A stretch of DNA of 64,000 bases from an uncultured Sulfitobacter sp. GTDB taxonomy: Bacteria; Pseudomonadota; Alphaproteobacteria; Rhodobacterales; Rhodobacteraceae. Position numbers and translations under genes: made by a program. The stretch spans positions 186,001 through 250,000 of the forward strand of contig CAJJCJ010000005.1 of assembly GCA_905182645.1 (NCBI GenBank), given 5' to 3'. This document shows, one piece after another, positions 1 through 64,000 of this stretch. The notes beneath the pieces are model-generated. The model did not search any database, had not been told where the DNA came from, and worked only from the letters and a program-made list of their open reading frames with translations. Every line of letters starts with the position of its first letter. Position 1 is the first letter of the stretch.

Positions 1-318
1 CGTCCGACCCAAGGCAAGACGCTTGCGGTGATGCAGGTATCGGGCGGGTCGCAGTCATTTAACACGGTCAATCAGATGCGCATTTTGGGCCGCTGGATGC
101 GGATGGTCACGATCCCGAACCAATCATCTGTACCAAGGGCTTGGGCCGAGTTCGACAAAGGCCGCATGAAGGCGGGACCGCTATACAATCGTATCGTAGA
201 TGTGATGGAGGAATTGGCTCGTTTTACGGTCATGACCCGCGGGCGGTCGCAGCTAACCGACCGCTATTCAGAGCGTGTTGAAAGCCTTGAGGCGGTACAT
301 GCGCGAGTGAATAAATGA
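1..318 (+). CDS. arsH: ArsH-like NADPH-dependent FMN reductase, C-terminal part
   Basis: The reading frame is open from the first base and ends in TGA at 316-318, so the 5' part lies outside the window. The visible 105 residues contain VSGGSQSFN, the [10 protein letters not shown] stretch, IPNQSSVP, and a tail with [11 protein letters not shown], which match the C-terminal half of ArsH-type flavoproteins. ArsH proteins are cytosolic flavodoxin-fold NADPH:FMN oxidoreductases, often linked to arsenic resistance or quinone and organoarsenical redox chemistry; whether this copy acts on arsenicals cannot be judged because the neighbours upstream are missing. The stop codon lies inside a palindromic repeat shared with the convergent gene. 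Confidence 0.8.
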
Positions 319-342
319 TGCGTTAAAACGCATCCTACGCAC
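316..342. repeat. Dispersed gene-end palindrome, copy 1
   Basis: The palindrome GATGCGTTAAAACGCATC is followed by CTACGCAC. The same layout with GGGTTTTAACCC returns near 22063, 26655/26729 and 44897/44931. Here it supplies the region between two convergent genes: the ArsH TGA lies at its left edge and the TAG stop of the ketoacyl synthase is formed by the CTACG tail read on the minus strand. It may act as a bidirectional transcription terminator. Confidence 0.75.
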
Positions 343-1453
343 GCTCAACGATCACCGATCCTACGGAATAGCCTGCGCCAAACGAGCAGATAAGTCCGGT
401 ATCACCCACCGCCAAATCGGATGAGTTTTGTGAAAACGCGATGATGCTGCCTGCGCTGGATGTGTTTGCATAGTCTTGCAAAATGTTAGGCTGTTCGCCG
501 TCCATTGGCACACGGCCCAACACCTTCTTCCCGATATAGTCGTTCATCGTCTTGTTGGCTTGATGCAGCCAGAGCCGTTTCAGATCATCCGCCTGCATGC
601 CAGCATCTGCCATGTGATCGGCGATATGTTTGCTAACCAATGGCAGGACTTCTTTGAAAACCTTGCGTCCGTTTTGCATGAACTGCATGTCGCGCCGGTC
701 TTCCATCTGGTCGTGGGTCCGACGCAAAAACCCGTTGTTATTGCGAATGTTGTTCGAAAACTGGGTCGCGCAGCGGGTGGATTTGACTTTGAAGTGCGGC
801 TTGCCGAGGTCTTCGTCACGTTCAAGAATGGTTGCAGTGGCCACGTCTCCAAAGATAAAGTGACAATCGCGGTCCCGCCATTCGAGGTGGGCTGAACAGA
901 TTTCCGGATTGATCACAATGGCCCGCTGAATGGACCCTGCGCGGATCATATCGACCGCTGTTTGGATGCCAAACGTTGCCGATGAACACGCCACGTTCAT
1001 ATCAAACGCAAAGCCACCTGCGCCCAAAAGTTGTTGAATTTCAACGCCAACCGCCGGATAGGCCCGTTCCATATTGGACGCCGCACAGATCACCAAATCA
1101 ATGTCAGCGCCAGTTAAGCCTGCCTCGGTCAGGGCCTTTTGCGCGGCATCCAATCCAATTTCAGCCATATAACTGGGGGCATCATCGGTACGCGCAGGCA
1201 GGTTGGGGTACATGCGCTCTGGGTCCAATATGCCGTCTCGGTCGAGCACGTAGCGCTGTTCAATTCCACTGGCCGCAAAGATGAAATCAGCCGATGATTG
1301 GGGTTTGGCATCCACGGTGCCTGCTGCAATCGCATCAGCATTCTTGGCATTGAACAAATCGGCATACGCGTTGAAAGCCACGACCAATTCGTCGTTCGTT
1401 ATCACCGCCTGTGGGGTTAAAACGCCGGTGCCTGTGATCGCTGCTGTGAACAT
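335..1453 (-). CDS. Beta-ketoacyl-ACP synthase III family protein (FabH-like)
   Basis: Thiolase-fold enzyme of about 372 residues, expected to condense an acyl-CoA or acyl-ACP with malonyl-ACP in the cytosol. The FabH-type triad is visible: Cys in MNVACSSATFG, His in LWLHQANKTM and Asn in NTSSAGS near the end. It is longer than classical FabH (about 320 residues), with an extra segment after the first strand, as in the longer roseobacter KAS III-like proteins. The ATG at 1453 is chosen over the upstream one at 1558 because it starts with the typical MFTAAITGTG strand and has AAGGG just upstream. The stop lies in the gene-end palindrome. Exact substrate (fatty acid initiation or a secondary product) is not resolved. 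Confidence 0.85.
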   Translation of the reverse strand: MFTAAITGTGVLTPQAVITNDELVVAFNAYADLFNAKNADAIAAGTVDAKPQSSADFIFAASGIEQRYVLDRDGILDPERMYPNLPARTDDAPSYMAEIGLDAAQKALTEAGLTGADIDLVICAASNMERAYPAVGVEIQQLLGAGGFAFDMNVACSSATFGIQTAVDMIRAGSIQRAIVINPEICSAHLEWRDRDCHFIFGDVATATILERDEDLGKPHFKVKSTRCATQFSNNIRNNNGFLRRTHDQMEDRRDMQFMQNGRKVFKEVLPLVSKHIADHMADAGMQADDLKRLWLHQANKTMNDYIGKKVLGRVPMDGEQPNILQDYANTSSAGSIIAFSQNSSDLAVGDTGLICSFGAGYSVGSVIVERA

Positions 1454-1579
1454 GGTGAACCCTTGAATTTGCTGCGCTATCCTAGAGTCAATTTTTGGCG
1501 TGTGTCCATCATGACGGAACGTTACTTTGCCCTCATTGTACAATGAGGGCAAAGACATGTCTTGTCGGAAAATACCGCG

Positions 1580-4500
1580 TTAGCCTTGCAGCGCACGCAC
1601 TTTGATGTCGCTATCTACACGGTCGACCATGGCCATAACGGCGGCTTGGGCGGCGGCGGCGGTGGTATAGTACGGGATCTTGTCGTTCAGGGTCACGGCC
1701 CGCATGGAACGTGAATCCTCGACGGCGGCGGACCCTTCGGTGCTGTTGAACACTAGCGCGATATGCCCGTCTTTCAGACGGTCGACGATGGTCAGCCCGC
1801 CTTCATAACCTTTGTTCACGTTTTCTACGGTCATGCCGGCATCCGTTAGGAACTTGGCCGTTCCTTTGGTTGCGATCAGGCTAAAGCCAAGTTTGGTCAG
1901 CAACTGTGCTGCCTCCAGCATCGCGGGTGTCTTATCCGCGTCGCGGATGGACAAGAACACGAGGCCTTCGGTTGGCAATACAGTGCCTGCGCCAAGCTGC
2001 GCCTTATAGAATGCACGTGGGAATGACCGTGCCCAGCCCATGACCTCACCAGTAGAGCGCATTTCTGGCCCAAGGATCGTGTCGACGCCGGGGAAGCGGT
2101 TAAATGGCAGAACTGCCTCTTTCACGCTGAACCACGGGGTATTTGGGTCGGCCAACGTGAATGGGTCGCCAAGCGGCATAACATCCATCGGGTCTTTTGC
2201 AGCGGCATATGGTGGGCGTAGAGGGAAGTTAGACAATGGCTCACCCGCCATCAGGCGTGCGGCGATGGATGCGATAGCTGAATCAGTTGCTTTGGCCACA
2301 AATGGCACGGTGCGAGATGCGCGTGGGTTCACCTCAATTAGATAGACTTCTTCGTCTTTGACCGCGAACTGGATGTTCATCAGGCCGACGACTTTGAGTG
2401 CCAAGGCAAGCTCTTTGGTCTGCTTGCGGATCTCAGCGATCATCGCGGCGGACAGTGAATATGGAGGCAAGGAGCAGGCGCTGTCGCCCGAATGCACGCC
2501 TGCTTCTTCGATATGCTGCATGATGCCTGCGACGTGGGTGTTTTCACCGTCACACAGGCAATCCACGTCGACTTCGACAGCTCCTGACAGGTAGCTGTCG
2601 AGCAAGACCGGGCTGTCGCCGGAAACAACAACCGCCTCGGCGATATAGCGTTCCAGCTGTGCCTGATCGCGCACAATTTCCATCGCGCGGCCGCCCAAAA
2701 CATAGGACGGACGGATCACCAGCGGGAAGCCGATGTCTGCTGCAATTTCGAGGGCTTCTTGGTCGGTGGACGCGATGCCGTTCACAGGTTGCTTAAGGCC
2801 CAAACGGGTCACAAGGTTGGCAAACCGTTCACGGTCTTCGGCTAGATCAATCGCGTCGGGCGAGGTGCCAAGAATCGGGATGCCAGCTTGTTCCAGTGCA
2901 TTCGCCAGCTTGAGCGGGGTTTGTCCGCCGAATTGGACGATCACACCGTGCAGCGCGCCATTTTCCAGCTCGACCCGCAGAATTTCCATGACGTGTTCGT
3001 AGGTCAGCGGCTCAAAGTACAAGCGGTCTGACGTGTCGTAATCCGTGGACACCGTTTCAGGATTACAGTTGATCATGATAGTCTCGTAGCCCTGTTCAGT
3101 TAGGGCATAGCACGCATGGCAGCAGCAGTAATCAAATTCGATCCCTTGGCCGATCCGGTTTGGACCACCGCCCAAAATGACCACCTTTTTGCGATCAGAC
3201 GGGCGGGCTTCGCATTCCACGTCGCCCATGACGGGGGCTTCATAGGTGGAATACATGTAAGGTGTCTGGGCTTCAAACTCGGCAGCACAGGTGTCGATAC
3301 GTTTGAAACAGGCGACGACGCCAAGGTTTTGGCGTGCATTGCGCACGTCGTCCTCATTGCGGCCAGTCAGTTTGGCCAGACGGGCATCGGTGAAGCCCAT
3401 CATCTTAAGATGACGCAGGCCATGTTCTGTCTCGGGCAGGCCGTCTTTTGCAACGATAGCTTCTGCGTCCATGATCTCGCGGATACGCGCGAGGAACCAT
3501 GGGTCGAATTTGGTGATCGCAAAGATGTCATCGTCCGACAGGCCGTAACGCATCGCTTGGGCGATAACGCGGATACGGTCTGGCGTCTGTTTGGCCAATT
3601 CTTTGGTGATCGCAGGGATCGCGGGCGCGCCGGGGATGTCGATTTCGTCAAAGCCAGTCAGGCCAGTTTCCATCGACGCGAGCGCCTTTTGCATAGATTC
3701 GTGGAATGTCCGGCCAATTGCCATCACTTCACCCACGGATTTCATGGCGGTGGTCAGGTGCGGTTCAGAGCCTGCGAACTTCTCAAAAGCAAAGCGCGGA
3801 ATTTTGGTGACGACATAGTCGATTGTCGGCTCGAATGACGCAGGCGTGACGCCCGTGATGTCGTTGTCGAGTTCGTCCAGCGTGTATCCAACGGCCAGTT
3901 TTGCTGCGATTTTTGCAATCGGGAAACCTGTGGCCTTGGATGCCAAAGCGGACGAACGCGACACGCGCGGGTTCATTTCAATAACGACCATGCGGCCGTC
4001 TTCTGGGTTGATCGCCCATTGAACGTTGGATCCGCCAGTTTCGACGCCAATTTCGCGCAGCACGTTGATCGATTGGGTGCGCATGATCTGGTATTCTTTG
4101 TCGGTCAGCGTCAGGGCAGGGGCCACCGTGATGCTGTCGCCTGTGTGCACGCCCATTGGGTCGACGTTCTCAATCGCGCAAACGATGATGGCGTTGTCGG
4201 CCTTGTCGCGCACGACTTCCATCTCGAATTCCTTCCAACCTAGCAGCGACTCGTCCACAAGGATTTGGGCCATTGGGGAGGCTTCCATGCCGGTCCGGCA
4301 GTAGAATTCGTATTCTTCGCGGTTATACGCCACGCCGCCGCCAGTGCCACCAAGCGTAAACGCAGGGCGGATGATTGCGGGCAGGCCAACATATTCGATT
4401 GCATCAACGGCGATCTTCACGCCTGCATTATAATCGAACTTGCCGTTGTCCATTTTCGGTGCAGTAACAATAGTTGCCTTTGGGTTTTCGATACCAAGGC

Positions 4501-4912
4501 GATCCATGGCGTCGCGGAACAATTTGCGGTCTTCAGCCATCTCGATGGCTTCACGTTTCGCGCCAATCAGCTCGACGTTGAATTTGTCCAACACACCCAT
4601 GTCAGCAAGCGCGAGCGACGTGTTCAAACCAGTTTGCCCGCCCATTGTCGGCAGCAACGCGTCGGGGCGTTCTTTTTCAATGATCTTGGCGACAACTTCG
4701 GGGGTGATAGGTTCGATATAAGTCGCGTCAGCCAGCCCAGGGTCGGTCATGATTGTCGCAGGGTTCGAGTTGACGAGGATAATCCGGTACCCTTCTTCGC
4801 GCAGGGCCTTGCAGGCTTGTGCACCGGAATAGTCGAACTCGCAGGCTTGTCCAATGATAATGGGACCCGCACCGATAATCATGATCGATTTGATATCATC
4901 ACGTTTTGGCAT
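1580..4912 (-). CDS. carB: Carbamoyl-phosphate synthase large subunit
   Basis: Makes carbamoyl phosphate from bicarbonate, ammonia (from CarA) and two ATP, feeding pyrimidine and arginine synthesis; argF, which uses the product, is also in this window. The 1110-residue protein has the expected two homologous halves: an N-terminal carboxyphosphate ATP-grasp part (opening [18 protein letters not shown], with [13 protein letters not shown]), a central oligomerisation region, a second ATP-grasp half starting around residue 590 with [14 protein letters not shown], and a C-terminal MGS-like allosteric domain ([15 protein letters not shown]). It is slightly longer than the E. coli protein (1073). 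carA is not adjacent. No defects seen. Confidence 0.98.
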
Positions 4913-5122
4913 GGCAGGGCCCCTATCTGAGTGTGTGCAAATTGTCCTGCGTTATAGGGATGGCACGTGTGGGTGCAAGCCGCCAAGGCTAATTCTTATC
5001 AAAAATCGACACCTATGAGGGGCATATTTCGACTTGGGCGAAAGATCGGCGTCTGTTTGCTTGACTTCATGCGCGTGACAAGGTGTATCGGGGCGACCGT
5101 TTTACCCTTTGAGGACCCTAAA

Positions 5123-6979
5123 ATGCACGCATACCGCTCCCATTCCTGTGCCGAACTGACTGCTACCAATGTAGGCGATACCGTGCGCCTTTCTGGCTGG
5201 GTCAACCGTGTTCGTGACCACGGTGGCATCTTGTTCATCGATCTGCGCGATCACTACGGTATCACGCAGATTTTGTGTGATCCTGATAGCGCCGCATTTG
5301 CGGACGTCGAAAAGGTGCGCTCTGAATGGTGTATCCGCATCGACGGCGAGGTGAAGGCACGCAACCCCGAGCTGGTAAACGCCAAACTGCCAACTGGTGA
5401 AGTCGAAGTATTCATTCGCGAGATTGAAGTTTTGGGATCGGCTGCAGAACTGCCATTGCAGGTGTTCGGCGACCAAGAATACCCAGAGGAAACGCGGCTT
5501 AAGTACCGTTACCTCGATCTGCGTCGCGAAAAGATGCAGGACAACATGAAGCTGCGGTCTGATGTTGTGTCGTCTATGCGCAAGCGGATGTGGGACAAAG
5601 GTTTCCGCGAATTCCAGACGCCGATTATTACGTCGTCGTCACCAGAAGGCGCGCGCGACTTTCTTATTCCGTCGCGTTTGCACCCGGGCAAATTCTATGC
5701 GCTGCCACAGGCGCCGCAGCAGTTTAAGCAGCTGATCATGGTGTCCGGCTATGACAAGTATTTCCAGATTGCCCCGTGCTTCCGCGACGAAGACCCGCGT
5801 GCAGACCGGTCCCCAACCGATTTTTACCAGCTTGATTTGGAAATGTCGTTTGTTGAGCAGCAGGACGTGTTTGACACGATTCAGCCCGTGATCACGGGTA
5901 TTTTTGAGGAATTCGGTAAAGGCCGCAAGGTTGACCAAACATGGGAGCAGATTAGCTACCGCGATGCAGCCAGCTGGTATGGGTCTGATAAGCCCGATTT
6001 GCGCAACCCGATCAAGATGCAAGTCGTATCCGAGCATTTCGCTGGTTCTGGCTTTGCGATCTTCGCGAAGCTACTGGAAACTGAAGGCACCGAAGTCCGT
6101 GCGATTCCTGCCCCAACAGGCGGTGGCCGCAAGTTCTGTGACCGTATGAACGTGTTTGCACAAAAAGAAGGTCTGCCTGGCATGGGCTACATCTTCTGGC
6201 GTGAAAAGACGGCCGATGCTGTGGCGCAAGAGCTGGGTATCACGGTCAAAGAGGCCCAAGCCAAGCTGAAATCCGGCGAAGTTGAAGGTGGCATGGAAGC
6301 CGCTGGACCACTTGCCAAGAACATCGGACCAGAGCGCACAGAAGCGATCCGCCTGCAGCTTGGTCTGACGATCGGTGATGCGGCGTTCTTCTTGGGCGGT
6401 AAGCCTAAGGCGTTTGAAAGCGTTGCTGGCAAAGCCCGCGACGTAATTGGCAAAGAGCTTGGCCTGACGGACTTGAACCGGTTTGCATTTGCATGGATCG
6501 TTGATTTTCCAATCTACGAGCGTGACGCTGAAACTGGTAAAATCGACTTTGAACACAACCCGTTCTCTATGCCACAAGGCGGAATGGCTGCGTTGGAAGG
6601 CAATCCAGAAGACGTGCTTGGGTATCAATATGACCTTGCGTGTAACGGATATGAACTAGTGTCTGGTGCCATTCGGAACCACCGCCCAGAGATCATGTTT
6701 AAGGCGTTTGAAATCGCAGGCTATGGCGCTGAAGAGGTCGAAAAGCGGTTTGGCGGCATGGTTAACGCGTTCCAATACGGCGCGCCGCCCCACGGCGGTT
6801 GTGCGGCTGGCGTTGACCGGATCGTCATGCTGCTTGCGGATGCGGACAACCTGCGCGATGTCATCATGTTCCCGATGAACCAACGCGCCGAAGACCTGAT
6901 GATGGGCGCGCCAAACCTGCCACAAAACGAGCAGCTGCGCGAACTGCACCTGCGCGTGCTGCCGCAAGACAGCAAATAG
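5123..6979 (+). CDS. aspS: Aspartyl-tRNA synthetase
   Basis: Class II aminoacyl-tRNA synthetase charging tRNA-Asp, cytosolic. The 618-residue product has an N-terminal OB-fold anticodon-binding domain ([11 protein letters not shown]), motif 2 ([19 protein letters not shown]), the bacterial GAD insertion in the middle, and motif 3 near the C-terminus ([18 protein letters not shown]). The ATG at 5123 begins [12 protein letters not shown] and has GAGGA about 8 bases upstream; the longer open frame back to 4967 has no family similarity. Whether it is discriminating or also charges tRNA-Asn cannot be decided by eye. A small hairpin lies directly downstream. Confidence 0.97.
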
Positions 6980-6985
6980 GCAAAA

Positions 6986-7013
6986 AATGGCGTGGGGGAT
7001 GTATTTCCCCGCG
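6986..7013 (+). terminator. Possible aspS terminator
   Basis: Just after the aspS stop, a GTGGGGGA / TTCCCCGC pair can form a short GC-rich stem with a small loop. No clear U-run follows, so it may only be a weak or processing hairpin. Confidence 0.35.
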
Positions 7014-7070
7014 TAACTTTAACGGCGATTGGCTATCAACGGGTATGTGCACCCCAGATGAGTAACCGCC

Positions 7071-7212
7071 ATGCGATTTGACCCGACATTAGCCGCCGTG
7101 CGATTTGGCAGTGGGCGGTCCCCGATCATCGGGCCGCCTGCAAATGCTGACGCAATCTTGGCGGAAATCGACGATGCGTTTGCGTTTGTCATCCCTGGAT
7201 ATAGCGATGTTG
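7071..7212 (+). pseudogene. DUF1800 family gene, 5' fragment cut by IS110
   Basis: An ATG-started frame encodes MRFDPTLAAVRFG, then SPIIGPPANADAILAEID and a short IPG segment. This matches the N-terminal start of DUF1800 proteins, a family of exported or periplasmic proteins of unknown function often paired with a DUF1501 gene. After about 45 residues the similarity stops at the end of an inverted IS110 transposase fragment. The remaining 400 or so residues expected for the family are not found on the other side of the IS scar. The gene is therefore destroyed. Confidence 0.7.
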
Positions 7213-7699
7213 AACCTTCGATCCGATGCCACAACTCGGTCTTTGATTTGGAAACGATATCGTGGGTCTTGGATAATTCCTGAATGTCATTTGTCCCACG
7301 CACCAGCGGGTCATGGTAAAACTGCTCATTCCCAATCTCCATCATGTGGAGGATGACCTGAGCGTCCTTGGGATCGTTTTTGTCCCAACTATTGTGGAGA
7401 GCTTCCCGCGTGCGCGCCAAAGCAACTGACGATACCAGCTTCACTTCAAAACCTGCGGTCGCCAGATGATAAGCCAAGGCGCGGTGGTAGTTCCCAGTTG
7501 CTTCAAAAGCTGCGCGCACTGGGCGACCGTAGTCCTTTAACGCGGTGATGAGGCGGGTGAAATCAGCAAGTTCGTTTAAAACAGTTAAGCGACGGCGGCG
7601 CTTCTTGCCCGGAACAGCTATCAAAACTTCATGCCGCGCTTTGGCGATGTCGATAGCCACCAAAACAGGTGTGTTCTGTGTAATTGCAATCATGGTCAT
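7213..7699 (-). pseudogene. IS110-family transposase, N-terminal fragment
   Basis: From the ATG at 7699 (AAGGAG about 7 bases upstream) about 160 residues match the DEDD-type N-terminal domain of IS110/IS1111 transposases: VAIDIAKARHEVLIAVPGKK, FEATGNYHRALAYHL and NDPKDAQVILHMM. The catalytic Asp of the first strand and the D of the DPKDA motif are present. Similarity ends after TELWHRI at about 7220. The C-terminal transposase_20 domain is missing, and the frame runs on only because it reads the opposite strand of the DUF1800 remnant. It cannot encode an active transposase. Confidence 0.85.
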
Positions 7700-7832
7700 A
7701 GTCGGTCTCCTTTGCGGTGTGGTTTGTGCAAAACCACTGTAGAGACCTGAGACCCGGCTATGACCACCTGCTGCGCTATATGAGGGCTGCGCAGGCGATC
7801 CTAGCCTTTTGATCAGCATCATTCCGAAGGTG

Positions 7833-8127
7833 TTACGGAACCGAGTTCACCAGCATGGCGATCCTTAAATGGGTTCAGGAGACTGACGTTGATTGGCACT
7901 ATATCGCACCGGGAAAACCCCAACAGAACGGCTTCATTGAAAGCTTTAACGGCAAGCTGCGAGATGAATGCCTCAATGAAACGCTCTTCGGCACGCTGGC
8001 CGACGCCCGTCGTACGCTGGAAGAATGGCAGGAGGACTACAACTGGCGCAGACCACACTCAGCATTGGGAAACCTGACACCGATGGAATTCTTGCAAAGA
8101 AGGATCATGGACAAGATGGCCGCTTGA
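7833..8127 (+). pseudogene. IS3-family transposase (OrfB), C-terminal fragment
   Basis: The frame starts abruptly in GTEFTS, the end of the second DDE strand of IS3-type integrase domains, and continues with the typical [20 protein letters not shown] (catalytic Glu in the IESFNG context), ECLNETLF and [11 protein letters not shown]. The upstream two thirds of OrfB and all of OrfA are absent, so only about 95 residues remain. It lies head-on against the IS110 fragment and marks the left border of the imported sugar-phosphate cluster. Confidence 0.88.
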
Positions 8128-8188
8128 GGTCAAAGATTTAACTCCAAGGACTCCACGCAAAGCTGGAGGAAACTTGGGGCTCAGGTCA
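8128..8188 (+). mobile_element. Right terminal inverted repeat region of the IS3 remnant
   Basis: Downstream of the OrfB stop the sequence ends in AACTTGGGGCTCAGGTCA. Read inward on the minus strand it is TGACCTGAGCCCCAAGTT, which has the TGACCTGA start typical of IS407/IS3-group ends. The matching left end is not present, in line with a truncated element. Confidence 0.6.
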
Positions 8189-8323
8189 GCACCTCTAAAC
8201 TGCAACCAAAAACCATCAAGTTTATGGGCAATTGATCTACTAGTTTTTAAGGCTGCTAGTTTACCTCGGGTCTTCAAAAAATGAAAATAATGGGCCGTAT
8301 GACAAGTCTGTATCTCGAGACTT

Positions 8324-9466
8324 TTACCATCCCTTGTTTGCTTTTCCTGCGTATGCTGTTGGATTGGTGACATCATGTATGGGCAACGCGGCAGCACCAA
8401 GCTCTGGCAAGTCATCCCTTGATGCACGAACTATATTTGGAAGGGAGTGCTGATAGTCGTCACCAAGTAAACTGACTTGTACCATATGATCAACAAACCC
8501 ATCCAGAATTTGTGGATGAAGCGTTCCACCGATCACAATGGTTTTGGGATCAAATGTTCTTGCAATAACAAGGCACAGCCACTGGATTTGCTTTGCGGCG
8601 CGCTCGCGCCAAGAATGAACGATTGGCATTTTTAGATGTTCCAGTCCGATATCGCTTAGCTTACCAATCGGCACACAGGCTTCTTTCAGAGTATCAAACA
8701 AATCTTGACCAGATGGGCGAGAGTTGGATTTTGGAAAGAGGCCACCCCATTCTCCTGCGCCCTTTACTCGCCCCAGGTGCGGGTTTCCACTGACAACAGC
8801 GCCGCCACCAATACCATATGAGAGCCAGATGTAGCAAAAGTCATCAACATCAGTGCAAACACCATGATAGAGTTCTGCTAGGCAGGCCGCTTTAGCGTCG
8901 TTCGTGTGTTTGACCGGCATTCCGAAATAGGGTTTGAGGAGATCTTGTTCAATGCTGACATTAGGCCAATCTTTAAACTGCTGGATACGTTGAACTCTTA
9001 AAGAGTCTTCTGTGTATTGGCCGGGATAGCTTACTCCACAACCTGCAATACGGTTTTGGTCAAGCCCTAGATCGTTGATTTGATCTTTGACATTTTTTGC
9101 TGCTGCTGACATTACTGATTGAAAAGATCGATCAGGCAGCGCAAGTTCATCATTCGCCATTATTTCCCCGGCTGCATTGATAACACACGTCCGAATCCGA
9201 TCAGGATCCAAGTAGACGCCAGCTGAGTACAATCCTGTAGGTTCTATCTTGAGAATTTTTGCGGGATAGCCCTTAAGTCCTTGGCGTCTTGGATCAACCT
9301 TCTCGGTAAGGATTCCACCATTCACCATTGTGGTAGTCAACCTCGTCACTGTCGCTGGGTTTACGCCCAGACTGCGAGCGAGATCAGCACGCGATTGGGA
9401 GCCTGATGCCCGAATAGACGCTATAATGCGTCTGGAATTGTATCCTAAGTTTAAATCGTTTGCCAT
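8324..9466 (-). CDS. ROK-family transcriptional regulator (NagC/Mlc-like)
   Basis: 380 residues. Residues 1-70 form a winged helix-turn-helix (SRADLARSLGVNPATVTRL). The rest is a ROK sugar-kinase-like domain with an N-terminal nucleotide-binding strand, the GGGAV loop and a DPKTIVIGGTLHP segment near the end. The ROK zinc signature (CxCGxxGC-type) is not evident, and the catalytic region is altered (KHTNDAKAACLAE), which points to a ligand-sensing regulator rather than a kinase. It is divergent from the ABC transporter operon, with a 180-base spacer, so it probably controls that operon and responds to a sugar phosphate. Base composition is AT-richer than the flanking housekeeping genes. Confidence 0.88.
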   Translation of the reverse strand: MANDLNLGYNSRRIIASIRASGSQSRADLARSLGVNPATVTRLTTTMVNGGILTEKVDPRRQGLKGYPAKILKIEPTGLYSAGVYLDPDRIRTCVINAAGEIMANDELALPDRSFQSVMSAAAKNVKDQINDLGLDQNRIAGCGVSYPGQYTEDSLRVQRIQQFKDWPNVSIEQDLLKPYFGMPVKHTNDAKAACLAELYHGVCTDVDDFCYIWLSYGIGGGAVVSGNPHLGRVKGAGEWGGLFPKSNSRPSGQDLFDTLKEACVPIGKLSDIGLEHLKMPIVHSWRERAAKQIQWLCLVIARTFDPKTIVIGGTLHPQILDGFVDHMVQVSLLGDDYQHSLPNIVRASRDDLPELGAAALPIHDVTNPTAYAGKANKGW

Positions 9467-9646
9467 ATCAACTGCTTTCCCATTTTTAATAAATTATCAG
9501 TCCCAGTTGAAAATTGGTAGTTCAAGTTTTTCTTGACAACTCATGGGGGTTTAGCATTTATTTGTATAATGCAATATAATAATTGCAGTCCAACAAATTT
9601 TTACAACAGAGAAAAGGTGGTATTTCACCTTAAAATGGAGGAAAAG
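9467..9646. promoter_or_regulatory. Divergent control region between ROK regulator and ABC operon
   Basis: AT-rich 180-base spacer. A perfect TTGACA at 9533-9538 and TATAAT at 9565-9570 are both on the plus strand but are 26 bases apart, so each probably pairs with a weaker partner box. The ribosome site GGAGG at 9637-9641 fixes the start of the binding protein at 9647. A ROK operator is expected here; the AATTTTAATAAATTAT-like stretch near 9483 is a possible but unproven site. Confidence 0.5.
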
Positions 9647-10630
9647 ATGAAGAAATTATTGATAGCTACAATGCTGACATCCTGCGTGGCAGCGTTGTCT
9701 ACTACTGCCAGTGCAGATGGGACTGTGACGGTCTACACAGCCGTTCCACAGAACTTCATTGATTCGCTTGTACCAGTGTTTGAAGCACAAACGGGCACTA
9801 CAGTCGAAATTATCAAAGCTGGTTCTGGTGATCTTCTTAACAGGTTGACTGCAGAAGCTGATAATCCTGTGGCAGACGTTCTCTGGAGCGTGGATGGCAC
9901 TGTCATCGATTTCAACCCGGCTCTTTTTGAAGCATATGAAGCTGCTGGCACCGATGCACTTGCCGATGGAATGAAGCCAAGCGAACTATGGAGTCCGTTC
10001 ACAGCAGTCGTTATGGCGTTTATAGTAAACGAAAATAAGCTCGACGGTCTGCCAATTCCCACAAGCTGGTCAGAATTAGCGGATCCTAAATATGACGATG
10101 TAGTCTCTTCTGCAAAAGCGAATGCTTCGGGTTCTTCCTATATTCAATTGGCAACCGTGTTGCAGGCATACGATACAGAAGAAGCTGGTTGGAAGGTCTA
10201 TAAAGGACTTTTGTCTAACTTTGTACTTTCAGACAGCTCCGGTGCTGTTCCACGTTTTGTCAATGATGGAGAGCTCGCTATTGGTGTCACCCTTGAGGAT
10301 GCAGCATTGCGCTATGTTGAAGGTGGTGGTCCAGTCCAGATTGTTTACCCATCCGAAGGGACAGCCATTGTCCCTGATGCTATGACCTTGATTGCAGGTG
10401 CACCAAACGCAGACAACGGCAAAGCCTTTTTAGACTTCATGTTGACCAAAGAGGCGCAGACTGTTGTGGCAGAACAAGGCCGCCGGCCAGTACGCGCTGA
10501 TGTGGCATCAAACCCTGCACTCCAGGCGATCAGTGAACTTCCATCTGTTGGTTATGACGGTGCTTGGGCAGCTGAGAACCGCAAGGCCCTAGTCTCAGCC
10601 TGGGAGGATCTGGTACTCGACGTACAGTAG
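9647..10630 (+). CDS. ABC transporter solute-binding protein (AfuA/FbpA-like)
   Basis: Periplasmic type II binding protein of 327 residues. A Sec signal peptide is clear: MKKLLIATMLTSCVAALS, cleaved after TASA, then DGTVTVYTAVPQ. The body follows the Fe3+/2-aminoethylphosphonate/hexose-phosphate group (FEAQTGTTVEIIKAGSGDLL, AVVMAFIVNENK, LTKEAQTVVAEQGRRPVR). The paired tyrosines that bind ferric iron in FbpA are not visible near the C-terminus. Together with the ROK and SIS neighbours this favours a phosphorylated sugar ligand like that of AfuA, or a phosphonate, over iron. First gene of an operon; a hairpin separates it from the ATPase gene. The ligand is inferred, not shown. Confidence 0.8.
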   Translation: MKKLLIATMLTSCVAALSTTASADGTVTVYTAVPQNFIDSLVPVFEAQTGTTVEIIKAGSGDLLNRLTAEADNPVADVLWSVDGTVIDFNPALFEAYEAAGTDALADGMKPSELWSPFTAVVMAFIVNENKLDGLPIPTSWSELADPKYDDVVSSAKANASGSSYIQLATVLQAYDTEEAGWKVYKGLLSNFVLSDSSGAVPRFVNDGELAIGVTLEDAALRYVEGGGPVQIVYPSEGTAIVPDAMTLIAGAPNADNGKAFLDFMLTKEAQTVVAEQGRRPVRADVASNPALQAISELPSVGYDGAWAAENRKALVSAWEDLVLDVQ

Positions 10631-10642
10631 CAGCAAAAGTAG

Positions 10643-10677
10643 TGCTTGCCGATTGTCATCTCTATAATTGGCAAGCA
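10643..10677 (+). promoter_or_regulatory. Intercistronic hairpin between binding protein and ATPase genes
   Basis: TGCTTGCCGATT and AATTGGCAAGCA are inverted copies (11 of 12 positions pair) around an 11-base loop, with no U-run. Such hairpins after the binding-protein gene commonly stabilise the upstream message so that the binding protein is made in excess over ATPase and permease. Confidence 0.6.
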
Positions 10678-10712
10678 TCACCAAAAAAACTTCAAATTGT
10701 TAGGAATTGATA

Positions 10713-11804
10713 ATGGCATCGGTTGAAATCTCCGGACTAAGGAAGCTATACGGTGATGTCGTAGCCCTATCAGATATAAACATCTCGGTTCCGTCAGGTA
10801 CGTTTTTCACGCTCCTTGGGCCATCAGGGTGTGGTAAGACGACACTGCTGCGAACAATCGCAGGGTTTCATCAACAATCAGCCGGTCTAATTACTATTGA
10901 TGGTAGTTCCATCGAGCATCTGCCAGCGCATCAAAGAGATGTTGCAATGGTTTTTCAAGACTATGCAGTATTCCCACACTTAAGTGTGCGAGACAACGTA
11001 GCTTTTGGACTGAAACAACGTCGTATCCCAGCAATAGAAATCACACGTCAAGTAGAAGAAGTCCTTGAGGTTGTTGAACTCGGTAAATTCGTGGATCGAA
11101 TGCCCCATGAACTATCAGGCGGTCAGCAACAACGTGTTGGACTCGCACGAGCAATTGTAGTGCGGCCAAAAGTTTTGCTCATGGATGAACCTCTTTCCAA
11201 TCTTGACGCAAGACTTCGTGTTGATCTGCGTGCCGAACTCCGCCGGATCCAGCGTGACCTTGGTATTACTACAATTTACGTGACGCACGACCAAGAAGAA
11301 GCCCTCGCGATGTCAGACGTAGTATGTGTCATGGAGGGTGGTATTATACAGCAAGCAGCTGCCCCCATAGATGTATACTTGCGTCCGTCAAATCGATTTG
11401 TTGCATCTTTTGTTGGTGCAAACAATTTTCTCAAAGTAGAAAATTTGAAAGGCGAGTCTGTTCTAAAATGCTGTGGTGGTTCAGTATCGCAGCACCTGCC
11501 TGCAGATCCTGCTGGTCCTGTAGTTTGTGCACTGCGTCCAGAAGACATATCAGTCAAGGTCGATGAGGACCCGTCTTCTTTTTTGAATACAAAAATTTCA
11601 ATTCCGGTCCAAATCAAAGAAGTCAGCTTTGTAGGCAGGGAAATGGAGATATTTGCTACCACGGATAATGGTGAAGCACTCAAGGCTGTCGGTCGATCTG
11701 ACTCCAACGTAATTGCGCTGCCAATAGACAGTCGGGCTTGGTTCTGTGTTGAGAGGGAAAACCTATCGTTTTTCAAAGATAACGAGCTTGGGGAGCGTGT
11801 TTGA
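10713..11804 (+). CDS. ABC transporter ATP-binding protein
   Basis: Cytosolic ATPase of an importer, 363 residues. Walker A is GPSGCGKTTLLRT, the Q-loop is in VFQDYAVFPHL, the signature is LSGGQQQRVGLARAI, Walker B is LLMDEPLSNLDARLR, and the H-loop is VTHDQEEA. A C-terminal TOBE-like regulatory domain follows from about residue 240. It belongs to the FbpC/PotA group. ATG at 10713 has AGGA upstream. The stop overlaps the permease start (TGATG), indicating translational coupling. Confidence 0.93.
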   Translation: MASVEISGLRKLYGDVVALSDINISVPSGTFFTLLGPSGCGKTTLLRTIAGFHQQSAGLITIDGSSIEHLPAHQRDVAMVFQDYAVFPHLSVRDNVAFGLKQRRIPAIEITRQVEEVLEVVELGKFVDRMPHELSGGQQQRVGLARAIVVRPKVLLMDEPLSNLDARLRVDLRAELRRIQRDLGITTIYVTHDQEEALAMSDVVCVMEGGIIQQAAAPIDVYLRPSNRFVASFVGANNFLKVENLKGESVLKCCGGSVSQHLPADPAGPVVCALRPEDISVKVDEDPSSFLNTKISIPVQIKEVSFVGREMEIFATTDNGEALKAVGRSDSNVIALPIDSRAWFCVERENLSFFKDNELGERV

Positions 11805-13465
11805 TGGACTTCTCGATTCCACGCCATAGGCCAGATTTCTGGACATGGATTACCATATTAATATTAGCCGTACTTTGCATTCTTCTCATTTTACCAATCC
11901 TGCGTGTATTGACATTGGGATTTGTTGATCCGGACACCGGCAGCTTGACGCTTGGCAACTTCATAGAAGTGTTCACCCGAAACTATTATTTGAATGGTTT
12001 AAAAAACACGCTTTTTGTTGGAGTCCTCGGCACACTCGGAGCTTGCTTAATTGGAATTCCACTCGCCTTTTTTACAACACGATTCTTAATCAGAGGAAAG
12101 ACCCTCATCTCTACTCTCGCTATTTTGGTGCTAGTATCCCCTCCGTTCATCAGTGCTTACGCTTGGATCATGATGATGGGATCCAATGGGGTCATCACAA
12201 ACTTTTTTGACGGTATTGGCATTAACATACCCACCATCTACGGTGCCCACGGGATCATTCTTGTCTTCTCATTAAAGTTTTTCCCATTCATTTTCCTAAT
12301 GACACAGACTGCCTTGAATGCGGTGAATAAATCTTTTGAAGACGCTGCAGAAAATCTAGGGTGCAGCCCCTGGCAACGCTTTGTAAAGGTGACTCTCCCA
12401 CTTGTTTTTCCAGCGGTCAGCACTGGAGCCATCATTTGCTTTGTGCTTTCAATCGCTGACTTTGGAACGCCCGCCATTCTCGGTCGCGGGTTTCGGACAC
12501 TGTCCACAATTGCCTTATCGGCCTATCGCTCAGAGTTGGGTGGGCCCCCTACCATGGCCGTCACAGTATCAATTTTGATGATGGCAATTTCAATGATTGC
12601 CCTTGTTGCACAACGCAGAATTCTTGCTAATCGTCGCTATGCCAGCTCTCTTACAAATCTGCCGGTTGCTGTTAAGTTATCAGGTTGGAAGAACGCAGCA
12701 GTTCATTTTTTTAGCCATGGCATTGTGTTTCTGGCTATGCTGCCATCGGCAGTTGTCGTGTATACATCGTTTCTGAAGACGAACGGCCCTGTTTTTGTTG
12801 GGGGGTTTGGCTTGGAGAGCTATGATAGGATTTGGCGAGATGCGCCGGATGCTATCTACAACAGCTTTCTCTTCGCAATAATTGCGGTGACATTTATCAC
12901 AATCACCTCGGGACTAATAAGCTATGTTATTGTCCGAAGAGATACTAAGGCGGCGGCCGCAATCGACTTCCTAATGATGGTGCCTTACCTCGTGCCGGGT
13001 GTTGTCATGGCAATCGGTTTTGTGACCGTGTTTAGAAATGGGATGCCAAACTTCTTTGGCTCCGCAGTTCTTCTAGTTATGATCTATTTTATTAGAAGGC
13101 TTCCCTACGGAGTCCGCTCGACAACATCTAGTTTACGGCAAATCAAACCTTCACTAGAGGAGGCCGCCGTAAATCTTGGCGCGACACCTCTTGGAGCATT
13201 TGTAAAGATCACTGTGCCGCTTATTTTCCCTGGAATTGTGGTTGGCGCATTGATGAGTTTCATAACCGCTATCAACGAACTCTCATCGACTCTGATCCTC
13301 TACGACGCGGGAACAATCACCATGCCTGTTAAAGTATATGTAGCGGTTCTTGATGGCGAATTCGGACTGGCGGCGGCATTGTCTACAATTTTGCTTTTGA
13401 GTACAGGAGCCTGTGTCTATGCAGTCTTCCGCTTTGCTGAAAATCGCAATTCCGCATTTCTTTAG
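11804..13465 (+). CDS. ABC transporter permease, fused double domain (AfuB/FbpB-like)
   Basis: Inner-membrane protein of 553 residues with about twelve hydrophobic segments in two homologous halves. Each half has the EAA cytoplasmic loop: FEDAAENLGCSPWQRFVKVTLP in the first half (about residues 180-200) and LEEAAVNLGATPLGAFVKITVP in the second (about 450-470). Fused permeases of this kind are typical of the ferric iron, 2-aminoethylphosphonate and hexose-phosphate importers, so one polypeptide forms the whole channel. Starts by TGATG overlap with the ATPase gene and is followed after 8 bases by the PP2C-like gene. Confidence 0.92.
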   Translation: MDFSIPRHRPDFWTWITILILAVLCILLILPILRVLTLGFVDPDTGSLTLGNFIEVFTRNYYLNGLKNTLFVGVLGTLGACLIGIPLAFFTTRFLIRGKTLISTLAILVLVSPPFISAYAWIMMMGSNGVITNFFDGIGINIPTIYGAHGIILVFSLKFFPFIFLMTQTALNAVNKSFEDAAENLGCSPWQRFVKVTLPLVFPAVSTGAIICFVLSIADFGTPAILGRGFRTLSTIALSAYRSELGGPPTMAVTVSILMMAISMIALVAQRRILANRRYASSLTNLPVAVKLSGWKNAAVHFFSHGIVFLAMLPSAVVVYTSFLKTNGPVFVGGFGLESYDRIWRDAPDAIYNSFLFAIIAVTFITITSGLISYVIVRRDTKAAAAIDFLMMVPYLVPGVVMAIGFVTVFRNGMPNFFGSAVLLVMIYFIRRLPYGVRSTTSSLRQIKPSLEEAAVNLGATPLGAFVKITVPLIFPGIVVGALMSFITAINELSSTLILYDAGTITMPVKVYVAVLDGEFGLAAALSTILLLSTGACVYAVFRFAENRNSAFL

Positions 13466-13473
13466 GATACACT

Positions 13474-14445
13474 ATGAATATTGAAGCATTTTCACGTTGC
13501 AAATACCGAGCCATTGATCGCTCAGGCGACGACGTGCCGTTTATTCTACCAGGTATCGCAATAGGCCTGTTCGACGGTGCGACCGACGCGAAAGGAACTT
13601 TAATCAACAGCACGCCTGCAGGCCGGATGGCCGCATTGAATGCCGCAGAATGCGCAGCACAATTGCTAGCACCTCCCGAGAACCGCAAGCTGCCAGCTCG
13701 AGAACTTGTTAATAAACTCAGCACGCTCTACGCAAAAAGTTTCGAAAAACATTCTGTCTCGCCTCTTCCCGCGACGACACTTGCTTTAGCTATCGACTGT
13801 GGCGAGAATTGGAGATTTTTCTGTCTTGGTGACAGTGCCATAAGGATCAATGGTTCAGAGACACTGAGGCACACAAAGCTAATCGATGATGTCTCTACTT
13901 TCGCTCGCGTTGCACTTTTCCACGACCTGTCTAAGAGGCTGCCAGATTTAGAATCTGCCGAAATGGCAGCTAGGCGTGGTATTTTTCTGGGTTTTGATGA
14001 TGCGGTAGAAAAAGGAATTATGGGCCGCGAACTAGCAGACAATATTATCACCGAGACCATCGTGGAGCTGAGCCTTCAAAACGAAGGTGCTATTGTTAGA
14101 GATTTTCTTACTGCCGGAATCTGTATGCAGTATCGTTTCGCAAATGAAGTTGGCAATTCGCTTTGCTATGATGTGTTAGCTGACGGTACGCCTCAAATTG
14201 GTGATTGGGTTGACGTATGGCGACCAAAAGAAGACGTGCAAACCATCGAAGTGTTCAGCGACGGGTACGCTAAATTGCCAGACAACCCAACTGTAGCAGC
14301 TTGGGAGGAGGCATTTGAAGCAACCGATAAACAAGATTTCCACAGAATTAGTGAATACGCGACTGTAAAAGGGGGAACTGAGAACGAGTTCTTTGATGAC
14401 AGGACAGTTGTGATTGTACAATGCCCTCGAATTCAACCCACTTGA
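13474..14445 (+). CDS. PP2C-like (PPM) phosphatase domain protein
   Basis: 323 residues, no signal peptide or membrane segment. PPM-type landmarks are spaced as expected: GLFDGATD (metal Asp) near residue 34, CLGDSAIRING near 115, VFSDGYAKL near 255 and DDRTVVIVQ near the C-terminus. The family normally removes phosphate from phosphoserine or phosphothreonine with two Mn/Mg ions. It is the fourth gene of the ABC operon, which is unusual: either it dephosphorylates the imported sugar phosphate or a small molecule, or it is a regulatory phosphatase. The match is at motif level only and sequence between the motifs is divergent. Confidence 0.65.
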   Translation: MNIEAFSRCKYRAIDRSGDDVPFILPGIAIGLFDGATDAKGTLINSTPAGRMAALNAAECAAQLLAPPENRKLPARELVNKLSTLYAKSFEKHSVSPLPATTLALAIDCGENWRFFCLGDSAIRINGSETLRHTKLIDDVSTFARVALFHDLSKRLPDLESAEMAARRGIFLGFDDAVEKGIMGRELADNIITETIVELSLQNEGAIVRDFLTAGICMQYRFANEVGNSLCYDVLADGTPQIGDWVDVWRPKEDVQTIEVFSDGYAKLPDNPTVAAWEEAFEATDKQDFHRISEYATVKGGTENEFFDDRTVVIVQCPRIQPT

Positions 14446-14511
14446 TGGTGTTGTCAGACGGATTCGAGCCAGTCTCAGTATCGCCTTAAATTGATCAATA
14501 CGGATCAAATC

Positions 14512-15516
14512 ATGACACCAGAAAACACAGCACCAGGCCGTTTGATGGCGGCAGAAGCTGCACAAAGCATGGTCGTTTTTGCTCAGGCCACAATCCAGCA
14601 GGTTGACAATGATGTCTTGGGCAAGCCACGTGCAATCTATACAATCGCGCGTGGATCTTCGGATGCGGTTGCCAACATCCTGTCTTATGAATTCATGCGC
14701 GAACTGGGGGTTCCTGTCACGTCCTTGCCGCCGTCGGTTTTCTCAATTGGTGTAGGAGTTTCGCTTGAAGAAGTTGCGGCCTTGGTGATCAGCCAATCAG
14801 GGGCCAGCGAAGATCTCGTGCAGTCAGCTAAGGGTGCTACAGTTCAAGGGGCAACAGTGGTGGCAATTATCAACCAATCAGACAGCGCGGTTGAAGTAGA
14901 ATCCAACATGACCCTATCGGCTTGCGCTGGACCTGAATTAGCGGTCCCAGCCACCAAGTCAGTCATAGGATCTATTGGCGCTGGCATGGCGTTGCTGGGT
15001 GCATTGAAGCCCGATTATGCCTTAAAAGTGAGGGCTGCTGCTGATACATTAAAGGATCTTTCTGTACAGCATCCACGCGTCGGTGCCTTGCAATCGGCAT
15101 TCCTGCGTGCGCGTAATATTTATGTAATCGGTCGAGATACAGGCTATGGTGCTGCGCAAGAGGTCGCGCTAAAACTAAAGGAATGTTGCGCGCTGCACGC
15201 CGAAGCCTATTCTAGCTCTGAGGTTTTGCATGGTCCGCTCCAATTGGCGACGAACCCGTTGATGGTGCTGATACTGGACACGGGTATAGCCGAAATTCAA
15301 GACAGTTTAGATCAGGCCGAAGCGAGGTTTAGTGCGGTGGATTGCGATGTGCATCGCATCCGTATTTCGGAATTTTGCCGTGATGAAATTGCACCGGCCG
15401 CCGCCGCTGCGGTTTTATTGGCAGCTATGTATCCTGTCATATTGAAAACAGCTTTGGCTTTAGGGCTAGACCCCGATACGCCGGAAACCCTTTCAAAAGT
15501 GACGCAGACCACATGA
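14512..15516 (+). CDS. SIS-domain aminosugar-phosphate deaminase/isomerase (NagB-II/GlmS-isomerase-like)
   Basis: About 334 residues with two SIS domains as in NagB-II and the isomerase half of GlmS. The phosphosugar-binding loops are IARGSSDAVANI and ISQSGASEDLV in the first domain, VPATKS at the hinge, and IGRDTGYGAAQEVALKLKEC with the catalytic-type EAYSSSEVLHGPLQL in the second. Proteins of this size typically convert glucosamine-6-P to fructose-6-P plus ammonia, or isomerise related ketose/aldose phosphates. ATG at 14512 is preferred because the family starts close to the TPENTAPGRLMAAEA helix. It lies downstream of the transporter on the same strand and gives the best clue to the transported substrate. 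Confidence 0.85.
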   Translation: MTPENTAPGRLMAAEAAQSMVVFAQATIQQVDNDVLGKPRAIYTIARGSSDAVANILSYEFMRELGVPVTSLPPSVFSIGVGVSLEEVAALVISQSGASEDLVQSAKGATVQGATVVAIINQSDSAVEVESNMTLSACAGPELAVPATKSVIGSIGAGMALLGALKPDYALKVRAAADTLKDLSVQHPRVGALQSAFLRARNIYVIGRDTGYGAAQEVALKLKECCALHAEAYSSSEVLHGPLQLATNPLMVLILDTGIAEIQDSLDQAEARFSAVDCDVHRIRISEFCRDEIAPAAAAAVLLAAMYPVILKTALALGLDPDTPETLSKVTQTT

Positions 15517-15529
15517 CACAAAACCATTG

Positions 15530-15957
15530 ATCAATGGGCCACTTGGTGCGAAATTCACAGTCAACCTGCGATTTGGCGCGCGTGGGGCGCGCACCTCGAT
15601 GTTGCTGGTCTTCGGGCATGGGTTGCAGCGCAATCATTTGATGAGGTCTGGTTCTGCGGCGCAGGAACAAGTGCTTATATTGGCGACATCATTGCAGCGG
15701 CCATCAAATGCACACGTTCGGTTCCGACAACGGATATAGTGGCCAATCCGTAGCATTTTTATCTGGAGCAAAGCCCTTGGTCGTCAACTTCGGACGTTCT
15801 GGGAATAGCACTGAAAGCGTCGGCACGTTGGATGCCTTTGCCCCACACACGCCACGCATAAATATCACCTGCAACAAAGATGGTGCATTGGCGACACGAG
15901 CGCCAGGTGCGCCGACCCAAGTTATTGTGTTTCCCGATGCTATGCAAAGTTATCAGT
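15530..15957 (+). pseudogene. Decayed AgaS-like SIS sugar isomerase gene
   Basis: Two adjacent frames give recognisable pieces. The first, around 15590-15750, reads WGAHLDVAGLRAWVAAQSF then DEVWFCGAGTSAYIGDII and stops at TAG. The second, about 15755-15957, gives FLSGAKPLVVNFGRSGNSTE, then APHTPRINITCNKDGALA. Joined, they match the first SIS domain of AgaS/tagatose-6-phosphate isomerase-type proteins. Frame breaks, an internal stop and loss of the whole C-terminal half make it non-functional. It probably worked with the neighbouring NagB-II-like enzyme before decay. Confidence 0.7.
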
Positions 15958-16233
15958 GACCTGATTTCGAAAATTGTGCCATTGCTCTGGGATAATTTTT
16001 CGAAAGAACTTCAGAATGGCTTCGGTAAACTGTTTTTGTGAGTGACCTGCGCCCCTAAAACTCCTCCAAATTTGTGTAGAATCCGCCCAACCATCTGGTT
16101 TTATCCCAATCCATTGATCTAGTTTCAGGGTGTAACAAATCAGCACAAGGTGAACGTTTGGTTAAGGCCTGCCGTTGCCAGCGTTCCAATTGCGCCGCAT
16201 AACACCTCAAAACCTGTTGAACGGAGACTCGCT

Positions 16234-16638
16234 ATGATCGGACGCTTGAATCACGTGGCCATTGCGGTGCCAGACCTTGACGCTGCAATCAATCAGTATC
16301 GCAGTACCTTGGGTGCCCAAGTTGGCCCACCGCAAGACGAGCCTGATCACGGTGTCACTGTGGTATTTATCACCTTGCCCAACACCAAGATTGAATTGCT
16401 ATACCCGCTCGGTGATACATCCCCGATTCAAGGGTTTCTTGACAAGAACCCCGCTGGCGGCATCCACCATATTTGTTACGAAGTTGATGACATTCTGGCC
16501 GCGCGTGACCATTTGCTTGCCGAGGGTGCCCGAGTTCTGGGCGCAGGCGACCCAAAAATCGGCGCGCATGGAAAGCCAGTGCTGTTTTTGCACCCCAAGG
16601 ACTTTAACGGCTGCTTGGTCGAGCTAGAACAAGTGTAA
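16234..16638 (+). CDS. mce: Methylmalonyl-CoA epimerase
   Basis: Vicinal-oxygen-chelate fold enzyme of 134 residues that interconverts (R)- and (S)-methylmalonyl-CoA in propionate and ethylmalonyl-CoA metabolism. It opens with MIGRLNHVAIAVPDLDAA (metal His), contains HHICYEVDDI in the middle (second metal His) and ends in LVELEQV (metal Glu). The ATG at 16234 has CGGAGA upstream; the longer frame from 16150 adds residues without family similarity. Followed by the DUF1467 gene, a common pairing in roseobacters. Confidence 0.95.
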   Translation: MIGRLNHVAIAVPDLDAAINQYRSTLGAQVGPPQDEPDHGVTVVFITLPNTKIELLYPLGDTSPIQGFLDKNPAGGIHHICYEVDDILAARDHLLAEGARVLGAGDPKIGAHGKPVLFLHPKDFNGCLVELEQV

Positions 16639-16722
16639 GCGCGTAGCTGAGCCGTCGGAGCCTCCGGCGGGGATATTTGTTAACCAAAGAGGCGGGTTCT
16701 TTGCCCGTACTGGAGAGCCCCA

Positions 16723-17025
16723 ATGGGTATTACGTCCGCGATCGTTTTGTTTGCCGTCATTTGGTTCATGTTGTTTTTGATCATTTTGCCACTGGGTTTG
16801 CAGACCCAAAGCGAAGCTGGTGAGGTCGTGCCGGGCACACATGGGTCAGCACCCGCAAATGTGCAAATACGCGCGAAGGCCCGTCTCACGACGATTTGGG
16901 CAATCGGTCTTTGGATCGTGATCGCAGGCACGATCTTATCTGGGCTTATTACAGTGCGTGACTTGGATTGGTTCAATCGGATGGCCACCCCAGAGGTTAG
17001 CTTAACCGATGGAACAGATGGGTAA
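16723..17025 (+). CDS. DUF1467 family membrane protein
   Basis: 100 residues with two transmembrane segments: a first at about residues 5-26 (VLFAVIWFMLFLIILPLGL) followed by QTQSEAGEVVPGTHGSAP, and a second at about 58-78 (IWAIGLWIVIAGTILSGL). This is the layout of DUF1467, a short conserved alphaproteobacterial inner-membrane protein of unknown function that is often next to mce. Its 3' end overlaps the convergent EI24 gene by 29 bases. Confidence 0.85.
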   Translation: MGITSAIVLFAVIWFMLFLIILPLGLQTQSEAGEVVPGTHGSAPANVQIRAKARLTTIWAIGLWIVIAGTILSGLITVRDLDWFNRMATPEVSLTDGTDG

Positions 17026-17692
17026 ATGTCGCAGCCCCCAAAATCGGGATTACGAGATTCACCAGTGGAATTGAAAGCGGAAGCGCCATAAGGCAGCCCG
17101 CGAGCCAAATTTTACCGCTATGTTTGCGGCGCAATTCCTTGGCGTTTTCACGCCCAATCCGGCGCATGGCCGCAATCTGGAAATATTCACGCCCCAGCAG
17201 GTATCCGTTCAACCCAAAGAAGATCGGTAATGCCAGAAACGGCAGCAACGCATATAGTATGAACGCCGCGACATTGGCCGCGATTAAAATGCCAAGGAAA
17301 TTGACGGTATCCTTGAGCCCTTCCCAGAAATTACTGCGCGGGATTTGGGGCAGATGCGGGTAATGCACGTCCTCAACCGCTTGGGCCACATCGTCAAGGA
17401 ATAGCGACGTGATCGCAGAGGCCACAGGCACCATCAAAAAGACTGACAGAAGGATCATTGCGCCAAGCGAGCCCCAGCTAAGCAGATCACCGATCCAGCC
17501 GACATTTCCAATCCAAGGTATGCTGACGCCGTCGGCCGTGGCGGTCTGAACCACCCAAAGCAGGGCCGCATAGGTGCCGACCAACAGGGCCACTGTCAGG
17601 CCAATACCCAGCAACATAACCCGCCGAAAGCGTGGATCGGGCAGCTGGCTGACAGCCTTGAAAAACGACGCAAATATCATGTGCGTATCCAC
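16997..17692 (-). CDS. EI24/CysZ-like integral membrane protein
   Basis: 231 residues with at least four strongly hydrophobic segments (about 24-46, 72-95, 130-155 and 205-225) and the GREYFQIAAMRRIGRENAKE stretch before the last segments. The layout LNGYLLGREYF is characteristic of the EI24 family, which includes the sulfate permease-like CysZ. A transport role is possible, but nothing in the context points to sulfate. The gene follows the nitroreductase gene with a 16-base overlap, and its end overlaps the convergent DUF1467 gene. ATG at 17680 is an alternative start. Confidence 0.8.
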   Translation of the reverse strand: MDTHMIFASFFKAVSQLPDPRFRRVMLLGIGLTVALLVGTYAALLWVVQTATADGVSIPWIGNVGWIGDLLSWGSLGAMILLSVFLMVPVASAITSLFLDDVAQAVEDVHYPHLPQIPRSNFWEGLKDTVNFLGILIAANVAAFILYALLPFLALPIFFGLNGYLLGREYFQIAAMRRIGRENAKELRRKHSGKIWLAGCLMALPLSIPLVNLVIPILGAATFTHLFHRLS

Positions 17693-18255
17693 GATGTGAT
17701 CCGGTCAAGATCGGGGCGAGGTCGCTCGGGTGGGGGATTGGTTTCAGTCCCGATGTGAATGATGCCTGCAACAGATTCGTCAGCCGTCAGCCCAAAGTTT
17801 TGTTCCACAAAAACCCGGTCGTGGGTTGGCCAACCCGAAAGCCAATTAGCACCCCAGCCTGCCGTAAGTGCAGCGTTCAACATCGACAAGCAAACCGCAC
17901 CTGCGGAATAAACCTGTTCGATTAGCGGGATTTTTTCGGACTGCACAGGCGATGATACAACGACAACAGCAAGGTCTGCATTGGCGTATTGGGCCTTTGC
18001 CTTTGCGACCTGCTCTGCGCTCAGGGTAAGGGCCGCGCCGCGCAACACCACGTCGCTGGCAAGACGTCTCAACGCGGCCTTCTCTAACACAATAAACCGC
18101 CAAGGTTCTAGTTTGCCATGATCCGGCGTGCGGGCGGCAGCGGTCAAAATGGGTTGCAGCGCATCCGCATCGGGCACCGGTCCAGTCAATGTTTTGGCGG
18201 GGCGCGACCGGCGGGTCAGCAGGAAATCAAGGGCGGCTTGGTTCTTGGGCGGCAT
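17677..18255 (-). CDS. Nitroreductase family protein (YdjA-like)
   Basis: 192 residues. FMN-binding nitroreductase fold: LLTRRSRPAKTL binding arm at the N-terminus, AARTPDHGKLEPWRFIVLE (FMN contact), QVYSAGAVCLSMLNAALTAG in the centre and GWPTHDRVF later. The small size and spacing match the YdjA/TdsD-like subgroup, cytosolic homodimers that reduce nitro or quinone compounds with NAD(P)H. The physiological substrate is unknown. It overlaps the start of the EI24-type gene and lies downstream of the HDAC-like gene on the same strand. Confidence 0.9.
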   Translation of the reverse strand: MPPKNQAALDFLLTRRSRPAKTLTGPVPDADALQPILTAAARTPDHGKLEPWRFIVLEKAALRRLASDVVLRGAALTLSAEQVAKAKAQYANADLAVVVVSSPVQSEKIPLIEQVYSAGAVCLSMLNAALTAGWGANWLSGWPTHDRVFVEQNFGLTADESVAGIIHIGTETNPPPERPRPDLDRITSWIRT

Positions 18256-18315
18256 GTGGCATCCTTTTTCGCTGGTCCTCGTTAGGTAATGGGTAAGGCC
18301 AGATCGGACAAGTAG

Positions 18316-19416
18316 TCAGGCGATGGCTGCAACCATCTTGTCCAGAATTCCGTCAACATAAGCGTCAAAGTTGGTATCGGGCTGTCGGGCCGTGAACGGC
18401 ACAGCAAACGGATCAGGTGCACCAATTTGGCTGCCAGACATCGTTTGTAAAACCGCATGACCGCAAAACGGGACATAGTTTTCAGCGTATCCGCCTTCAT
18501 GCACCATTACCAATTTGCCAGCACAAACGTCCGCAGCAACTTCCATCACCCGCGTGGTCATATCACCAAAGGTTTCGGCAGTGGCCAGCATGCGCCCCAA
18601 TGGGTCATTTGCACCCGCATCAAAACCGCAAGCGATGATCAAAACATCAGGCGCAAACGCGCGGATCGCGGGCAGGGCGAGCTTATCCATCGCAGACAGA
18701 TACCCCACATGCCCCGTACCTGCAGGCAGCGGGATGTTCAGGTTCGCGCCAAGCCCCGCACCACGCCCACGTTCCGCACTCGCACCTGTATCAATCGGGT
18801 AATTGCGGTCTTGGTGGATGCTGATTGTCAGCACATCTGGATCGTCGTAAAATACGGCCTCGGTGCCGTTGCCGTGGTGCACGTCCCAATCAAGCACTGC
18901 CAACCGAGTCGCCGCACCTGCGGCACGCGCGGCATTGATCGCGATACCAATGTTGTTGAGCAGGCAAAACCCATTGGGGAAATCTGGCAAGCAATGGTGA
19001 CCGGGCGGGCGGGACAAGGCGTAGGCATTGTCGAGGTCACCTGACAGCACGTCCATCAACGCGGCCTTGGCCAGTCCTGCAGACAGCGCCGCAATGTCAT
19101 AGCCACCAGCGCCAAACGGAGTCCGCAGGCCAAGCTCTCCGCCGCCATTCGCTGACATCTTGGCAAAGGCATCAAGATAGCTGGCCGGATGAACGCGGCT
19201 CAGATCTTCGCGCGTTGCAGGCTGGCCCACACGCATTTGCAGATCATTTGACAGGCCCGTGACATCAAGCAAGTTTTTCAAACGGCGCTTGGTCTCTGGG
19301 CTTTCGGGAAGGCCGCCTGCCATCGGTTGCACCAAGCCACCAACAGGCATCAATCCTGCGTAATTTCCACCTGAATGCCAAAAGCAGCTTTCGTGCCAAT
19401 AAAACCCTGTGCGCAT
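18316..19416 (-). CDS. Histone deacetylase-like amidohydrolase
   Basis: 366 residues of the arginase/deacetylase superfamily, zinc-dependent. Active-site signatures are visible: LSRPPGHHCLPDFPNGFCL (catalytic His pair), LDWDVHHGNGTEAVFYDD (zinc Asp and His), IACGFDAGANDPLGRM (zinc Asp) and VHEGGYAENYVPF (Tyr of the active site). In bacteria such class II HDAC-like enzymes deacetylate acetylpolyamines or other small amides, or acetoin-type substrates, rather than histones. No polyamine genes are adjacent. Start ATG at 19416 opens with the typical MRTGFYWHESCFWHS. Confidence 0.92.
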   Translation of the reverse strand: MRTGFYWHESCFWHSGGNYAGLMPVGGLVQPMAGGLPESPETKRRLKNLLDVTGLSNDLQMRVGQPATREDLSRVHPASYLDAFAKMSANGGGELGLRTPFGAGGYDIAALSAGLAKAALMDVLSGDLDNAYALSRPPGHHCLPDFPNGFCLLNNIGIAINAARAAGAATRLAVLDWDVHHGNGTEAVFYDDPDVLTISIHQDRNYPIDTGASAERGRGAGLGANLNIPLPAGTGHVGYLSAMDKLALPAIRAFAPDVLIIACGFDAGANDPLGRMLATAETFGDMTTRVMEVAADVCAGKLVMVHEGGYAENYVPFCGHAVLQTMSGSQIGAPDPFAVPFTARQPDTNFDAYVDGILDKMVAAIA

Positions 19417-19511
19417 GTTTGTCCCCCTAATTTGTTGTCAGCCTAGCGAACCTGCGCGGCCCTGCCAATCGCGCGATTGTGCGCAGGCTGGGCCGGCCTT
19501 ATACAGTTCGC

Positions 19512-20216
19512 ATGCGACTGCTAACGATGCGATTTGCCCCCTATATCCTTGGTGCCGCTCTTGCGGGCTGCGCCGCCGTGCCGCCCGTCGATGTGGCCGA
19601 CCTCGTGACGCCAACCCTTAGCGGGCGTATGGCGGTCCGTAATTTCATCAAGGTCGTTGAAACCGTTGAACCGATCGTAGAGGCAACATGCCGCGAACGG
19701 GCGCCGCAGCTGAATTGCGATTTTAGGATCGTGGTGGATGACCGCAAGGGCGTGCCGCCCAACGCATTTCAGACCCGTGACGATACTGGACGGCCCATCA
19801 TCGCATTCACGATCCCGCTGATCGCCATCGCGCGTAATATTGACGAGCTGGCATTCATCATGGCTCATGAGGCCGCGCATCATATCCAAGGGCATATTGA
19901 ACGGCAGAATCAACGCGCGATGCTAGGGGCTCGGATTGTTGGTGGGCTTGCATCGGTGTTCTCGGCTGGGTCCGAAGATACCATACGGGCAGGCGCACAG
20001 CTTGGCGCACGGATCGGTGCGCGGACCTATTCCAAGACCTTTGAACTGGAGGCAGATGCTCTGGGCGCGTTGATGGCCGCTCGCGCAGGATATGATCCAC
20101 TTCGGGGCGCGGATTTCTTTTTCCGTGTCCCTAATCCGGGTAATAAATTCCTCGGAACGCACCCCGCAAACGCCGACAGGTTGGCCACCGTCCAAGCGGT
20201 CGCATCGCAGCTTTAA
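19512..20216 (+). CDS. M48-family metalloprotease, lipoprotein
   Basis: About 234 residues. The N-terminus carries a lipoprotein signal with lipobox LAGC (ILGAALAGCAA), so the protein is expected to be anchored in the outer or inner membrane facing the periplasm. The zinc motif is HEAAHHIQGH (HExxH form) and the third ligand is likely in the ELEADALGALMAARAGYDP segment. It resembles short BepA/LoiP-type peptidases without the TPR part. ATG at 19527 (MRFAPYIL) is an alternative start that keeps the signal. Stands alone upstream of the riboswitch. Confidence 0.85.
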   Translation: MRLLTMRFAPYILGAALAGCAAVPPVDVADLVTPTLSGRMAVRNFIKVVETVEPIVEATCRERAPQLNCDFRIVVDDRKGVPPNAFQTRDDTGRPIIAFTIPLIAIARNIDELAFIMAHEAAHHIQGHIERQNQRAMLGARIVGGLASVFSAGSEDTIRAGAQLGARIGARTYSKTFELEADALGALMAARAGYDPLRGADFFFRVPNPGNKFLGTHPANADRLATVQAVASQL

Positions 20217-20270
20217 CGCGTCGGAATTGGGGCTTGCAGACAGCAAATCAATCCTGCATGAATTGATCAG

Positions 20271-20413
20271 TTCTCGGGGCGGGGTGAGATTCCCCACCGG
20301 CGGTAATTGGGTCTTGGCCCATCAGCCCGCGAGCGCCTTTTGCGTATGTGAAAGGGTCAGCAGATCAGGTGTAATCCCTGAGCCGACGGTCATAGTCCGG
20401 ATGAGAGAGAGCA
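20271..20413 (+). ncRNA. FMN riboswitch (RFN element)
   Basis: The conserved RFN landmarks occur in order: CTCGGGGCGGGGTGAGATTC, then CCCCACCGGCGGTAAT, AGCCCGCGAGCG, a variable arm, GTCAGCAGATC, GGTGTAATCCCTGAGCCGACGG, and TCATAGTCCGGATGAGAGAG at the end. The six-helix FMN aptamer is complete. It lies about 85 bases upstream of the lumazine synthase gene on the same strand. FMN binding is expected to repress the gene, most likely at translation, since no obvious U-run terminator follows. Confidence 0.95.
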
Positions 20414-20496
20414 TGGGTCTTGCAGCACTTTTGGGTGCGGCCGAGCACGTGTAATTTCGCCTTTGAGTGACGACAGTGACTTAATGGAGTAGACCT

Positions 20497-20925
20497 ATGA
20501 CACCCACGCGATATGCTTTTATCAAAGCGGCTTGGCACAATCAGATTGTGGACCGCGCGCTTGATGGGTTTTGCGAAGTCATTGATCCGACCCAAGTGGA
20601 TGTGTTCGACGTACCAGGTGCATTTGAAATGCCGCTACTTGCACGTGATCTGGCCAACACGGGGCGCTATGCGGCTGTCACTGCTGCAGCCTTGGTCGTG
20701 GATGGCGGAATATACCGACATGATTTTGTTGCAGGTGCTGTGGTCGATGGGCTGATGCGCGCTGGAATGGACAGCGGCGTGCCTGTATTGTCAGTGTCGC
20801 TAACACCGCACCATTTCCAAGATACCGACCACCACAATGCGATCTATGCGGCGCATTTTGTGGACAAAGGACGCGAAGCTGCACAGGCGGCTTTGATGAT
20901 CGGAAAAACCCTCGCAGCACTTTAG
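20497..20925 (+). CDS. ribH: 6,7-dimethyl-8-ribityllumazine synthase, type II
   Basis: 142 residues. Condenses 5-amino-6-ribitylaminouracil with 3,4-dihydroxybutanone phosphate to make the direct precursor of riboflavin. The family motifs are FDVPGAFEMPLLARDL (substrate loop) and ALVVDGGIYRHDFVAGAVVD (catalytic His in the RHDF context). The GGIYRHDF form with no GE.RGAT motif is typical of the RibH2 decameric type of rhizobia and Brucella, rather than the icosahedral type. GGAG precedes the ATG, and the FMN riboswitch sits upstream, so this is a flavin-controlled monocistron. Confidence 0.93.
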   Translation: MTPTRYAFIKAAWHNQIVDRALDGFCEVIDPTQVDVFDVPGAFEMPLLARDLANTGRYAAVTAAALVVDGGIYRHDFVAGAVVDGLMRAGMDSGVPVLSVSLTPHHFQDTDHHNAIYAAHFVDKGREAAQAALMIGKTLAAL

Positions 20926-20939
20926 AAATGGACGTTTGG

Positions 20940-21578
20940 CTAGGTTAGCGTCGCTGCCCCGAGGGCGATTGCAGCAAAGAAACAAGCGGATGCAGTGACG
21001 ATAAATCCGTGCCAGATCGGGGTCGAGAACGGCATTTTCTTTGCGGCATAAATCGGGACACCTGCCGTATACAGCAACCCTCCTGCAGCAATAAGCCAGA
21101 TGACGGCGCTTGGTACGACAGGGATGAGTGACCAGATCAGAAATATGCTGAGCCACCCCATGATCAGATAGAGGGCGGGCCCAAACCGGCTTGGTTTGCG
21201 CCAGAAAAACAGCTTGAGCGTGATTCCGATTAACGCCAACGCCCAAATAAGCCCAAGGATCATATACGCAAACCCTGTGCTGATCATCACAACAAGTGGT
21301 GTGTATGTGCCAGCAATTTTAAGATAAATCGCCGCGTGGTCGATCCGGCGCAACATCGGGCGCGGGCGATCAAAGGGCATCATATTGTAGATTGCTGACG
21401 CCGCAAAAGTTGTAATTAACGCGACGCTATAAATAGCCAGCGCCAGCAGTGCACCTGCGCTGACCATACCGGAAGCCCAGAACAGTAACATGACCGCACT
21501 CGTGATCGCGCCGAGCACGCCGATGAAATGCACGACGCCTTCGGCGATGCGTTCGGGGACGGTGGCGTTTGGGTACAT
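20940..21578 (-). CDS. Hemolysin III / PAQR family membrane protein
   Basis: About 212 residues with seven hydrophobic segments. PAQR/HlyIII hallmarks are present: ERIAEGVVHFIGVLGA (helix 1 His), SAIYNMMPFDRPRPMLRRIDHAAIYL (the conserved D..RR.DHAAI) and the C-terminal WHGFIVTAS (His). These residues form the metal site of the family, which has hydrolase-like activity in eukaryotic relatives; the bacterial role is unclear. ATG at 21578 is preferred over 21632 because AAGGAGAT lies directly upstream. Divergent from dgkA. Confidence 0.9.
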   Translation of the reverse strand: MYPNATVPERIAEGVVHFIGVLGAITSAVMLLFWASGMVSAGALLALAIYSVALITTFAASAIYNMMPFDRPRPMLRRIDHAAIYLKIAGTYTPLVVMISTGFAYMILGLIWALALIGITLKLFFWRKPSRFGPALYLIMGWLSIFLIWSLIPVVPSAVIWLIAAGGLLYTAGVPIYAAKKMPFSTPIWHGFIVTASACFFAAIALGAATLT

Positions 21579-21709
21579 GGGCGGATCTCCTTGGTTGGTA
21601 TCTACTTTATGGTCGCGCGGGGCGGGTCGCAAATTTTACGTTGGGTCAAACGGAACTGGGTTGGCAAAGTCTCGCCGATCTTTGACAGTGGGCCAAATTG
21701 GAGGACGTT

Positions 21710-22072
21710 ATGTGGACACAGATTAAGCGGATCAATCAGCGGGCCATTTGGTCTTGGGCTGGGTTTTTACATGTATGGCGCACGGAAGGATCGTTGCATC
21801 AATGGATCTGGGCGAATGTATTTTTCACGGTTCTGGCCTTTGTTTTACCGCTGGATTGGGGCGTGCGTGGCGCGCTTTTAATGGGTGGAATCATGGTGTT
21901 AGCTATGGAGTGTGTGAACGCGGCGATTGAGCGGGTGGTGGATGATATATCGACTGATATTCGCGATGCTGCGCGCCATGCCAAGGATGCTGGGTCGGCG
22001 GCGGTGGCTGTGACGGCGATTGGTGTTGGGGTCGGTTGGGTTTGCGCGATTATTGGGGTGATGATGGGTTAA
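21710..22072 (+). CDS. dgkA: Diacylglycerol kinase, prokaryotic type
   Basis: 120-residue inner-membrane enzyme that phosphorylates diacylglycerol for phospholipid recycling. Three transmembrane segments are visible, and the signature AMECVNAAIERVVDDIS (catalytic Glu and the NTAIE-like motif) and AARHAKDAGSAAV match DgkA exactly in order. ATG at 21710 has GGAGG 5 bases upstream; the TTG at 21698 is unlikely. The stop codon TAA is inside a copy of the gene-end palindrome. Confidence 0.93.
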   Translation: MWTQIKRINQRAIWSWAGFLHVWRTEGSLHQWIWANVFFTVLAFVLPLDWGVRGALLMGGIMVLAMECVNAAIERVVDDISTDIRDAARHAKDAGSAAVAVTAIGVGVGWVCAIIGVMMG

Positions 22073-22088
22073 AACCCATCCTACGCAC
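22063..22088. repeat. Dispersed gene-end palindrome, copy 2
   Basis: GATGGGTTAAAACCCATC followed by CTACGCAC. The TAA stop of dgkA is built into the palindrome and the next gene starts right after its tail. Confidence 0.8.
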
Positions 22089-22445
22089 ATGCGCATTATA
22101 GAAAACGTCGTGACGGATCGCGGATCGAAATATGCCGTGTCGGGTGGCCCATGTGCGTCGCCTGATGATGCGCGCGCGTTCGTTAAGTTGTTGTGTAAAA
22201 ACAAGAAATTTGCGAAGGCCACGCATAATACATGGGGCGTGATCTTGGCTGATGGTACGCCGCTAAAGGCTGACGACGGGGAAAGCGGTGCGGGCATGGT
22301 GATCTTGCGGATGCTGGAACGCGACGGAATTGTGGGCCAGATTGTGGTGGTCACGCGCTGGTACGGCGGCAAGCATCTGGGCGGCGACAGGTTCCGTCAT
22401 GTGCAGGAATGTGTACGGGTTTGGATTACTGAGTGCGCCGTATGA
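22089..22445 (+). CDS. YigZ/IMPACT family (UPF0029) domain protein, short form
   Basis: 118 residues matching the N-terminal UPF0029 domain of YigZ/IMPACT proteins: SKYAVSGGPCAS, THNTWGVILADG, DDGESGAGMVIL and VVVTRWYGGKHLGGDRFRHV. The usual C-terminal ferredoxin-like domain (DUF1949) of about 80 residues is absent, as in several alphaproteobacterial versions, so this need not be a truncation. Eukaryotic IMPACT modulates GCN2; the bacterial function is unknown. Begins directly after the repeat at the dgkA stop, so probably cotranscribed. Confidence 0.85.
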   Translation: MRIIENVVTDRGSKYAVSGGPCASPDDARAFVKLLCKNKKFAKATHNTWGVILADGTPLKADDGESGAGMVILRMLERDGIVGQIVVVTRWYGGKHLGGDRFRHVQECVRVWITECAV

Positions 22446-22756
22446 TTTGCATAAGTTTCGTATAAGTTTTGCATATGCCGTTTTTGGTTTCCGTCTGGCG
22501 GTTTGATTGGTGCGTATGTGCACGGATATTCGGTGGTTTTATCTATTTGAGGCCTGTTGTTGAGAAGATGAGTATTTGAGAAAAAGCGAGGACAGTTTCA
22601 GGGCTGAACGCGCGTAAGCGCAGGGGGTGCGAAGTGCATCGTTTGATTAATGCGTAGTGCTTGGACCTCGGGGTTGGTGCGAAGCGCCCTCCCCTGGGGG
22701 AGGTCTGGGCGCTGCCCAGCGGAGCTGGGCGGAGCAATTTTGGAGTGAAAGCAAAT
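22446..22756. other. Intergenic stretch with no convincing gene
   Basis: 311 bases. The left part is AT-rich. From about 22686 a run of GC-rich inverted repeats (CCTCCCCTGGGGGAGG, then TGGGCGCTGCCCA and CCCAGCGGAGCTGGG) could form stacked hairpins, perhaps terminating the YigZ transcript or the frameshifted gene arriving from the other side. The short frames here have no protein-like character. Confidence 0.6.
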
Positions 22757-23610
22757 CTAGATGATCGGGGCGGCGTGTTCTTTCGGCCATTTATCAAGTT
22801 CATTCATACCTTCAAAGTTCGCGAAGATTGTTTGCGTGACAAAAGAGAAATCAGCCAACAATTGTAATAAATTATGACCTTCAATAACTAGTTGAGCTGT
22901 GAAATCAAATTTTCCATTAATCTTTTCCATCGGAAACTCGGACTTAATTTTTTTGATAGTTCCACCGGAAAGGAAATTTTCCGTAAAGATCTCAACACTT
23001 GGTGTATCAGTTTCATTTTTGGAGAAAAATTTGACTGACATGTTCATACCTAGAGCGGTCTCGTCGGGTTCAACGAAACGAGGTAAGTGATGTTTGTCGT
23101 TAATATCAAGCCAACTTAATAACACTATTGGATTGGAAGCCGGCTCCTTGCCGCCGAAACTAATATTTGGGCTAAAAGGTTGCAGTTTTCCAGCAAGTTC
23201 AGGAATTTTGGGTCGCAGTATTTCGTCAATAATAATACGGTATTGTTATTGCTCCATTTGTCTTCCGATTTGATAATCGGAAAGTATATCTGCTTCTTTT
23301 CATGATCGGAAATTTTTGGAGCGGCATTCAAAATCGTGCAAAATATCAAGTTGTCCAGTACGGTCCTAAATCCATGAATGATAAAGAAGAATTCAATACT
23401 GAAATTTTCAAAATTCAGAACAGGTAGCCATATCAAGCTAATGTCGCAGGTCTTCCTGTCTGCCGATAGTTCAGTTGTAATTTTATATTTGCCATCGGTG
23501 TATATTTTGGAGATTTCTTGGAGAAGAACATCGGCCTTTTTTGAATAATGGTCTGCCTTCTTCTTTACACTGGAAAAATCAACTTGGCTTTTCAAGCCAA
23601 AGCCCCCCAC
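22757..23610 (-). pseudogene. AT-rich orphan gene split by a frameshift, unknown family
   Basis: Two overlapping minus-strand frames (23610 to 23125 and 23125 to 22757) read as one protein of roughly 280 residues. The continuous frame upstream of the second piece gives ILRPKIPELAGKLQPF then FSPNISFGGKEPASNPIVLL, running into SWLDINDKHHLPRFVEP. The shift falls near the TTA repeats at about 23232. The first half has FFIIHGFRTVLDNLIF, like a group of uncharacterised proteins with an H..R..LDNL/LDHL motif. I do not recognise a function. Base use is much more AT-rich than the neighbours, suggesting transfer. The start overlaps the end of rimO by 19 bases. Confidence 0.6.
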
Positions 23611-24995
23611 AAATCATACTCCCCAGCCTCATCCACAGTCACCTGCACCACATCCCCAACGCTCAACCCATCAGTCCCCTCGTCAATGAATAAGTTCCCG
23701 TCGATCTCTGGTGCGTCGGCCCATGTCCTACACGTAGCGATGCCGTCTTCGTCGATGTCGTCGATGATGGCTTCAATGGTCGTGCCGACTTTGGCCTCTA
23801 ATTTGGCGGCCGAGATCGCTTGGGCTTTTTCCATGAACCGGTCCCAGCGGGCTTGTTTGACCTCGGCGGATACGTGGTCGGGCAGGGCGTTGGAGCGCGC
23901 GCCTGCGACGTCCTCGTACTGAAAACAGCCAACGCGGTCGAGTTGCGCCTCGTCTAGCCAGTCGAGCAGGTGTTGGAATTCGGCCTCTGTTTCACCGGGG
24001 AAGCCGACGATGAAGGTCGAGCGCAGGGTGATATCGGGGCAGATTGCCCGCCATGCCCGAATTTCATCGAGGGTTTTGGCTCCGGCTGCGGGTCGTGCCA
24101 TGCGCCGCAGCACATCGGGGTGTGAGTGTTGGAACGGGATGTCGAGGTAAGGCAGCACGCCGTTGGCTGGATCAGCCATCAGCGGGATCAGGTCGCGCAC
24201 GTGCGGGTAGGGGTAGACGTAGTGCAGGCGCACCCATGTTTTATTTTGCGCTCCCAGTTTGCCCAACTCGCGGGTCAGGTCGAGAATGTGGGAGCGGACT
24301 TCGCCGTCTTTCCAGGGGTTCACGTCATATTTGCGGTCCAGCCCATAGGCGGAGGTGTCTTGGGAGATCACCAGCAGTTCGCGGACGCCAGCTTGCATCA
24401 GCTTTTCCGCCTCGCGCAGGACAGCGTGCGCAGGCCGTGACGCTAGTTTGCCGCGCATGTCGGGGATGATGCAGAACTTGCACTTGTGGTTACAGCCTTC
24501 AGAGATTTTGAGGTAGCTGTAGTGGCGCGGGGTCAGGGACACGCCCGTGGCTGGCAGAAGGTCGATGAACGGGTCGGGGGATGGCGGGACGGCGAGGTGC
24601 ACTGCGTCGAGAACCTGTTCATATTGGTGCGGCCCTGTGACGGCCAGAATTTGCGGGTGGTGTTCGCGGATGTAGTCGGGCTCGGCGCCGAGGCAGCCTG
24701 TCACGATGACTTTGCCGTTTTCCTTGAGGGCTTCGCCGATGGCGTCTAGGGATTCTGCTTTGGCGCTGTCGAGGAAGCCGCAGGTGTTCACGATGACGGC
24801 TTCTGCGCCTGTGTAGTCGGGTGAGATCGCGTAGCCTTCGGCGCGCAGGCGCGTGAGGATGCGTTCACTGTCGACAAGCGCTTTGGGGCAGCCAAGCGAG
24901 ACCATACCGATGGTCGGCTGGCCTGCGCGGCGGGTGTCGGGGGTATTGGCTGCGGGGGCCAAATCGGGGCGGAGGGAAGGCGGGTTCTGGGTCAT
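23592..24995 (-). CDS. rimO: Ribosomal protein S12 methylthiotransferase
   Basis: Radical SAM enzyme that adds a methylthio group to Asp of ribosomal protein S12. The 467 residues include an N-terminal UPF0004 domain with the first cluster cysteines ([30 protein letters not shown]), the radical SAM CxxxCxxC motif in [20 protein letters not shown], and a C-terminal TRAM domain ending in DLWGALA. RimO rather than MiaB is indicated by the [10 protein letters not shown] motif. The first about 27 residues are a non-conserved extension. Confidence 0.96.
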
Positions 24996-25064
24996 ATGCG
25001 GCTTATACTTGGTTGCGGTCTGGGGCGGTAGGGGCGAACGTTATCCAAAATAGAAAGGCATTTC

Positions 25065-25823
25065 ATGTTTGGATTTTTCAAAAAGAAGCCAGAGGTCGCG
25101 CCGAAAGTGATAGCGAGCCCTGCGGTGACTGCGATGCGGGCCATGATTGATGCGCAAGACGCCAGTAATCCGCAGATTAGAGCGATTATGACGGGCAAGG
25201 ACATCACGGAAAATGTGCTTGAAATGTTGAAAGACGAAAAGGGCGTGCGGGTCGAGAATGCACTTGGGCTCTTAGGTGCGTTGGCCGGATTTAGCTGTAG
25301 CTACGTTGTGATGCGTCAATTGGCCGATGGATCGCTGGAGATGAAAGAACCTGAAATTGTGATCGTGAAGCTTAAGGATGGTAGTGAGTGGCTTTTTGGT
25401 GATGCGGTGAACAGTCGTTTAGTTGAGGGGGTCGAAATTAGTGGTCAAAAACTCTCGGTTTGGGCTCTGATCGCGGGGAAGGTACAACAATTGGGTAACC
25501 CTTTAACCCTTGATATTAAAGAGTTGTTTGGCAGGGTTGCGGAGGCCATCGGAAAACCGAAGTTTGGACACGCGGATTTGCCAGATGCGCACCGCCCGAC
25601 GGATACGCCGCAAGACTATGTGAAATATCTGTTTCCTAAGGTTTTGCCGCTTCTGGATCGCTATGGGTTAGCCCCTGAGCAGTATTTCTTGGCCTTAGCG
25701 TTGAGCGCACAAGAGGTGATGCAGATGGCAAAGGGCACGATTGCCCCTGACTTGGCCGCTATAATTCTTATGGAATATGCAGTACCGGCGTCTAAGTTAA
25801 CGGCGGTACCAAAACCCACCTAA
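25065..25823 (+). CDS. Protein of unknown function
   Basis: 252 residues, no signal peptide; the N-terminus MFGFFKKKPEVAPK is short, basic and aromatic, as seen in membrane-surface or phage-like proteins. The body is soluble-looking with alternating hydrophobic helices (residues 60-85 NALGLLGALAGFSCSYVVM) and a C-terminal alpha-helical part (YFLALALSAQEVMQMAKG). I do not recognise the family. The AT content is a little higher than in rimO, but codon use looks like a real gene and a spaced ribosome site precedes the ATG. Ends at a hairpin shared with the convergent SDR gene. Confidence 0.65.
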   Translation: MFGFFKKKPEVAPKVIASPAVTAMRAMIDAQDASNPQIRAIMTGKDITENVLEMLKDEKGVRVENALGLLGALAGFSCSYVVMRQLADGSLEMKEPEIVIVKLKDGSEWLFGDAVNSRLVEGVEISGQKLSVWALIAGKVQQLGNPLTLDIKELFGRVAEAIGKPKFGHADLPDAHRPTDTPQDYVKYLFPKVLPLLDRYGLAPEQYFLALALSAQEVMQMAKGTIAPDLAAIILMEYAVPASKLTAVPKPT

Positions 25824-25825
25824 GA

Positions 25826-25847
25826 CCCTCACCAAAAGCGGTGAGGG
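25826..25847. terminator. Bidirectional hairpin between convergent genes
   Basis: CCCTCACC and GGTGAGGG form a perfect 8-base stem around AAAAGC, between the convergent unknown protein gene and the SDR gene. No long U-run on either side, so efficiency is uncertain. Confidence 0.6.
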
Positions 25848-25856
25848 CGATATTAG

Positions 25857-26627
25857 TTATGATTTTTCCTGCATGTCGCGGACCATCTTGAGTTTCATTT
25901 TGCGCGGCATGTAGGGCATCAGCCAGCCTAGTGCGAACCGCAGTTTGGGGTCGTTGATGATCGTCAGTTTTCCGGCCAGCATGGCGTTATAGCCGATTTT
26001 GGCGACTGCGTCCGCGCTGGCGCTATCTGCGCCCAGTTTGGTGCCTGTCAGGTTTGCGGTCTCGAAGAATTCCGTGGCGACTGCGCCGGGTTCGAGGGCG
26101 GTGACGGTGACGCCTGTGCCTTTTAGTTCTTCCGCGATGGCTTGGGAAAAGCTGGACACAAAGGCTTTGGTCGCGAAGTAGGTGGCTTGCAGTGGGCCGG
26201 GCATGTAGCTTGCGGTGGACGAGACGTTGAGGATTTTGCCGGATCCGTGTTTGACCATTTCGTTCCCGATTAGATGGCACAGCGTCACAAGCGCATTGAT
26301 GTTCAGGTCGATCATGTCCAAGTCGGCGGCGAGGTCCCGTTCAATGAATTTGCCGTGTCCGCCGAAGCCCGCGTTGTTGATAAGCACGTCGATGTGTGCG
26401 CCGTTCAGCGCCGTGTAAAGCGTTTTGGCGTGGTCGGCGGATGACAGGTCTTGCGCGATTGTGGTGACGGATATGCCGTGGGCTGCCTCCAGTTCGGCTT
26501 TGAGCGCGTTCAGGGCGTCGCCGCGGCGCGCCGTAATGATCAGATCGCCGCCTTTGGCTGCGTGGTAGCGCGCAAATTCGCGGCCGATGCCAGCGGATGC
26601 GCCAGTGATGAGGGCTGTGTTGGTCAT
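25857..26627 (-). CDS. Short-chain dehydrogenase/reductase (DltE-like)
   Basis: 256 residues with a classical SDR layout: cofactor motif TGASAGIGREFAR at residues 8-20, NNAGFGG near 88, catalytic Ser in NVSSTASYMPG and the YxxxK motif as YFATKAF. The ARRGD after strand 2 suggests NADP(H). The C-terminal PYMPRKMKLKMVRDM tail is common in the YqjQ/DltE-like subgroup. Substrate not predictable; NAD(P)-dependent reduction of a carbonyl in the cytosol is expected. Confidence 0.9.
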   Translation of the reverse strand: MTNTALITGASAGIGREFARYHAAKGGDLIITARRGDALNALKAELEAAHGISVTTIAQDLSSADHAKTLYTALNGAHIDVLINNAGFGGHGKFIERDLAADLDMIDLNINALVTLCHLIGNEMVKHGSGKILNVSSTASYMPGPLQATYFATKAFVSSFSQAIAEELKGTGVTVTALEPGAVATEFFETANLTGTKLGADSASADAVAKIGYNAMLAGKLTIINDPKLRFALGWLMPYMPRKMKLKMVRDMQEKS

Positions 26628-26654
26628 GTGGGTTTTATCCTTTGATGCAGGGCA

Positions 26655-26677
26655 GATGCCTTGAAACGCATCCTACG
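26655..26677. repeat. Dispersed gene-end palindrome, copy 3a (degenerate)
   Basis: GATGCCTTGAAACGCATCCTACG, a degenerate member of the palindrome family. It lies inverted relative to copy 3b about 70 bases away, with a strong hairpin between them. Confidence 0.65.
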
Positions 26678-26692
26678 GGCGCTGCGCATGCA

Positions 26693-26725
26693 AAAGGGCC
26701 CAGACATCATGTGTTCGGGCCCTTT
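26693..26725 (-). terminator. Terminator of gcrA
   Basis: AAAGGGCCC and GGGCCCTTT form a perfect 9-base stem with a 15-base loop. On the minus strand, downstream of gcrA, the stem ends in a run of T, fitting an intrinsic terminator. It lies between the two inverted palindromes 3a and 3b. Confidence 0.7.
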
Positions 26726-26728
26726 GGT

Positions 26729-26751
26729 CGTAGGATGGGTTTTAACCCATC
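26729..26751. repeat. Dispersed gene-end palindrome, copy 3b
   Basis: CGTAGGATGGGTTTTAACCCATC. It ends 6 bases before the TAA stop of gcrA (26758-26760 on the minus strand). Confidence 0.8.
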
Positions 26752-26757
26752 ATTGGT

Positions 26758-27369
26758 TTACCGCCGACGGTCGCGCCGTGATGACATTGGCTGGAACGCA
26801 ACCCCGACATGGGCTTCGCAATATGGTTTACCGGTTTGCGTGGCGAGCCCACAGAACCAGAAATCATCTGTGGCCGGATCACCGACTGGCCATTTGCAGG
26901 TCTTTTCGGTCAGTTCCATCAGGCCGATACGTTTGGATCCTTTTTCGACTTCACTGACTTTGGCCAAGGCCTCTGGCGAAATCTCGTTTGCGGATGGCTG
27001 TGGTGGCAACGGCTGCCCAGCTGGAATAATCGCACGACGGGCGGCAGAAATCGGGATGCCGTTTTCATCCAGCTCAAGCACTTCGGGCTCTGCAGGCTTG
27101 GACGACGATGGCGCCGCCTTGGTTGACTGTGGCGCTGCCCTGGGCTTGGCGGGTGCCTTGGTGGCGACCTTTGCTGCCGGTTTATCCTTTGGCGAAGCCT
27201 TTGCTGCGGCCCCACCGGAACCCGCACGGTTAGAAAGGCCCAAACGGTGTACTTTGCCGATCACAGCATTGCGCGTCACGCCGCCCAATTCTTTGGCGAT
27301 CTGGCTCGCAGACTGTCCTTCGCCCCACATCTTTTTAAGCGTCTCAACGCGCTCATCTGTCCAGGACAT
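26758..27369 (-). CDS. gcrA: GcrA cell cycle regulator
   Basis: 203-residue alphaproteobacterial transcription factor that binds sigma-70 domain 2 and promoters with methylated GANTC sites, coordinating replication-linked gene expression. The N-terminal helix-turn-helix MSWTDERVETLKKMWGEGQS then RNAVIGKVHRLGLSNR is nearly canonical. The centre is an Ala/Pro/Lys-rich linker (about residues 60-110), and the conserved sigma-binding C-terminus has CKWPVGDP, FWFCG and YCEAH. Divergent from the ABC-2 permease gene. Confidence 0.96.
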   Translation of the reverse strand: MSWTDERVETLKKMWGEGQSASQIAKELGGVTRNAVIGKVHRLGLSNRAGSGGAAAKASPKDKPAAKVATKAPAKPRAAPQSTKAAPSSSKPAEPEVLELDENGIPISAARRAIIPAGQPLPPQPSANEISPEALAKVSEVEKGSKRIGLMELTEKTCKWPVGDPATDDFWFCGLATQTGKPYCEAHVGVAFQPMSSRRDRRR

Positions 27370-27503
27370 AGAAATTCCTTTGATTTGTCGGCGGGATGCG
27401 GATCGTCCACATCAGGCCTTGTCTATTCTCTTGATCCCCTATTCTAAGCACTGCAGACACGGATGTGAAGCACCATGGGTGCATTTCAATAGGGAAAGCC
27501 GCA

Positions 27504-28307
27504 ATGGAACAGCAAACAGACATGGGTGTGCGTCGTTTTGGCCGCGTAAACTGGCTTGGCACCCGTACTTTGATGGGGCGCGAGGTCAAGCGGTTCATGA
27601 ATGTGTGGTCCCAGACCGTTATGGCCCCGTTGATCAATGCGGGTCTTTTTCTGATGATTTTTACGATCGCAATTGGCCCGCAGCGCGGCGATGTAATGGG
27701 CGTTGCGTTTATCACATTCCTTGCACCGGGTATTTTGACGATGACCGTGATCCAGAACGCATTTGCAAATACATCTTCCAGCCTCGCGTCCGCAAAGGTG
27801 CAGGGCAATATCGTTGATACGCTGATGCCGCCGTTGTCAGCCGCCGAGATTGTTGCGGGTTATTTGTTTGGTGCGGTGGCGCGCGGTGCATTGGTGGCCG
27901 TGGTGATCCTGACGGGCAGCGTTTTGTTCTTGGGGATTATCCCTGTGAATTTGGCTTGGATGATCGTGTTTGTGTTTCTTGGCTCTGTCCTGATGGGCGG
28001 CCTTGGCCTGATTGCGGGTATTTATGCGAATAAATTTGATCAGCTTTCCGCGATCTCGAATTTTCTGATCACGCCGCTCGCGTTTTTATCTGGCACATTT
28101 TATTCTATCGACGCGCTGCCTACTTGGTTGCAAACGCTGTCGCACGCCAACCCGTTCTTTTACATCATCGACGGGGTTCGCCACGGCATGATCGGCGTGT
28201 CTGACAGCAGCCCTTGGATTGGGCTTGGTGTGGTTAGTGTGGCTTGCGTGTTGGTGGTTGGTCTTTGCTGGCGTTGGATGAAGACGGGTTACCGGCTAAA
28301 GTCCTAA
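27504..28307 (+). CDS. ABC-2 type transporter permease without adjacent ATPase
   Basis: 267 residues with six hydrophobic segments. The N-terminus GTRTLMGREVKRFMNVWSQT and the central IVDTLMPPLSAAEIVAGYL loop match ABC-2 exporters of the YadH/NodJ group; LSHANPFFYIIDGVRHGM is the typical final periplasmic motif. ATG at 27504 has AGGGAAA upstream. The cognate ATPase is not next to it, so it must be encoded elsewhere. Precedes argD with a 220-base gap. Confidence 0.88.
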   Translation: MEQQTDMGVRRFGRVNWLGTRTLMGREVKRFMNVWSQTVMAPLINAGLFLMIFTIAIGPQRGDVMGVAFITFLAPGILTMTVIQNAFANTSSSLASAKVQGNIVDTLMPPLSAAEIVAGYLFGAVARGALVAVVILTGSVLFLGIIPVNLAWMIVFVFLGSVLMGGLGLIAGIYANKFDQLSAISNFLITPLAFLSGTFYSIDALPTWLQTLSHANPFFYIIDGVRHGMIGVSDSSPWIGLGVVSVACVLVVGLCWRWMKTGYRLKS

Positions 28308-28311
28308 AGCC

Positions 28312-28362
28312 GCCCCCGCGCGCAGATTTTCACAAGGGGGTTTTCAGCGGCCAAACATTGCG
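28312..28362 (+). terminator. Hairpin after the ABC-2 permease gene
   Basis: GCCGCCCCC and GGGGGTTTTCAGCGGC form an interrupted stem (GCCGC with GCGGC, CCCCC with GGGGG) with TTTT inside. It is a plausible transcript end before the argDF unit. Confidence 0.4.
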
Positions 28363-28526
28363 CTATCCAAAACCCATGATGACACGCACAACATATGTGA
28401 TCCGACGCCGACGCTAATTTTTGCGTCAGCTGATACTTGTCTTCTTTCACCCCCAAAAAACATTGACATGACGCCCTGCCATTGGCACCAATCGGGCTTC
28501 TTTTATCCAGAAAAGGCTGATCCGCT

Positions 28527-29708
28527 ATGATCGCTTCCGTCCTGCCGACCTATTCCCGCGCACCCCTGACATTCGTCAAAGGTGAAGGCTCTTGGCTGAC
28601 AGAGGCTGACGGGCGACAGATATTGGATTTGGGCGCGGGCATTGCGGTGAATGTTTTGGGTCATGCGCATCCTGCGCTGGTGACTGCGTTGACGGATCAA
28701 GCGAATGCGCTGTGGCATGTGTCGAACCTTTACAACATTCCTGCCCAGCAAAAGCTGGCTGATGCGTTGGTCGATAAGACGTTTGCCGACACGGTATTTT
28801 TCACCAATTCCGGCACAGAAAGCTGCGAGTTGGCGATTAAGATGGCCCGTAAATATTGGTATGATAAAGGCCAGCCGGAGCGGACGGATATCATCACCTT
28901 TACTGGGTCGTTCCATGGCCGATCGTCCGCTGGCATTGCTGCCGCAGGGTCTGAGAAAATGACCAAAGGGTTTGGCCCGTTATTGCCCGGATTTATTCAT
29001 CTGGAATTTGGCGATCACGATGCACTGACCGAGGCTGCAAAGTCCGGCACGGTCGCGGGTATTCTTGTGGAACCGATATTGGGCGAGGGTGGGATCAAAG
29101 TCCTGCCGGATGCTTGTCTTAAGGGGCTGCGCGATTTGTGCGACGGGCACGGAATCTTGATGATGCTCGACGAGGTGCAGTGCGGCGTTGGCCGGACCGG
29201 CAAGCTGTTTGCGCATGAATGGGCAGGGGTTACGCCGGATATTATGATGGTTGCCAAGGGTATCGGCGGAGGCTTTCCGTTGGGCGCCGTTTTGGCGACT
29301 GAAGACGCGGCGTCTGGTATGACTGCTGGCACGCATGGGTCGACTTATGGTGGCAACCCGCTGGCCTGTGCTGTTGGCGGTGCTGTCATGGATATTGTTG
29401 CCGATGATGCGTTCTTGGCAGAGGTGAACCGCAAAGCGTCATCGATGCGTCAAAAGCTTGAAGGGCTGGTCGCATCGCATCCTGATGTGTTTGAAAGCGT
29501 GCGCGGAACTGGCCTGATGCTGGGTCTGAAATGCAAGGCGGTGAACATGGATGTGGTCACGGCGGGTTATGATCATAACCTGCTGGTGGTGCCTGCTGCT
29601 GATAACGTGATCCGGCTGTTGCCCGCGCTGAACATCCCTGACACGGACATCGCGGCGGCGATTGAAAAGCTTGATGCGGCAGCGACCCAAGTGGCCCGCA
29701 ACGCCTGA
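28527..29708 (+). CDS. argD: Acetylornithine aminotransferase
   Basis: PLP-dependent class III aminotransferase, 393 residues, converting N-acetylglutamate semialdehyde to N-acetylornithine in arginine synthesis. Family marks are [32 protein letters not shown], the cofactor Asp in [16 protein letters not shown] and the Schiff-base Lys in [15 protein letters not shown]. Directly followed by argF, as in many Rhodobacteraceae, with gcrA upstream. No defects. Confidence 0.95.
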
Positions 29709-29758
29709 GCGTACTGATAATTTTCTGGGCTGCAGCCCGCTTATATAAAGACACTGAT

Positions 29759-30664
29759 ATGACCCATTTTCTAGACATTCACACGACTGACACCACCGCC
29801 TTGCGGGGCATTATCGACCAAGCACGCGTGATGAAAGACGCGCGTGCGGGGCAGCCTAAAGGGGCAAAAGACGCGGAACAGCCGCTTGCCGGACATATGG
29901 TTGCGTTGATTTTTGAAAAGCCATCAACCCGTACGCGCATTAGCTTTGACGTTGGTGTCCGCCAAATGGGCGGCGAAACTTTGGTGCTGTCCGGCGCTGA
30001 TATGCAGCTTGGGCATGGTGAGACGATCGCAGATACGGCGCGGGTTTTGTCGCGTTATGTTGATCTGATTATGATGCGCACGTTTGAAGAAGATACGATT
30101 TTGGAGATGGCGGAATACGCATCTGTGCCAGTCATCAACGGGCTGACCAATCGCACGCATCCGTGTCAGATCATGGCCGATATCATGACGTTTGAAGAAC
30201 ATAATGGCCCGATCAAAGGCAAGAAGGTTGTTTGGACTGGTGACGGCAACAACGTGTTCGCCAGCTTTGCCCATGCTGCCAAGCAGTTTGATTTTGAGCT
30301 GGTGTTTACGGGGCCAGAAACCTTGCAACCGGAGCGCGCGCTTGACGGGCTTTATACGACGCAGCGCAATCCGGATATTGCCGTTGAAGGTGCTGATCTG
30401 GTCGTGACGGACACGTGGGTGTCGATGCATGATCCGCAATCGGCCCGCGAACGTCGCCACAATCAGCTGCGTGGGTATCAAGTTAACGACGCGCTGATGG
30501 CCAAGGCCAAAGATGACGCACTGTTCATGCATTGCCTGCCTGCCCACCGCGATGATGAAGCCACGTCATCGGTGATGGACGGAAAGCATTCGGTGATTTT
30601 CGATGAGGCGGAAAACCGGCTTCACGCGCAAAAGGCGATCATGCGCTATTGTCTGGGCAAATAG
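29759..30664 (+). CDS. argF: Ornithine carbamoyltransferase
   Basis: Transfers the carbamoyl group from carbamoyl phosphate (made by CarAB) to ornithine, giving citrulline. The 301-residue protein has the carbamoyl-phosphate motif [15 protein letters not shown], the [14 protein letters not shown] segment, an ornithine loop in DTWVSM and the catalytic [12 protein letters not shown]. Starts 51 bases after argD on the same strand. Length and motifs are complete. Confidence 0.97.
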
Positions 30665-30747
30665 CGCAGGCCGACATACAGATTTGCCTTGCGCACGCAC
30701 TGTGTCGCAGGGATGTAGAATGAAATTGGATTGAAAAGGCGACCACT

Positions 30748-32184
30748 ATGGAAAACTCACGTAACTTTTATATCAACGGTATGTGGACTGCGCCAATGGC
30801 TGGTCACGACTTTGATGTGGTCGACCCATCGACTGAAGAAGTCGCGGACACCATTGTGCTTGGTGGTCAGGCGGATACTGATGCTGCCGTTGCTGCAGCC
30901 AAGGCCGCGTTCCCGAAGTGGCGCTTGTCATCTAAAGCCGAGCGGCTTGAGTTGATGCAAAGCATTTTGGATGTCTATATGCGTCGCTCTGATGAAATGG
31001 GCGCTGTGATCAGCACCGAGATGGGCGCGCCGATTGATATGTCCAAGGTTTCGCAGTCTGGTACAGGCTCGTTTCACCTAAAGGCATTTATTGCGTCGTT
31101 GAAGGATTATGAATTCGAGCATGCCTTGCGCGCTGGCGAAGACGATACGCGTATTATCCACGAGCCGATTGGTGTTTGCGCGCTGATCACGCCTTGGAAT
31201 TGGCCGATGAACCAGATCGCGTTGAAGGTGATCCCTGCGTTGGCGACGGGCTGTACAATGGTGTTGAAACCATCCGAGCAGTCGCCGCTGTCTGCGGTTC
31301 TGTTTTCCGAGATTATGGACGAGGCTGGCGTGCCAGCGGGCGTTTACAATATGTTGCACGGCGACGGGCCAGGTGTTGGTAGCCAACTTTCGGTGCATAA
31401 AGACGTGGATATGGTCAGCTTTACGGGTTCCACCCGTGCCGGTCGTGCGATCACGATTGCGGCTGCTGAAACAGTTAAGCGTGTAAGCTTGGAATTGGGC
31501 GGCAAAGGCGCGAACCTTGTGTTTGCGGATGCTGATCCAAAGGCCGTCGCACAGGGCATCGCGCGCTGCTTTAACAACACTGGTCAGTCGTGCAACGCGC
31601 CGACACGGATGCTTGTGGAGCGGTCACGCTACGCTGACGCTGTGGAACAGGCCAAGGCCGCTGCTAACGCCACCAAGGTCAATGCCGCATCCGAGGGTGG
31701 CCAGCATATTGGTCCGCTCGTGTCTGAAATGCAGTTCACTAAAGTTCAAGACCTGATCCAGCAGGGTATCGATGAAGGTGCGACGCTGGTTGCCGGTGGT
31801 ATGGGCCGTCCTGAGGGCTTGAACCGTGGTTTCTTTGTCCGTCCAACGGTGTTTGCTGATTGTAACAACGACATGACCGTGATGCGCGAAGAAATCTTTG
31901 GTCCTGTGCTGGCGATGATGCCGTTTGACACCGAAGAAGAGGCGATCGCGATTGCCAATGACACGGACTACGGGCTGACCAACTATGTGCAGACCACCGA
32001 CCCTGAACGCGCCCGCCGTGTCGCCCGCGCGCTGCGGTCCGGTATGGTTGACATGAATGGCAAAGGCCGTGGTGCTGGGTCTCCTTTTGGGGGGATGAAG
32101 CAATCTGGCAATGGTCGCGAAGGTGGCGAATGGGGTCTGGATGAATTCACCGAAGTCCGCGCCATTGGCGGTTGGCCTACTTAA
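30748..32184 (+). CDS. NAD-dependent aldehyde dehydrogenase
   Basis: 478 residues of the general ALDH family. Seen are the Rossmann-type ITPWNWPMNQIALKVIPAL, SFTGSTRAG, catalytic Glu in VSLELGGKGANLVF, catalytic Cys in NNTGQSCNAPTRM and EEIFGPVLAMMPF. The substrate is not set by these motifs. It is followed by a hairpin, then by the xdhC-like gene and the remains of a cox-type dehydrogenase operon, so it may once have acted in the same aldehyde or CO/purine-type oxidation locus. Confidence 0.92.
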   Translation: MENSRNFYINGMWTAPMAGHDFDVVDPSTEEVADTIVLGGQADTDAAVAAAKAAFPKWRLSSKAERLELMQSILDVYMRRSDEMGAVISTEMGAPIDMSKVSQSGTGSFHLKAFIASLKDYEFEHALRAGEDDTRIIHEPIGVCALITPWNWPMNQIALKVIPALATGCTMVLKPSEQSPLSAVLFSEIMDEAGVPAGVYNMLHGDGPGVGSQLSVHKDVDMVSFTGSTRAGRAITIAAAETVKRVSLELGGKGANLVFADADPKAVAQGIARCFNNTGQSCNAPTRMLVERSRYADAVEQAKAAANATKVNAASEGGQHIGPLVSEMQFTKVQDLIQQGIDEGATLVAGGMGRPEGLNRGFFVRPTVFADCNNDMTVMREEIFGPVLAMMPFDTEEEAIAIANDTDYGLTNYVQTTDPERARRVARALRSGMVDMNGKGRGAGSPFGGMKQSGNGREGGEWGLDEFTEVRAIGGWPT

Positions 32185-32192
32185 ACGAATTT

Positions 32193-32223
32193 GCGTGATG
32201 CCCCGATAATCCGGGCGTCACGC
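32193..32223. terminator. Hairpin between ALDH and xdhC-like gene
   Basis: GCGTGATGCCCC pairs with CGGGCGTCACGC (ten of twelve positions, allowing one G-T) around GATAATC. Strong stem, no U-run. Confidence 0.55.
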
Positions 32224-32239
32224 GCAAAGGTTTGGATGT

Positions 32240-33172
32240 ATGCACAAGAAATCACAAAGCCCGATATTTTGCCTTGCGGATGGCACCGTGCGCGGGGTTT
32301 TGGCTGTGGTTATTCGCACTGAAGGCCCGTCTTATCGGGCGGTCGGCGCGACGATGGTGTTTGCAGACGACGGATCGCGGCTTGGCAGTTTGTCGTCGGG
32401 TTGTATCGAGAGCGATCTGGCGATCCATGCGCTGACGGTGCGCACCAATGGGCTGCCTGTTGTGGTGACATATGGGCGTGGGTCGCCGTTTATGGATATT
32501 GAACTGCCGTGCGGCGGCGGGCTTGATATCTTGCTGATCGCACAGCCAACGGACGCAGAGCTGGGCATTATTGCCAGCGTGACGCGTGACCGGACACCGC
32601 GTGTTATTGCGATCTCAAAAACCGATGGCGCGATTACGTCGGTTGATGAAGCCCACGCAATTGCGGATGATTTGTTCGCGCTTTCGCTGACACCGCCGCT
32701 GCAATTTTGCATCTTTGGCAAGGGGCCAGAGGCCGCTAATTTTGCCCAGCTTGCGCAGGCGCTGGGCTATGAGGGTACGTTGCTTTCGCCGGACCCAGAG
32801 ACGTTAAATGGCTTTGTGGGCGACGATTGGCGCACTGTTTTGTTGCACAAACAAGCATGTCCGGCAGGTTTGAACCCCGATGCCCACACTGCTGTCGTGC
32901 TATTCTTTCATGACCACGAATGGGAAGCACCCCTGTTGCGGGACCTGTTACAAAGCGATGCATTTTATATTGGCGCGCAGGGCAGCAAGCGGGCAGGGGA
33001 TGCGCGGACGGTGCAATTACATGCGCTGGGCGTGAGCCCCGACCAATGCAGCCGAATTGTTGGCCCAATTGGCATGATACCATCAACACGAGATCCACAA
33101 ACCCTCGCGGTGTCGGTGATGGCCGAGATATTGAACACAGCACAGTCAGATTTTCTACGGACGACAGCATGA
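32240..33172 (+). CDS. XdhC/CoxF family protein
   Basis: 310 residues. The N-terminal XdhC_CoxI domain shows VIRTEGPSYRAVGATMVF and LSSGCIESDLA; the C-terminal Rossmann domain shows FCIFGKGPEAANFAQLAQALGY and YIGAQGSKRAGDARTVQL, then IGPIGMIPSTRDPQTLAVSVM. XdhC proteins bind molybdenum cofactor, promote its sulfuration and insert it into xanthine dehydrogenase-type enzymes. The gene is intact, yet its presumed partner operon just downstream is destroyed, so its present client is unclear. Confidence 0.9.
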   Translation: MHKKSQSPIFCLADGTVRGVLAVVIRTEGPSYRAVGATMVFADDGSRLGSLSSGCIESDLAIHALTVRTNGLPVVVTYGRGSPFMDIELPCGGGLDILLIAQPTDAELGIIASVTRDRTPRVIAISKTDGAITSVDEAHAIADDLFALSLTPPLQFCIFGKGPEAANFAQLAQALGYEGTLLSPDPETLNGFVGDDWRTVLLHKQACPAGLNPDAHTAVVLFFHDHEWEAPLLRDLLQSDAFYIGAQGSKRAGDARTVQLHALGVSPDQCSRIVGPIGMIPSTRDPQTLAVSVMAEILNTAQSDFLRTTA

Positions 33173-33176
33173 GAAC

Positions 33177-33510
33177 CGCACGCTGCTGTCGTCGCTTTTG
33201 CGTGACGGGCTGAAATTGACTGGCACGCATATCGGCTGTGATACGTCGTAGTGCGGCGCCTGTGAACGGCCAAGCGGTGAAATCGTGCACGATGTTCGCG
33301 ATAGAGGCTGACGGTGCCGAAGTGTCGACAATTGAGGGTCAAGCAAACGCCGACGGCTCGTTGAATGTGATCCAACAAGCGTTCCAAGATCACCACGGAT
33401 TGCAGTGCGGATTTTGCATGTCCGGTTTGGTGATGTTGACGGTCAGCCTGTTGAAAGAAAACCCCGAGCCAACCGAGGCCGCGCTGACTGCTGATTTCTC
33501 AGTCGTGTAA
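33177..33510 (+). pseudogene. Decayed coxS-type 2Fe-2S subunit gene
   Basis: Pieces of a small iron-sulfur subunit of a molybdenum hydroxylase are readable: DGLKLTGTHIGCDTS, then a TAG stop in place of the next codon, CGAC, a small deletion and frame change, NGQAVKSCTMFAIEADGAEV, and the second cluster segment HHGLQCGFCMSGLVML. The order and spacing match CoxS/CutS proteins. The stop codon, the deletion of roughly four residues and the degraded 3' end make it non-functional. Confidence 0.85.
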
Positions 33511-33622
33511 TCGCTGGGCTGTCGGTGGATGCGGATAACTTGATCGCTGACCTGCATGGCAGGCCAGAGTACCGCGCGCATTTGGTTAAGGTGATGACAG
33601 GCCGCGCGGTCGCTGCCGCATA
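33511..33622 (+). pseudogene. Terminal fragment of a coxM-type FAD subunit gene
   Basis: A short frame reads LSVDADNLIADLHGRPEYRA then HLVKVMTGRAVAAA and a stop. This resembles the very C-terminus of CoxM/CutM FAD-binding subunits. The large molybdopterin subunit and most of coxM are missing, so a deletion removed most of the operon between coxS and this point. Confidence 0.6.
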
Positions 33623-33627
33623 AGGTT

Positions 33628-34014
33628 TTATGTTTCGGTTTCTGCGATCTCGATGTCCGCGTCGGGGACGTTGAGCGTCGACCATGTATCATCGTTTGTG
33701 GGCGCAGGTGGCGGTGCACAAACGCCGCGGTGGATGTTCACCTTGGCCATAAAGTTGGCTGATACAGGAGCCGTCACGAACAAGAACCCCATGATCAGCA
33801 GCTCGTGGAACGACCCGTCTGCAAACGTCCAAGAATGGACCATTGATGCGATCAGGAACGCGCCGATACCAACGGTGCCTGCCTTGGTCGGTGCATGAAG
33901 CCGCGACATTGCTGTGTTCAGTTTGAGCAGACCGATGCCCGCCACAAGCGAAAATATTGTTCCGATCAGCAGCGATATGGCGATGGCGTAGGTGGCAATA
34001 ATTTGCAGGGTCAT
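33628..34014 (-). CDS. mnhG: Na+/H+ antiporter Mrp/Pha subunit G
   Basis: 128 residues with three transmembrane segments at the N-terminus and the conserved GLLKLNTAMSRLHAPTKAGT motif of MnhG/PhaG, followed by a hydrophilic tail. Small membrane subunit needed for assembly of the seven-component cation/proton antiporter. Last gene of the operon; its start overlaps the end of subunit F by four bases. Confidence 0.93.
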   Translation of the reverse strand: MTLQIIATYAIAISLLIGTIFSLVAGIGLLKLNTAMSRLHAPTKAGTVGIGAFLIASMVHSWTFADGSFHELLIMGFLFVTAPVSANFMAKVNIHRGVCAPPPAPTNDDTWSTLNVPDADIEIAETET

Positions 34015-34298
34015 TCTATGATATCTCCGCGGAGGACGAAGCGCGCGTAGGCGACGGTGGATACGAAACCAAGCATCGCGATGATCAGTGCTGCCTCAAA
34101 GTAAATCTGGGTGCCCTGATAGATGCCGAGCAATATGATCAGCCCGATTGCGTTGATGAACATGGTGTCCAGCGCCAGAATTCGGTCGCCCGTGCTTGGC
34201 CCGATCCATAGCCGGATCATCGCCATGACTTGCGCCACTGCAACCATTACGAATGCGATCACAAGCGCCCAGTCCATGATTTGCGTGGCTAAGGTCAT
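34011..34298 (-). CDS. mnhF: Na+/H+ antiporter Mrp/Pha subunit F
   Basis: 95 residues, three membrane segments, with the family motif IRLWIGPSTGDRILALDTM between the first and second segments. Structural subunit of the Mrp/Pha complex in the inner membrane. Overlaps both neighbours by four bases, indicating coupled translation. Confidence 0.94.
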   Translation of the reverse strand: MTLATQIMDWALVIAFVMVAVAQVMAMIRLWIGPSTGDRILALDTMFINAIGLIILLGIYQGTQIYFEAALIIAMLGFVSTVAYARFVLRGDIIE

Positions 34299-34795
34299 TC
34301 GAAAATCTCCTTTAAGCGCCGCTCGTAGCGGTCCTTGATCTCGTCGCGTACGGCGTCGGGGTCATCGGTATCAAGCGCGTGAACCAGCAGGCTGTGTCCT
34401 TCATCAGAAAGGTCGGCAGACACGGTTCCGGGCGTCAGGGTGATGGTGCCTGCAAGGATTGTTATCGCCTCGGGGCTGCGCAAATCAAGCGGGATGACAA
34501 CCCAATTGGGCCGCATGTCCGCGTTGCGTTTGGTCAGCACGATCCAAGCGACTTGCACGTTGGCCACTAGGATATCCCACATGACCAGCACGCAATAGGT
34601 TAGCATTTTGCCGACCCGCAGGCTTTGCGGCCGATCAGGCCACCAGCGCGCTGTCATGATCGGAATGATGATCCCAAGGATGACCCCAAACACGACCATG
34701 CCCGCAGAAACTTCGTTTTGCAGCAGGGTCCAGACCACGGCCAAAAGGACGGTCAATGCGGGGTGCGGCAACAGCCAACGGTAAAGTTTACCCAT
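34295..34795 (-). CDS. mnhE: Na+/H+ antiporter Mrp/Pha subunit E
   Basis: 166 residues. Two hydrophobic segments near the N-terminus, then a hydrophilic domain with VAWIVLTKRNADMRPNWVV, TLTPGTVSADL and HSLLVHALD, typical of MnhE/PhaE. Part of the Mrp/Pha operon, one base after subunit D's stop region. Confidence 0.94.
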   Translation of the reverse strand: MGKLYRWLLPHPALTVLLAVVWTLLQNEVSAGMVVFGVILGIIIPIMTARWWPDRPQSLRVGKMLTYCVLVMWDILVANVQVAWIVLTKRNADMRPNWVVIPLDLRSPEAITILAGTITLTPGTVSADLSDEGHSLLVHALDTDDPDAVRDEIKDRYERRLKEIFE

Positions 34796-34796
34796 C

Positions 34797-36344
34797 TTAG
34801 TGATCCCCCTGCGATTTGGCGTCCGACATCTTGCCTTTGGATGTTAGCACCGTCGTCATATAGGCGTCGGGCGTGAACAGCTGTTTGGCCATTGCGGTGG
34901 TGTAGGTTGTTGCGGGCCCTGCGAAAACTGTGTGTGCGACTAGCAGTGCCAGAAGGCCGCCAACTGCGACGTATGACAGGGCTGATGGGCGTGCGACTGC
35001 AGGTGTGTCTTCGGGTGCTGCCACGCTGTTGGCTTTCCAAAACAGGATGCTGCCAGCGCGCGCGAAACCCACAACGCTGATCAGGCTTGCGCCCAGCACA
35101 ATGGCCCAGACCCAGACCATCTGCGGTGTGTCAAATGACGCATCGAGGATCAGCAGTTTGCCGACGAACCCTGACAGTGGTGGCAGTCCTGCCATCGCAA
35201 TTGCGCCGACAAAGAACATGGCCGCCGTCAAATTCGCGCCCGCCATTGGTGGTTGCGCAGTTAGGTCAAGGTTTGCTCGTCCAGCCCGCGCCAGATCAGA
35301 GATCAGGAACAATGCGCCAGCGGCCAGTGTCGAATGCACGATGTAATACAGCGCTGCGCCGATCCCTTCGGGCGTGAACAGCGCGATTGATACCATCACC
35401 ATGCCCATTGATCCGATCACCGCAAATGCGACCAGTCGATCAAGGTGCCGTGCTGCCAAAATGCCGATCATGCCGATGGCCAAGGACACCAATGCGGCAG
35501 GCAACAGCCACCAGCCATGCAGGCCCGCTGTAACCGTGAGATCAGGCGGAAAGATCAGCGTGTAAACGCGGATGATCGCGTAGGCGCCGACTTTGGTCAT
35601 GATCGCGAATAATGCAGCGACGGGGGCGGGGGCCTCGGCGTAGCTGGACGGGAGCCAGAAATGCAGCGGGACCACAGCGGCTTTGATTGCGAAGACCATC
35701 AAGAGCAGGACAGCCGCGACGCGGATGCCAACGGTTGCACCTTCGTCGATAAGCTGCACGCGCTGCGCCAGATCGGCCATATTAAGCGTGCCCGTTTCTG
35801 CATAGATCGCGCCAAGCGCGAACAGGAATAACGTTGATCCCAGCAGGTTGAACAGCACATATTGCACGCCAGCACGCAGGCGCACGGTGCCGCCTGCGTG
35901 GATCATCAGGCCGTAGGACGCGATTAACAGGACTTCAAAGAATACAAACAGGTTGAATAAATCGCCCGTCAAAAACGCGCCCATAATCCCCATGATTTGG
36001 AACTGGAAGAGCGCATGGAAATGTCGCCCGCGTTCGTCCCATTTCGACCCGATCGCATAGAGCAGCACAAACAGCGCAAGCACAGCGGCCAGCAATACCA
36101 TCATCGTTGATAGGCGGTCACCAACAAGGACAATCCCGAAGGGCGCTGCCCAATCACCAAGCTGATACAGTAAGATCGATCCGTCAGATGCCGACCATGA
36201 TAGGCCAAGTGCGATGACGATTAATGCGACCATACTGGCGACTGAGATTACCCGCTGGATGCCGATTTGATAGCGCGCGGCCAGCACGATGAATGGTGCA
36301 ATGAACGCTGGCAAAACGATGGGGAGGATCAACCAATGGATCAT
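34797..36344 (-). CDS. mnhD: Na+/H+ antiporter Mrp/Pha subunit D
   Basis: 515-residue polytopic membrane protein of the NuoL/M/N proton-translocating family. It has the usual 14 or so helices, with MGIMGAFLTGDLFNLFVFFE (helix with the conserved Glu), PLHFWLPSSYAEAPAPVAAL (conserved loop with Lys upstream) and GLPPLSGFVGKLLIL. With subunit A it forms the ion path of the antiporter. Start overlaps the end of subunit C (ATGA). Confidence 0.95.
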   Translation of the reverse strand: MIHWLILPIVLPAFIAPFIVLAARYQIGIQRVISVASMVALIVIALGLSWSASDGSILLYQLGDWAAPFGIVLVGDRLSTMMVLLAAVLALFVLLYAIGSKWDERGRHFHALFQFQIMGIMGAFLTGDLFNLFVFFEVLLIASYGLMIHAGGTVRLRAGVQYVLFNLLGSTLFLFALGAIYAETGTLNMADLAQRVQLIDEGATVGIRVAAVLLLMVFAIKAAVVPLHFWLPSSYAEAPAPVAALFAIMTKVGAYAIIRVYTLIFPPDLTVTAGLHGWWLLPAALVSLAIGMIGILAARHLDRLVAFAVIGSMGMVMVSIALFTPEGIGAALYYIVHSTLAAGALFLISDLARAGRANLDLTAQPPMAGANLTAAMFFVGAIAMAGLPPLSGFVGKLLILDASFDTPQMVWVWAIVLGASLISVVGFARAGSILFWKANSVAAPEDTPAVARPSALSYVAVGGLLALLVAHTVFAGPATTYTTAMAKQLFTPDAYMTTVLTSKGKMSDAKSQGDH

Positions 36345-36676
36345 GCTGCGTCCTCCGGTGTCGGATCATCGACGTGGTCATCGTCCCCGCCCAGATACGC
36401 CCCAAGTGCAATCATCACGACCACTGCTGTCATCCCAAACGAGATAACGATGGCTGTTAACACAAGTGCTTGGGGCAATGGGTCGGTGTATGTTGTTGCA
36501 TCGCTTAAGATTGGCGGCGCACCCACGGTGAGCCTGCCAGACGCGAACAAGAACACGTTGACCGCATAGGTCAACAGCGAGATGCCCATGATCACAGGGA
36601 AGGTCCGCAGGCGCAGGACCAAATACAACCCACCTGCGGTTAAGATACCAATGGCTGATGCGACAAGTATTTCCAT
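36341..36676 (-). CDS. mnhC: Na+/H+ antiporter Mrp/Pha subunit C
   Basis: 111 residues, NuoK-like, with three membrane helices (GILTAGGLYLVL, VIMGISLLTYAVNVFLFA, ALVLTAIVISFGMTAVVV). Matches MnhC/PhaC in size and motif order. Lies between subunit AB and subunit D, overlapping D by four bases. Confidence 0.94.
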   Translation of the reverse strand: MEILVASAIGILTAGGLYLVLRLRTFPVIMGISLLTYAVNVFLFASGRLTVGAPPILSDATTYTDPLPQALVLTAIVISFGMTAVVVMIALGAYLGGDDDHVDDPTPEDAA

Positions 36677-36679
36677 GTC

Positions 36680-39538
36680 CTAGCCCTCTGCTTTTTGGGT
36701 GTCGTCGCGCGATGGGTCGATGTCCATCGGTTGATCGCTGTCAGTGACATGAGCGCGGCGTGAGAGGCGGGAGAAGCTTTCGAGTGACAGCATCACGGCG
36801 CCGACAACTGCAAGGAATACGCCCAGATCAAACAGGGCCGCTGTTGCCAGCTCAAACTTTTCAAATGGCGGGATGCGCACATATGTAAAGTCGGATGTCA
36901 GGAACGGTTTGCCAAAGAACCACGACCCGATGCCGGTGAGCCCGGCGATCAAAACGCCAGTCCCGATCACGCCGTGATACGGATACCGCAGCCGCGCTGA
37001 TGTCCAACTGAACCCGCTTGCCATATATTGCATGACAACCGCGATTGACACGACAAGCCCCGCGATAAACCCGCCACCCGGGACGTTGTGCCCGCGCCAG
37101 AATATGTAGAACCCAACCATCAAGACGACAGGCATAATCACGCGGGTCACCACGACCATCATCATCGGATGCATGCCGCCAGAACGCGGCTGGTCTGGTT
37201 TGCGGTTCAGCAGGCGCGCCCGCACAGGGCCGTCCAGCAATGCCTCGGTCAACGCATAGATGATCAAGGCCGCGATGCCCAAAACGATGATTTCGCCGTA
37301 GGTGTCAAAGCCACGGAAATCGACAAGGATCACGTTGACCACATTGGTGCCGCCGCCGCCTTTATACGAATTGGCGAGGTGGAAGTCGGAAATGCTCGGT
37401 GCGATGGTGTCGCGCAGCAGGTAATGATAGGATAGCGCTGCGGCCCCAAGCCCAGCGGCGACCGCAACAGTCCCGTCGCGCGTACGGCGCAGAACGCTGC
37501 TTTCAACAGGTGTGTGGTTCGGCAGGAAGTTGAGCGCGAGCAACAGCAAGATGATCGTTACGACCTCGACTGTGAGCTGGGTCATTGCCAGATCGGGCGC
37601 GCTAAAGAACACGAAACCGACCGACACAACCAGCCCGACAATCCCGATCAGGATCAGCGATAGCAGGCGGTTGCGGTGCAAAACCACAAGCCCGCAGGTG
37701 GCCGCGACCAACATCAACCAACCAGCGATCTGTACAAAGTTTGCAGGCTGGACGCTGCGTGTTGGCGCGCCAACAGTGCCCGTGGCCCAAGCATGGTAGC
37801 CAACAGCCACAACAGTCACGGCCATGATCGCGGCGTAACGGGTGAACGCCCCATCATGCAGTGGTGCGATGATCCGGCGGGCGAGAGACACGGCGCTTGC
37901 GATGACCGCGTCAAAGATGTGCTTTGCTTCGGGGCGCGCAGCTTTGTCCCAGACGCCCAATGCTGGCTTAAAGATCAGCAGCATCAACAGGCCGCCAACA
38001 ACGGCGATCATCGACATGTAAAGTGCTGGCACCAAGCCGTGCCAAATTTTGAAATAAGCCTTGGGCAGTTCGGCGGCGTCGCCGAGCACAGAGGCCGTGA
38101 CGACTTTAATGAATGGTTCGGCCAAGAACGGCGCGACGCCGATGGCCACAACCAGAACGACCAAAATCGCAGGTGGCAGCCACAGGCCAACAGGCGGATC
38201 ATGTGGTGTTGCTGGATAGTCGTCGCGCTGGGGGCCAAGGAACGTGTGGCTTATGAACCGGAAGCAATAGGCAGCCGAAAACAGCGACCCGATGGTTGCC
38301 ATCACCGGCACCAGTAAAGGCATGCCAAATAGGGCGGTGTGCGTGGCCTCTTCGAGCATCATTTCCTTGGATAAGAATCCATTGAGCAGCGGAATACCTG
38401 CCATCGACAATGCCGCGAGCGAGGCGATCACAAATGTGACGGGCATCAGGTGGCGCAATCCGCCAAGACGGCGGATGTCGCGGGTATGTGCCTCGTGGTC
38501 GATGATGCCTGCGGACATAAACAGGGCGGCCTTAAACGTCGCGTGGTTTAAGATGTGGAACATCGCGGCCATCGCGCCAAACGCGGTGCCTGTGCCCAAA
38601 AGCATGGTGATCAGGCCGAGGTGGCTGACGGTGGAAAACGCGAGCAGCGATTTCAGGTCATGTTTGAACAGCGCGATCACGGCGCCAAGCACCATGGTGA
38701 TCAGGCCCGCCGTGGTCACGATCATGAACCATTCAGGCGTGCCCGAAAGGACAGGCCACATGCGGGCCATCAGGAATATGCCGGCTTTGACCATCGTGGC
38801 CGAATGCAAATACGCAGACACGGGGGTCGGGGCCGACATCGCGTGCGGCAGCCAAAAATGGAACGGGAATTGCGCGGATTTGGTGAAGCAGCCGAGTAGG
38901 ATCAAGATCAGCGCCGGCAGATACATCGGCGATGCTTGGATCAAGTTGCGGTTTTGCAAGATCACGCTGAGATCATAAGACCCAACGATTTGCCCCAACA
39001 ACAGCATGCCGCCGATCATCGCCAAACCGCCCATGCCAGTCACGGTAAGGGCCATGCGCGCGCCTTGCCGCCCTTCGGGCAGGTGTTTCCAATAGCCGAT
39101 CAGCAGGAAGGATGATAGTGATGTGAGTTCCCAAAATACCAGCAAAAGCAGGATGTTATCGGAAATGACGATCCCGACCATCGCGCCTTGGAATAGCAAT
39201 AAGTAGGTGAAAAATTCGCCCATGTTATCTTCGCGCGACAGATAGAACCGTGCGTAAGCGATGATCAGCAGACCGATCCCAAGGATCAGCATCGCGAAAA
39301 AGAACCCCAGTCCGTCGAGCATTAGCGTGACGTTCAGCCCAAGCAGCGGGACCCAATCAAGCCGTGCTGTGACCAATTCGCCAGCCATGACGGCGGGCAA
39401 GTGGGTCATCAATCCGATGAAGGCCAAAAGGCTGACCATAAAGGTGACACCGGCACAGGCCACACGCCCCGTGGAATTCATCAAGCCGGGCAGCAACGCC
39501 CCAAGAAACGGTAAAGCGACGATAAGGAAGAGGGACAC
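36680..39538 (-). CDS. mnhA: Na+/H+ antiporter Mrp/Pha fused subunit A-B
   Basis: 952 residues, first gene of the antiporter operon. The N-terminal about 500 residues are NuoL-like (FFEFL-type helix LLLVFWELTSLSSFLLIGYW, FPFHFWLPHAMSAPTPVSAY, GIPLLNGFLSKEMMLEE). A NuoJ-like DUF4040 part follows (about 620-760), and the C-terminal 130 residues from RVIMPVVLMVGFYIFWRGHN are a full MnhB domain. A-B fusion marks the group 2 Mrp/Pha systems of alphaproteobacteria. The complex exports Na+ or K+ in exchange for protons, useful in seawater and at alkaline pH. Confidence 0.95.
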   Translation of the reverse strand: MSLFLIVALPFLGALLPGLMNSTGRVACAGVTFMVSLLAFIGLMTHLPAVMAGELVTARLDWVPLLGLNVTLMLDGLGFFFAMLILGIGLLIIAYARFYLSREDNMGEFFTYLLLFQGAMVGIVISDNILLLLVFWELTSLSSFLLIGYWKHLPEGRQGARMALTVTGMGGLAMIGGMLLLGQIVGSYDLSVILQNRNLIQASPMYLPALILILLGCFTKSAQFPFHFWLPHAMSAPTPVSAYLHSATMVKAGIFLMARMWPVLSGTPEWFMIVTTAGLITMVLGAVIALFKHDLKSLLAFSTVSHLGLITMLLGTGTAFGAMAAMFHILNHATFKAALFMSAGIIDHEAHTRDIRRLGGLRHLMPVTFVIASLAALSMAGIPLLNGFLSKEMMLEEATHTALFGMPLLVPVMATIGSLFSAAYCFRFISHTFLGPQRDDYPATPHDPPVGLWLPPAILVVLVVAIGVAPFLAEPFIKVVTASVLGDAAELPKAYFKIWHGLVPALYMSMIAVVGGLLMLLIFKPALGVWDKAARPEAKHIFDAVIASAVSLARRIIAPLHDGAFTRYAAIMAVTVVAVGYHAWATGTVGAPTRSVQPANFVQIAGWLMLVAATCGLVVLHRNRLLSLILIGIVGLVVSVGFVFFSAPDLAMTQLTVEVVTIILLLLALNFLPNHTPVESSVLRRTRDGTVAVAAGLGAAALSYHYLLRDTIAPSISDFHLANSYKGGGGTNVVNVILVDFRGFDTYGEIIVLGIAALIIYALTEALLDGPVRARLLNRKPDQPRSGGMHPMMMVVVTRVIMPVVLMVGFYIFWRGHNVPGGGFIAGLVVSIAVVMQYMASGFSWTSARLRYPYHGVIGTGVLIAGLTGIGSWFFGKPFLTSDFTYVRIPPFEKFELATAALFDLGVFLAVVGAVMLSLESFSRLSRRAHVTDSDQPMDIDPSRDDTQKAEG

Positions 39539-39798
39539 GCAAACTCCTGATCTTAGGGTCTAAAGGTATAAGATCATTTAGCGGGAAACCCGCATGAACC
39601 TCAAGCGAAACCGGAGAGAGCGTGTTCGGAATTTCTGATTTTATTTGGGATCGGCGTTCGAGTGGCTGGTCCAGATGGTTGGCTGGACAGGCATTCCTTG
39701 GGGGAGCTGTCGTGTTGCGAACCCCGGCTAGGCGTCCAAAGTGACTAGTGCTGCGCTGCCGCTTTTGAGCACCTGGTACTCTTGATTGGTTGGCTGAA
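39539..39798. other. Intergenic stretch upstream of the antiporter operon
   Basis: 260 bases that must hold the antiporter promoter (read on the minus strand) and the tail region of the small membrane protein gene. No repeat, RNA gene or clear promoter boxes could be made out. Confidence 0.5.
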
Positions 39799-40200
39799 CT
39801 AAATGCTAGAAGCTGCCGTATAGTAAAGGCCGAGAGTGCCAACAAATCCTATTGGGAAACCTATCATCACAGGCCGCCAAGGGCGCAAGCGACCCTTCAG
39901 CGCGACACCAGATGCAAATCCAATTGATACAAGCACAATGCCAGACACATAGATGCTCCAGTAAAAAATGTTGGAGCCAAAAACGTATTGTGGCGGCAAA
40001 TCAAAATAAAAGAAGAAATATCCAATCGGTGCAAAAGGAACAAAAAACAGCCACATAGGTGCATTCAATAGCACCAACTCTACCGGCGTGAAGATTACGC
40101 ATGCGATTATCCCAGCCAAATAGCACAAGAAATACTGGCCGCTATTGAACAAGAACCGTTTTGCCTTGGATGCACTCTTGGACGGGAGAATATTTGTCAT
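39799..40200 (-). CDS. Small membrane protein of unknown function
   Basis: 133 residues with four hydrophobic segments at about 22-42, 46-66, 75-97 and 107-130 and a basic N-terminus (SKASKAKRFL). No family recognised. Aromatic-rich middle segment FFVPFAPIGYFFFYF. AT-richer than the neighbouring antiporter and phosphate permease genes. Coding status is supported by the even hydrophobic pattern and full ATG-to-stop frame, but not by similarity. Confidence 0.55.
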   Translation of the reverse strand: MTNILPSKSASKAKRFLFNSGQYFLCYLAGIIACVIFTPVELVLLNAPMWLFFVPFAPIGYFFFYFDLPPQYVFGSNIFYWSIYVSGIVLVSIGFASGVALKGRLRPWRPVMIGFPIGFVGTLGLYYTAASSI

Positions 40201-40319
40201 TCTTCCGCGTCCTCAGTTGCCAGCAGTTTCAATCCAGATTTGGCGCTGCTTGGCCAGTCTGCATGCGCACTGTATGTAGGGTCAAGACCATTGGCACCAT
40301 CCGGCCGGATTGCCGCTTT

Positions 40320-40334
40320 GTCCGCACTGCGGAC
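40320..40334. repeat. GTCCGC/GCGGAC hairpin motif, copy 1
   Basis: GTCCGC-ACT-GCGGAC, a 6-base perfect inverted repeat in the spacer after the phosphate permease gene. A near identical hairpin occurs at 45435-45449. Confidence 0.5.
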
Positions 40335-40363
40335 GCCAGCATTGCTCGCGTCCGCGGTTTTAT

Positions 40364-41845
40364 CTAGACGAATGCGGCCCGAAGCATCACGAATATCACG
40401 CCTGATAGCAGGGCAGCTGCTGGCACTGTGATGATCCATGCTGCGATGATTGTCATGAAGTGCGACCGGCGGACCAGCTTACGACGGCGGCGTTCTTCTG
40501 GGGCGATCCGCTCTGCTGGATCACGCGTGGCGCTGGACTGGCGCGCGCGGCGTTCTTCGTGCCATTCGCGGAAAAATCCAACACCAAACACGCCGCCGAC
40601 GGCGATATGCGTTGATGATACGGGCAGGCCCAACCAGCTTGCAATGATCACAGTAATCGCCGCCGAAAGGGCGACGCAATAGGCGCGCATCGGGTTCAGT
40701 TTGGTGATTTGTGAGCCAACCATTTTGATCAGCTTTGGTCCAAACAAAATTAGACCAAACGAGATACCAAACGCGCCGATGACCATGACCCAGATCGGGA
40801 TGTTTACCTTGCCTGCAAATTCGCCGAATTCTTCTGCGTGAACAATCGCGGCCAATGGACCGACGGCGTTCGCCACGTCGTTGGCCCCATGTGCGAATGA
40901 CAGCAAGGCCGCCGATAAAACCAGCGGAATGCTGAACAGGATCTTGAGCGACTTGTTGCGGTTTTCTAATCCTTCGGACTGTCGTTTCACCATTGGCTTG
41001 GCAATAACGTAGATAAGCGCGCCTGCGATAACGCCGATCAGCAGGGCGGTTGGCAGGTCAATCTTGATGATCTTTTTGAGACCTTTGATCGACAGGTACA
41101 TGGCGAATACGCCGCCCATGACGCCGACCAAAATCGGCACCCAGTACCGTGCTGCCGCGATTTTGTCGTCGCGGTAGATGATGTAATACTTGATGAAAGC
41201 AAGGAAGCCCGCCGCCACAAGACCACCCAAAAGCGGTGAAATAATCCAAGACGCCGCGATAAGCCCCATGTTTGGCCAGTTCACAGCCGCAAAGCCAGCC
41301 GCCGCGATACCAGCCCCCATAACGCCACCCACAACCGAGTGCGTCGTGGACACAGGTGCGCCGACCCAAGTCGCCATATTGACCCAAAGCGCAGATGATA
41401 TCAGCGCGGCCATCATTGCCCAGATAAAGATTTGGCTGTCAGACACCGACGACGGATCAATGATACCCTTGGAAATGGTCGACACAACGTCCCCGCCGGC
41501 CAGCAATGCACCTGCCGTTTCACACACGGCCGCAATCGCAATCGCGCCGCCCATGGTCAGGGCATTTGCACCAACGGCAGGGCCCATGTTGTTGGCCACA
41601 TCGTTCGCACCGATGTTGACGGCCATGTATGCGCCAATCGCCGCAGCCGCGATGACCACGTAAGACGTTGATGTACCGCCAAAAAACAGCGTGGATGCGA
41701 GGCCCGCAACAATAATAAATACAAACGCAATTCCGATGCCAACTAACGGGCGAGCACTGAGCGCAGTTGCATATTCAAAGCTCGCGATGCGACCAAGGTC
41801 GCGATCGAGCGTTTTCCAATAATGGTCTTGGTTTTTGTTGGTCAT
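40364..41845 (-). CDS. Inorganic phosphate transporter, PiT family
   Basis: 493-residue inner-membrane phosphate permease driven by cation symport. The two PiT signature repeats are visible: IGANDVANNMGPAVGANALT near residue 75 and FAHGANDVANAVGPLAAIV near 320, and the paired GAPVSTTHSVVGGVMGAG and GLPVSSTHIAVGGVFGVG motifs. The long N-terminal extension with DRDLGRIASFEYATALSARP is common in roseobacter copies. ATG at 41845 is preferred to 41860 for its strong GGGGGGA ribosome site. Confidence 0.94.
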   Translation of the reverse strand: MTNKNQDHYWKTLDRDLGRIASFEYATALSARPLVGIGIAFVFIIVAGLASTLFFGGTSTSYVVIAAAAIGAYMAVNIGANDVANNMGPAVGANALTMGGAIAIAAVCETAGALLAGGDVVSTISKGIIDPSSVSDSQIFIWAMMAALISSALWVNMATWVGAPVSTTHSVVGGVMGAGIAAAGFAAVNWPNMGLIAASWIISPLLGGLVAAGFLAFIKYYIIYRDDKIAAARYWVPILVGVMGGVFAMYLSIKGLKKIIKIDLPTALLIGVIAGALIYVIAKPMVKRQSEGLENRNKSLKILFSIPLVLSAALLSFAHGANDVANAVGPLAAIVHAEEFGEFAGKVNIPIWVMVIGAFGISFGLILFGPKLIKMVGSQITKLNPMRAYCVALSAAITVIIASWLGLPVSSTHIAVGGVFGVGFFREWHEERRARQSSATRDPAERIAPEERRRRKLVRRSHFMTIIAAWIITVPAAALLSGVIFVMLRAAFV

Positions 41846-41934
41846 GCAAAGTCCCCCCACGGGCGTGATAGATTATGCATGTCGGGTAAGGGGTCCGCCT
41901 GTTCAAATCAATACTGCATAACAACTAGGCTGGA

Positions 41935-42390
41935 TTAAAAATTCAGCAGCACCGTTTTCAGCGCAGTCTCGTCGACCATATCGGCCGCCTTTTCAAGCGA
42001 CACCCACACGCGGTCGCGGCGGTGCGCCTCGGGGTAGTCATTGGCGACCTCGGTGACGGGCAACTCGTAAATTTTGGTCTCGCACGGAATAGTCAGGCCG
42101 CTGTCGAATGTTTTGGTCGACTGGATTGTGTCAATCGCATCGACAGGTGCGTCGGCTGCTTTAACGCCGCCTTCTTCCCATGCTTCTTGGTGGGCCGCTT
42201 GGGCCGCAGTCATGCCGTCGATGGGCCAGCCCTTGGGTAAAATCCAACGGCCGTTTGAACTGGTGACCAACAACACTTCAACGCCCTTGGGCGTGTCGCG
42301 GTGGCACAGTGCGGCCAGTTGCAATGCGGGTGGACGGCGCAGCATCGGCTGGATCGTTTCCGACCAGATCGCGCGTAATACGGATGTCAT
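41935..42390 (-). CDS. NUDIX hydrolase (DIPP-like)
   Basis: 151 residues with a Nudix box GMTAAQAAHQEAWEEGGVKA (the G..5E..REx EExGu pattern, with REx replaced by QEAWEEGG) and an N-terminal core that includes VEVLLVTSSNGRWILPKGWP. That KGWP form is typical of diphosphoinositol polyphosphate phosphohydrolase-like enzymes in alphaproteobacteria. It would hydrolyse a nucleoside diphosphate-linked or diphosphate substrate in the cytosol. Preceded by hrpB read in the same direction. Confidence 0.88.
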   Translation of the reverse strand: MTSVLRAIWSETIQPMLRRPPALQLAALCHRDTPKGVEVLLVTSSNGRWILPKGWPIDGMTAAQAAHQEAWEEGGVKAADAPVDAIDTIQSTKTFDSGLTIPCETKIYELPVTEVANDYPEAHRRDRVWVSLEKAADMVDETALKTVLLNF

Positions 42391-42457
42391 TCAAAACCTG
42401 CTTTTCTTATTTATTAATGATTATCTAACACTTAAGTTAATAAATTGCAAATCGGGC

Positions 42458-44869
42458 TTACGTGCCGCGTGGCTTTACGCGCAATGTTGGGTCTGCTTGG
42501 GTCGGGTCTTCGGGCCACGGATGGCGCGGATACCGCCCGCGCATATCGCGCCGCACGTCGCCGTATGACGTGGCCCAGAACCCGACGATGTCTTGCGTCA
42601 CTTGCACCGGCTTTTGCCCCGGCGACAGCAGCGTCACGCGCAACGCCGTGTGGCCGACGACTGGATGAACGGTTTGCCCGAACATTTCTTGTAGGCGCAG
42701 GGTGATGCCTGGGGCCTCGCCGTCGTAATCAATCGGGATCTTGCGCCCTAAGGGCGTGATGAAATGCGGCGGTGCTGCCCGATCAAGCCGCGCCGTCTGG
42801 TCCCAGTCGAGCATCGCGCGCAGGGCAGGCAGTAAGTCAAAGTTTTTCCAGTCGCCCGTGGTTTTCACACCAGCCAGATGCGGCATGAGCCATGTTTCTA
42901 ACTCGTCCAGCAGGGTCTGCTCATCCATTGCAGGCAATCCATCAATCAACGCCACACGGGCACGGAGCCGGTTGGCCGCTGCAGACGGGCGCAAGCCCAG
43001 CTGGCGAATCCCCTCGCACATCGCGACGGCAACAGCGTCGGCGGGTGCATCGTTCCAGTTGCGATCATCGAGCACAATCGCGCCAAAGCAGTCTTGTTGC
43101 CGCGTCAGCACGCGTCCGTCTCGTTTTGACCAAGTACACACGTCGACCCAGCCGATCTGGTCGGGGAATTGATTGCGCAGCTCTGCCTCGGATATTTGCA
43201 CGGCTTGGCGGACGCGGGCCTCTCTGGTGTCGCCGTCTAAATCTGTCGCCACGATGAGGCGCGCACCTGCCAGCGGATCAGCCGGATCCATCACGGCCCC
43301 TTTGCCGCCGGATAATATATAGCGCGGATCGTCGCCCTTGCGGCGCAGGCCAACGCGGTCGGGATACGCAAGCGACACCATCGCGGCCAGCGACAGTGGT
43401 GTTTTGTCGGATAAGCCTTTGGACAAGCGCGGGATTTCAGATTTGATCTGGGCGAGGGCTGCGTGTTGGATTTGACCGGGGCCATTGTAGCGCCCACGCA
43501 AGGCGTTCATCCGCAGGCTCAGATCAACAGGGGCGCCGCGTAACGGATCACGCCCCGCGAGCAACGCAGCCAAGGGGGCAGCGGCACGGCCCGCAGTCAA
43601 TAACATATGTGCCAAGCGAGGATGCAGCGGCAGGGCGGCAATGGCGCGCCCATGGGCGGTGATTTGCCCCGTCGCGTTAAGTGCGCCAAGCGATACCAGC
43701 AGGCGGCGGGCCTCGGTGAGCGTGCCCGCAGGGGGGGGGGTAAGAAACGACAGATCATCGCTGCCCCATTGCGCAAGCTCTAGCGCAAGCGGGGCCAGAT
43801 CGGCGGCCTCAATTTCGGGTGGGGGGAAGGCGGGCAATGCGCCGTCCTCGCCTTTGGTCCAGAGCGGGTAGCAGTGACCAGCGGCGACGCGGCCAGCCCG
43901 ACCTGCGCGCTGAGTGGCCTCAGCGCGGCTGACGCGTTCGGTCACAAGGCGCGACATGCCAGACGATGGATCAAACCGCGCACGACGGGTACGGCCTGCG
44001 TCAACGACGACGCGGATATCGGCGATGGTCAGGGACGTTTCCGCGATCGATGTGGACAATACGATCTTGCGACCTTCTTTCACGGGTGCAATCGCTGAGC
44101 GTTGGGCGGCAAAGGGTAATGCGCCATAAAGCGGGCGGATCACGCAGTCGGCGGGCAAGCGGTTGGCCAACGCGGCCTCTGTTCGACGGATTTCGCCTTC
44201 ACCGGGGAGGAACACCAATATGCTGCCCGTTGTTTCGGCTGTGGCCTGCACGATCAGGTCGGCGGTGGCATGTTCTATGCGGATGCCTTTTGACAAAGCG
44301 CGGGGCAGGTGGTGTGTGGTGACCGGATAGGCGCGGCCTTGGGACGTGAGCACTGGCGCGTTGTCGAGCATTTTGGCAACGGGGCCTGCGTCTAACGTGG
44401 CGGACATGACGAGGATGATCAGATCGGGGCGCAAAATGCTGCGAATTTCCCAGCTTAGGGCGAGGCCGAGGTCGGCATTTAGGGACCGTTCATGGAATTC
44501 ATCAAAGATGATCGCGCCGATGCCTGTCAGATCGGGGTCGGTTTGGATCATGCGGGTCAGGATGCCTTCTGTTACCACCTCGACGCGGGTGGTTTTGCTG
44601 ACAGATGTTTCGCCGCGCATACGGTAACCGATGGTTTTGCCAGTGGGTTCTGACAAGGTTTCCGCGAGGCGTTCTGCGGCAGCGCGGGCCGCAAGGCGGC
44701 GGGGTTCCAGCATCAGAATGCGGCCTGTGGTCAGATTGGCGTCAAGCATGGCAAGTGGGACACGCGTGGTTTTACCGGCACCTGGTGGGGCTTGTAGGAC
44801 AGCGCGGCCGTGGGTGCGCAGAGCATCCATCAGATCGGGTAAAATGGGATCAATTGGCAGGGCTGTCAT
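42458..44869 (-). CDS. hrpB: ATP-dependent helicase HrpB
   Basis: 803 residues of the DEAH-box HrpB family. Motif I is APPGAGKTTRVPLAML, motif II DEFHERSLNADLGL, motif III VMSATLD, motif V STSIAETSLTIADIRVVVDAG and motif VI QRAGRAGRVAAGHCY. The HrpB C-terminal domain covers about residues 580-800. ATG at 44869 starts MTALPIDPILPDLMDAL, the usual family start. The coding strand contains a run of ten C (ten G on the plus strand, 43731-43740) coding part of TPPPAGT, a possible slippage site. RNA helicase role in bacteria is poorly known. Confidence 0.95.
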   Translation of the reverse strand: MTALPIDPILPDLMDALRTHGRAVLQAPPGAGKTTRVPLAMLDANLTTGRILMLEPRRLAARAAAERLAETLSEPTGKTIGYRMRGETSVSKTTRVEVVTEGILTRMIQTDPDLTGIGAIIFDEFHERSLNADLGLALSWEIRSILRPDLIILVMSATLDAGPVAKMLDNAPVLTSQGRAYPVTTHHLPRALSKGIRIEHATADLIVQATAETTGSILVFLPGEGEIRRTEAALANRLPADCVIRPLYGALPFAAQRSAIAPVKEGRKIVLSTSIAETSLTIADIRVVVDAGRTRRARFDPSSGMSRLVTERVSRAEATQRAGRAGRVAAGHCYPLWTKGEDGALPAFPPPEIEAADLAPLALELAQWGSDDLSFLTPPPAGTLTEARRLLVSLGALNATGQITAHGRAIAALPLHPRLAHMLLTAGRAAAPLAALLAGRDPLRGAPVDLSLRMNALRGRYNGPGQIQHAALAQIKSEIPRLSKGLSDKTPLSLAAMVSLAYPDRVGLRRKGDDPRYILSGGKGAVMDPADPLAGARLIVATDLDGDTREARVRQAVQISEAELRNQFPDQIGWVDVCTWSKRDGRVLTRQQDCFGAIVLDDRNWNDAPADAVAVAMCEGIRQLGLRPSAAANRLRARVALIDGLPAMDEQTLLDELETWLMPHLAGVKTTGDWKNFDLLPALRAMLDWDQTARLDRAAPPHFITPLGRKIPIDYDGEAPGITLRLQEMFGQTVHPVVGHTALRVTLLSPGQKPVQVTQDIVGFWATSYGDVRRDMRGRYPRHPWPEDPTQADPTLRVKPRGT

Positions 44870-44896
44870 GGTGGCTCTTGGTCTGCGCAAAGGGGC

Positions 44897-44953
44897 GATG
44901 GGTCAAGACCCATCCTACACTGGCGGTGGCCGTAGGATGGGTTTTAACCCATC
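44897..44953. repeat. Dispersed gene-end palindrome, inverted pair (copies 4a and 4b)
   Basis: GATGGGTCAAGACCCATC with the CCTAC tail at 44897-44917, and CGTAGGATGGGTTTTAACCCATC-type copy at 44931-44953, arranged tail to tail around CACTGGCGGTGGC. Same arrangement as 3a/3b. It separates the hrpB start from the stop of the GNAT gene. Confidence 0.8.
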
Positions 44954-44957
44954 TTTG

Positions 44958-45404
44958 CTATGAAATAGAGAGACGAAAACGCGGGCCACCATCCGCCCAA
45001 CGCGCGAACCCACAGGCAAGAGCGTCTTGGGCGACGATGTTGTCAGGGGCTTTACCAATGAACAAGTAGGTGCATCCCAGTGCGCGCCCGACATTGGCGG
45101 CCGTATCAACCAATTGACGCCCGACGCCGCGCCCGCGCAGACCCTCAGCCACATACATATGATTGATGTCGATCCCACGGATCCCATCGACAATCTTTGC
45201 AAGCGGCAGCAACGCGGCATAAGCCTGCAGGCCGTCAGTATCCTCGGCGACCAGAAACCTGATCCACGGGTGCGGACCAATCCCGTCACGCATTATGGTC
45301 TCGGCCGTCACGTCGGCGTCCAGATCCCCGTGATGGGCGCCCAAAGCCAAGATTATAGCGTGAACGGCGGGGATGTCATCGACACGCATGGGGCGGATTT
45401 GCAT
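44958..45404 (-). CDS. GNAT family N-acetyltransferase
   Basis: 148 residues with the GNAT fold: N-terminal MQIRPMRVDDIPAVHAI strand-helix, and the acetyl-CoA motif A as INHMYVAEGLRGRGVGRQLV (R/Q-x-x-G-x-G/A form RGRGVG). Ends with FARWADGGPRFRLSIS. The acceptor is not predictable. Its stop lies just right of the paired palindromes. Confidence 0.88.
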   Translation of the reverse strand: MQIRPMRVDDIPAVHAIILALGAHHGDLDADVTAETIMRDGIGPHPWIRFLVAEDTDGLQAYAALLPLAKIVDGIRGIDINHMYVAEGLRGRGVGRQLVDTAANVGRALGCTYLFIGKAPDNIVAQDALACGFARWADGGPRFRLSIS

Positions 45405-45434
45405 AACGGGGTGCCTTTCTACTTTCGCGGCTAA

Positions 45435-45449
45435 GTCCGCTGTGCGGAC
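45435..45449. repeat. GTCCGC/GCGGAC hairpin motif, copy 2
   Basis: GTCCGC-TGT-GCGGAC, embedded in a larger inverted repeat GCGGCTAA...GAAGCCGC (about 45427-45456). Related to the hairpin at 40320. Confidence 0.5.
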
Positions 45450-45596
45450 GAAGCCGCCGTTCTTAATAAAATTGCGAATGACTGCTATGCGAAACAGAAG
45501 ACGCCATATTTTGTTGTTTAGTGTTTGGCGATTGTTCCCAGTTCTGATTTAGGGATGGAGTGACGAGCGGAACTGGCTTCGAAAGCAGGGCGACAA

Positions 45597-46748
45597 ATGT
45601 TAACAAATCTTGACTTGATGGAACTCACTGAGTTTCGCCGTGAACTGCACCGCTATCCGGAATTGTCTGGGGAAGAGGTGGAAACAGCCAGCAAGATTGC
45701 CGCTGCGCTGAGACCAATGTCACCGACGCGCATTTTGACTGGATTAGGTGGTCATGGCGTGGCAGCGGTTTTTGATAGCGGCAAAGACGGTCCGACAGTC
45801 CTTTTTCGTGCTGAGCTTGACGCACTGCCTATTGAAGAACGTAACGACATTACATGGTCGTCGCAGATAAGCGGCAAGAGCCACGTTTGCGGTCATGACG
45901 GCCATATGACAATGCTGCTCGCTTTGGGGCGTATGATTTCTCGTCAACCAGTCGCGCAGGGTCGTGTGGTTCTCATGTTCCAGCCCGCGGAAGAGGACGG
46001 CAGTGGCGCAAAATCTGTGGTCGCCGATCGTGCTTATCAAGAAGTTCAAGCAGATTGGGCGTTCGCCATTCATATCGAACCCGGACGGCCGTTTGGATAT
46101 GTTTCTACCTGTGCAGGGCTCATTAACTGCGCTTCATTGGGGCTTAAGATAAAGCTCAGCGGTAAAACCGCCCATGCAGCCGACCCCGAAGATGGCATTT
46201 CTCCGGCGCTGGCTATCGCCGAATTAATACCTGCGCTGGATGCTTTGGGCCAAGGTGGGTCGCTTGACGATGATTTCCGACTGGTGACGATTACTCATGT
46301 AAAGGTTGGCGAACCATCATTTGGTGTTGCACCAGGGGACGGCGAAATTTTCGCGACCTTGCGGACGGCAGGTGACGAAGGCATGGATCGTCTTGAAGTC
46401 ATTGCCCGCACCCTCGCTGTCACGGCGGCAGAGAAATTTGGGCTAAGTGTGGATTTTGAGGTGTGCGATAATTTTGCAGCCTCAATCAATGATCCAGACG
46501 CCTACGGTGTGGCAACAAAAGCCATGGATGCAATCGACGTCGCTTATGGCGATGCGGGCGTTCCCATGCGTGCGTCAGAAGACTTTGGCGTATTTGGATG
46601 GGACGCCAAAGCTGCAATGCTATGCTTGGGGCCAGGCGAAGATTATGCAGCTCTGCACAATCCAGATTATGATTTCCCAGATGATTTAATCCCTATCGGC
46701 AGTGCCATCTTTGAACGTATCGCGCGGGATTTGTTAGGCACAGCCTAA
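45597..46748 (+). CDS. M20-family amidohydrolase
   Basis: 383 residues similar to IAA-amino-acid/hippurate hydrolases and N-acyl-amino-acid deacylases. Visible are RRELHRYPELSGEE at the start, the metal motif HVCGHDGHMTMLLALG, LMFQPAEEDGSGAKSVV (catalytic Glu pair) and the inserted dimerisation domain starting at KLSGKTAHAADPEDG. The usual late metal His is in DYAALHNPDYDFPDDLIP. Cytosolic hydrolysis of an N-acylated amino acid is expected. Stands alone before the IS1182 element. Confidence 0.92.
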   Translation: MLTNLDLMELTEFRRELHRYPELSGEEVETASKIAAALRPMSPTRILTGLGGHGVAAVFDSGKDGPTVLFRAELDALPIEERNDITWSSQISGKSHVCGHDGHMTMLLALGRMISRQPVAQGRVVLMFQPAEEDGSGAKSVVADRAYQEVQADWAFAIHIEPGRPFGYVSTCAGLINCASLGLKIKLSGKTAHAADPEDGISPALAIAELIPALDALGQGGSLDDDFRLVTITHVKVGEPSFGVAPGDGEIFATLRTAGDEGMDRLEVIARTLAVTAAEKFGLSVDFEVCDNFAASINDPDAYGVATKAMDAIDVAYGDAGVPMRASEDFGVFGWDAKAAMLCLGPGEDYAALHNPDYDFPDDLIPIGSAIFERIARDLLGTA

Positions 46749-46809
46749 CCCTGTTACTGACCGCGCTGGTGTATAGACCGACATTCGCTGCTGCGCAGAA
46801 GACTTGCCA

Positions 46810-48362
46810 CTCTGGGCTTATTTTGTTGAAAAACTCTTGTTGATTTGAAGAGCTATCACTGATTCAATTTACCTGTAAATGCAGGGGAGATTGACGATGT
46901 TAGGACCAAAGCAAGAGGCGCAAGGCGCGTTGTTTTATGAGTTCTCGATTGATAATCATGTTCCTCAAGATCACCTGTTGCGCTCGATTGATCGTTTCGT
47001 TGATTTGTCCAGTATTCGCCCGCACCTTGCAGAATTCTACAGCCATACTGGCCGCCCGTCGATTGATCCCGAGCTCCTGGTCCGGATGTTGGTGGTGGGG
47101 TACTGTTTGGGTATCAGATCTGAGCGTCGCCTGTGTGAAGAAGTTCATCTCAACCTTGCCTACCGCTGGTTCTGCCGCCTCGACCTTTCTGATCCTGTGC
47201 CTAATCATTCGACGTTTTCGAAGAACAGGCACGGCCGTTTCCGCGACAGTGATTTGTTGCGTCATCTGTTCGAGACGACTGTGGCGCGATGCATGGCGGA
47301 GGGGTTGGTGAGTGGCCAGCGCTTTGCGGCAGATGCCAGTTTGATCGAAGCTGACGCCAACAAGCAGAACTCAACACCGAAGGCCGATTGGGATCACAGT
47401 GCGATTGATCCATCACAAGCACCGCGGGCTGTGGCGGAATATCTCGGCGTTCTAGATGACGCTGCATTTGGTGCTGCCAGCGAGGTCGAACCAAAGTTCA
47501 CGTCGCATTCAGACCCCGCCAGCCAGTGGACTGCAGCCCGCAAAGGTCCTGCATTCTTTGCCTATTCGACCAACTATCTGATCGATACTGATCACGCCGT
47601 CATCGTCGATGTTGAAGCCACGCGGTCGATCCGGCAGGCCGAAGTTGGGTCCGTGCGCACGATGCTGGATCGCGTCAAAGATAAGTTTGATTTGGACCCC
47701 GAACGCATCATCGCGGATACCGCTTACGGGTCCGGTCCGATGCTGGGATGGTTAGTGGATCATGGCATCGCGCCACACATCCCTGTCATTGATAAAGCCA
47801 GTCGTACCGATGGCACCTGGAGTAGAGAAGACTTTGAGTGGGACCCTAAGGACGACCAGTACATCTGCCCAGAAGGTCAGTCTCTCAAGCAATCTCGCCG
47901 TAACTACTCCGATCCCAGTCGTGGCCCAACCACGGCTGGCAGGACAAAATATCGCGGGCTTAAACTGATCTGTCAGGCGTGCCCATCCAAAGCCTTATGC
48001 TCCCCGAACGCCGACACCCGCACCATTACCCGCGAAGAACACGAAGACGCCCGTCAGGTCGCCCGCGATATCGCCAAGACCAAACAATATGCTGTTTCGA
48101 TGAGACTCAGAAAGAAGGTCGAAATGCTCTTTGCCCACCTCAAACGCATTCTCGGGCTGGGGCGGCTCCGATTACGAGGTCCATGCGGCGCAAATGACGA
48201 ATTCCTCCTCGCTGCCACCGCCCAAAACCTCCGCAAACTAGCCAAGATCTTTCCTGCACCGCAGCAAACGGGTAAAGCCTGATAAGAAAGGCGCTCGCGC
48301 TCAGTTTGGAACCCCACTTTCTGCACCGGCAACACGGTGTTTTTCCACAAAATTGGCTCTTT
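46810..48362 (+). mobile_element. IS1182-type insertion sequence, apparently complete
   Basis: Imperfect terminal inverted repeats bracket the transposase gene. On the left, from about 46813, is GGGCTTATTTTGTTGAAAAA; on the right, read on the minus strand from about 48360, is GAGCCAATTTTGTGGAAAAA, sharing the ATTTTGTKGAAAAAC core. The transposase is full length. Exact ends and target duplication could not be fixed by eye. Confidence 0.75.
46897..48282 (+). CDS. IS1182-family transposase
   Basis: 461 residues. N-terminal DUF772 domain (DHLLRSIDRFVDLSSIRPHL, GYCLGIRSERRLCEEVHLNL) and a DDE domain with Asp in FAADASLIEADANK, Asp in IIADTAYGS and Glu in KKVEMLFAHLKRILGLGRLR. A cysteine cluster (CQACPSKALC) lies between the last two. 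ATG at 46897 starts MLGPKQEAQGALFYEFS, the usual start; an earlier ATG at 46879 has no support. No stop or frameshift, so the element may be active. Confidence 0.94.
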   Translation: MLGPKQEAQGALFYEFSIDNHVPQDHLLRSIDRFVDLSSIRPHLAEFYSHTGRPSIDPELLVRMLVVGYCLGIRSERRLCEEVHLNLAYRWFCRLDLSDPVPNHSTFSKNRHGRFRDSDLLRHLFETTVARCMAEGLVSGQRFAADASLIEADANKQNSTPKADWDHSAIDPSQAPRAVAEYLGVLDDAAFGAASEVEPKFTSHSDPASQWTAARKGPAFFAYSTNYLIDTDHAVIVDVEATRSIRQAEVGSVRTMLDRVKDKFDLDPERIIADTAYGSGPMLGWLVDHGIAPHIPVIDKASRTDGTWSREDFEWDPKDDQYICPEGQSLKQSRRNYSDPSRGPTTAGRTKYRGLKLICQACPSKALCSPNADTRTITREEHEDARQVARDIAKTKQYAVSMRLRKKVEMLFAHLKRILGLGRLRLRGPCGANDEFLLAATAQNLRKLAKIFPAPQQTGKA

Positions 48363-48424
48363 CCTGCCGTTCGCTGCGCTTCGTTTGAAGGTCCGCTCAG
48401 ATCCACTACTCGGCCGCTCCACCA

Positions 48425-49768
48425 TCACTCCTCCCAGACCTTCACCAACGCCTCCCGCATGACCTCCAGCGCATACCCTGAGCCATAGTTGGCAGCCACT
48501 GTGTTGGTGCTGTGCCCGAGGATGGCCAGGGAGATGGCCTCAGGACAGCCAGTGTTTCTCAGCTTGTCCTTCATGCGGTGGCGCAGGGAGTGCATTGTCA
48601 GCTTCTTGTCTGTGATTTGTGTCCTTAGCCGCTTCATGAGCATGGCGGAGGCGTTGTCGCTGCCACGGGGGTGGGCGTAGGCGGGAAAGATGGGGTCGGT
48701 ATCCGAGAGCCCAACCTGCTGCTGTCTGAGGCACTCTGTGGCCCTGTGTGATAGCGGGATGCTTCTGGTGGAGGTCTTGGTCTTGAGCCCACGGTGGTCA
48801 TTGGGGCGCAGGTACAGGATGGCCTTGTCGAGGTCCACATCTCTGGCCTCCAGCCCAGTGATCTCTGCCAAGCGGGCTCCAGTATCCGTCAGGAGAACGA
48901 GCAGAGCCGCGGCAACCTCACTGCTCTCGAAGGCAGGTGTCATAAGGTCGAGGTGCTCATCCGTGATGGGAAGTCGATCGGTGTTGCTGCTACCCGCCCC
49001 CTTGATCTTGATCCCTTGGAATACGTTACGCTGTTCCAGGTCGTTCTCAACGATCACATGGTTCATGGCCGCCTTGATTACTCCAACGGTGCGCAGAACT
49101 GAGTTCGGTGCCATACGGTTCAGCAGGTAGTCTCGGAACGTATTGGCATCAGCACGGGTGATGTCAGCAAGAGGTGTCCACTCCACCCTGTTCTTACCCA
49201 GTGCAATTACGAGGTCCTTGCGGATCCGCTCAATGCGGGTCTTAAGGGCTTTGTCCCCAACACTGTCGTCACACTTATAGGCGTAGTACTCGTTTAGCAC
49301 CCGCAGGAGCGTCATGGGCTCTGGAGACAGTCGGGCACTGCCGACCTGGCGTACCACTTCGGGCGGTGTGCTGCCCTCGAGCTCCTCAGCCAGCTCACGG
49401 AAGTCATCTGTGACATCCCACTCAGGCTCAACCACCCCGTCTGCAAACACCTCAGCGTGCCACTCGCCCAGGCGCTCACGAACAATGGACTTAGCGCGTA
49501 CACTGTTGGGTGTGCTGCGCTCTTGGTCGAACAACGCCTCAACCTCAGCATGGACCACAGGAAGCCTCCTGATTGCCTCATCGTAGCTATTCCCCAGCTG
49601 GCGATACACCGTCGCCTTGGGAATCACCTCCCGCAGTGCTTTGGGCACGTTGCGCTTATACCGATACGAGCCATTGGCCCGCCGGAAGACATATTTGGGA
49701 AGTTTTGGTATATCCGCATCCACTGTGCTCGAGACTATCACGACACAGCTTACCGGGTGTAAGCGCAT
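48425..49768 (-). CDS. Tyrosine recombinase / integrase
   Basis: 447 residues from the ATG at 49768; the frame stays open to a GTG at 49846, but that would translate the putative arm repeats. The N-terminal core-binding part has FRRANGSYRYKRNVP (DUF6538-like start). The catalytic domain shows Arg in DTGARLAEITGLEARDVDL, His-x-x-Arg in MHSLRHRMKDKLR, the second His in ILGHSTNTVAANYGSGY and the nucleophilic Tyr in that last motif. Such integrases insert islands and prophages at tRNA genes. A tRNA-Leu-like core and repeats lie just upstream (49811-50000). Confidence 0.93.
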   Translation of the reverse strand: MRLHPVSCVVIVSSTVDADIPKLPKYVFRRANGSYRYKRNVPKALREVIPKATVYRQLGNSYDEAIRRLPVVHAEVEALFDQERSTPNSVRAKSIVRERLGEWHAEVFADGVVEPEWDVTDDFRELAEELEGSTPPEVVRQVGSARLSPEPMTLLRVLNEYYAYKCDDSVGDKALKTRIERIRKDLVIALGKNRVEWTPLADITRADANTFRDYLLNRMAPNSVLRTVGVIKAAMNHVIVENDLEQRNVFQGIKIKGAGSSNTDRLPITDEHLDLMTPAFESSEVAAALLVLLTDTGARLAEITGLEARDVDLDKAILYLRPNDHRGLKTKTSTRSIPLSHRATECLRQQQVGLSDTDPIFPAYAHPRGSDNASAMLMKRLRTQITDKKLTMHSLRHRMKDKLRNTGCPEAISLAILGHSTNTVAANYGSGYALEVMREALVKVWEE

Positions 49769-49810
49769 CTGGACCGCTTCTGTGTGACGCTTTGGGTGCG
49801 ATATTCGACG

Positions 49811-49844
49811 AAGTGGTCCTAAAAGCGGTCCCGATAGTGGTCCC
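49811..49844 (+). repeat. Three direct repeats, possible recombinase arm sites (left)
   Basis: AAGTGGTCC, AAGCGGTCC and TAGTGGTCC occur in a row on the plus strand at 11-12 base spacing, just before the integrase start. Two more units in the same orientation are at 49974-50000. Repeats flanking a core are the layout of integrase arm-type sites. Confidence 0.6.
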
Positions 49845-49900
49845 ACATTCCGCCAGAAGCAGTTATTACCAACGATTTCTTGGGGATATATAAGGTATTT

Positions 49901-49918
49901 TGGTGCCCAGAAGAGGAC
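49901..49918 (-). other. Putative attachment-site core, 3' end of a tRNA-Leu gene
   Basis: TGGTGCCCAGAAGAGGAC is, on the minus strand, GTCCTCTTCTGGGCACCA: the T-arm/acceptor end of a tRNA with a GCCCAGA acceptor stem and an encoded CCA, as in alphaproteobacterial tRNA-Leu. The rest of a tRNA is not found on either side. Lies about 130 bases upstream of the integrase start codon. Confidence 0.6.
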
Positions 49919-49973
49919 GTCGAACTTTTCATATTTCTATTTAATTACAGATACTTATTTTGAGTTCAAATAT

Positions 49974-50000
49974 AAAAGCGGTCCAGAAAGCGGTCCCGAT
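49974..50000 (+). repeat. Two direct repeats, possible recombinase arm sites (right)
   Basis: AAAAGCGGTCC followed by GAAAGCGGTCCCGAT, same unit and orientation as the three copies at 49811-49844, on the other side of the tRNA-like core. Confidence 0.6.
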
Positions 50001-50527
50001 TTATGCATCAGATCAGAGTGACGATTTGTGGCTTGCTCCCAAAACTGGACGGGTTGGCAGGTCTGCTTCCGGCCCATAGCGGACCTTGGCGCGTCCTCAA
50101 CCATGCTGCAGTGCGGCCCGTCATTGCGGACATTCGCCGCGAATGCAAAACCTTGCATGGCCGAACTCACACTATGCGGACAAACCGGCCTTATGCATCC
50201 GCGGCTTTCGCTCACGCAGCATCCTTTCGCCTTCGTGGCAAAGCCAACGCTGCGGCGCGGCTCGCGCCATCAAAGCCGCCGCTCGACGGAAATAATCTTG
50301 ATGACCTGCAAGCCAAGCACACGATGTGGGCTGATCATATCTTTTCGCTGACGGCGGCTTGGATATGAACCTTCGCACCAGTCAAGAAAGGTGTTGACCA
50401 AATGGATCACCACCCATAGTTTAAATGAAACGACGTTTTGATCAACGAAACGCAACATTGAGAGTCAGCTAATTTGTCGCAGATGTAGGCGGCCACCAAC
50501 CAAACAACAATCTAGGGAGAATTTGAC

Positions 50528-51586
50528 ATGAAAAAAGTAGAGAGAAGACTGTGGCTTGCCGCCAGCGTCGTGGCCAGCAGCATGGTCATGGCCGCGCCTG
50601 CATTTGCTGAAGGCGAGGTGGTTTTTGCATCTTGGGGTGGATCATTTCAAGATGCTTTGCGCTCTGCGATGCTCGACCCTGCTGCCGAGGCGCTGAATGT
50701 AACGGTCAAAGAAGATACGACCAACGGTATTCAGGATGTGCGCGCACAAATCACAGCGGGTGCCGTTGCTTGGGATGTGACTGAGCAGGACTTACCTTCG
50801 TGTGAAACCCTCAGCCGAGAGGGCAAACTTGAGCCGATTGATTATTCTATTGTCGACACAACGGGTATCCCCGAAGAACTGATCCATGAGAACTACATTG
50901 GCTTCATCAACTTCACTAAAGTGATTGCCTACCGCACCGACGCATTTGACGGTGCCGGACCATCCAACTGGGCAGAGTTCTGGGATCTGGAAAACTTCCC
51001 CGGCAATCGCGGCATGCACGGCAAGGTGAACTACAACCTTGAGGCTGCCCTTATGGCCGATGGTGTACCTATGGCAGAAGTCTATGACATGCTGGCCACG
51101 GACGAAGGCATCGCGCGTGCCTGGGCCAAACTGGGAGAAATCGCACCCGAAGTCACCGTTTGGTATCGAGGTGGCTCACAATCCGCACAGCTACTGCGTG
51201 ACGGTGAAGTAGACGTGATTCACATGGGCCATAACCGTGTGGAAAGTGTCATCGCATCTGGCGTTGACGTCGCTTATGCATTCGATGGTGGCACGATGGA
51301 TGTCGATTGTTTGCTGGTTCCCAAAGGCGCGCCAAACGTCGAGAATGCGATGCGCCTGATCAACGAATTGCTGAGTGCCGAAGCACAGGCGAGGCTGGCG
51401 GTCACGATGCCTTTGGGTCCGGTGAATACGGGCGCGTTTGACACCGGCATTATCTCGGATGAGCAGGCTTTGTTGGTCAACACGCATCCGAGCAACTACG
51501 ACAAGCAGCTTCTTGTCGACCCGGCTTTTTACATCGGCCAATTGGGTGAGTTGACTGAAGAGTTCGACACACTGATCCAACAGTAA
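50528..51586 (+). CDS. Polyamine-type ABC transporter substrate-binding protein (PotD-like)
   Basis: 352 residues. Signal peptide MKKVERRLWLAASVVASSM, cleaved after APAFA. The mature protein starts EGEVVFASWGGSFQDALRSA, the spermidine/putrescine and related binding-protein pattern, followed by DVTEQDLPSCETLSREGKL, FTKVIAYRTDAF, NFPGNRGMHGKVN and VDCLLVPKGAPNVENAMRLI. Periplasmic receptor of the importer encoded by the next genes. With ureohydrolase genes nearby, a guanidino compound, polyamine or opine-like ligand is plausible. Intact. Confidence 0.9.
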   Translation: MKKVERRLWLAASVVASSMVMAAPAFAEGEVVFASWGGSFQDALRSAMLDPAAEALNVTVKEDTTNGIQDVRAQITAGAVAWDVTEQDLPSCETLSREGKLEPIDYSIVDTTGIPEELIHENYIGFINFTKVIAYRTDAFDGAGPSNWAEFWDLENFPGNRGMHGKVNYNLEAALMADGVPMAEVYDMLATDEGIARAWAKLGEIAPEVTVWYRGGSQSAQLLRDGEVDVIHMGHNRVESVIASGVDVAYAFDGGTMDVDCLLVPKGAPNVENAMRLINELLSAEAQARLAVTMPLGPVNTGAFDTGIISDEQALLVNTHPSNYDKQLLVDPAFYIGQLGELTEEFDTLIQQ

Positions 51587-51646
51587 TCTAATTGGGCGCA
51601 GTTCAGTTCGCGCTGCGCCCATATTATTCTTAAGTTAGGAACCTGC

Positions 51647-52735
51647 ATGTCCTCTGCTGCCCAATCCCTTCCCATAGACATATCCAACCTGTGTAAAGCT
51701 TACGGCGCGGTAAAAGCGCTCGATAATGTGTCGTTAAATATTGCCGCAGGCGAATTCCTGACACTGCTTGGACCATCTGGCTCGGGCAAAACCACGCTTC
51801 TGATGGCACTGGCCGGTTTTGTGCGTCCGGATGGCGGGTCAATCCAATTTGGCGATCAAGAAATGATTGCAACACCGCCGCACAAACGCGGCCTTGGCAT
51901 GGTTTTTCAAAGCTATGCGCTGTTTCCCTTCATGACGGTGGCTGAAAATGTGGCCTATCCACTGAAAGTCCGGGGGGTTTCCAAAAGCGATCAAAAGACA
52001 CGCGCCGAGCGTGTGCTGGATACGGTACAACTTGGCGGCTATGGGGATCGGCGAATTACTCAATTGTCCGGCGGCCAAAGACAGCGAGTAGCCCTTGCCC
52101 GCGCGATGGTGTTCGAGCCGCAGATCATCCTGATGGATGAACCCCTGTCCGCACTCGACAAAAAGCTGCGCGAACATATGCAGATAGAACTGAAGGCGCT
52201 GCATCAAAAGCTGGATGCGACGGTTGTCTATGTCACACATGACCAACGCGAAGCTCTGACGATGTCGGACCGGATTGCAGTGGTCAATCACGGTCGGATC
52301 GAGCAGGTCGAGACGCCGGAGCGGCTCTATCGTCAACCTCATAGTTTCTTTGTCGCGGATTTTATCGGTGAATCAGTTTCCTTACCGGTAACGGTGGCCA
52401 AGGGTACCGCACAGCTCAATGGGCGCGTGCTAAAATCCGATTTACCGATTGCTCAAGGCAGTGGTGGCCATCGCTTGGTGATCCGGCCTGAATTGCTAGA
52501 GGTCACCGCAGGTGCTGTGCCAAAAACTGCCAATGATCTGTCCGGCCATGTGCACGACATAATCTATCAAGGTGACAGCGTGCTGGTCATTGTTCAGCAC
52601 GACAGTGCAGGCGAGATTAATGTGCGCGTCCCGGCCAATCGCGCGGGCCAAACAGGCCTGCCGTCCAAAGGGGAGCGAATTGGCCTTGCCCTACATCCCG
52701 AAGACACAATCATTGTACCGGAACATGTGGCATGA
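51647..52735 (+). CDS. Polyamine-type ABC transporter ATP-binding protein (PotA-like)
   Basis: 362 residues. Walker A GPSGSGKTTLLMALAG, Q-loop VFQSYALFPFMTV, signature LSGGQRQRVALARAM, Walker B IILMDEPLSALDKKLRE and switch VTHDQREALTMSD. The C-terminal TOBE domain extends from about residue 270. ATG at 51647 has TAGGA upstream. The stop overlaps a possible permease ATG (ATGA at 52732). Intact, but its first permease partner is frameshifted. Confidence 0.94.
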   Translation: MSSAAQSLPIDISNLCKAYGAVKALDNVSLNIAAGEFLTLLGPSGSGKTTLLMALAGFVRPDGGSIQFGDQEMIATPPHKRGLGMVFQSYALFPFMTVAENVAYPLKVRGVSKSDQKTRAERVLDTVQLGGYGDRRITQLSGGQRQRVALARAMVFEPQIILMDEPLSALDKKLREHMQIELKALHQKLDATVVYVTHDQREALTMSDRIAVVNHGRIEQVETPERLYRQPHSFFVADFIGESVSLPVTVAKGTAQLNGRVLKSDLPIAQGSGGHRLVIRPELLEVTAGAVPKTANDLSGHVHDIIYQGDSVLVIVQHDSAGEINVRVPANRAGQTGLPSKGERIGLALHPEDTIIVPEHVA

Positions 52736-52750
52736 GTATCGCCGAAACCA

Positions 52751-53637
52751 ATGCGGGATGCTACAATACTTCAGAACGCAAGCACGCTCAAATCCGAAGA
52801 GCGCCGTGAACGCATGACCTTCTTTGGGCTTTCGTTGCCTGCAGTTCTTGCCATTTTGATTGTCGTGTTTGTGCCAGTTTTCTGGCTGTCTTCGCTGTCG
52901 TTTTACAATGCTGCTGGTGAGTTGAGCTTGGAAAACTACGAACGTATTTTCAACAGTGCGCTTTATCGGCGGACCTTTGTGGTCACCTTTCAGATCAGCA
53001 TCTCGGTGACGGTGATTTGTGTCTTTCTCGGGTATCCGCTGTGTTACTGGCTGACAAGAGTGTCGGACAGAACAGCCGCCATTCTGATGGTCTTCGTGCT
53101 GGTCCCGTTCTGGACTTCGATTCTGGTGCGTACATACGCTTGGCTGGTGCTATTGCAGCGCAATGGCATCATAAATTCGTCGTTGATGTCGATGGGCATT
53201 ATCGAGGAACCGCTGCAACTGGCGCACAACCTTACGGGTTCAATCATTGGCATGGTCCATATCATGCTGCCGTTCTCTGGTCCTGCCGCTTTACGCCACC
53301 ATGCGGAGCGTTGACACGGATCTGGTTCGGGCCGCGGTTGGCCTCGGCTCTAGCCCGCGCGGGGCGTTCTGGCGGGTCTTTTTCCCGATGTCGCTGCCGG
53401 GCTCTATTCGCCGGCATCGTGCTGGTCTTCATCCTGTCTCTTGGCTTTTTCGTTACGCCTGCTTTGCTGGGCGGCGGCCGGGTGCAGATGCTGGCACAGC
53501 GGATCGAAAGCACAATCACAGTCTATTCCAATTGGGGTGCTGCATCGGCCTTGGGCGTTGTCCTGTTGCTTCTGGCACTGATGATGATCTGGCTCATGAA
53601 CCGTGTCTTCGGTCTCGACAAACTCTTCATGCGCTAA
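52751..53637 (+). pseudogene. PotB-like ABC permease with two frameshifts
   Basis: Three consecutive frames read as one permease. The first runs MTFFGLSLPAVLAILIVVFV to GMVHIMLPF; removing one base near 53277 continues as LVLPLYATMRSVDTDLVRAA then VGLGSSPRGAFWRVFFPMSL (the EAA loop); removing another near 53402 continues as LFAGIVLVFILSLGFFVTPA to the stop at 53637. Six membrane segments result. An ATG at 52732 overlapping the ATPase stop is a possible original start, in another frame. As sequenced the importer lacks this half of its channel. Confidence 0.85.
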
Positions 53638-53647
53638 GGATCCGAAA

Positions 53648-54451
53648 ATGGAACAAGTTGGACAACGGAAAATTGACGGTTTGTGGCTGACTGTTGTCGG
53701 CATTGCGGTGCTGTTCTTTCTGATCCTGCCCACGCTGATCGTGATCCCCATGTCGTTTTCGGGGGCTTCCTTTCTGGAATTTCCGCCTACGTCGTTCTCG
53801 TTTCGTTGGTACGAAACCTATTTTACGTCTCCAGAATGGATGAGCGCCACGAAGACGTCATTGATAGCGGCGGTATTGACCACAGCGATCGCGACACCCT
53901 TGGGCTCACTTTGTGCCTATGGCCTGCATTGTTCTACCCCACGGATCAGGAACACTGTGCAGGTCCTCGTTATCATGCCCATTGTTGTGCCGGTTATCCT
54001 GATTGCCGTAGGCGTGTTCAGCCTTTATGCAAAGCTGGGGCTCAATTACACGCTTACCGGTATTGTGATCGCGCATACTGCGTTGGCGCTGCCCTTTGTG
54101 ATCGTGACCGTCATGTCTGGATTGCAGAATTATGACTTTGATCAGGAGTTGGCGGCGCGCAGTCTGGGGGCATCACGAGCTTATGCGCTGTGGACAATAA
54201 CGGTACCGCAGGTCAAATTCTCGATCCAGACTGGCGCCTTCTTGGCCTTCATCACATCGCTCGACGAGGTGGTGATTTCGATGCTGGTCTCGGGTGGGGA
54301 CAACGCCACGATTACCCGCCGCATGTTCAATTCACTGCGTGATCAACTTGATCCGACCATCGCCGCGATTTCGACCTGCCTGATTGTCATATCGGTCGCC
54401 ATGTTGGTCGGAGTTCAGCTGATTGGTCGCAATAAGAACTCTGACAAATGA
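53648..54451 (+). CDS. Polyamine-type ABC transporter permease (PotC-like)
   Basis: 267 residues with six membrane segments and the EAA-type loop ELAARSLGASRAYALWTITV. N-terminal LFFLILPTLIVIPMSFSGAS and SFRWYETYFTSPEW are typical for PotC-like subunits. Starts 11 bases after the broken PotB-like gene with AAGGA upstream. Ends 8 bases before the convergent iclR-like gene. Intact. Confidence 0.92.
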   Translation: MEQVGQRKIDGLWLTVVGIAVLFFLILPTLIVIPMSFSGASFLEFPPTSFSFRWYETYFTSPEWMSATKTSLIAAVLTTAIATPLGSLCAYGLHCSTPRIRNTVQVLVIMPIVVPVILIAVGVFSLYAKLGLNYTLTGIVIAHTALALPFVIVTVMSGLQNYDFDQELAARSLGASRAYALWTITVPQVKFSIQTGAFLAFITSLDEVVISMLVSGGDNATITRRMFNSLRDQLDPTIAAISTCLIVISVAMLVGVQLIGRNKNSDK

Positions 54452-54459
54452 TCCAGTCT

Positions 54460-55167
54460 TTAAATTTCACCAATCTCGGCCCGGATCTGGTGAGCGGCAT
54501 CAAGCACCGCAGCGCGATAGTCGTCGATAACGGATTCGCTGAAGCGAACGCGCAGACCCGACAGGCTAACAGCACCCAACAGCTCACCCTCAAGTCCAAG
54601 AACCGGAACAGACAATCCGGCGACGTCTGGATCACGTTCGCCAAGGCTAAGATAATACCCGGCCTTCCGGATGTTGGTGGCCTGCTTGCCCTCCCGCAAG
54701 GAATAAGCATCCAGCACCTGGCCGGACGAGCCCATGCTCAACGGAATGATCTCACCCTCTTCGACATGATCCCGCGCAAGCCTGTGCGAATTGACGCGGT
54801 ACAGGCAAACGCCGGAATTGCCGCGCTGCACGTAAAACGACGCGCTTTCCCCGGTTGCACTCACCAGGCTCGCCAGCACCGGGCGTACAATCGGCCCCAT
54901 GCGCAGGTTCTGGCGAAATACGGATCCAAGACGCCACAAAGACGGCCCGAGGTGAAACAAGCCTTCGGCGTCTCGCGTGATATGACCAAACTTTTCAAGC
55001 GAGACACTCAGACGCAGGATTGTCGCTTTGTTGACACCACTACGGTCCGCAACCTCTTTCAGAGACAGACCCGTATCGCCGGGCTCAAAGCAGTCCAGCA
55101 CACGCAATGCGCGTTCAACCGCTTCGACACCACCTGTTGTGTCCGATGCTTGGGCTTTGTCGGGCAT
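54460..55167 (-). CDS. IclR-family transcriptional regulator
   Basis: 235 residues. N-terminal winged helix (VERALRVLDCF, LSLKEVADRSGVNKATILRL) and C-terminal IclR effector domain (RPVLASLVSATGESASFYVQ, GSSGQVLDAYS, REGKQATNIRKAGYYLSLGE, DPDVAGLSVPVLGLEGELLG). ATG at 55167 has AAAGG upstream and fits the family start. Convergent with the ABC operon and divergent from the ureohydrolase operon, so it very likely controls both in response to the catabolic substrate. Intact. Confidence 0.92.
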   Translation of the reverse strand: MPDKAQASDTTGGVEAVERALRVLDCFEPGDTGLSLKEVADRSGVNKATILRLSVSLEKFGHITRDAEGLFHLGPSLWRLGSVFRQNLRMGPIVRPVLASLVSATGESASFYVQRGNSGVCLYRVNSHRLARDHVEEGEIIPLSMGSSGQVLDAYSLREGKQATNIRKAGYYLSLGERDPDVAGLSVPVLGLEGELLGAVSLSGLRVRFSESVIDDYRAAVLDAAHQIRAEIGEI

Positions 55168-55205
55168 GGGCAGACCTTTCGACGCAATTGCTTGACTGTT
55201 TGTAG

Positions 55206-55224
55206 CCAATTTGGACCCAATTGG
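55206..55224. promoter_or_regulatory. Candidate IclR operator palindrome
   Basis: CCAATT-TGGACCC-AATTGG, a perfect 6-base inverted repeat with a 7-base centre, in the 85-base spacer between the divergent iclR-like gene and the first ureohydrolase-like gene. Size and position fit an autoregulated operator. Confidence 0.6.
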
Positions 55225-55252
55225 AAATCGCAATCAATGAAAGCATCTGGCA

Positions 55253-56023
55253 ATGAATAACCCGCAGAAACGATCGAAGTTAACCGGATATGCCAGTTTG
55301 CCATTTGGCGAGATTTCGCAATGTGTGGCGGGCGATATTGGGGTTTTGGGCGTTCCAAGCGAAGTCGATAGCGGGCCCCGAATGGGAGCCTCTTTGGCAC
55401 CGGATGTGTTGCGTAAGATGGCCGGGCAACTTGAGGTCGACCTGCCTGCAGCTGGCTGGGATCTTGGGAATTTGGATCTGTCGGGGGATTGGTCCGGCGT
55501 ATTGACGCATCTTGTGACGCAAATGGTAGCCGGTGACATTGTGCCAGTTGTTTTGGGTGGCGCGTCAAATGTTGCTTCGGGCGTGCTGCAGGCCTTGCCT
55601 GATCTTCCAGTTGTCGCAGCCATGCCACTGGTTCGGGGCGATGTCGCTGCGCGACAAGAAGAAACGATATGGGTGGGGCTGAACGGCGGACAACCCGCAG
55701 ATGTATGGGATCAGATTAACCAACGCTCGATGGCCTGGCGTACTGCCCGGCAGTTGGATGAAGGAAACACTGGTTTTTCTAGTATGCCCAAACGAGCTAT
55801 TCTTTGGGTTGATATATCGGTCATTGATCTTGGGCATGCAGCTGGCGCTGTCGGTCTTAATCCCGGCGGGATGAAACCCGAAACGTTGGTTTCAGTCATC
55901 GGGGCAATGACCTGTAGCTGGCAGGCGATTGTGATCACTGGCCTTGCGCCTGCGCGTGACACGCGTGGCATGTCGGAACTGACGGCTATTGAAACCCTCA
56001 ACGCGGCCTTGCGCAATGGGTGA
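55253..56023 (+). CDS. Ureohydrolase-fold protein lacking metal ligands (paralogue A)
   Basis: 256 residues that follow the arginase/agmatinase fold: DIGVLGVPSEVDSGPRMGAS then LAPDVLRKM (residues 28-56), VPVVLGGASNVASGV at the GGDHS position (102-105 GGAS, His absent), WVDISVIDLG at the SxDxDxxD position (D187, S189 instead of Asp, D192), and VITGLAPARDTRG where the final Glu motif is expected. The DAHxD strand is unrecognisable. So the binuclear metal site is gone. First gene of the operon; its stop overlaps the start of paralogue B. Probably non-catalytic: a partner or sensor. Full length for a shortened family member. Confidence 0.7.
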   Translation: MNNPQKRSKLTGYASLPFGEISQCVAGDIGVLGVPSEVDSGPRMGASLAPDVLRKMAGQLEVDLPAAGWDLGNLDLSGDWSGVLTHLVTQMVAGDIVPVVLGGASNVASGVLQALPDLPVVAAMPLVRGDVAARQEETIWVGLNGGQPADVWDQINQRSMAWRTARQLDEGNTGFSSMPKRAILWVDISVIDLGHAAGAVGLNPGGMKPETLVSVIGAMTCSWQAIVITGLAPARDTRGMSELTAIETLNAALRNG

Positions 56024-56689
56024 TACAGCGCAAATACAATTTGACTCGATCCCCAGTTTTCTGGGTGTATCTGTTGGCGATTTGGAAGATCTTATGCCCG
56101 GACAGGTCGCAATAGCAGGGTATTTTTGTGACAATCTCGACCTGCCAGTGGCGGGACAACGCTACCTCGCAAGACAGTTGCGATATGCCTCCCTACCCGA
56201 AAATGCGTCTGCGAATGCAATTGATCTGGGGGATGTAAACGTATTTCCGCTTGAGCCGGACAAGCATTTTTCAGCAGTTGTCTCGCAATGCGAGGCGGTC
56301 CTGGAAACCGGCGCGCGGATGGTGCTGGTTGGTGGTGATTCCAGTGGCCTAAAAGCGCTTGGCATTGCTGCGCAGAAGGTCACAGGTGCGGATGTCACTG
56401 TTTTACCGTTAAAAGGGGACATTGCGGTAATCTGTCTAAGCCTCAACCAGTCATCCTGTCTGTGGATTTAAACGAAGCTTGCGGGCATCTGGATGTCGCA
56501 CCCGAGCCCTTGACCGGCCTGTCGCCCGCACAAATGATTGCGCAAATTGACGCCACACCGGGCAATGTTATTGCTGCGGTGGTTTTTGGACTTGCCCCAG
56601 CATTAGACCATCGTGGCACCACGGAAACCCGCGCGGCGCTTGCAATCTTGCAAGCAGTGGCTGAGCGCCTTGAGAAAGGAGCTCCTTGA
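56016..56689 (+). pseudogene. Ureohydrolase-fold paralogue B, metal ligands absent, frameshifted
   Basis: Starts at ATG 56016 inside the end of A. MPGQVAIAGYFCDN, GQRYLARQLRY and LVGGDSSGLKAL (GGDS at 106-109, Ser in place of His) follow the fold. After about 56425 the frame breaks; the next frame gives KPQPVILSVDLNEACGHLDV (D-x-N instead of D-x-D) and FGLAPALDHRGTTETRAAL to the stop at 56689. The shift here is a lost base, or two gained ones. As in A and C, the second Asp of the DxD motif is replaced and the last Glu is missing. The gene is short for the family, about 224 residues. Confidence 0.65.
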
Positions 56690-57564
56690 TGCCTTTACGG
56701 TCCGCTCCATTGCCGCGCATGGCAGGGCATTTGTCGTTCATGCGCGCCCAAACCAAAGCTATCTGCGATGTCATGCCTGGCGATCTGGCGGTGCTTGGCG
56801 TCCCGTTTGAAGACATAAGCGCGCCCTACGCTGGTCAGTTTCTGGCGCCGCGCGCATTGCGCGAAACCTCGGTATATTTTGGTTGGCATGCAAACCCTCA
56901 ATTCAGCCACCCAGTTGATATTGATGCACGACAAGACATTCAAACCGACGGCTTGCATGAGCGGTTGTACGACCTCGGGGATATATCGCTGGGACCCGAT
57001 GAGGCGATTCAGGCGACATTGAAGGCGGCAATAAGTCAGATCAGTCGCAATGGTGCCTGTGCCATAATATTAGGCGGTTCGGATAGCCTGTCCGAGACAG
57101 TGCAGAGCGCGATGCCTAAGTGTCAGACAGCGCAGCTTGGCGGCATACCACGTGATGCGCGCGATTTTCATGTAGCGCCCTTACCTAATGGTTATGCGAC
57201 AACTTGCAAATTAGAAACAGCCGCGCAGCTTGCAAGGCTATCCCAATGGCGGGATGCATCTAAGCCGCTGTTTGTGCGGTTTGATCTTTCCGTGTTTGAA
57301 ACATCGCTCAGCGCGCTTTGTGACCAGCCACGGTTAGGTGGCTGCGATCTTGATACAGTGGTGCAATGGCTTGAGCTTCTAGGACAACACGAGGTCAACG
57401 CTATCATGTTGACCGGCCTGAACCCGAGTCGACCTGGCATGGGCGTGGTGAAGGTTGGCCAACGACTTATGGTCACGGCCCTTCTGGCATTTATCTATGC
57501 GCGCCTGAGATTTGGGATTGATCATCTAGGCTGCCTAACCTCAAAGGAAGAAGTATCAACATGA
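56689..57564 (+). CDS. Ureohydrolase-fold protein lacking metal ligands (paralogue C)
   Basis: 291 residues, ATG at 56689 overlapping the stop of B (TGATG), with AAAGGAG upstream. Fold landmarks are GDLAVLGVPFEDISAPYAGQ, FLAPRALRE, LYDLGDISLGPDEAI, AIILGGSDSLSET (GGSD at 129-132) and LFVRFDLSVFETSLSAL (D199, S201 in place of Asp, E204), then IMLTGLNPSRPGMG in place of the Glu motif. DAHxD is again absent. So the fold seems kept while the active site is lost. Coupled to the canonical enzyme by an ATGA overlap. Intact reading frame argues that the protein is, or recently was, under selection. Confidence 0.7.
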   Translation: MPLRSAPLPRMAGHLSFMRAQTKAICDVMPGDLAVLGVPFEDISAPYAGQFLAPRALRETSVYFGWHANPQFSHPVDIDARQDIQTDGLHERLYDLGDISLGPDEAIQATLKAAISQISRNGACAIILGGSDSLSETVQSAMPKCQTAQLGGIPRDARDFHVAPLPNGYATTCKLETAAQLARLSQWRDASKPLFVRFDLSVFETSLSALCDQPRLGGCDLDTVVQWLELLGQHEVNAIMLTGLNPSRPGMGVVKVGQRLMVTALLAFIYARLRFGIDHLGCLTSKEEVST

Positions 57565-58560
57565 CTGCAATGATTGCAACATTCCACCCGCCCTTGTCTC
57601 AACCGGGGTTTCGGCTGTTCGATGGGCCATTACGCGATGTGGCCGATGTCAGTGCGGACCAGATTGGCGTGGTCGGCATGCCGTCTGACTGGACACATTC
57701 CAGCCGTCTGGGCACAAGGTTCGGCCCCGAAGCATTGCGCAGGGCGACAAGTCTTTTGCAATCCATGCGCCCGCAAGGGGCAAGCTTTGACCCTGACACG
57801 CGCCGCCACACCGTGCCCGCAACGGATTGGTTGGTTGATTGTGGCGACGCAGAAATCACACCGCAAGATGTTGACGCAACGACGCAGGCAATCGCGGCAA
57901 TGACAGAAGGATTGACGGTTGCAGGCGCGATCCCACTTGCACTGGGTGGAGATCATTATAACAGTTTCCCGGCCTGTCTGGGGTATTCCCGTGGGCTGGC
58001 TAAACGCGCACCAGACGCGCGCTTTGGGTATATCCAGATCGACGGCCATCTGGATTTCTCTGACCGACTGGGCGCATGGGGCAGTCACAACCACGCAACA
58101 AATGCCCGCCGGATCTCTGAATTGCCCAACATAGATGTATCCAACATGGTCTGGGTCGGCATCGCGGGCTGGGTCGATGGCGGTGACTCTGGCCTTGATC
58201 GAAGAACAGGGCGGGCGGGTGTTTTCATCCAGTAATGTGCATGACTTAGGCCCGGTAGAGGTTATGCGCCAAGCACTTGCGCATGCCATGCAAGGGTGTG
58301 ACGAGCTTTATCTGTCGATTGACATTGATGCTATGGACGCCGGTTATCTTCCTGGTACAGGTTCCATCGTGCACAGCGGCATTACCCCTCGCCAGTATTA
58401 TGATCTGCTGGATGGGTTGGCAGAAGCCCCCTTGGGCGGATTGGACATTGTCGAGGTTTCACCGCCGCTAGATCCGTCAGAGCGCACAGAATTCCTGGCG
58501 GCAGAAATGCTGTTTCGGGTTCTGCGCCGCTTCCGTACCCGACCGGAGATAGGGCTATGA
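57561..58560 (+). pseudogene. Canonical ureohydrolase (agmatinase/guanidino-acid hydrolase-like), one frameshift
   Basis: About 332 residues when one base near 58179 is removed. Keeps all ligands of the Mn/Ni binuclear site: LALGGDHYNSF (H132), IQIDGHLDFSD (D161, H163, D165), and after the shift SIDIDAMDAGYLPGTG (DxD and third Asp) with VEVSPPLD (Glu). The family cleaves guanidino groups to urea plus amine (agmatine, guanidinobutyrate, guanidinopropionate, guanidine) or formimino groups. The GH instead of AH in the central motif is a small variation. Exact substrate unknown. If the frameshift is real the enzyme is inactive. Confidence 0.85.
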
Positions 58561-59252
58561 TGGAATATATCGGAATCCAACAGCTCGGTGGTTTATCACA
58601 TGCAGGAAAGATTCTGGCCCCAGCAACCCGGCCGTGGATCACTGATCTTGCAGCACTGTGTCCATACGAGGGTCTGCAATCTGGAAACCTCCCCGAATTC
58701 GAGCGTGACCCGAATTGGAACAATTGGACTCTCATAGACAGCCCCAAAGACCCACTCAGGCGCCTGAATTGGCATGTGTTTCAACAAGGAGGCACCCGCT
58801 ATTTGGTAGCTGATCGGATGCTTATGAGCCGCGTCAGTTGGCAAGATCTGGATGACGCTGGGTATGTCTTTGGTACAGAAGTGTCGATTGATGACAGACA
58901 GTTTCGTTGCAGGTTGTTGACCGGTGGTGATACGCCCAATGATGACCCCTATCAGGGGGCGACTGGGCCCAATGAATGGGATGCGTTAGTAGGCGGCTAC
59001 GCCGCGTCGCACGCGCCTCAACCGGATCTGACCAATAGTGAAGCACCGCTTAGCCCAGATCATCTGAACTCGTCTCATAACTCTTTGTGGAACTGGTTCG
59101 GTGCGGTCAGTTGGACGGCCGAACCTGTCGCTAGCCGTTCCGATGGACGGGTGTGTCGAGGTTATCACGGCCCAATATATTTTTACGTAAACACTGTGGA
59201 CCACCGGCATGAAGATATTGGCTGGCGGCCAGTTCTTGAGGAATTATTATGA
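58557..59252 (+). CDS. Operon protein of unknown function
   Basis: 231 residues, no signal peptide or membrane segments. Rich in Trp, Asp and Asn; repeated aromatic motifs (NWNNWTLIDSP, NEWDALVGGYAASHAP, SLWNWFGAVSW) and the ending RGYHGPIYFYVNTVDHRHED then IGWRPVLEELL. The WRPVLE-type ending is seen in several uncharacterised soluble or surface beta-sandwich proteins, but I cannot name a family. It is translationally coupled to the ureohydrolase upstream (ATGATG overlap) and to the dehydrogenase downstream (ATGA), so it is part of the pathway unit. Intact. Confidence 0.7.
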   Translation: MMEYIGIQQLGGLSHAGKILAPATRPWITDLAALCPYEGLQSGNLPEFERDPNWNNWTLIDSPKDPLRRLNWHVFQQGGTRYLVADRMLMSRVSWQDLDDAGYVFGTEVSIDDRQFRCRLLTGGDTPNDDPYQGATGPNEWDALVGGYAASHAPQPDLTNSEAPLSPDHLNSSHNSLWNWFGAVSWTAEPVASRSDGRVCRGYHGPIYFYVNTVDHRHEDIGWRPVLEELL

Positions 59253-60697
59253 CTGTAAACCCGTTTCCCAACTATATCGCTGGAACATGGGTGGCTGGCA
59301 ACGATGCTGCCCCCAATATCAACCCATCTGATCTGAACGACACAATCGGTGATTATGCTCGAGCCAATACCAACCAGACCGTTGAAGCGATCGAAGCCGC
59401 GACTGTCGCGTTTCCTAAATGGCGTGAAACATCACCTCTAGTACGGTTCGAAGCTCTTGACCGTATCGGGTCGGAAATCCTCGCCCGTGTGGAAGAGCTG
59501 GGCGACATGCTGGCCCGCGAAGAGGGTAAAACCCTTTCTGAGGCCAACGCAGAAGCACATCGTGCAGGACATCTGTTCAAATTTTTCGCGGCCGAGACAT
59601 ATCGCACAACTGGCGATGTTTACCAATCACTACGAGAAAGTGTGTCGCTTAAAGTTCTGCGTGAGCCAATCGGCGTCGTGGGCGTGATCACGCCCTGGAA
59701 TTTCCCACTGGCGATCCCTGCATGGAAAATTGCACCCGCCCTAGCCTATGGCAATACGGTTGTGTTCAAACCTGCCGAACTGGTGCCGGGATCGGCCTGG
59801 ATTTTGTCTGACATTATTGCACGCGCGGGTCTTCCCGAGGGCGTGTTCAATCTGGTGATGGGCACGGGCAGAGAAGTAGGCGAAGCGATTGTTGCACACC
59901 CCAAGGTCTCAGGGGTTACCTTTACTGGCTCCACACCTGTCGGGCGCAAGATTGGTGCCGCGCTATTCGCCCGTGGGGCCAAAATGCAGCTTGAGATGGG
60001 GGGCAAGAACCCATTGATTGTACTCGATGATGCGGATCTGGATCTGGCGGTGCACTGCGCTTTACAGGGTAGCTTTTTCTCAACCGGGCAAAGATGCACG
60101 GCTTCTTCCCGCCTGATCGTCACAGACGGAATTCACGACGCATTTGTGAACCGTCTTTGTGTGGCAATGAAAGACCTCAGGATCGGTGATGCGCGCGCGC
60201 CGGAAACACAGATTGGTCCCGCGGCCAGTGAGGCGCAATTGGCTATCGACAAAAGATACGTTTCACAAGGTGTGGATGAAGGCGCAACACTTGCCGCAGG
60301 TGGTGGCGAAGTTAAATCCAAAACCCCCGGACATTACTTTGCTCCGGTCTTGTTTACAGATGTGTCATCACAGTCAGCCGTGGCGCGGGACGAAATCTTT
60401 GGGCCAATTGCCGCTGTCTTACGTGTGCCGGACTATGATGCGGCCTTAGCCATGGCCAACGACTGCGAATTTGGATTGTCTGCTGGCATCGTCACGCGGG
60501 ATACCGCCAAGATTGACCACTTCACACAGAACGCCGAGGCAGGCATGATTCAGGTCAATCTACCCACCGCTGGCATGGATTTCCACGCACCATTTACGGG
60601 CCGAAAAGGATCATCCTATGGCGCGCCGGAAAAAGGCAGTTATTGCCGCGAATTTTTCACTGCAGCTAAGGTTGTGCACGAAGGAGGCAGACAATGA
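59249..60697 (+). CDS. Aldehyde dehydrogenase, 2-oxoglutarate-semialdehyde-type
   Basis: 482 residues. ITPWNFPLAIPAWKIAPALA, TFTGSTPVGRK, catalytic Glu in MQLEMGGKNPLIVLDDAD, catalytic Cys in FSTGQRCTASSRL and EIFGPIAAVLRV. The C-terminal FTGRKGSSYGAPEKGSYCRE then FFTAAKVV is like alpha-ketoglutaric semialdehyde dehydrogenases rather than betaine or succinate semialdehyde enzymes. It would oxidise an aldehyde formed after removal of a guanidino/amino group. Overlaps both neighbours by four bases. Intact. Confidence 0.88.
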   Translation: MTVNPFPNYIAGTWVAGNDAAPNINPSDLNDTIGDYARANTNQTVEAIEAATVAFPKWRETSPLVRFEALDRIGSEILARVEELGDMLAREEGKTLSEANAEAHRAGHLFKFFAAETYRTTGDVYQSLRESVSLKVLREPIGVVGVITPWNFPLAIPAWKIAPALAYGNTVVFKPAELVPGSAWILSDIIARAGLPEGVFNLVMGTGREVGEAIVAHPKVSGVTFTGSTPVGRKIGAALFARGAKMQLEMGGKNPLIVLDDADLDLAVHCALQGSFFSTGQRCTASSRLIVTDGIHDAFVNRLCVAMKDLRIGDARAPETQIGPAASEAQLAIDKRYVSQGVDEGATLAAGGGEVKSKTPGHYFAPVLFTDVSSQSAVARDEIFGPIAAVLRVPDYDAALAMANDCEFGLSAGIVTRDTAKIDHFTQNAEAGMIQVNLPTAGMDFHAPFTGRKGSSYGAPEKGSYCREFFTAAKVVHEGGRQ

Positions 60698-61889
60698 CGC
60701 AAGCACCGTTGAAGGGCATTCGCATTCTTGATCTGACCAATGTGCTGGCCGGTCCGTTCTGCTGTCACCAACTGGCCCATATGGGGGCCGACGTGATCAA
60801 GGTCGAAACCCCGGGCACTGGTGATCTTGCGCGCCAGCTTGGGGCTGATCCCGCGCGCAACGCCGACCTGATGGGCGTATCCTTTCTGGCGCAAAATCCG
60901 GGCAAACGGTCCATCACCCTGAACCTGAAATCGGCATCTGGAAAACGTATCCTGAAGGAGTTGGTGCAAAAGGCCGATGCCCTGGTCGAGAATTTTCGTC
61001 CCGGTGTGATGGCACGCCTGAACCTTGATTATGAAACGCTCCGCAAGGAAAACCCCCGCCTTGTCTATTGTGCTATCTCAGGCTTTCGGTCAGGATGGCC
61101 CGCTGGCGAAACTGCCTGCCTATGACCAGATCGTACAGGGGATGAGTGGTGTGATGTCGATCACCGGCGACGCCGACACCGCCCCTTACCGGGTGGGCTA
61201 CCCGATGGGTGATACAATTGGCGGCATGACAGCGGCCTTCGCCGTTGCCGCAGCCCTTGCCAATAAGGCTGAGGACCGCGGTACTTTCATTGATGTCTCG
61301 ATGCTTGAAGCCGTCATTGCGACGATGGGTTGGGTGGTGTCGAACCATCTGATCGCTGGAAAGGCACCCATCCCGAACGGCAACGATAATTTCACGGCTA
61401 GCCCGTCCGGCACGTTCAAAACCGCCGACGGTGTGATGAACATTGCCGCCAACAAACAGGAACAATTCGAGGCACTTTGCGAGATCATCGACAATCCGTC
61501 CTTGGCGCAGGATCCACGCTTTGCGGACCGAAAGAGACCGACTGGCCAATCGATCTGCCCTGACCGCCGAACTGGAGGCGGCCTTTGCCACTGCCCCCAC
61601 CCATGAATGGGTTGAGAAACTGACAACAAACGGTGTTCCCACAGGACCGGTCTGGTCGGTGCCCGAGGCGCTGGCGCATCCGCAACTTGCGGATCGAGGC
61701 CTACTGCAAACCCATCGCGTTGGCTCGGAGGATCTGCAATTGGTCGGGATCGGTGCTAAGCTTGATGGTATTGCCCCTGGCGTCGATTCTCCGCCCCCAA
61801 CTTTGGGAGAGCATACAAACGATATCCTGAGTGAGCTTGGCTATGACAAGGCCCAGATCTCGGGCCTGAAAGAGGAAGGTGCGATATGA
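60694..61889 (+). pseudogene. CaiB/BaiF CoA-transferase, two frameshifts
   Basis: Three frames read as one class III CoA-transferase of about 397 residues. Part one: GIRILDLTNVLAGPFCCHQL, ADVIKVETPGTGD, LVYCAISGF. Removing a C near 61087 continues GQDGPLAKLPAYDQIVQGMS through TFIDVSMLEAVIATMGWV and TADGVMNIAANKQEQF. Removing an A near 61531 continues DRLANRSALTAELEAAFATA to LSELGYDKAQISGLKEE and the stop. The family moves CoA between acids. As sequenced it is broken. Confidence 0.85.
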
Positions 61890-61971
61890 CGGACCTCAAA
61901 CGCAGAGTGGCTGCAGTTTTTACTCTACAGAAATTACGTCTGCCAAGAGAATTACAGTGGAGGGATTCGCC

Positions 61972-62924
61972 GTGCCTCAGGGAATTGACGTACTGGTGAG
62001 TGAGGTTGGCCCGCGGGACGGGCTACAGAGCATCAAACGCACGATGCCGACAGAGGCTAAGCTCCATTGGATCGAAGCGCTGGCGGCCTCGGGGCTTCGG
62101 GAGATCGAAGTGGGATCTTTCGTGTCCCCACGCCTGCTGCCGCAAATGGCCGATTGCGCCACACTCGTAAGAGAAGCGAACAAACTTGAGGGTCTCACAG
62201 TTCTGGCGCTGGTTCCCAACCTTAAAGGGTGCAGAAAACGCCATTGCAGCCGGTGCGCGCAAGTTGACCATGCCAATATCAGCCTCGCGGACGCACAGCC
62301 TCAATAATATTGGCAAGACCCCCGAAGAGGCGATCGAAGAGGTCCGCCGAGTTTGTGCTTTTCGCGACTCACTGCCGGTCGAGCAGCGTCCAGACGTTGA
62401 GATCGGCATCTCGACAGCGTTTGGCTGCACATTTGAGGGCACAGGTGTCGGAGGACTGGGTGATCGAGATGGCGGACCTGCTGGCAAAGGCAGGCGCGGA
62501 CAGCATCGGTCTTTCGGATACGACTGGCTATGCCAACCCAGCCCAGATCAAACGCATGTTCCGCCGCCTGCACGGCGAGATTGGTGCGGAGAAAATGGCA
62601 GGTGCTCATCTGCACAACACACGTGGCCAAGGCCTCGCCAACGTCGTGGCCGCCCTCGAGGTTGACGTGACCACCTTCGATTCCTCGCTTGGCGGACTTG
62701 GCGGCTGCCCCTATGCGCCGGGAGCAACCGGCAACATTGTGACTGAGGATCTTGTCTTTATGCTGGAAGCGATGGGTCTGCGCACAGGTGTCGATGTAGA
62801 TGCGTTGATCGCCGCACGCGAAGTGCTGCTACGCGGACTGCCAGATGAGACCATCTATGGCAACGTCCCGGCGGTCGGCTTGCCCAAGGGCTTTACCTAT
62901 GCTGGCAACAAGAGCGCAACATGA
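61972..62924 (+). pseudogene. HMG-CoA lyase-like enzyme, two frameshifts
   Basis: GTG at 61972 with GGAGG upstream is the likely start (VPQGIDVLVSEVGPRDGLQS). After LALVPNLKG an extra G near 62229 breaks the frame; the next frame gives AENAIAAGARKLTMPISASR and EEAIEEVRRVCAFRDSLPVE; an extra A near 62441 breaks it again; the last frame has VSEDWVIEMADLLAKAGADS, AHLHNTRGQGLANVVAALE, the catalytic-Cys loop GGCPYAPGATGNIVTEDL and the stop at 62924. Family enzymes cleave 3-hydroxy-3-methylglutaryl-CoA or related hydroxyacyl-CoAs to acetyl-CoA plus a keto acid. Sits between two CoA-transferases. Confidence 0.87.
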
Positions 62925-64000
62925 CTAGTGCGCCACGCCCCCTCGAGGGTGTCAGGGTCGTCGAATTCAGCCACATGGTAATGGGTCCAACTTGCGGCCT
63001 AATCCTAGCCGACCTCGGTGCTGATGTGGTCAAAGTTGAACCTGCTCCGGGGGGCGACAAGACCCGCCGCCTGCCTGGATCGGGCGCGGGCTATTTCGGA
63101 ACCTACAACCGCAACAAGCGGAGCATCTCAGTGAATTTGAAGTCTGTTGAGGGTCTCAAGTTTGCCACTCACCTCGTGCGAGAATCTGACGTTCTTATTG
63201 AGAACTTTGGTGTAGGGGTGCTGGATCGTCTCGGCCTTGGTTATGATGCAATGCAAGAGATTAACCCTAGCTTAGTCTACTGCGCGCTGAAAGGCTTTCT
63301 TAGTGGCCCTTACGAGCAGCGCGCTGCTCTTGATGAAGTGGTGCAAATGATGGGTGGGCTCGCTTACATGACGGGTCCTGAAGGGTGCCCGTTGCGTGCG
63401 GGTGCTTCGGTTAATGATGTGATGGGTGGACTATTTGGGGTAATTGCAATTCAGGCCGCGCTGTGGGAACGCCAGCGCACGGGCAAAGGCACCTTCGTCC
63501 GTGCGGGTCTGTTCGAGAACAACATGTTCCTCGTCGCTCAACACATGGTGCAATACCGCCAAACTGGAGTCCCCGCGGCACCTATGCCCGAGCGTGTATC
63601 TGCCTGGGCGGTCTACGACGTATTCGAGACGGCCGACGGTGAGAAGATTTTTGTTGGCGTGGTCAGCGACAAGCAGTGGTCTCAATTTTGCAAGGTATTC
63701 GGCCTGGACGATCTGCTTCAGGACGCAGAACTTCAGACCAACGCGCAGCGGGTGGCGCGCCGAGATGCGTTCATGCCGCGCCTGCGCGACTTGTTTGGAG
63801 GGCAAGACCTGTCGCAAGCCGCCACGATCTGTGGCCGCGTCGGACTGCCCTTCGCGCCGATCCTACGGCCGGACCAGCTTTTCGACGACCCTCATGTAAA
63901 CCACACCGGTGCGACGGTCGAAGTAACCCTAAGCAACGGCGTGCGAACGCAGGTTCCAACACTCCCATTTGAGTACGGTGGCACCCGGCCCAGCCTCTAT
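62921..64000 (+). CDS. CaiB/BaiF CoA-transferase, 3' end outside the window
   Basis: ATG at 62921 overlaps the lyase stop by four bases; the frame is open to the window edge (360 codons). Class III CoA-transferase landmarks: GVRVVEFSHMVMGPTCGLIL, DLGADVVKVEPAPGGD, RNKRSISVNLKSVEG, LVYCALKGFLSGPYEQR, GKGTFVRAGLFENNMFLVAQ and GLPFAPILRPDQLFDDPHV. Probably lacks only the last few dozen residues. Second transferase of the operon; the pair suggests one activates the substrate and the other recycles CoA, or that two acids are handled. No frameshift in the visible part. Confidence 0.88.
   Translation, partial: MTSAPRPLEGVRVVEFSHMVMGPTCGLILADLGADVVKVEPAPGGDKTRRLPGSGAGYFGTYNRNKRSISVNLKSVEGLKFATHLVRESDVLIENFGVGVLDRLGLGYDAMQEINPSLVYCALKGFLSGPYEQRAALDEVVQMMGGLAYMTGPEGCPLRAGASVNDVMGGLFGVIAIQAALWERQRTGKGTFVRAGLFENNMFLVAQHMVQYRQTGVPAAPMPERVSAWAVYDVFETADGEKIFVGVVSDKQWSQFCKVFGLDDLLQDAELQTNAQRVARRDAFMPRLRDLFGGQDLSQAATICGRVGLPFAPILRPDQLFDDPHVNHTGATVEVTLSNGVRTQVPTLPFEYGGTRPSLY

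Follow-up and report, generated by a model that had tools for sequence, protein, structure and literature searches.

The window, that is, the whole stretch of 64,000 nucleotides of uncultured Sulfitobacter sp. DNA analysed here, carries a set of ABC transporter genes, a divergent IclR-type regulator gene and a run of closely packed genes that begins with four members of the arginase (ureohydrolase) family, named A to D. The features, in window coordinates, are as follows:

50528..51586, + strand: periplasmic solute-binding protein, SBP_bac_8 (orthologue in place at eight of eight related loci)
51647..52735, + strand: ABC transporter ATPase, polyamine (PotA) class (L014 orthologue above the potA cut-off)
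52751..53637, + strand: ABC permease 1, split into three parts in the window (family from L014)
53603..54451, + strand: ABC permease 2 (family from L014)
54460..55233, - strand: IclR-type regulator, divergent (Pfam HTH_IclR and IclR_C)
55253..56023, + strand: A, pseudo-ureohydrolase of 256 aa without dinuclear metal site (Pfam Arginase 1e-10, alignment, motif count)
56016..56689, + strand: B, the shortest pseudo-ureohydrolase, 220-224 aa and intact in relatives (L014 copy modelled with AF2 and searched with Foldseek)
56689..57564, + strand: C, pseudo-ureohydrolase of 291 aa (Pfam Arginase 1.4e-11, alignment, motif count)
57561..58560, + strand: D, ureohydrolase of the catalytic type that keeps the six metal ligands (relatives: 331-336 aa)
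58557..59252, + strand: E, stand-alone protein, homologous to the N-terminal domain of a retroelement target protein from a phage
59249..60697, + strand: aldehyde dehydrogenase (L014 orthologue 90% identical to that of the window)
60694..61889, + strand: class III CoA-transferase (CaiB type), split into three parts in the window (L014 orthologue, CoA_transf_3 410 bits)
61879..62924, + strand: HMG-CoA-lyase-like gene, in pieces (first piece scanned, later pieces assigned by eye)

Several assignments come from the related locus L014, where the orthologue of the solute-binding protein scores 129.7 bits with SBP_bac_8 and is weakly PotD-like (30 bits against a PotD cut-off of 582), and the ATPase exceeds the potA cut-off (368 versus 355.6 bits). 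Permease 1 is a single open frame in L049, L050 and L053. For the L014 aldehyde dehydrogenase, the top NCBIfam model is alpha-ketoglutaric semialdehyde dehydrogenase, at 502 bits and thus below its cut-off of 770; likewise, the first piece of the HMG-CoA-lyase-like gene stays under the cut-offs of PRK05692 (92 versus 246 bits) and HMGL-like (28.8 versus 29). In L014 and L011, the place of the latter gene is taken by a citryl-CoA-lyase-type gene. Genes A to E overlap by 8 nt (A/B), 1 nt (B/C, TGATG), 4 nt (C/D) and 4 nt (D/E), in agreement with the overlapping stop/start junctions that an earlier note on this DNA had described for A-D.

The same note stated that A, B and C lack the GGDH His, the DAHxD strand, the second Asp of DxD and the last Glu of ureohydrolases, and that D keeps every ligand; motif counts and alignments bear out both statements. 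With the Pfam Arginase model (cut-off 22 bits), A and C score 42 and 44.8 bits and the two pieces of D in the window 98.4 and 99 bits; B is borderline, with its first piece at the cut-off (22) and its second below it (11.9). Among the copies read, which count both members of the near-identical pairs L014/L049 and L015/L016 and leave out the broken B and D of the window, DxHxD is found in none of 11 A, 10 B and 11 C proteins and in all 10 D proteins. GGDH is likewise present in every one of the 10 D copies, and it is missing from the 11 A, the 10 B and all except one of the 11 C copies, the exception being L018 with the string GGGDH. The second Asp of DxD is replaced by Ser in A and C and by Asn in the B of the window (Gln, His or Gly in the B of relatives), and Gly stands at the position of the last Glu in all the rows of one alignment (five of A, seven of B, four of C). 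Save for the GGGDH of that one C, A-C keep a single one of the six ligands, namely the first Asp of DxD, which does not vary across 8 A, 7 B and 8 C rows. The DxxxxD/E strand ascribed to all three holds for this Asp; the acidic residue five places further is not invariant in C, where L018 has a Lys. Overall, these comparisons confirm, at the level of sequence, that A, B and C belong to the arginase family but lack the dinuclear metal site and that D retains all six ligands. It is improbable, in our judgement, that A-C catalyse another, metal-independent reaction with a re-used pocket: conserved polar residues do persist (e.g. D187 and H195, which do not vary among eight rows of A), but no known set of active-site residues was recognised by eye, and the alignment leaves B without much of the middle of the fold.

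The fold was checked for B, the most doubtful copy. The AF2 model of the L014 protein (pLDDT 82.7, pTM 0.84), whose alignment held A, C and D rows and which is therefore not independent of D, has agmatinase 1wog as its top Foldseek match (E 1.4e-9, query TM 0.75); metformin hydrolase chains also come within the best 50 matches. B is thereby predicted to keep the arginase fold, in line with the earlier proposal.

In the window, B is frame-broken at ~56.4-56.5 kb. Beyond the earlier note, the frame of D is broken too (~58.18-58.21 kb), and so are the frames of one permease and of the CoA-transferase. Open frames of at least 220 aa cover 0.755 of the window, versus 0.83-0.90 in the loci of four relatives. 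Taken in 4-kb steps, this cover is 0.87-0.94 over the first 16 kb, drops to 0.33-0.58 between 16 and 24 kb, lies at 0.75-0.79 between 44 and 60 kb and is 0.44 in the last 4 kb; since it is also low elsewhere, the operon is unremarkable within the window in this respect. The four other full arginase-family matches in the same genome have no internal stop. Homopolymer slips were rejected as the plain cause of the breaks, the nearby runs reaching at most 2-3 bases, like most background 12-mers. The breaks may reflect real decay or assembly noise; as both B and D are broken, the locus is possibly out of use there, and the ureohydrolase set of the window's own genome may be inactive.

The order A-B-C-D-E-aldehyde dehydrogenase is contiguous in the window and in eight further distinct genomes, a count in which L049 goes with L014 and L016 with L015 (near-identical A proteins) and L053 is the L017 record. 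Where the order recurs, it is preceded by the ABC transporter and IclR genes, and A, B, C and D are single open frames in all eight genomes. The median dN/dS is 0.210 for A, 0.200 for B, 0.144 for C and 0.063 for D, with a highest single-pair value of 0.333, in A; A-C evolve under purifying selection. The shared order, open frames and selection, together with the predicted fold of B, support the earlier suggestion that the three pseudo-enzymes form a fixed set alongside a single catalytic partner, and the same gene order with intact A-C does exist elsewhere. We give hardly any credence to A-C being decaying duplicates of no importance: the broken B, D, permease and CoA-transferase of the window fit this, but selection and the open frames in eight further genomes speak against it and rule out A-C as pseudogenes. 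Decay is limited at most to the whole locus in the window's genome.

The A-B-C-D set is rare and patchy. Matches to C above 560 bits occur in 3 of 394 sampled genomes of the family, and orthologue-strength matches to D in the same three, the next D-like match scoring 163 bits. A search for A in 55 other genomes of the window's genus gave no match, and in a sample of 99 relatives A turned up in its own genome alone; C gave zero matches in the plasmid collection. The nearest D-like genes beyond the set (G334 and G406) have no orthologue-strength A or C matches alongside. In G406, a second ureohydrolase follows the D-like gene, its ligand motifs having been seen by eye.

The trees do not fix the order of descent of A-D. 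In a tree of 44 rows, A, B and C fall on one side of a branch with a support of 80/86, which is not secure, amid very long branches, and alternative topologies stand, with A-D as one clade (AU p 0.505) or A and B as one clade (AU p 0.548). Note that the 28 canonical rows come from 31 loci, as L029 and L035 failed the motif filter and one further locus yielded a protein that was in the set already, L001 and L002 being neighbours, that canonical rows L004 and L041 are among the very long-branched ones, and that an earlier tree under a stricter filter had just three canonical rows. The stems of A, B and C measure 2.84 to 5.04 changes per column. This divergence from D and from each other, together with the many invariant residues particular to each, would suit A, B and C acting apart from D, as metal-free binding proteins (substrate sensors or carriers) or as an oligomer of their own. 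We find this possible, though unlikely: C and D occur in the same three genomes of the family sample, A-D are contiguous wherever read, and the described pseudo ureohydrolase that adjoins a catalytic one is a member of its complex.

That precedent is metformin hydrolase (MetCaCb/MefH/MfmAB), an alpha2beta4 complex of a catalytic and a pseudo ureohydrolase, in which MetCa and MetCb are each inactive on their own and MetCb caps the active site (PMC11271267, PMC11399263). MetCb has lost five of the six ligands according to PMC11271267 and four of six according to PMC11399263. Like A-D, the metformin and dimethylguanidine hydrolases (MetCaCb, MefH, MfmAB, DmgH) combine adjacent genes of which one has six ligands and the other or others are mostly ligand-less; in the described enzyme, activity depends on the pseudo subunit. 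They differ in having one pseudo gene, versus three different ones here. Moreover, unlike in metformin hydrolase, no HypA or HypB nickel chaperone is seen among the operon genes given a family, and A (256 aa) and B (224 aa) are shorter than the 348 aa found there. At the level of sequence, A-C are not close kin of the metformin hydrolase beta subunit (MetCb, 8ryi_C), which scores 20.7 bits with C and is not among the matches up to E 1 for A or up to E 10 for B, the latter meeting alpha-subunit chains at E 0.7-0.9.

Compared by profile with solved structures, D is nearest to 9fek (125 bits), 7esr/7oi1 (118 bits) and 3-guanidinopropionase (103 bits), with guanidinobutyrase also near, versus 73 and 64 bits at best for metformin hydrolase chains; names follow the record titles (guanidinase for 9fek, probable agmatinase 2 for 7esr/7oi1), and we take the latter to be guanidine hydrolase. 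Guanidine hydrolase, guanidinase and 3-guanidinopropionase are not known to depend on pseudo paralogues, whereas D shares its operon with three. The Trypanosoma brucei arginase-like protein (4rhj) likewise has an arginase fold in which, judging by the titles of its mutant entries, metal positions are substituted; it is eukaryotic and not known to have an operon link to a catalytic paralogue. The earlier statement that no system of this form is described was thus too strong, metformin hydrolase being a precedent, though our literature search found no description of three distinct pseudo-ureohydrolase paralogues in one operon: besides the metformin hydrolase papers it gave others, such as the caldomycin paper PMC10981699, whose titles showed no sign of such a set. 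What appears new is the presence of three different pseudo paralogues, a ureohydrolase with one pseudo partner being already known.

A hetero-oligomer of A-D is plausible because of this precedent, and we consider it rather probable that the operon encodes a heteromeric ureohydrolase, a more intricate form of the recently described metformin hydrolase, in which D would be catalytic and A-C co-assembled as structural or pocket-lining subunits, acting on an imported guanidino compound. The operon would serve the uptake and breakdown of a nitrogenous compound, probably guanidino. Like the pseudo subunit of metformin hydrolase, the metal-free A, B and C would join D in a complex, where they would keep it in an active oligomeric state and shape or cap the pocket of D; E may act as another non-catalytic subunit or as a ligand-binding partner. 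The complex and its stoichiometry, what A-C and E do, and the substrate are inferred here. The ABC transporter genes ahead of the ureohydrolase set speak for this reading. Against it stand the uneven fit of four subunit kinds to the usual trimer, the missing close kinship to MetCb, the lack of HypA/HypB among the operon genes identified, the rarity and patchiness of the set, and the absence of an evident amine oxidase or aminotransferase between the usual amine product of D and the aldehyde dehydrogenase. Three pseudo partners of graded length, where metformin hydrolase has one, would reveal how structural, gating and binding tasks are split among dead copies, and the operon, carried so far by a few marine bacteria, hints at an unrecognised marine guanidino compound.

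Gene E lies beyond the stretch to which the earlier note's finding referred. Along its whole length, it matches the N-terminal domain of a Faecalibacterium phage Mushu protein, the Tentaclin/Hoc-like target of a retroelement, with identity at 82 of 233 aligned positions (E 4e-45). This domain is described as lectin-type in PMC10743442, and E is accordingly homologous to a C-type-lectin target domain. Unlike the Mushu protein, E has no Ig domains, no retroelement is seen alongside, and its counterpart of the variable stretch is conserved, with 26 of 31 equivalent columns constant in nine rows. A search for a template copy found that the last 150 bases of E match themselves alone in their own genome, and in that genome no reverse transcriptase lies near E, the one RVT_1 match being on another contig. 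The predicted model of E is poor (pLDDT 42.5). One might go further and see in A-B-C-D-E a single five-subunit enzyme, with one catalytic subunit, three pseudo subunits each with its own place in the ring, and E as a subunit of the lectin-type family that is diversified by retroelements, here frozen to bind one small molecule or partner; we regard this as a speculative and rather doubtful extension. Gene E would show a relative of a retroelement target domain at work in a metabolic operon. E was detected in 2 of 385 genomes of the class (its own and the one holding the L017 record) and, among 398 genomes of the phylum, in its own alone; none of 51 pattern matches in the viral contig collection was confirmed, and the four plasmid records are all weak (E 5e-4 to 4e-2). 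In phages, 19 records have an E of 0.1 or lower, and six of them cover at least 80% of gene product E; apart from the Mushu type, these come from Pseudomonas phages as virion or hypothetical proteins, with 24-29% identity.

Four arginase-family genes, A to D, lie consecutively on the + strand of the window and are followed by a fifth gene, E. From B to D every start overlaps the preceding stop, as the earlier note had read the junctions.

Arginase-family genes and the gene that follows them (Pfam Arginase cut-off, 22 bits)
55253-56023, + strand: A, Pfam Arginase 42 bits
56016-56689, + strand: B, Pfam Arginase 22 bits (first piece) and 11.9 bits (second piece)
56689-57564, + strand: C, Pfam Arginase 44.8 bits
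57561-58560, + strand: D, Pfam Arginase 98.4 and 99 bits (two pieces)
58557-59252, + strand: E, whole-length match to a Mushuvirus mushu protein

A, C and both pieces of D score above the Pfam cut-off, the first piece of B stands at it and the second falls below. We read the ligand motifs in 11 copies of A, 10 of B, 11 of C and 10 of D, two near-identical pairs included. The loss of metal ligands proposed for A-C is borne out at three positions: DxHxD, found in all ten D copies, is absent from every copy of A, B and C; the second Asp of DxD is lost in all three genes, the first being invariant in the aligned rows (8 A, 7 B, 8 C); and a Gly stands opposite the final Glu in their rows of the A-D alignment. 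For GGDH the claim stands for all copies of A and B and 10 of the 11 of C, and fails for the C of locus L018, which has GGGDH. D keeps its ligands, as had been noted, with GGDH, DGHLD and DIDAMD present across its two window pieces combined and GGDH, like DxHxD, in 10/10 copies.

An arginase fold was also predicted for B. The AlphaFold2 model of its copy at locus L014, built from 21 rows of B, A, C and D orthologues, reached a pLDDT of 82.7 and a pTM of 0.84; because D rows were in the alignment, it is not independent of D. Foldseek returned 146 PDB matches at E up to 0.001, headed by agmatinase 1wog (E 1.4e-9, TM 0.75 by query); metformin hydrolase and an arginase-like protein from T. brucei are among the 50 matches listed.

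A pattern-based scan of genome_contigs, which detects close relatives only, gave 8 loci encoding an A relative among 44 pattern matches, in two Shimia, Pelagimonas varians, three Ruegeria and two MAGs. In 8/8 the order is solute-binding protein, ATPase, IclR regulator (reverse), A, B, C, D, E and aldehyde dehydrogenase, and A-E are one open frame apiece. Other sampled genomes added G236 (near-identical to L014), G151 (distinct) and G731 (the L017 record itself); A is identical at L015 and L016. With pairs counted once, the order with intact A-C, which the earlier note had made a condition of its reading, is present in eight distinct genomes other than the window's (L011, L012, L013, L014, L015, L017, L018 and L050). 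By their classification, the MAG carrying the L017 operon (also recorded as L053) and the window's genome belong to different families of the class.

The A-B-C-D set is nevertheless rare. A was present in 1/99 sampled relatives, the window's own genome, and in none of 55 other genomes of the genus. In a sample of 394 genomes of the family, matches to C scoring over 560 bits occurred only in the window's genome, G151 and G236, the remaining 80 genomes with a match all lying below 38 bits, the level expected of ordinary arginase-family genes. Orthologue-strength D matches fell in the same three genomes (next-best, 163 bits), so that D of this type never occurs without C in this sample. No A or C orthologue was found beside the two nearest D-like genes outside the set. 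One near relative of D outside the set is the first of two adjacent ureohydrolase genes in G406 (L068:9190-11117), both with ligand motifs as judged by eye.

In the window itself, B and D are each divided between two frames. Alignment with each of three relatives gave 12 frame-changing indels, none at long base runs; the 9 within genes affect 4 of the 12 operon genes, namely B, D, the CoA-transferase and one permease. The downstream HMG-CoA-lyase-like gene (61879-62924) is likewise in pieces, and the frame-broken genes span 52751-62924. Either decay of the locus or indel errors in the assembly could account for the breaks. Open frames cover less of the operon stretch than of the window start, yet about as much as of other parts; low cover likewise marks 16-24 kb and 60-64 kb, which favours neither reading.

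Median pairwise dN/dS was 0.210 for A (36 pairs), 0.200 for B (27 of 28 pairs usable) and 0.144 for C (35 of 36), compared with 0.063 for D (26 of 28), 0.120 for E (34 of 36) and 0.078 for the aldehyde dehydrogenase (28 pairs, without L018). Constraint on the pseudo copies A-C is weaker than on D, yet the copies are clearly maintained.

The ligand loss in A-C is of the same kind as in the pseudo subunit of metformin hydrolase, MetCb, where five (excerpt of PMC11271267) or four (excerpt of PMC11399263) of six ligands are changed. The first excerpt describes the catalytic subunit MetCa as inactive and poorly soluble on its own, and MetCb as binding it and capping its pocket. By analogy, D would depend on A, B and C much as MetCa does on MetCb, and the unequal lengths of A, B and C could reflect different places in the assembly. 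Judged from sequence, A-D are a putative new variant of heteromeric ureohydrolase, real and conserved; in the literature searched it was anticipated only in part, by metformin hydrolase, and the earlier statement that no such system is described goes too far.

E gave zero matches in Pfam, NCBIfam and PDB sequences. It matches a Mushuvirus mushu protein over its whole length (tblastn 35%, 3e-38; blastp 4e-45) as well as, at 1.5e-35 and 1.4e-19, two PHROG families of unknown function. The Mushu protein contains the variable repeat (VR) of a diversity-generating retroelement, with Avd and reverse transcriptase genes adjoining; TR and VR differ at 14 sites over 93 nt, 14/14 at TR adenines. The corresponding FP_Mushu domain was modelled as C-type-lectin-like (in the excerpt of PMC10743442), and variability of the repeat was seen in virion reads (in that of PMC5883640). 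The E columns equivalent to the repeat are invariant at 26/31 positions, versus 128/231 for the whole protein (9 rows), and a search of the window's genome revealed no template copy; E thus appears to be related to a lectin-type retroelement target domain, in a fixed and stand-alone form. No retroelement was seen beside E. By these likenesses E is an apparent phage-type neighbour, unexpected for a ureohydrolase set; it may serve as another subunit, act as a partner that binds the substrate, or have no connection with the proposed complex. Its structure model has a pLDDT of 42.5. The sole RVT_1 match in the window's genome lies on contig 14, 35939-36355 (L055).

Among solved structures, D is closest by profile to 9fek (125 bits), titled guanidinase of Nitrospira inopinata; 7esr/7oi1, listed as probable agmatinase 2 and which we take to be a guanidine hydrolase, score 118 bits, 3-guanidinopropionase 103, guanidinobutyrase 92 and metformin hydrolase chains 73 or lower. 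The surrounding genes, with families assigned mostly from L014 orthologues, include those of an ABC importer, whose ATPase is of PotA class and whose SBP_bac_8 binding protein is only weakly PotD-like, together with an IclR regulator, a class III CoA-transferase and an aldehyde dehydrogenase that scores below cut-off against its best model, alpha-ketoglutaric semialdehyde dehydrogenase. L014 and L011 encode a protein above the NCBIfam citryl-CoA lyase cut-off (433 and 422 vs 261 bits). The operon reads as a route in which a small molecule is imported, hydrolysed and oxidised, then activated with CoA and cleaved; no gene taking the amine, D's usual product, to an aldehyde was evident among the surrounding genes. 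Directly after the CoA-transferase the window has an HMG-CoA-lyase-like gene, but L014 (15632-16459) and L011 (15629-16441) have one of citryl-CoA-lyase type; CoA-ester splitting, common to both types, may hint at the pathway's end. In two relatives (L013:2360-4238 and L018:852-2786) the transporter is preceded by a further gene and by a second solute-binding protein, which shares 56-57% identity with that of the window.
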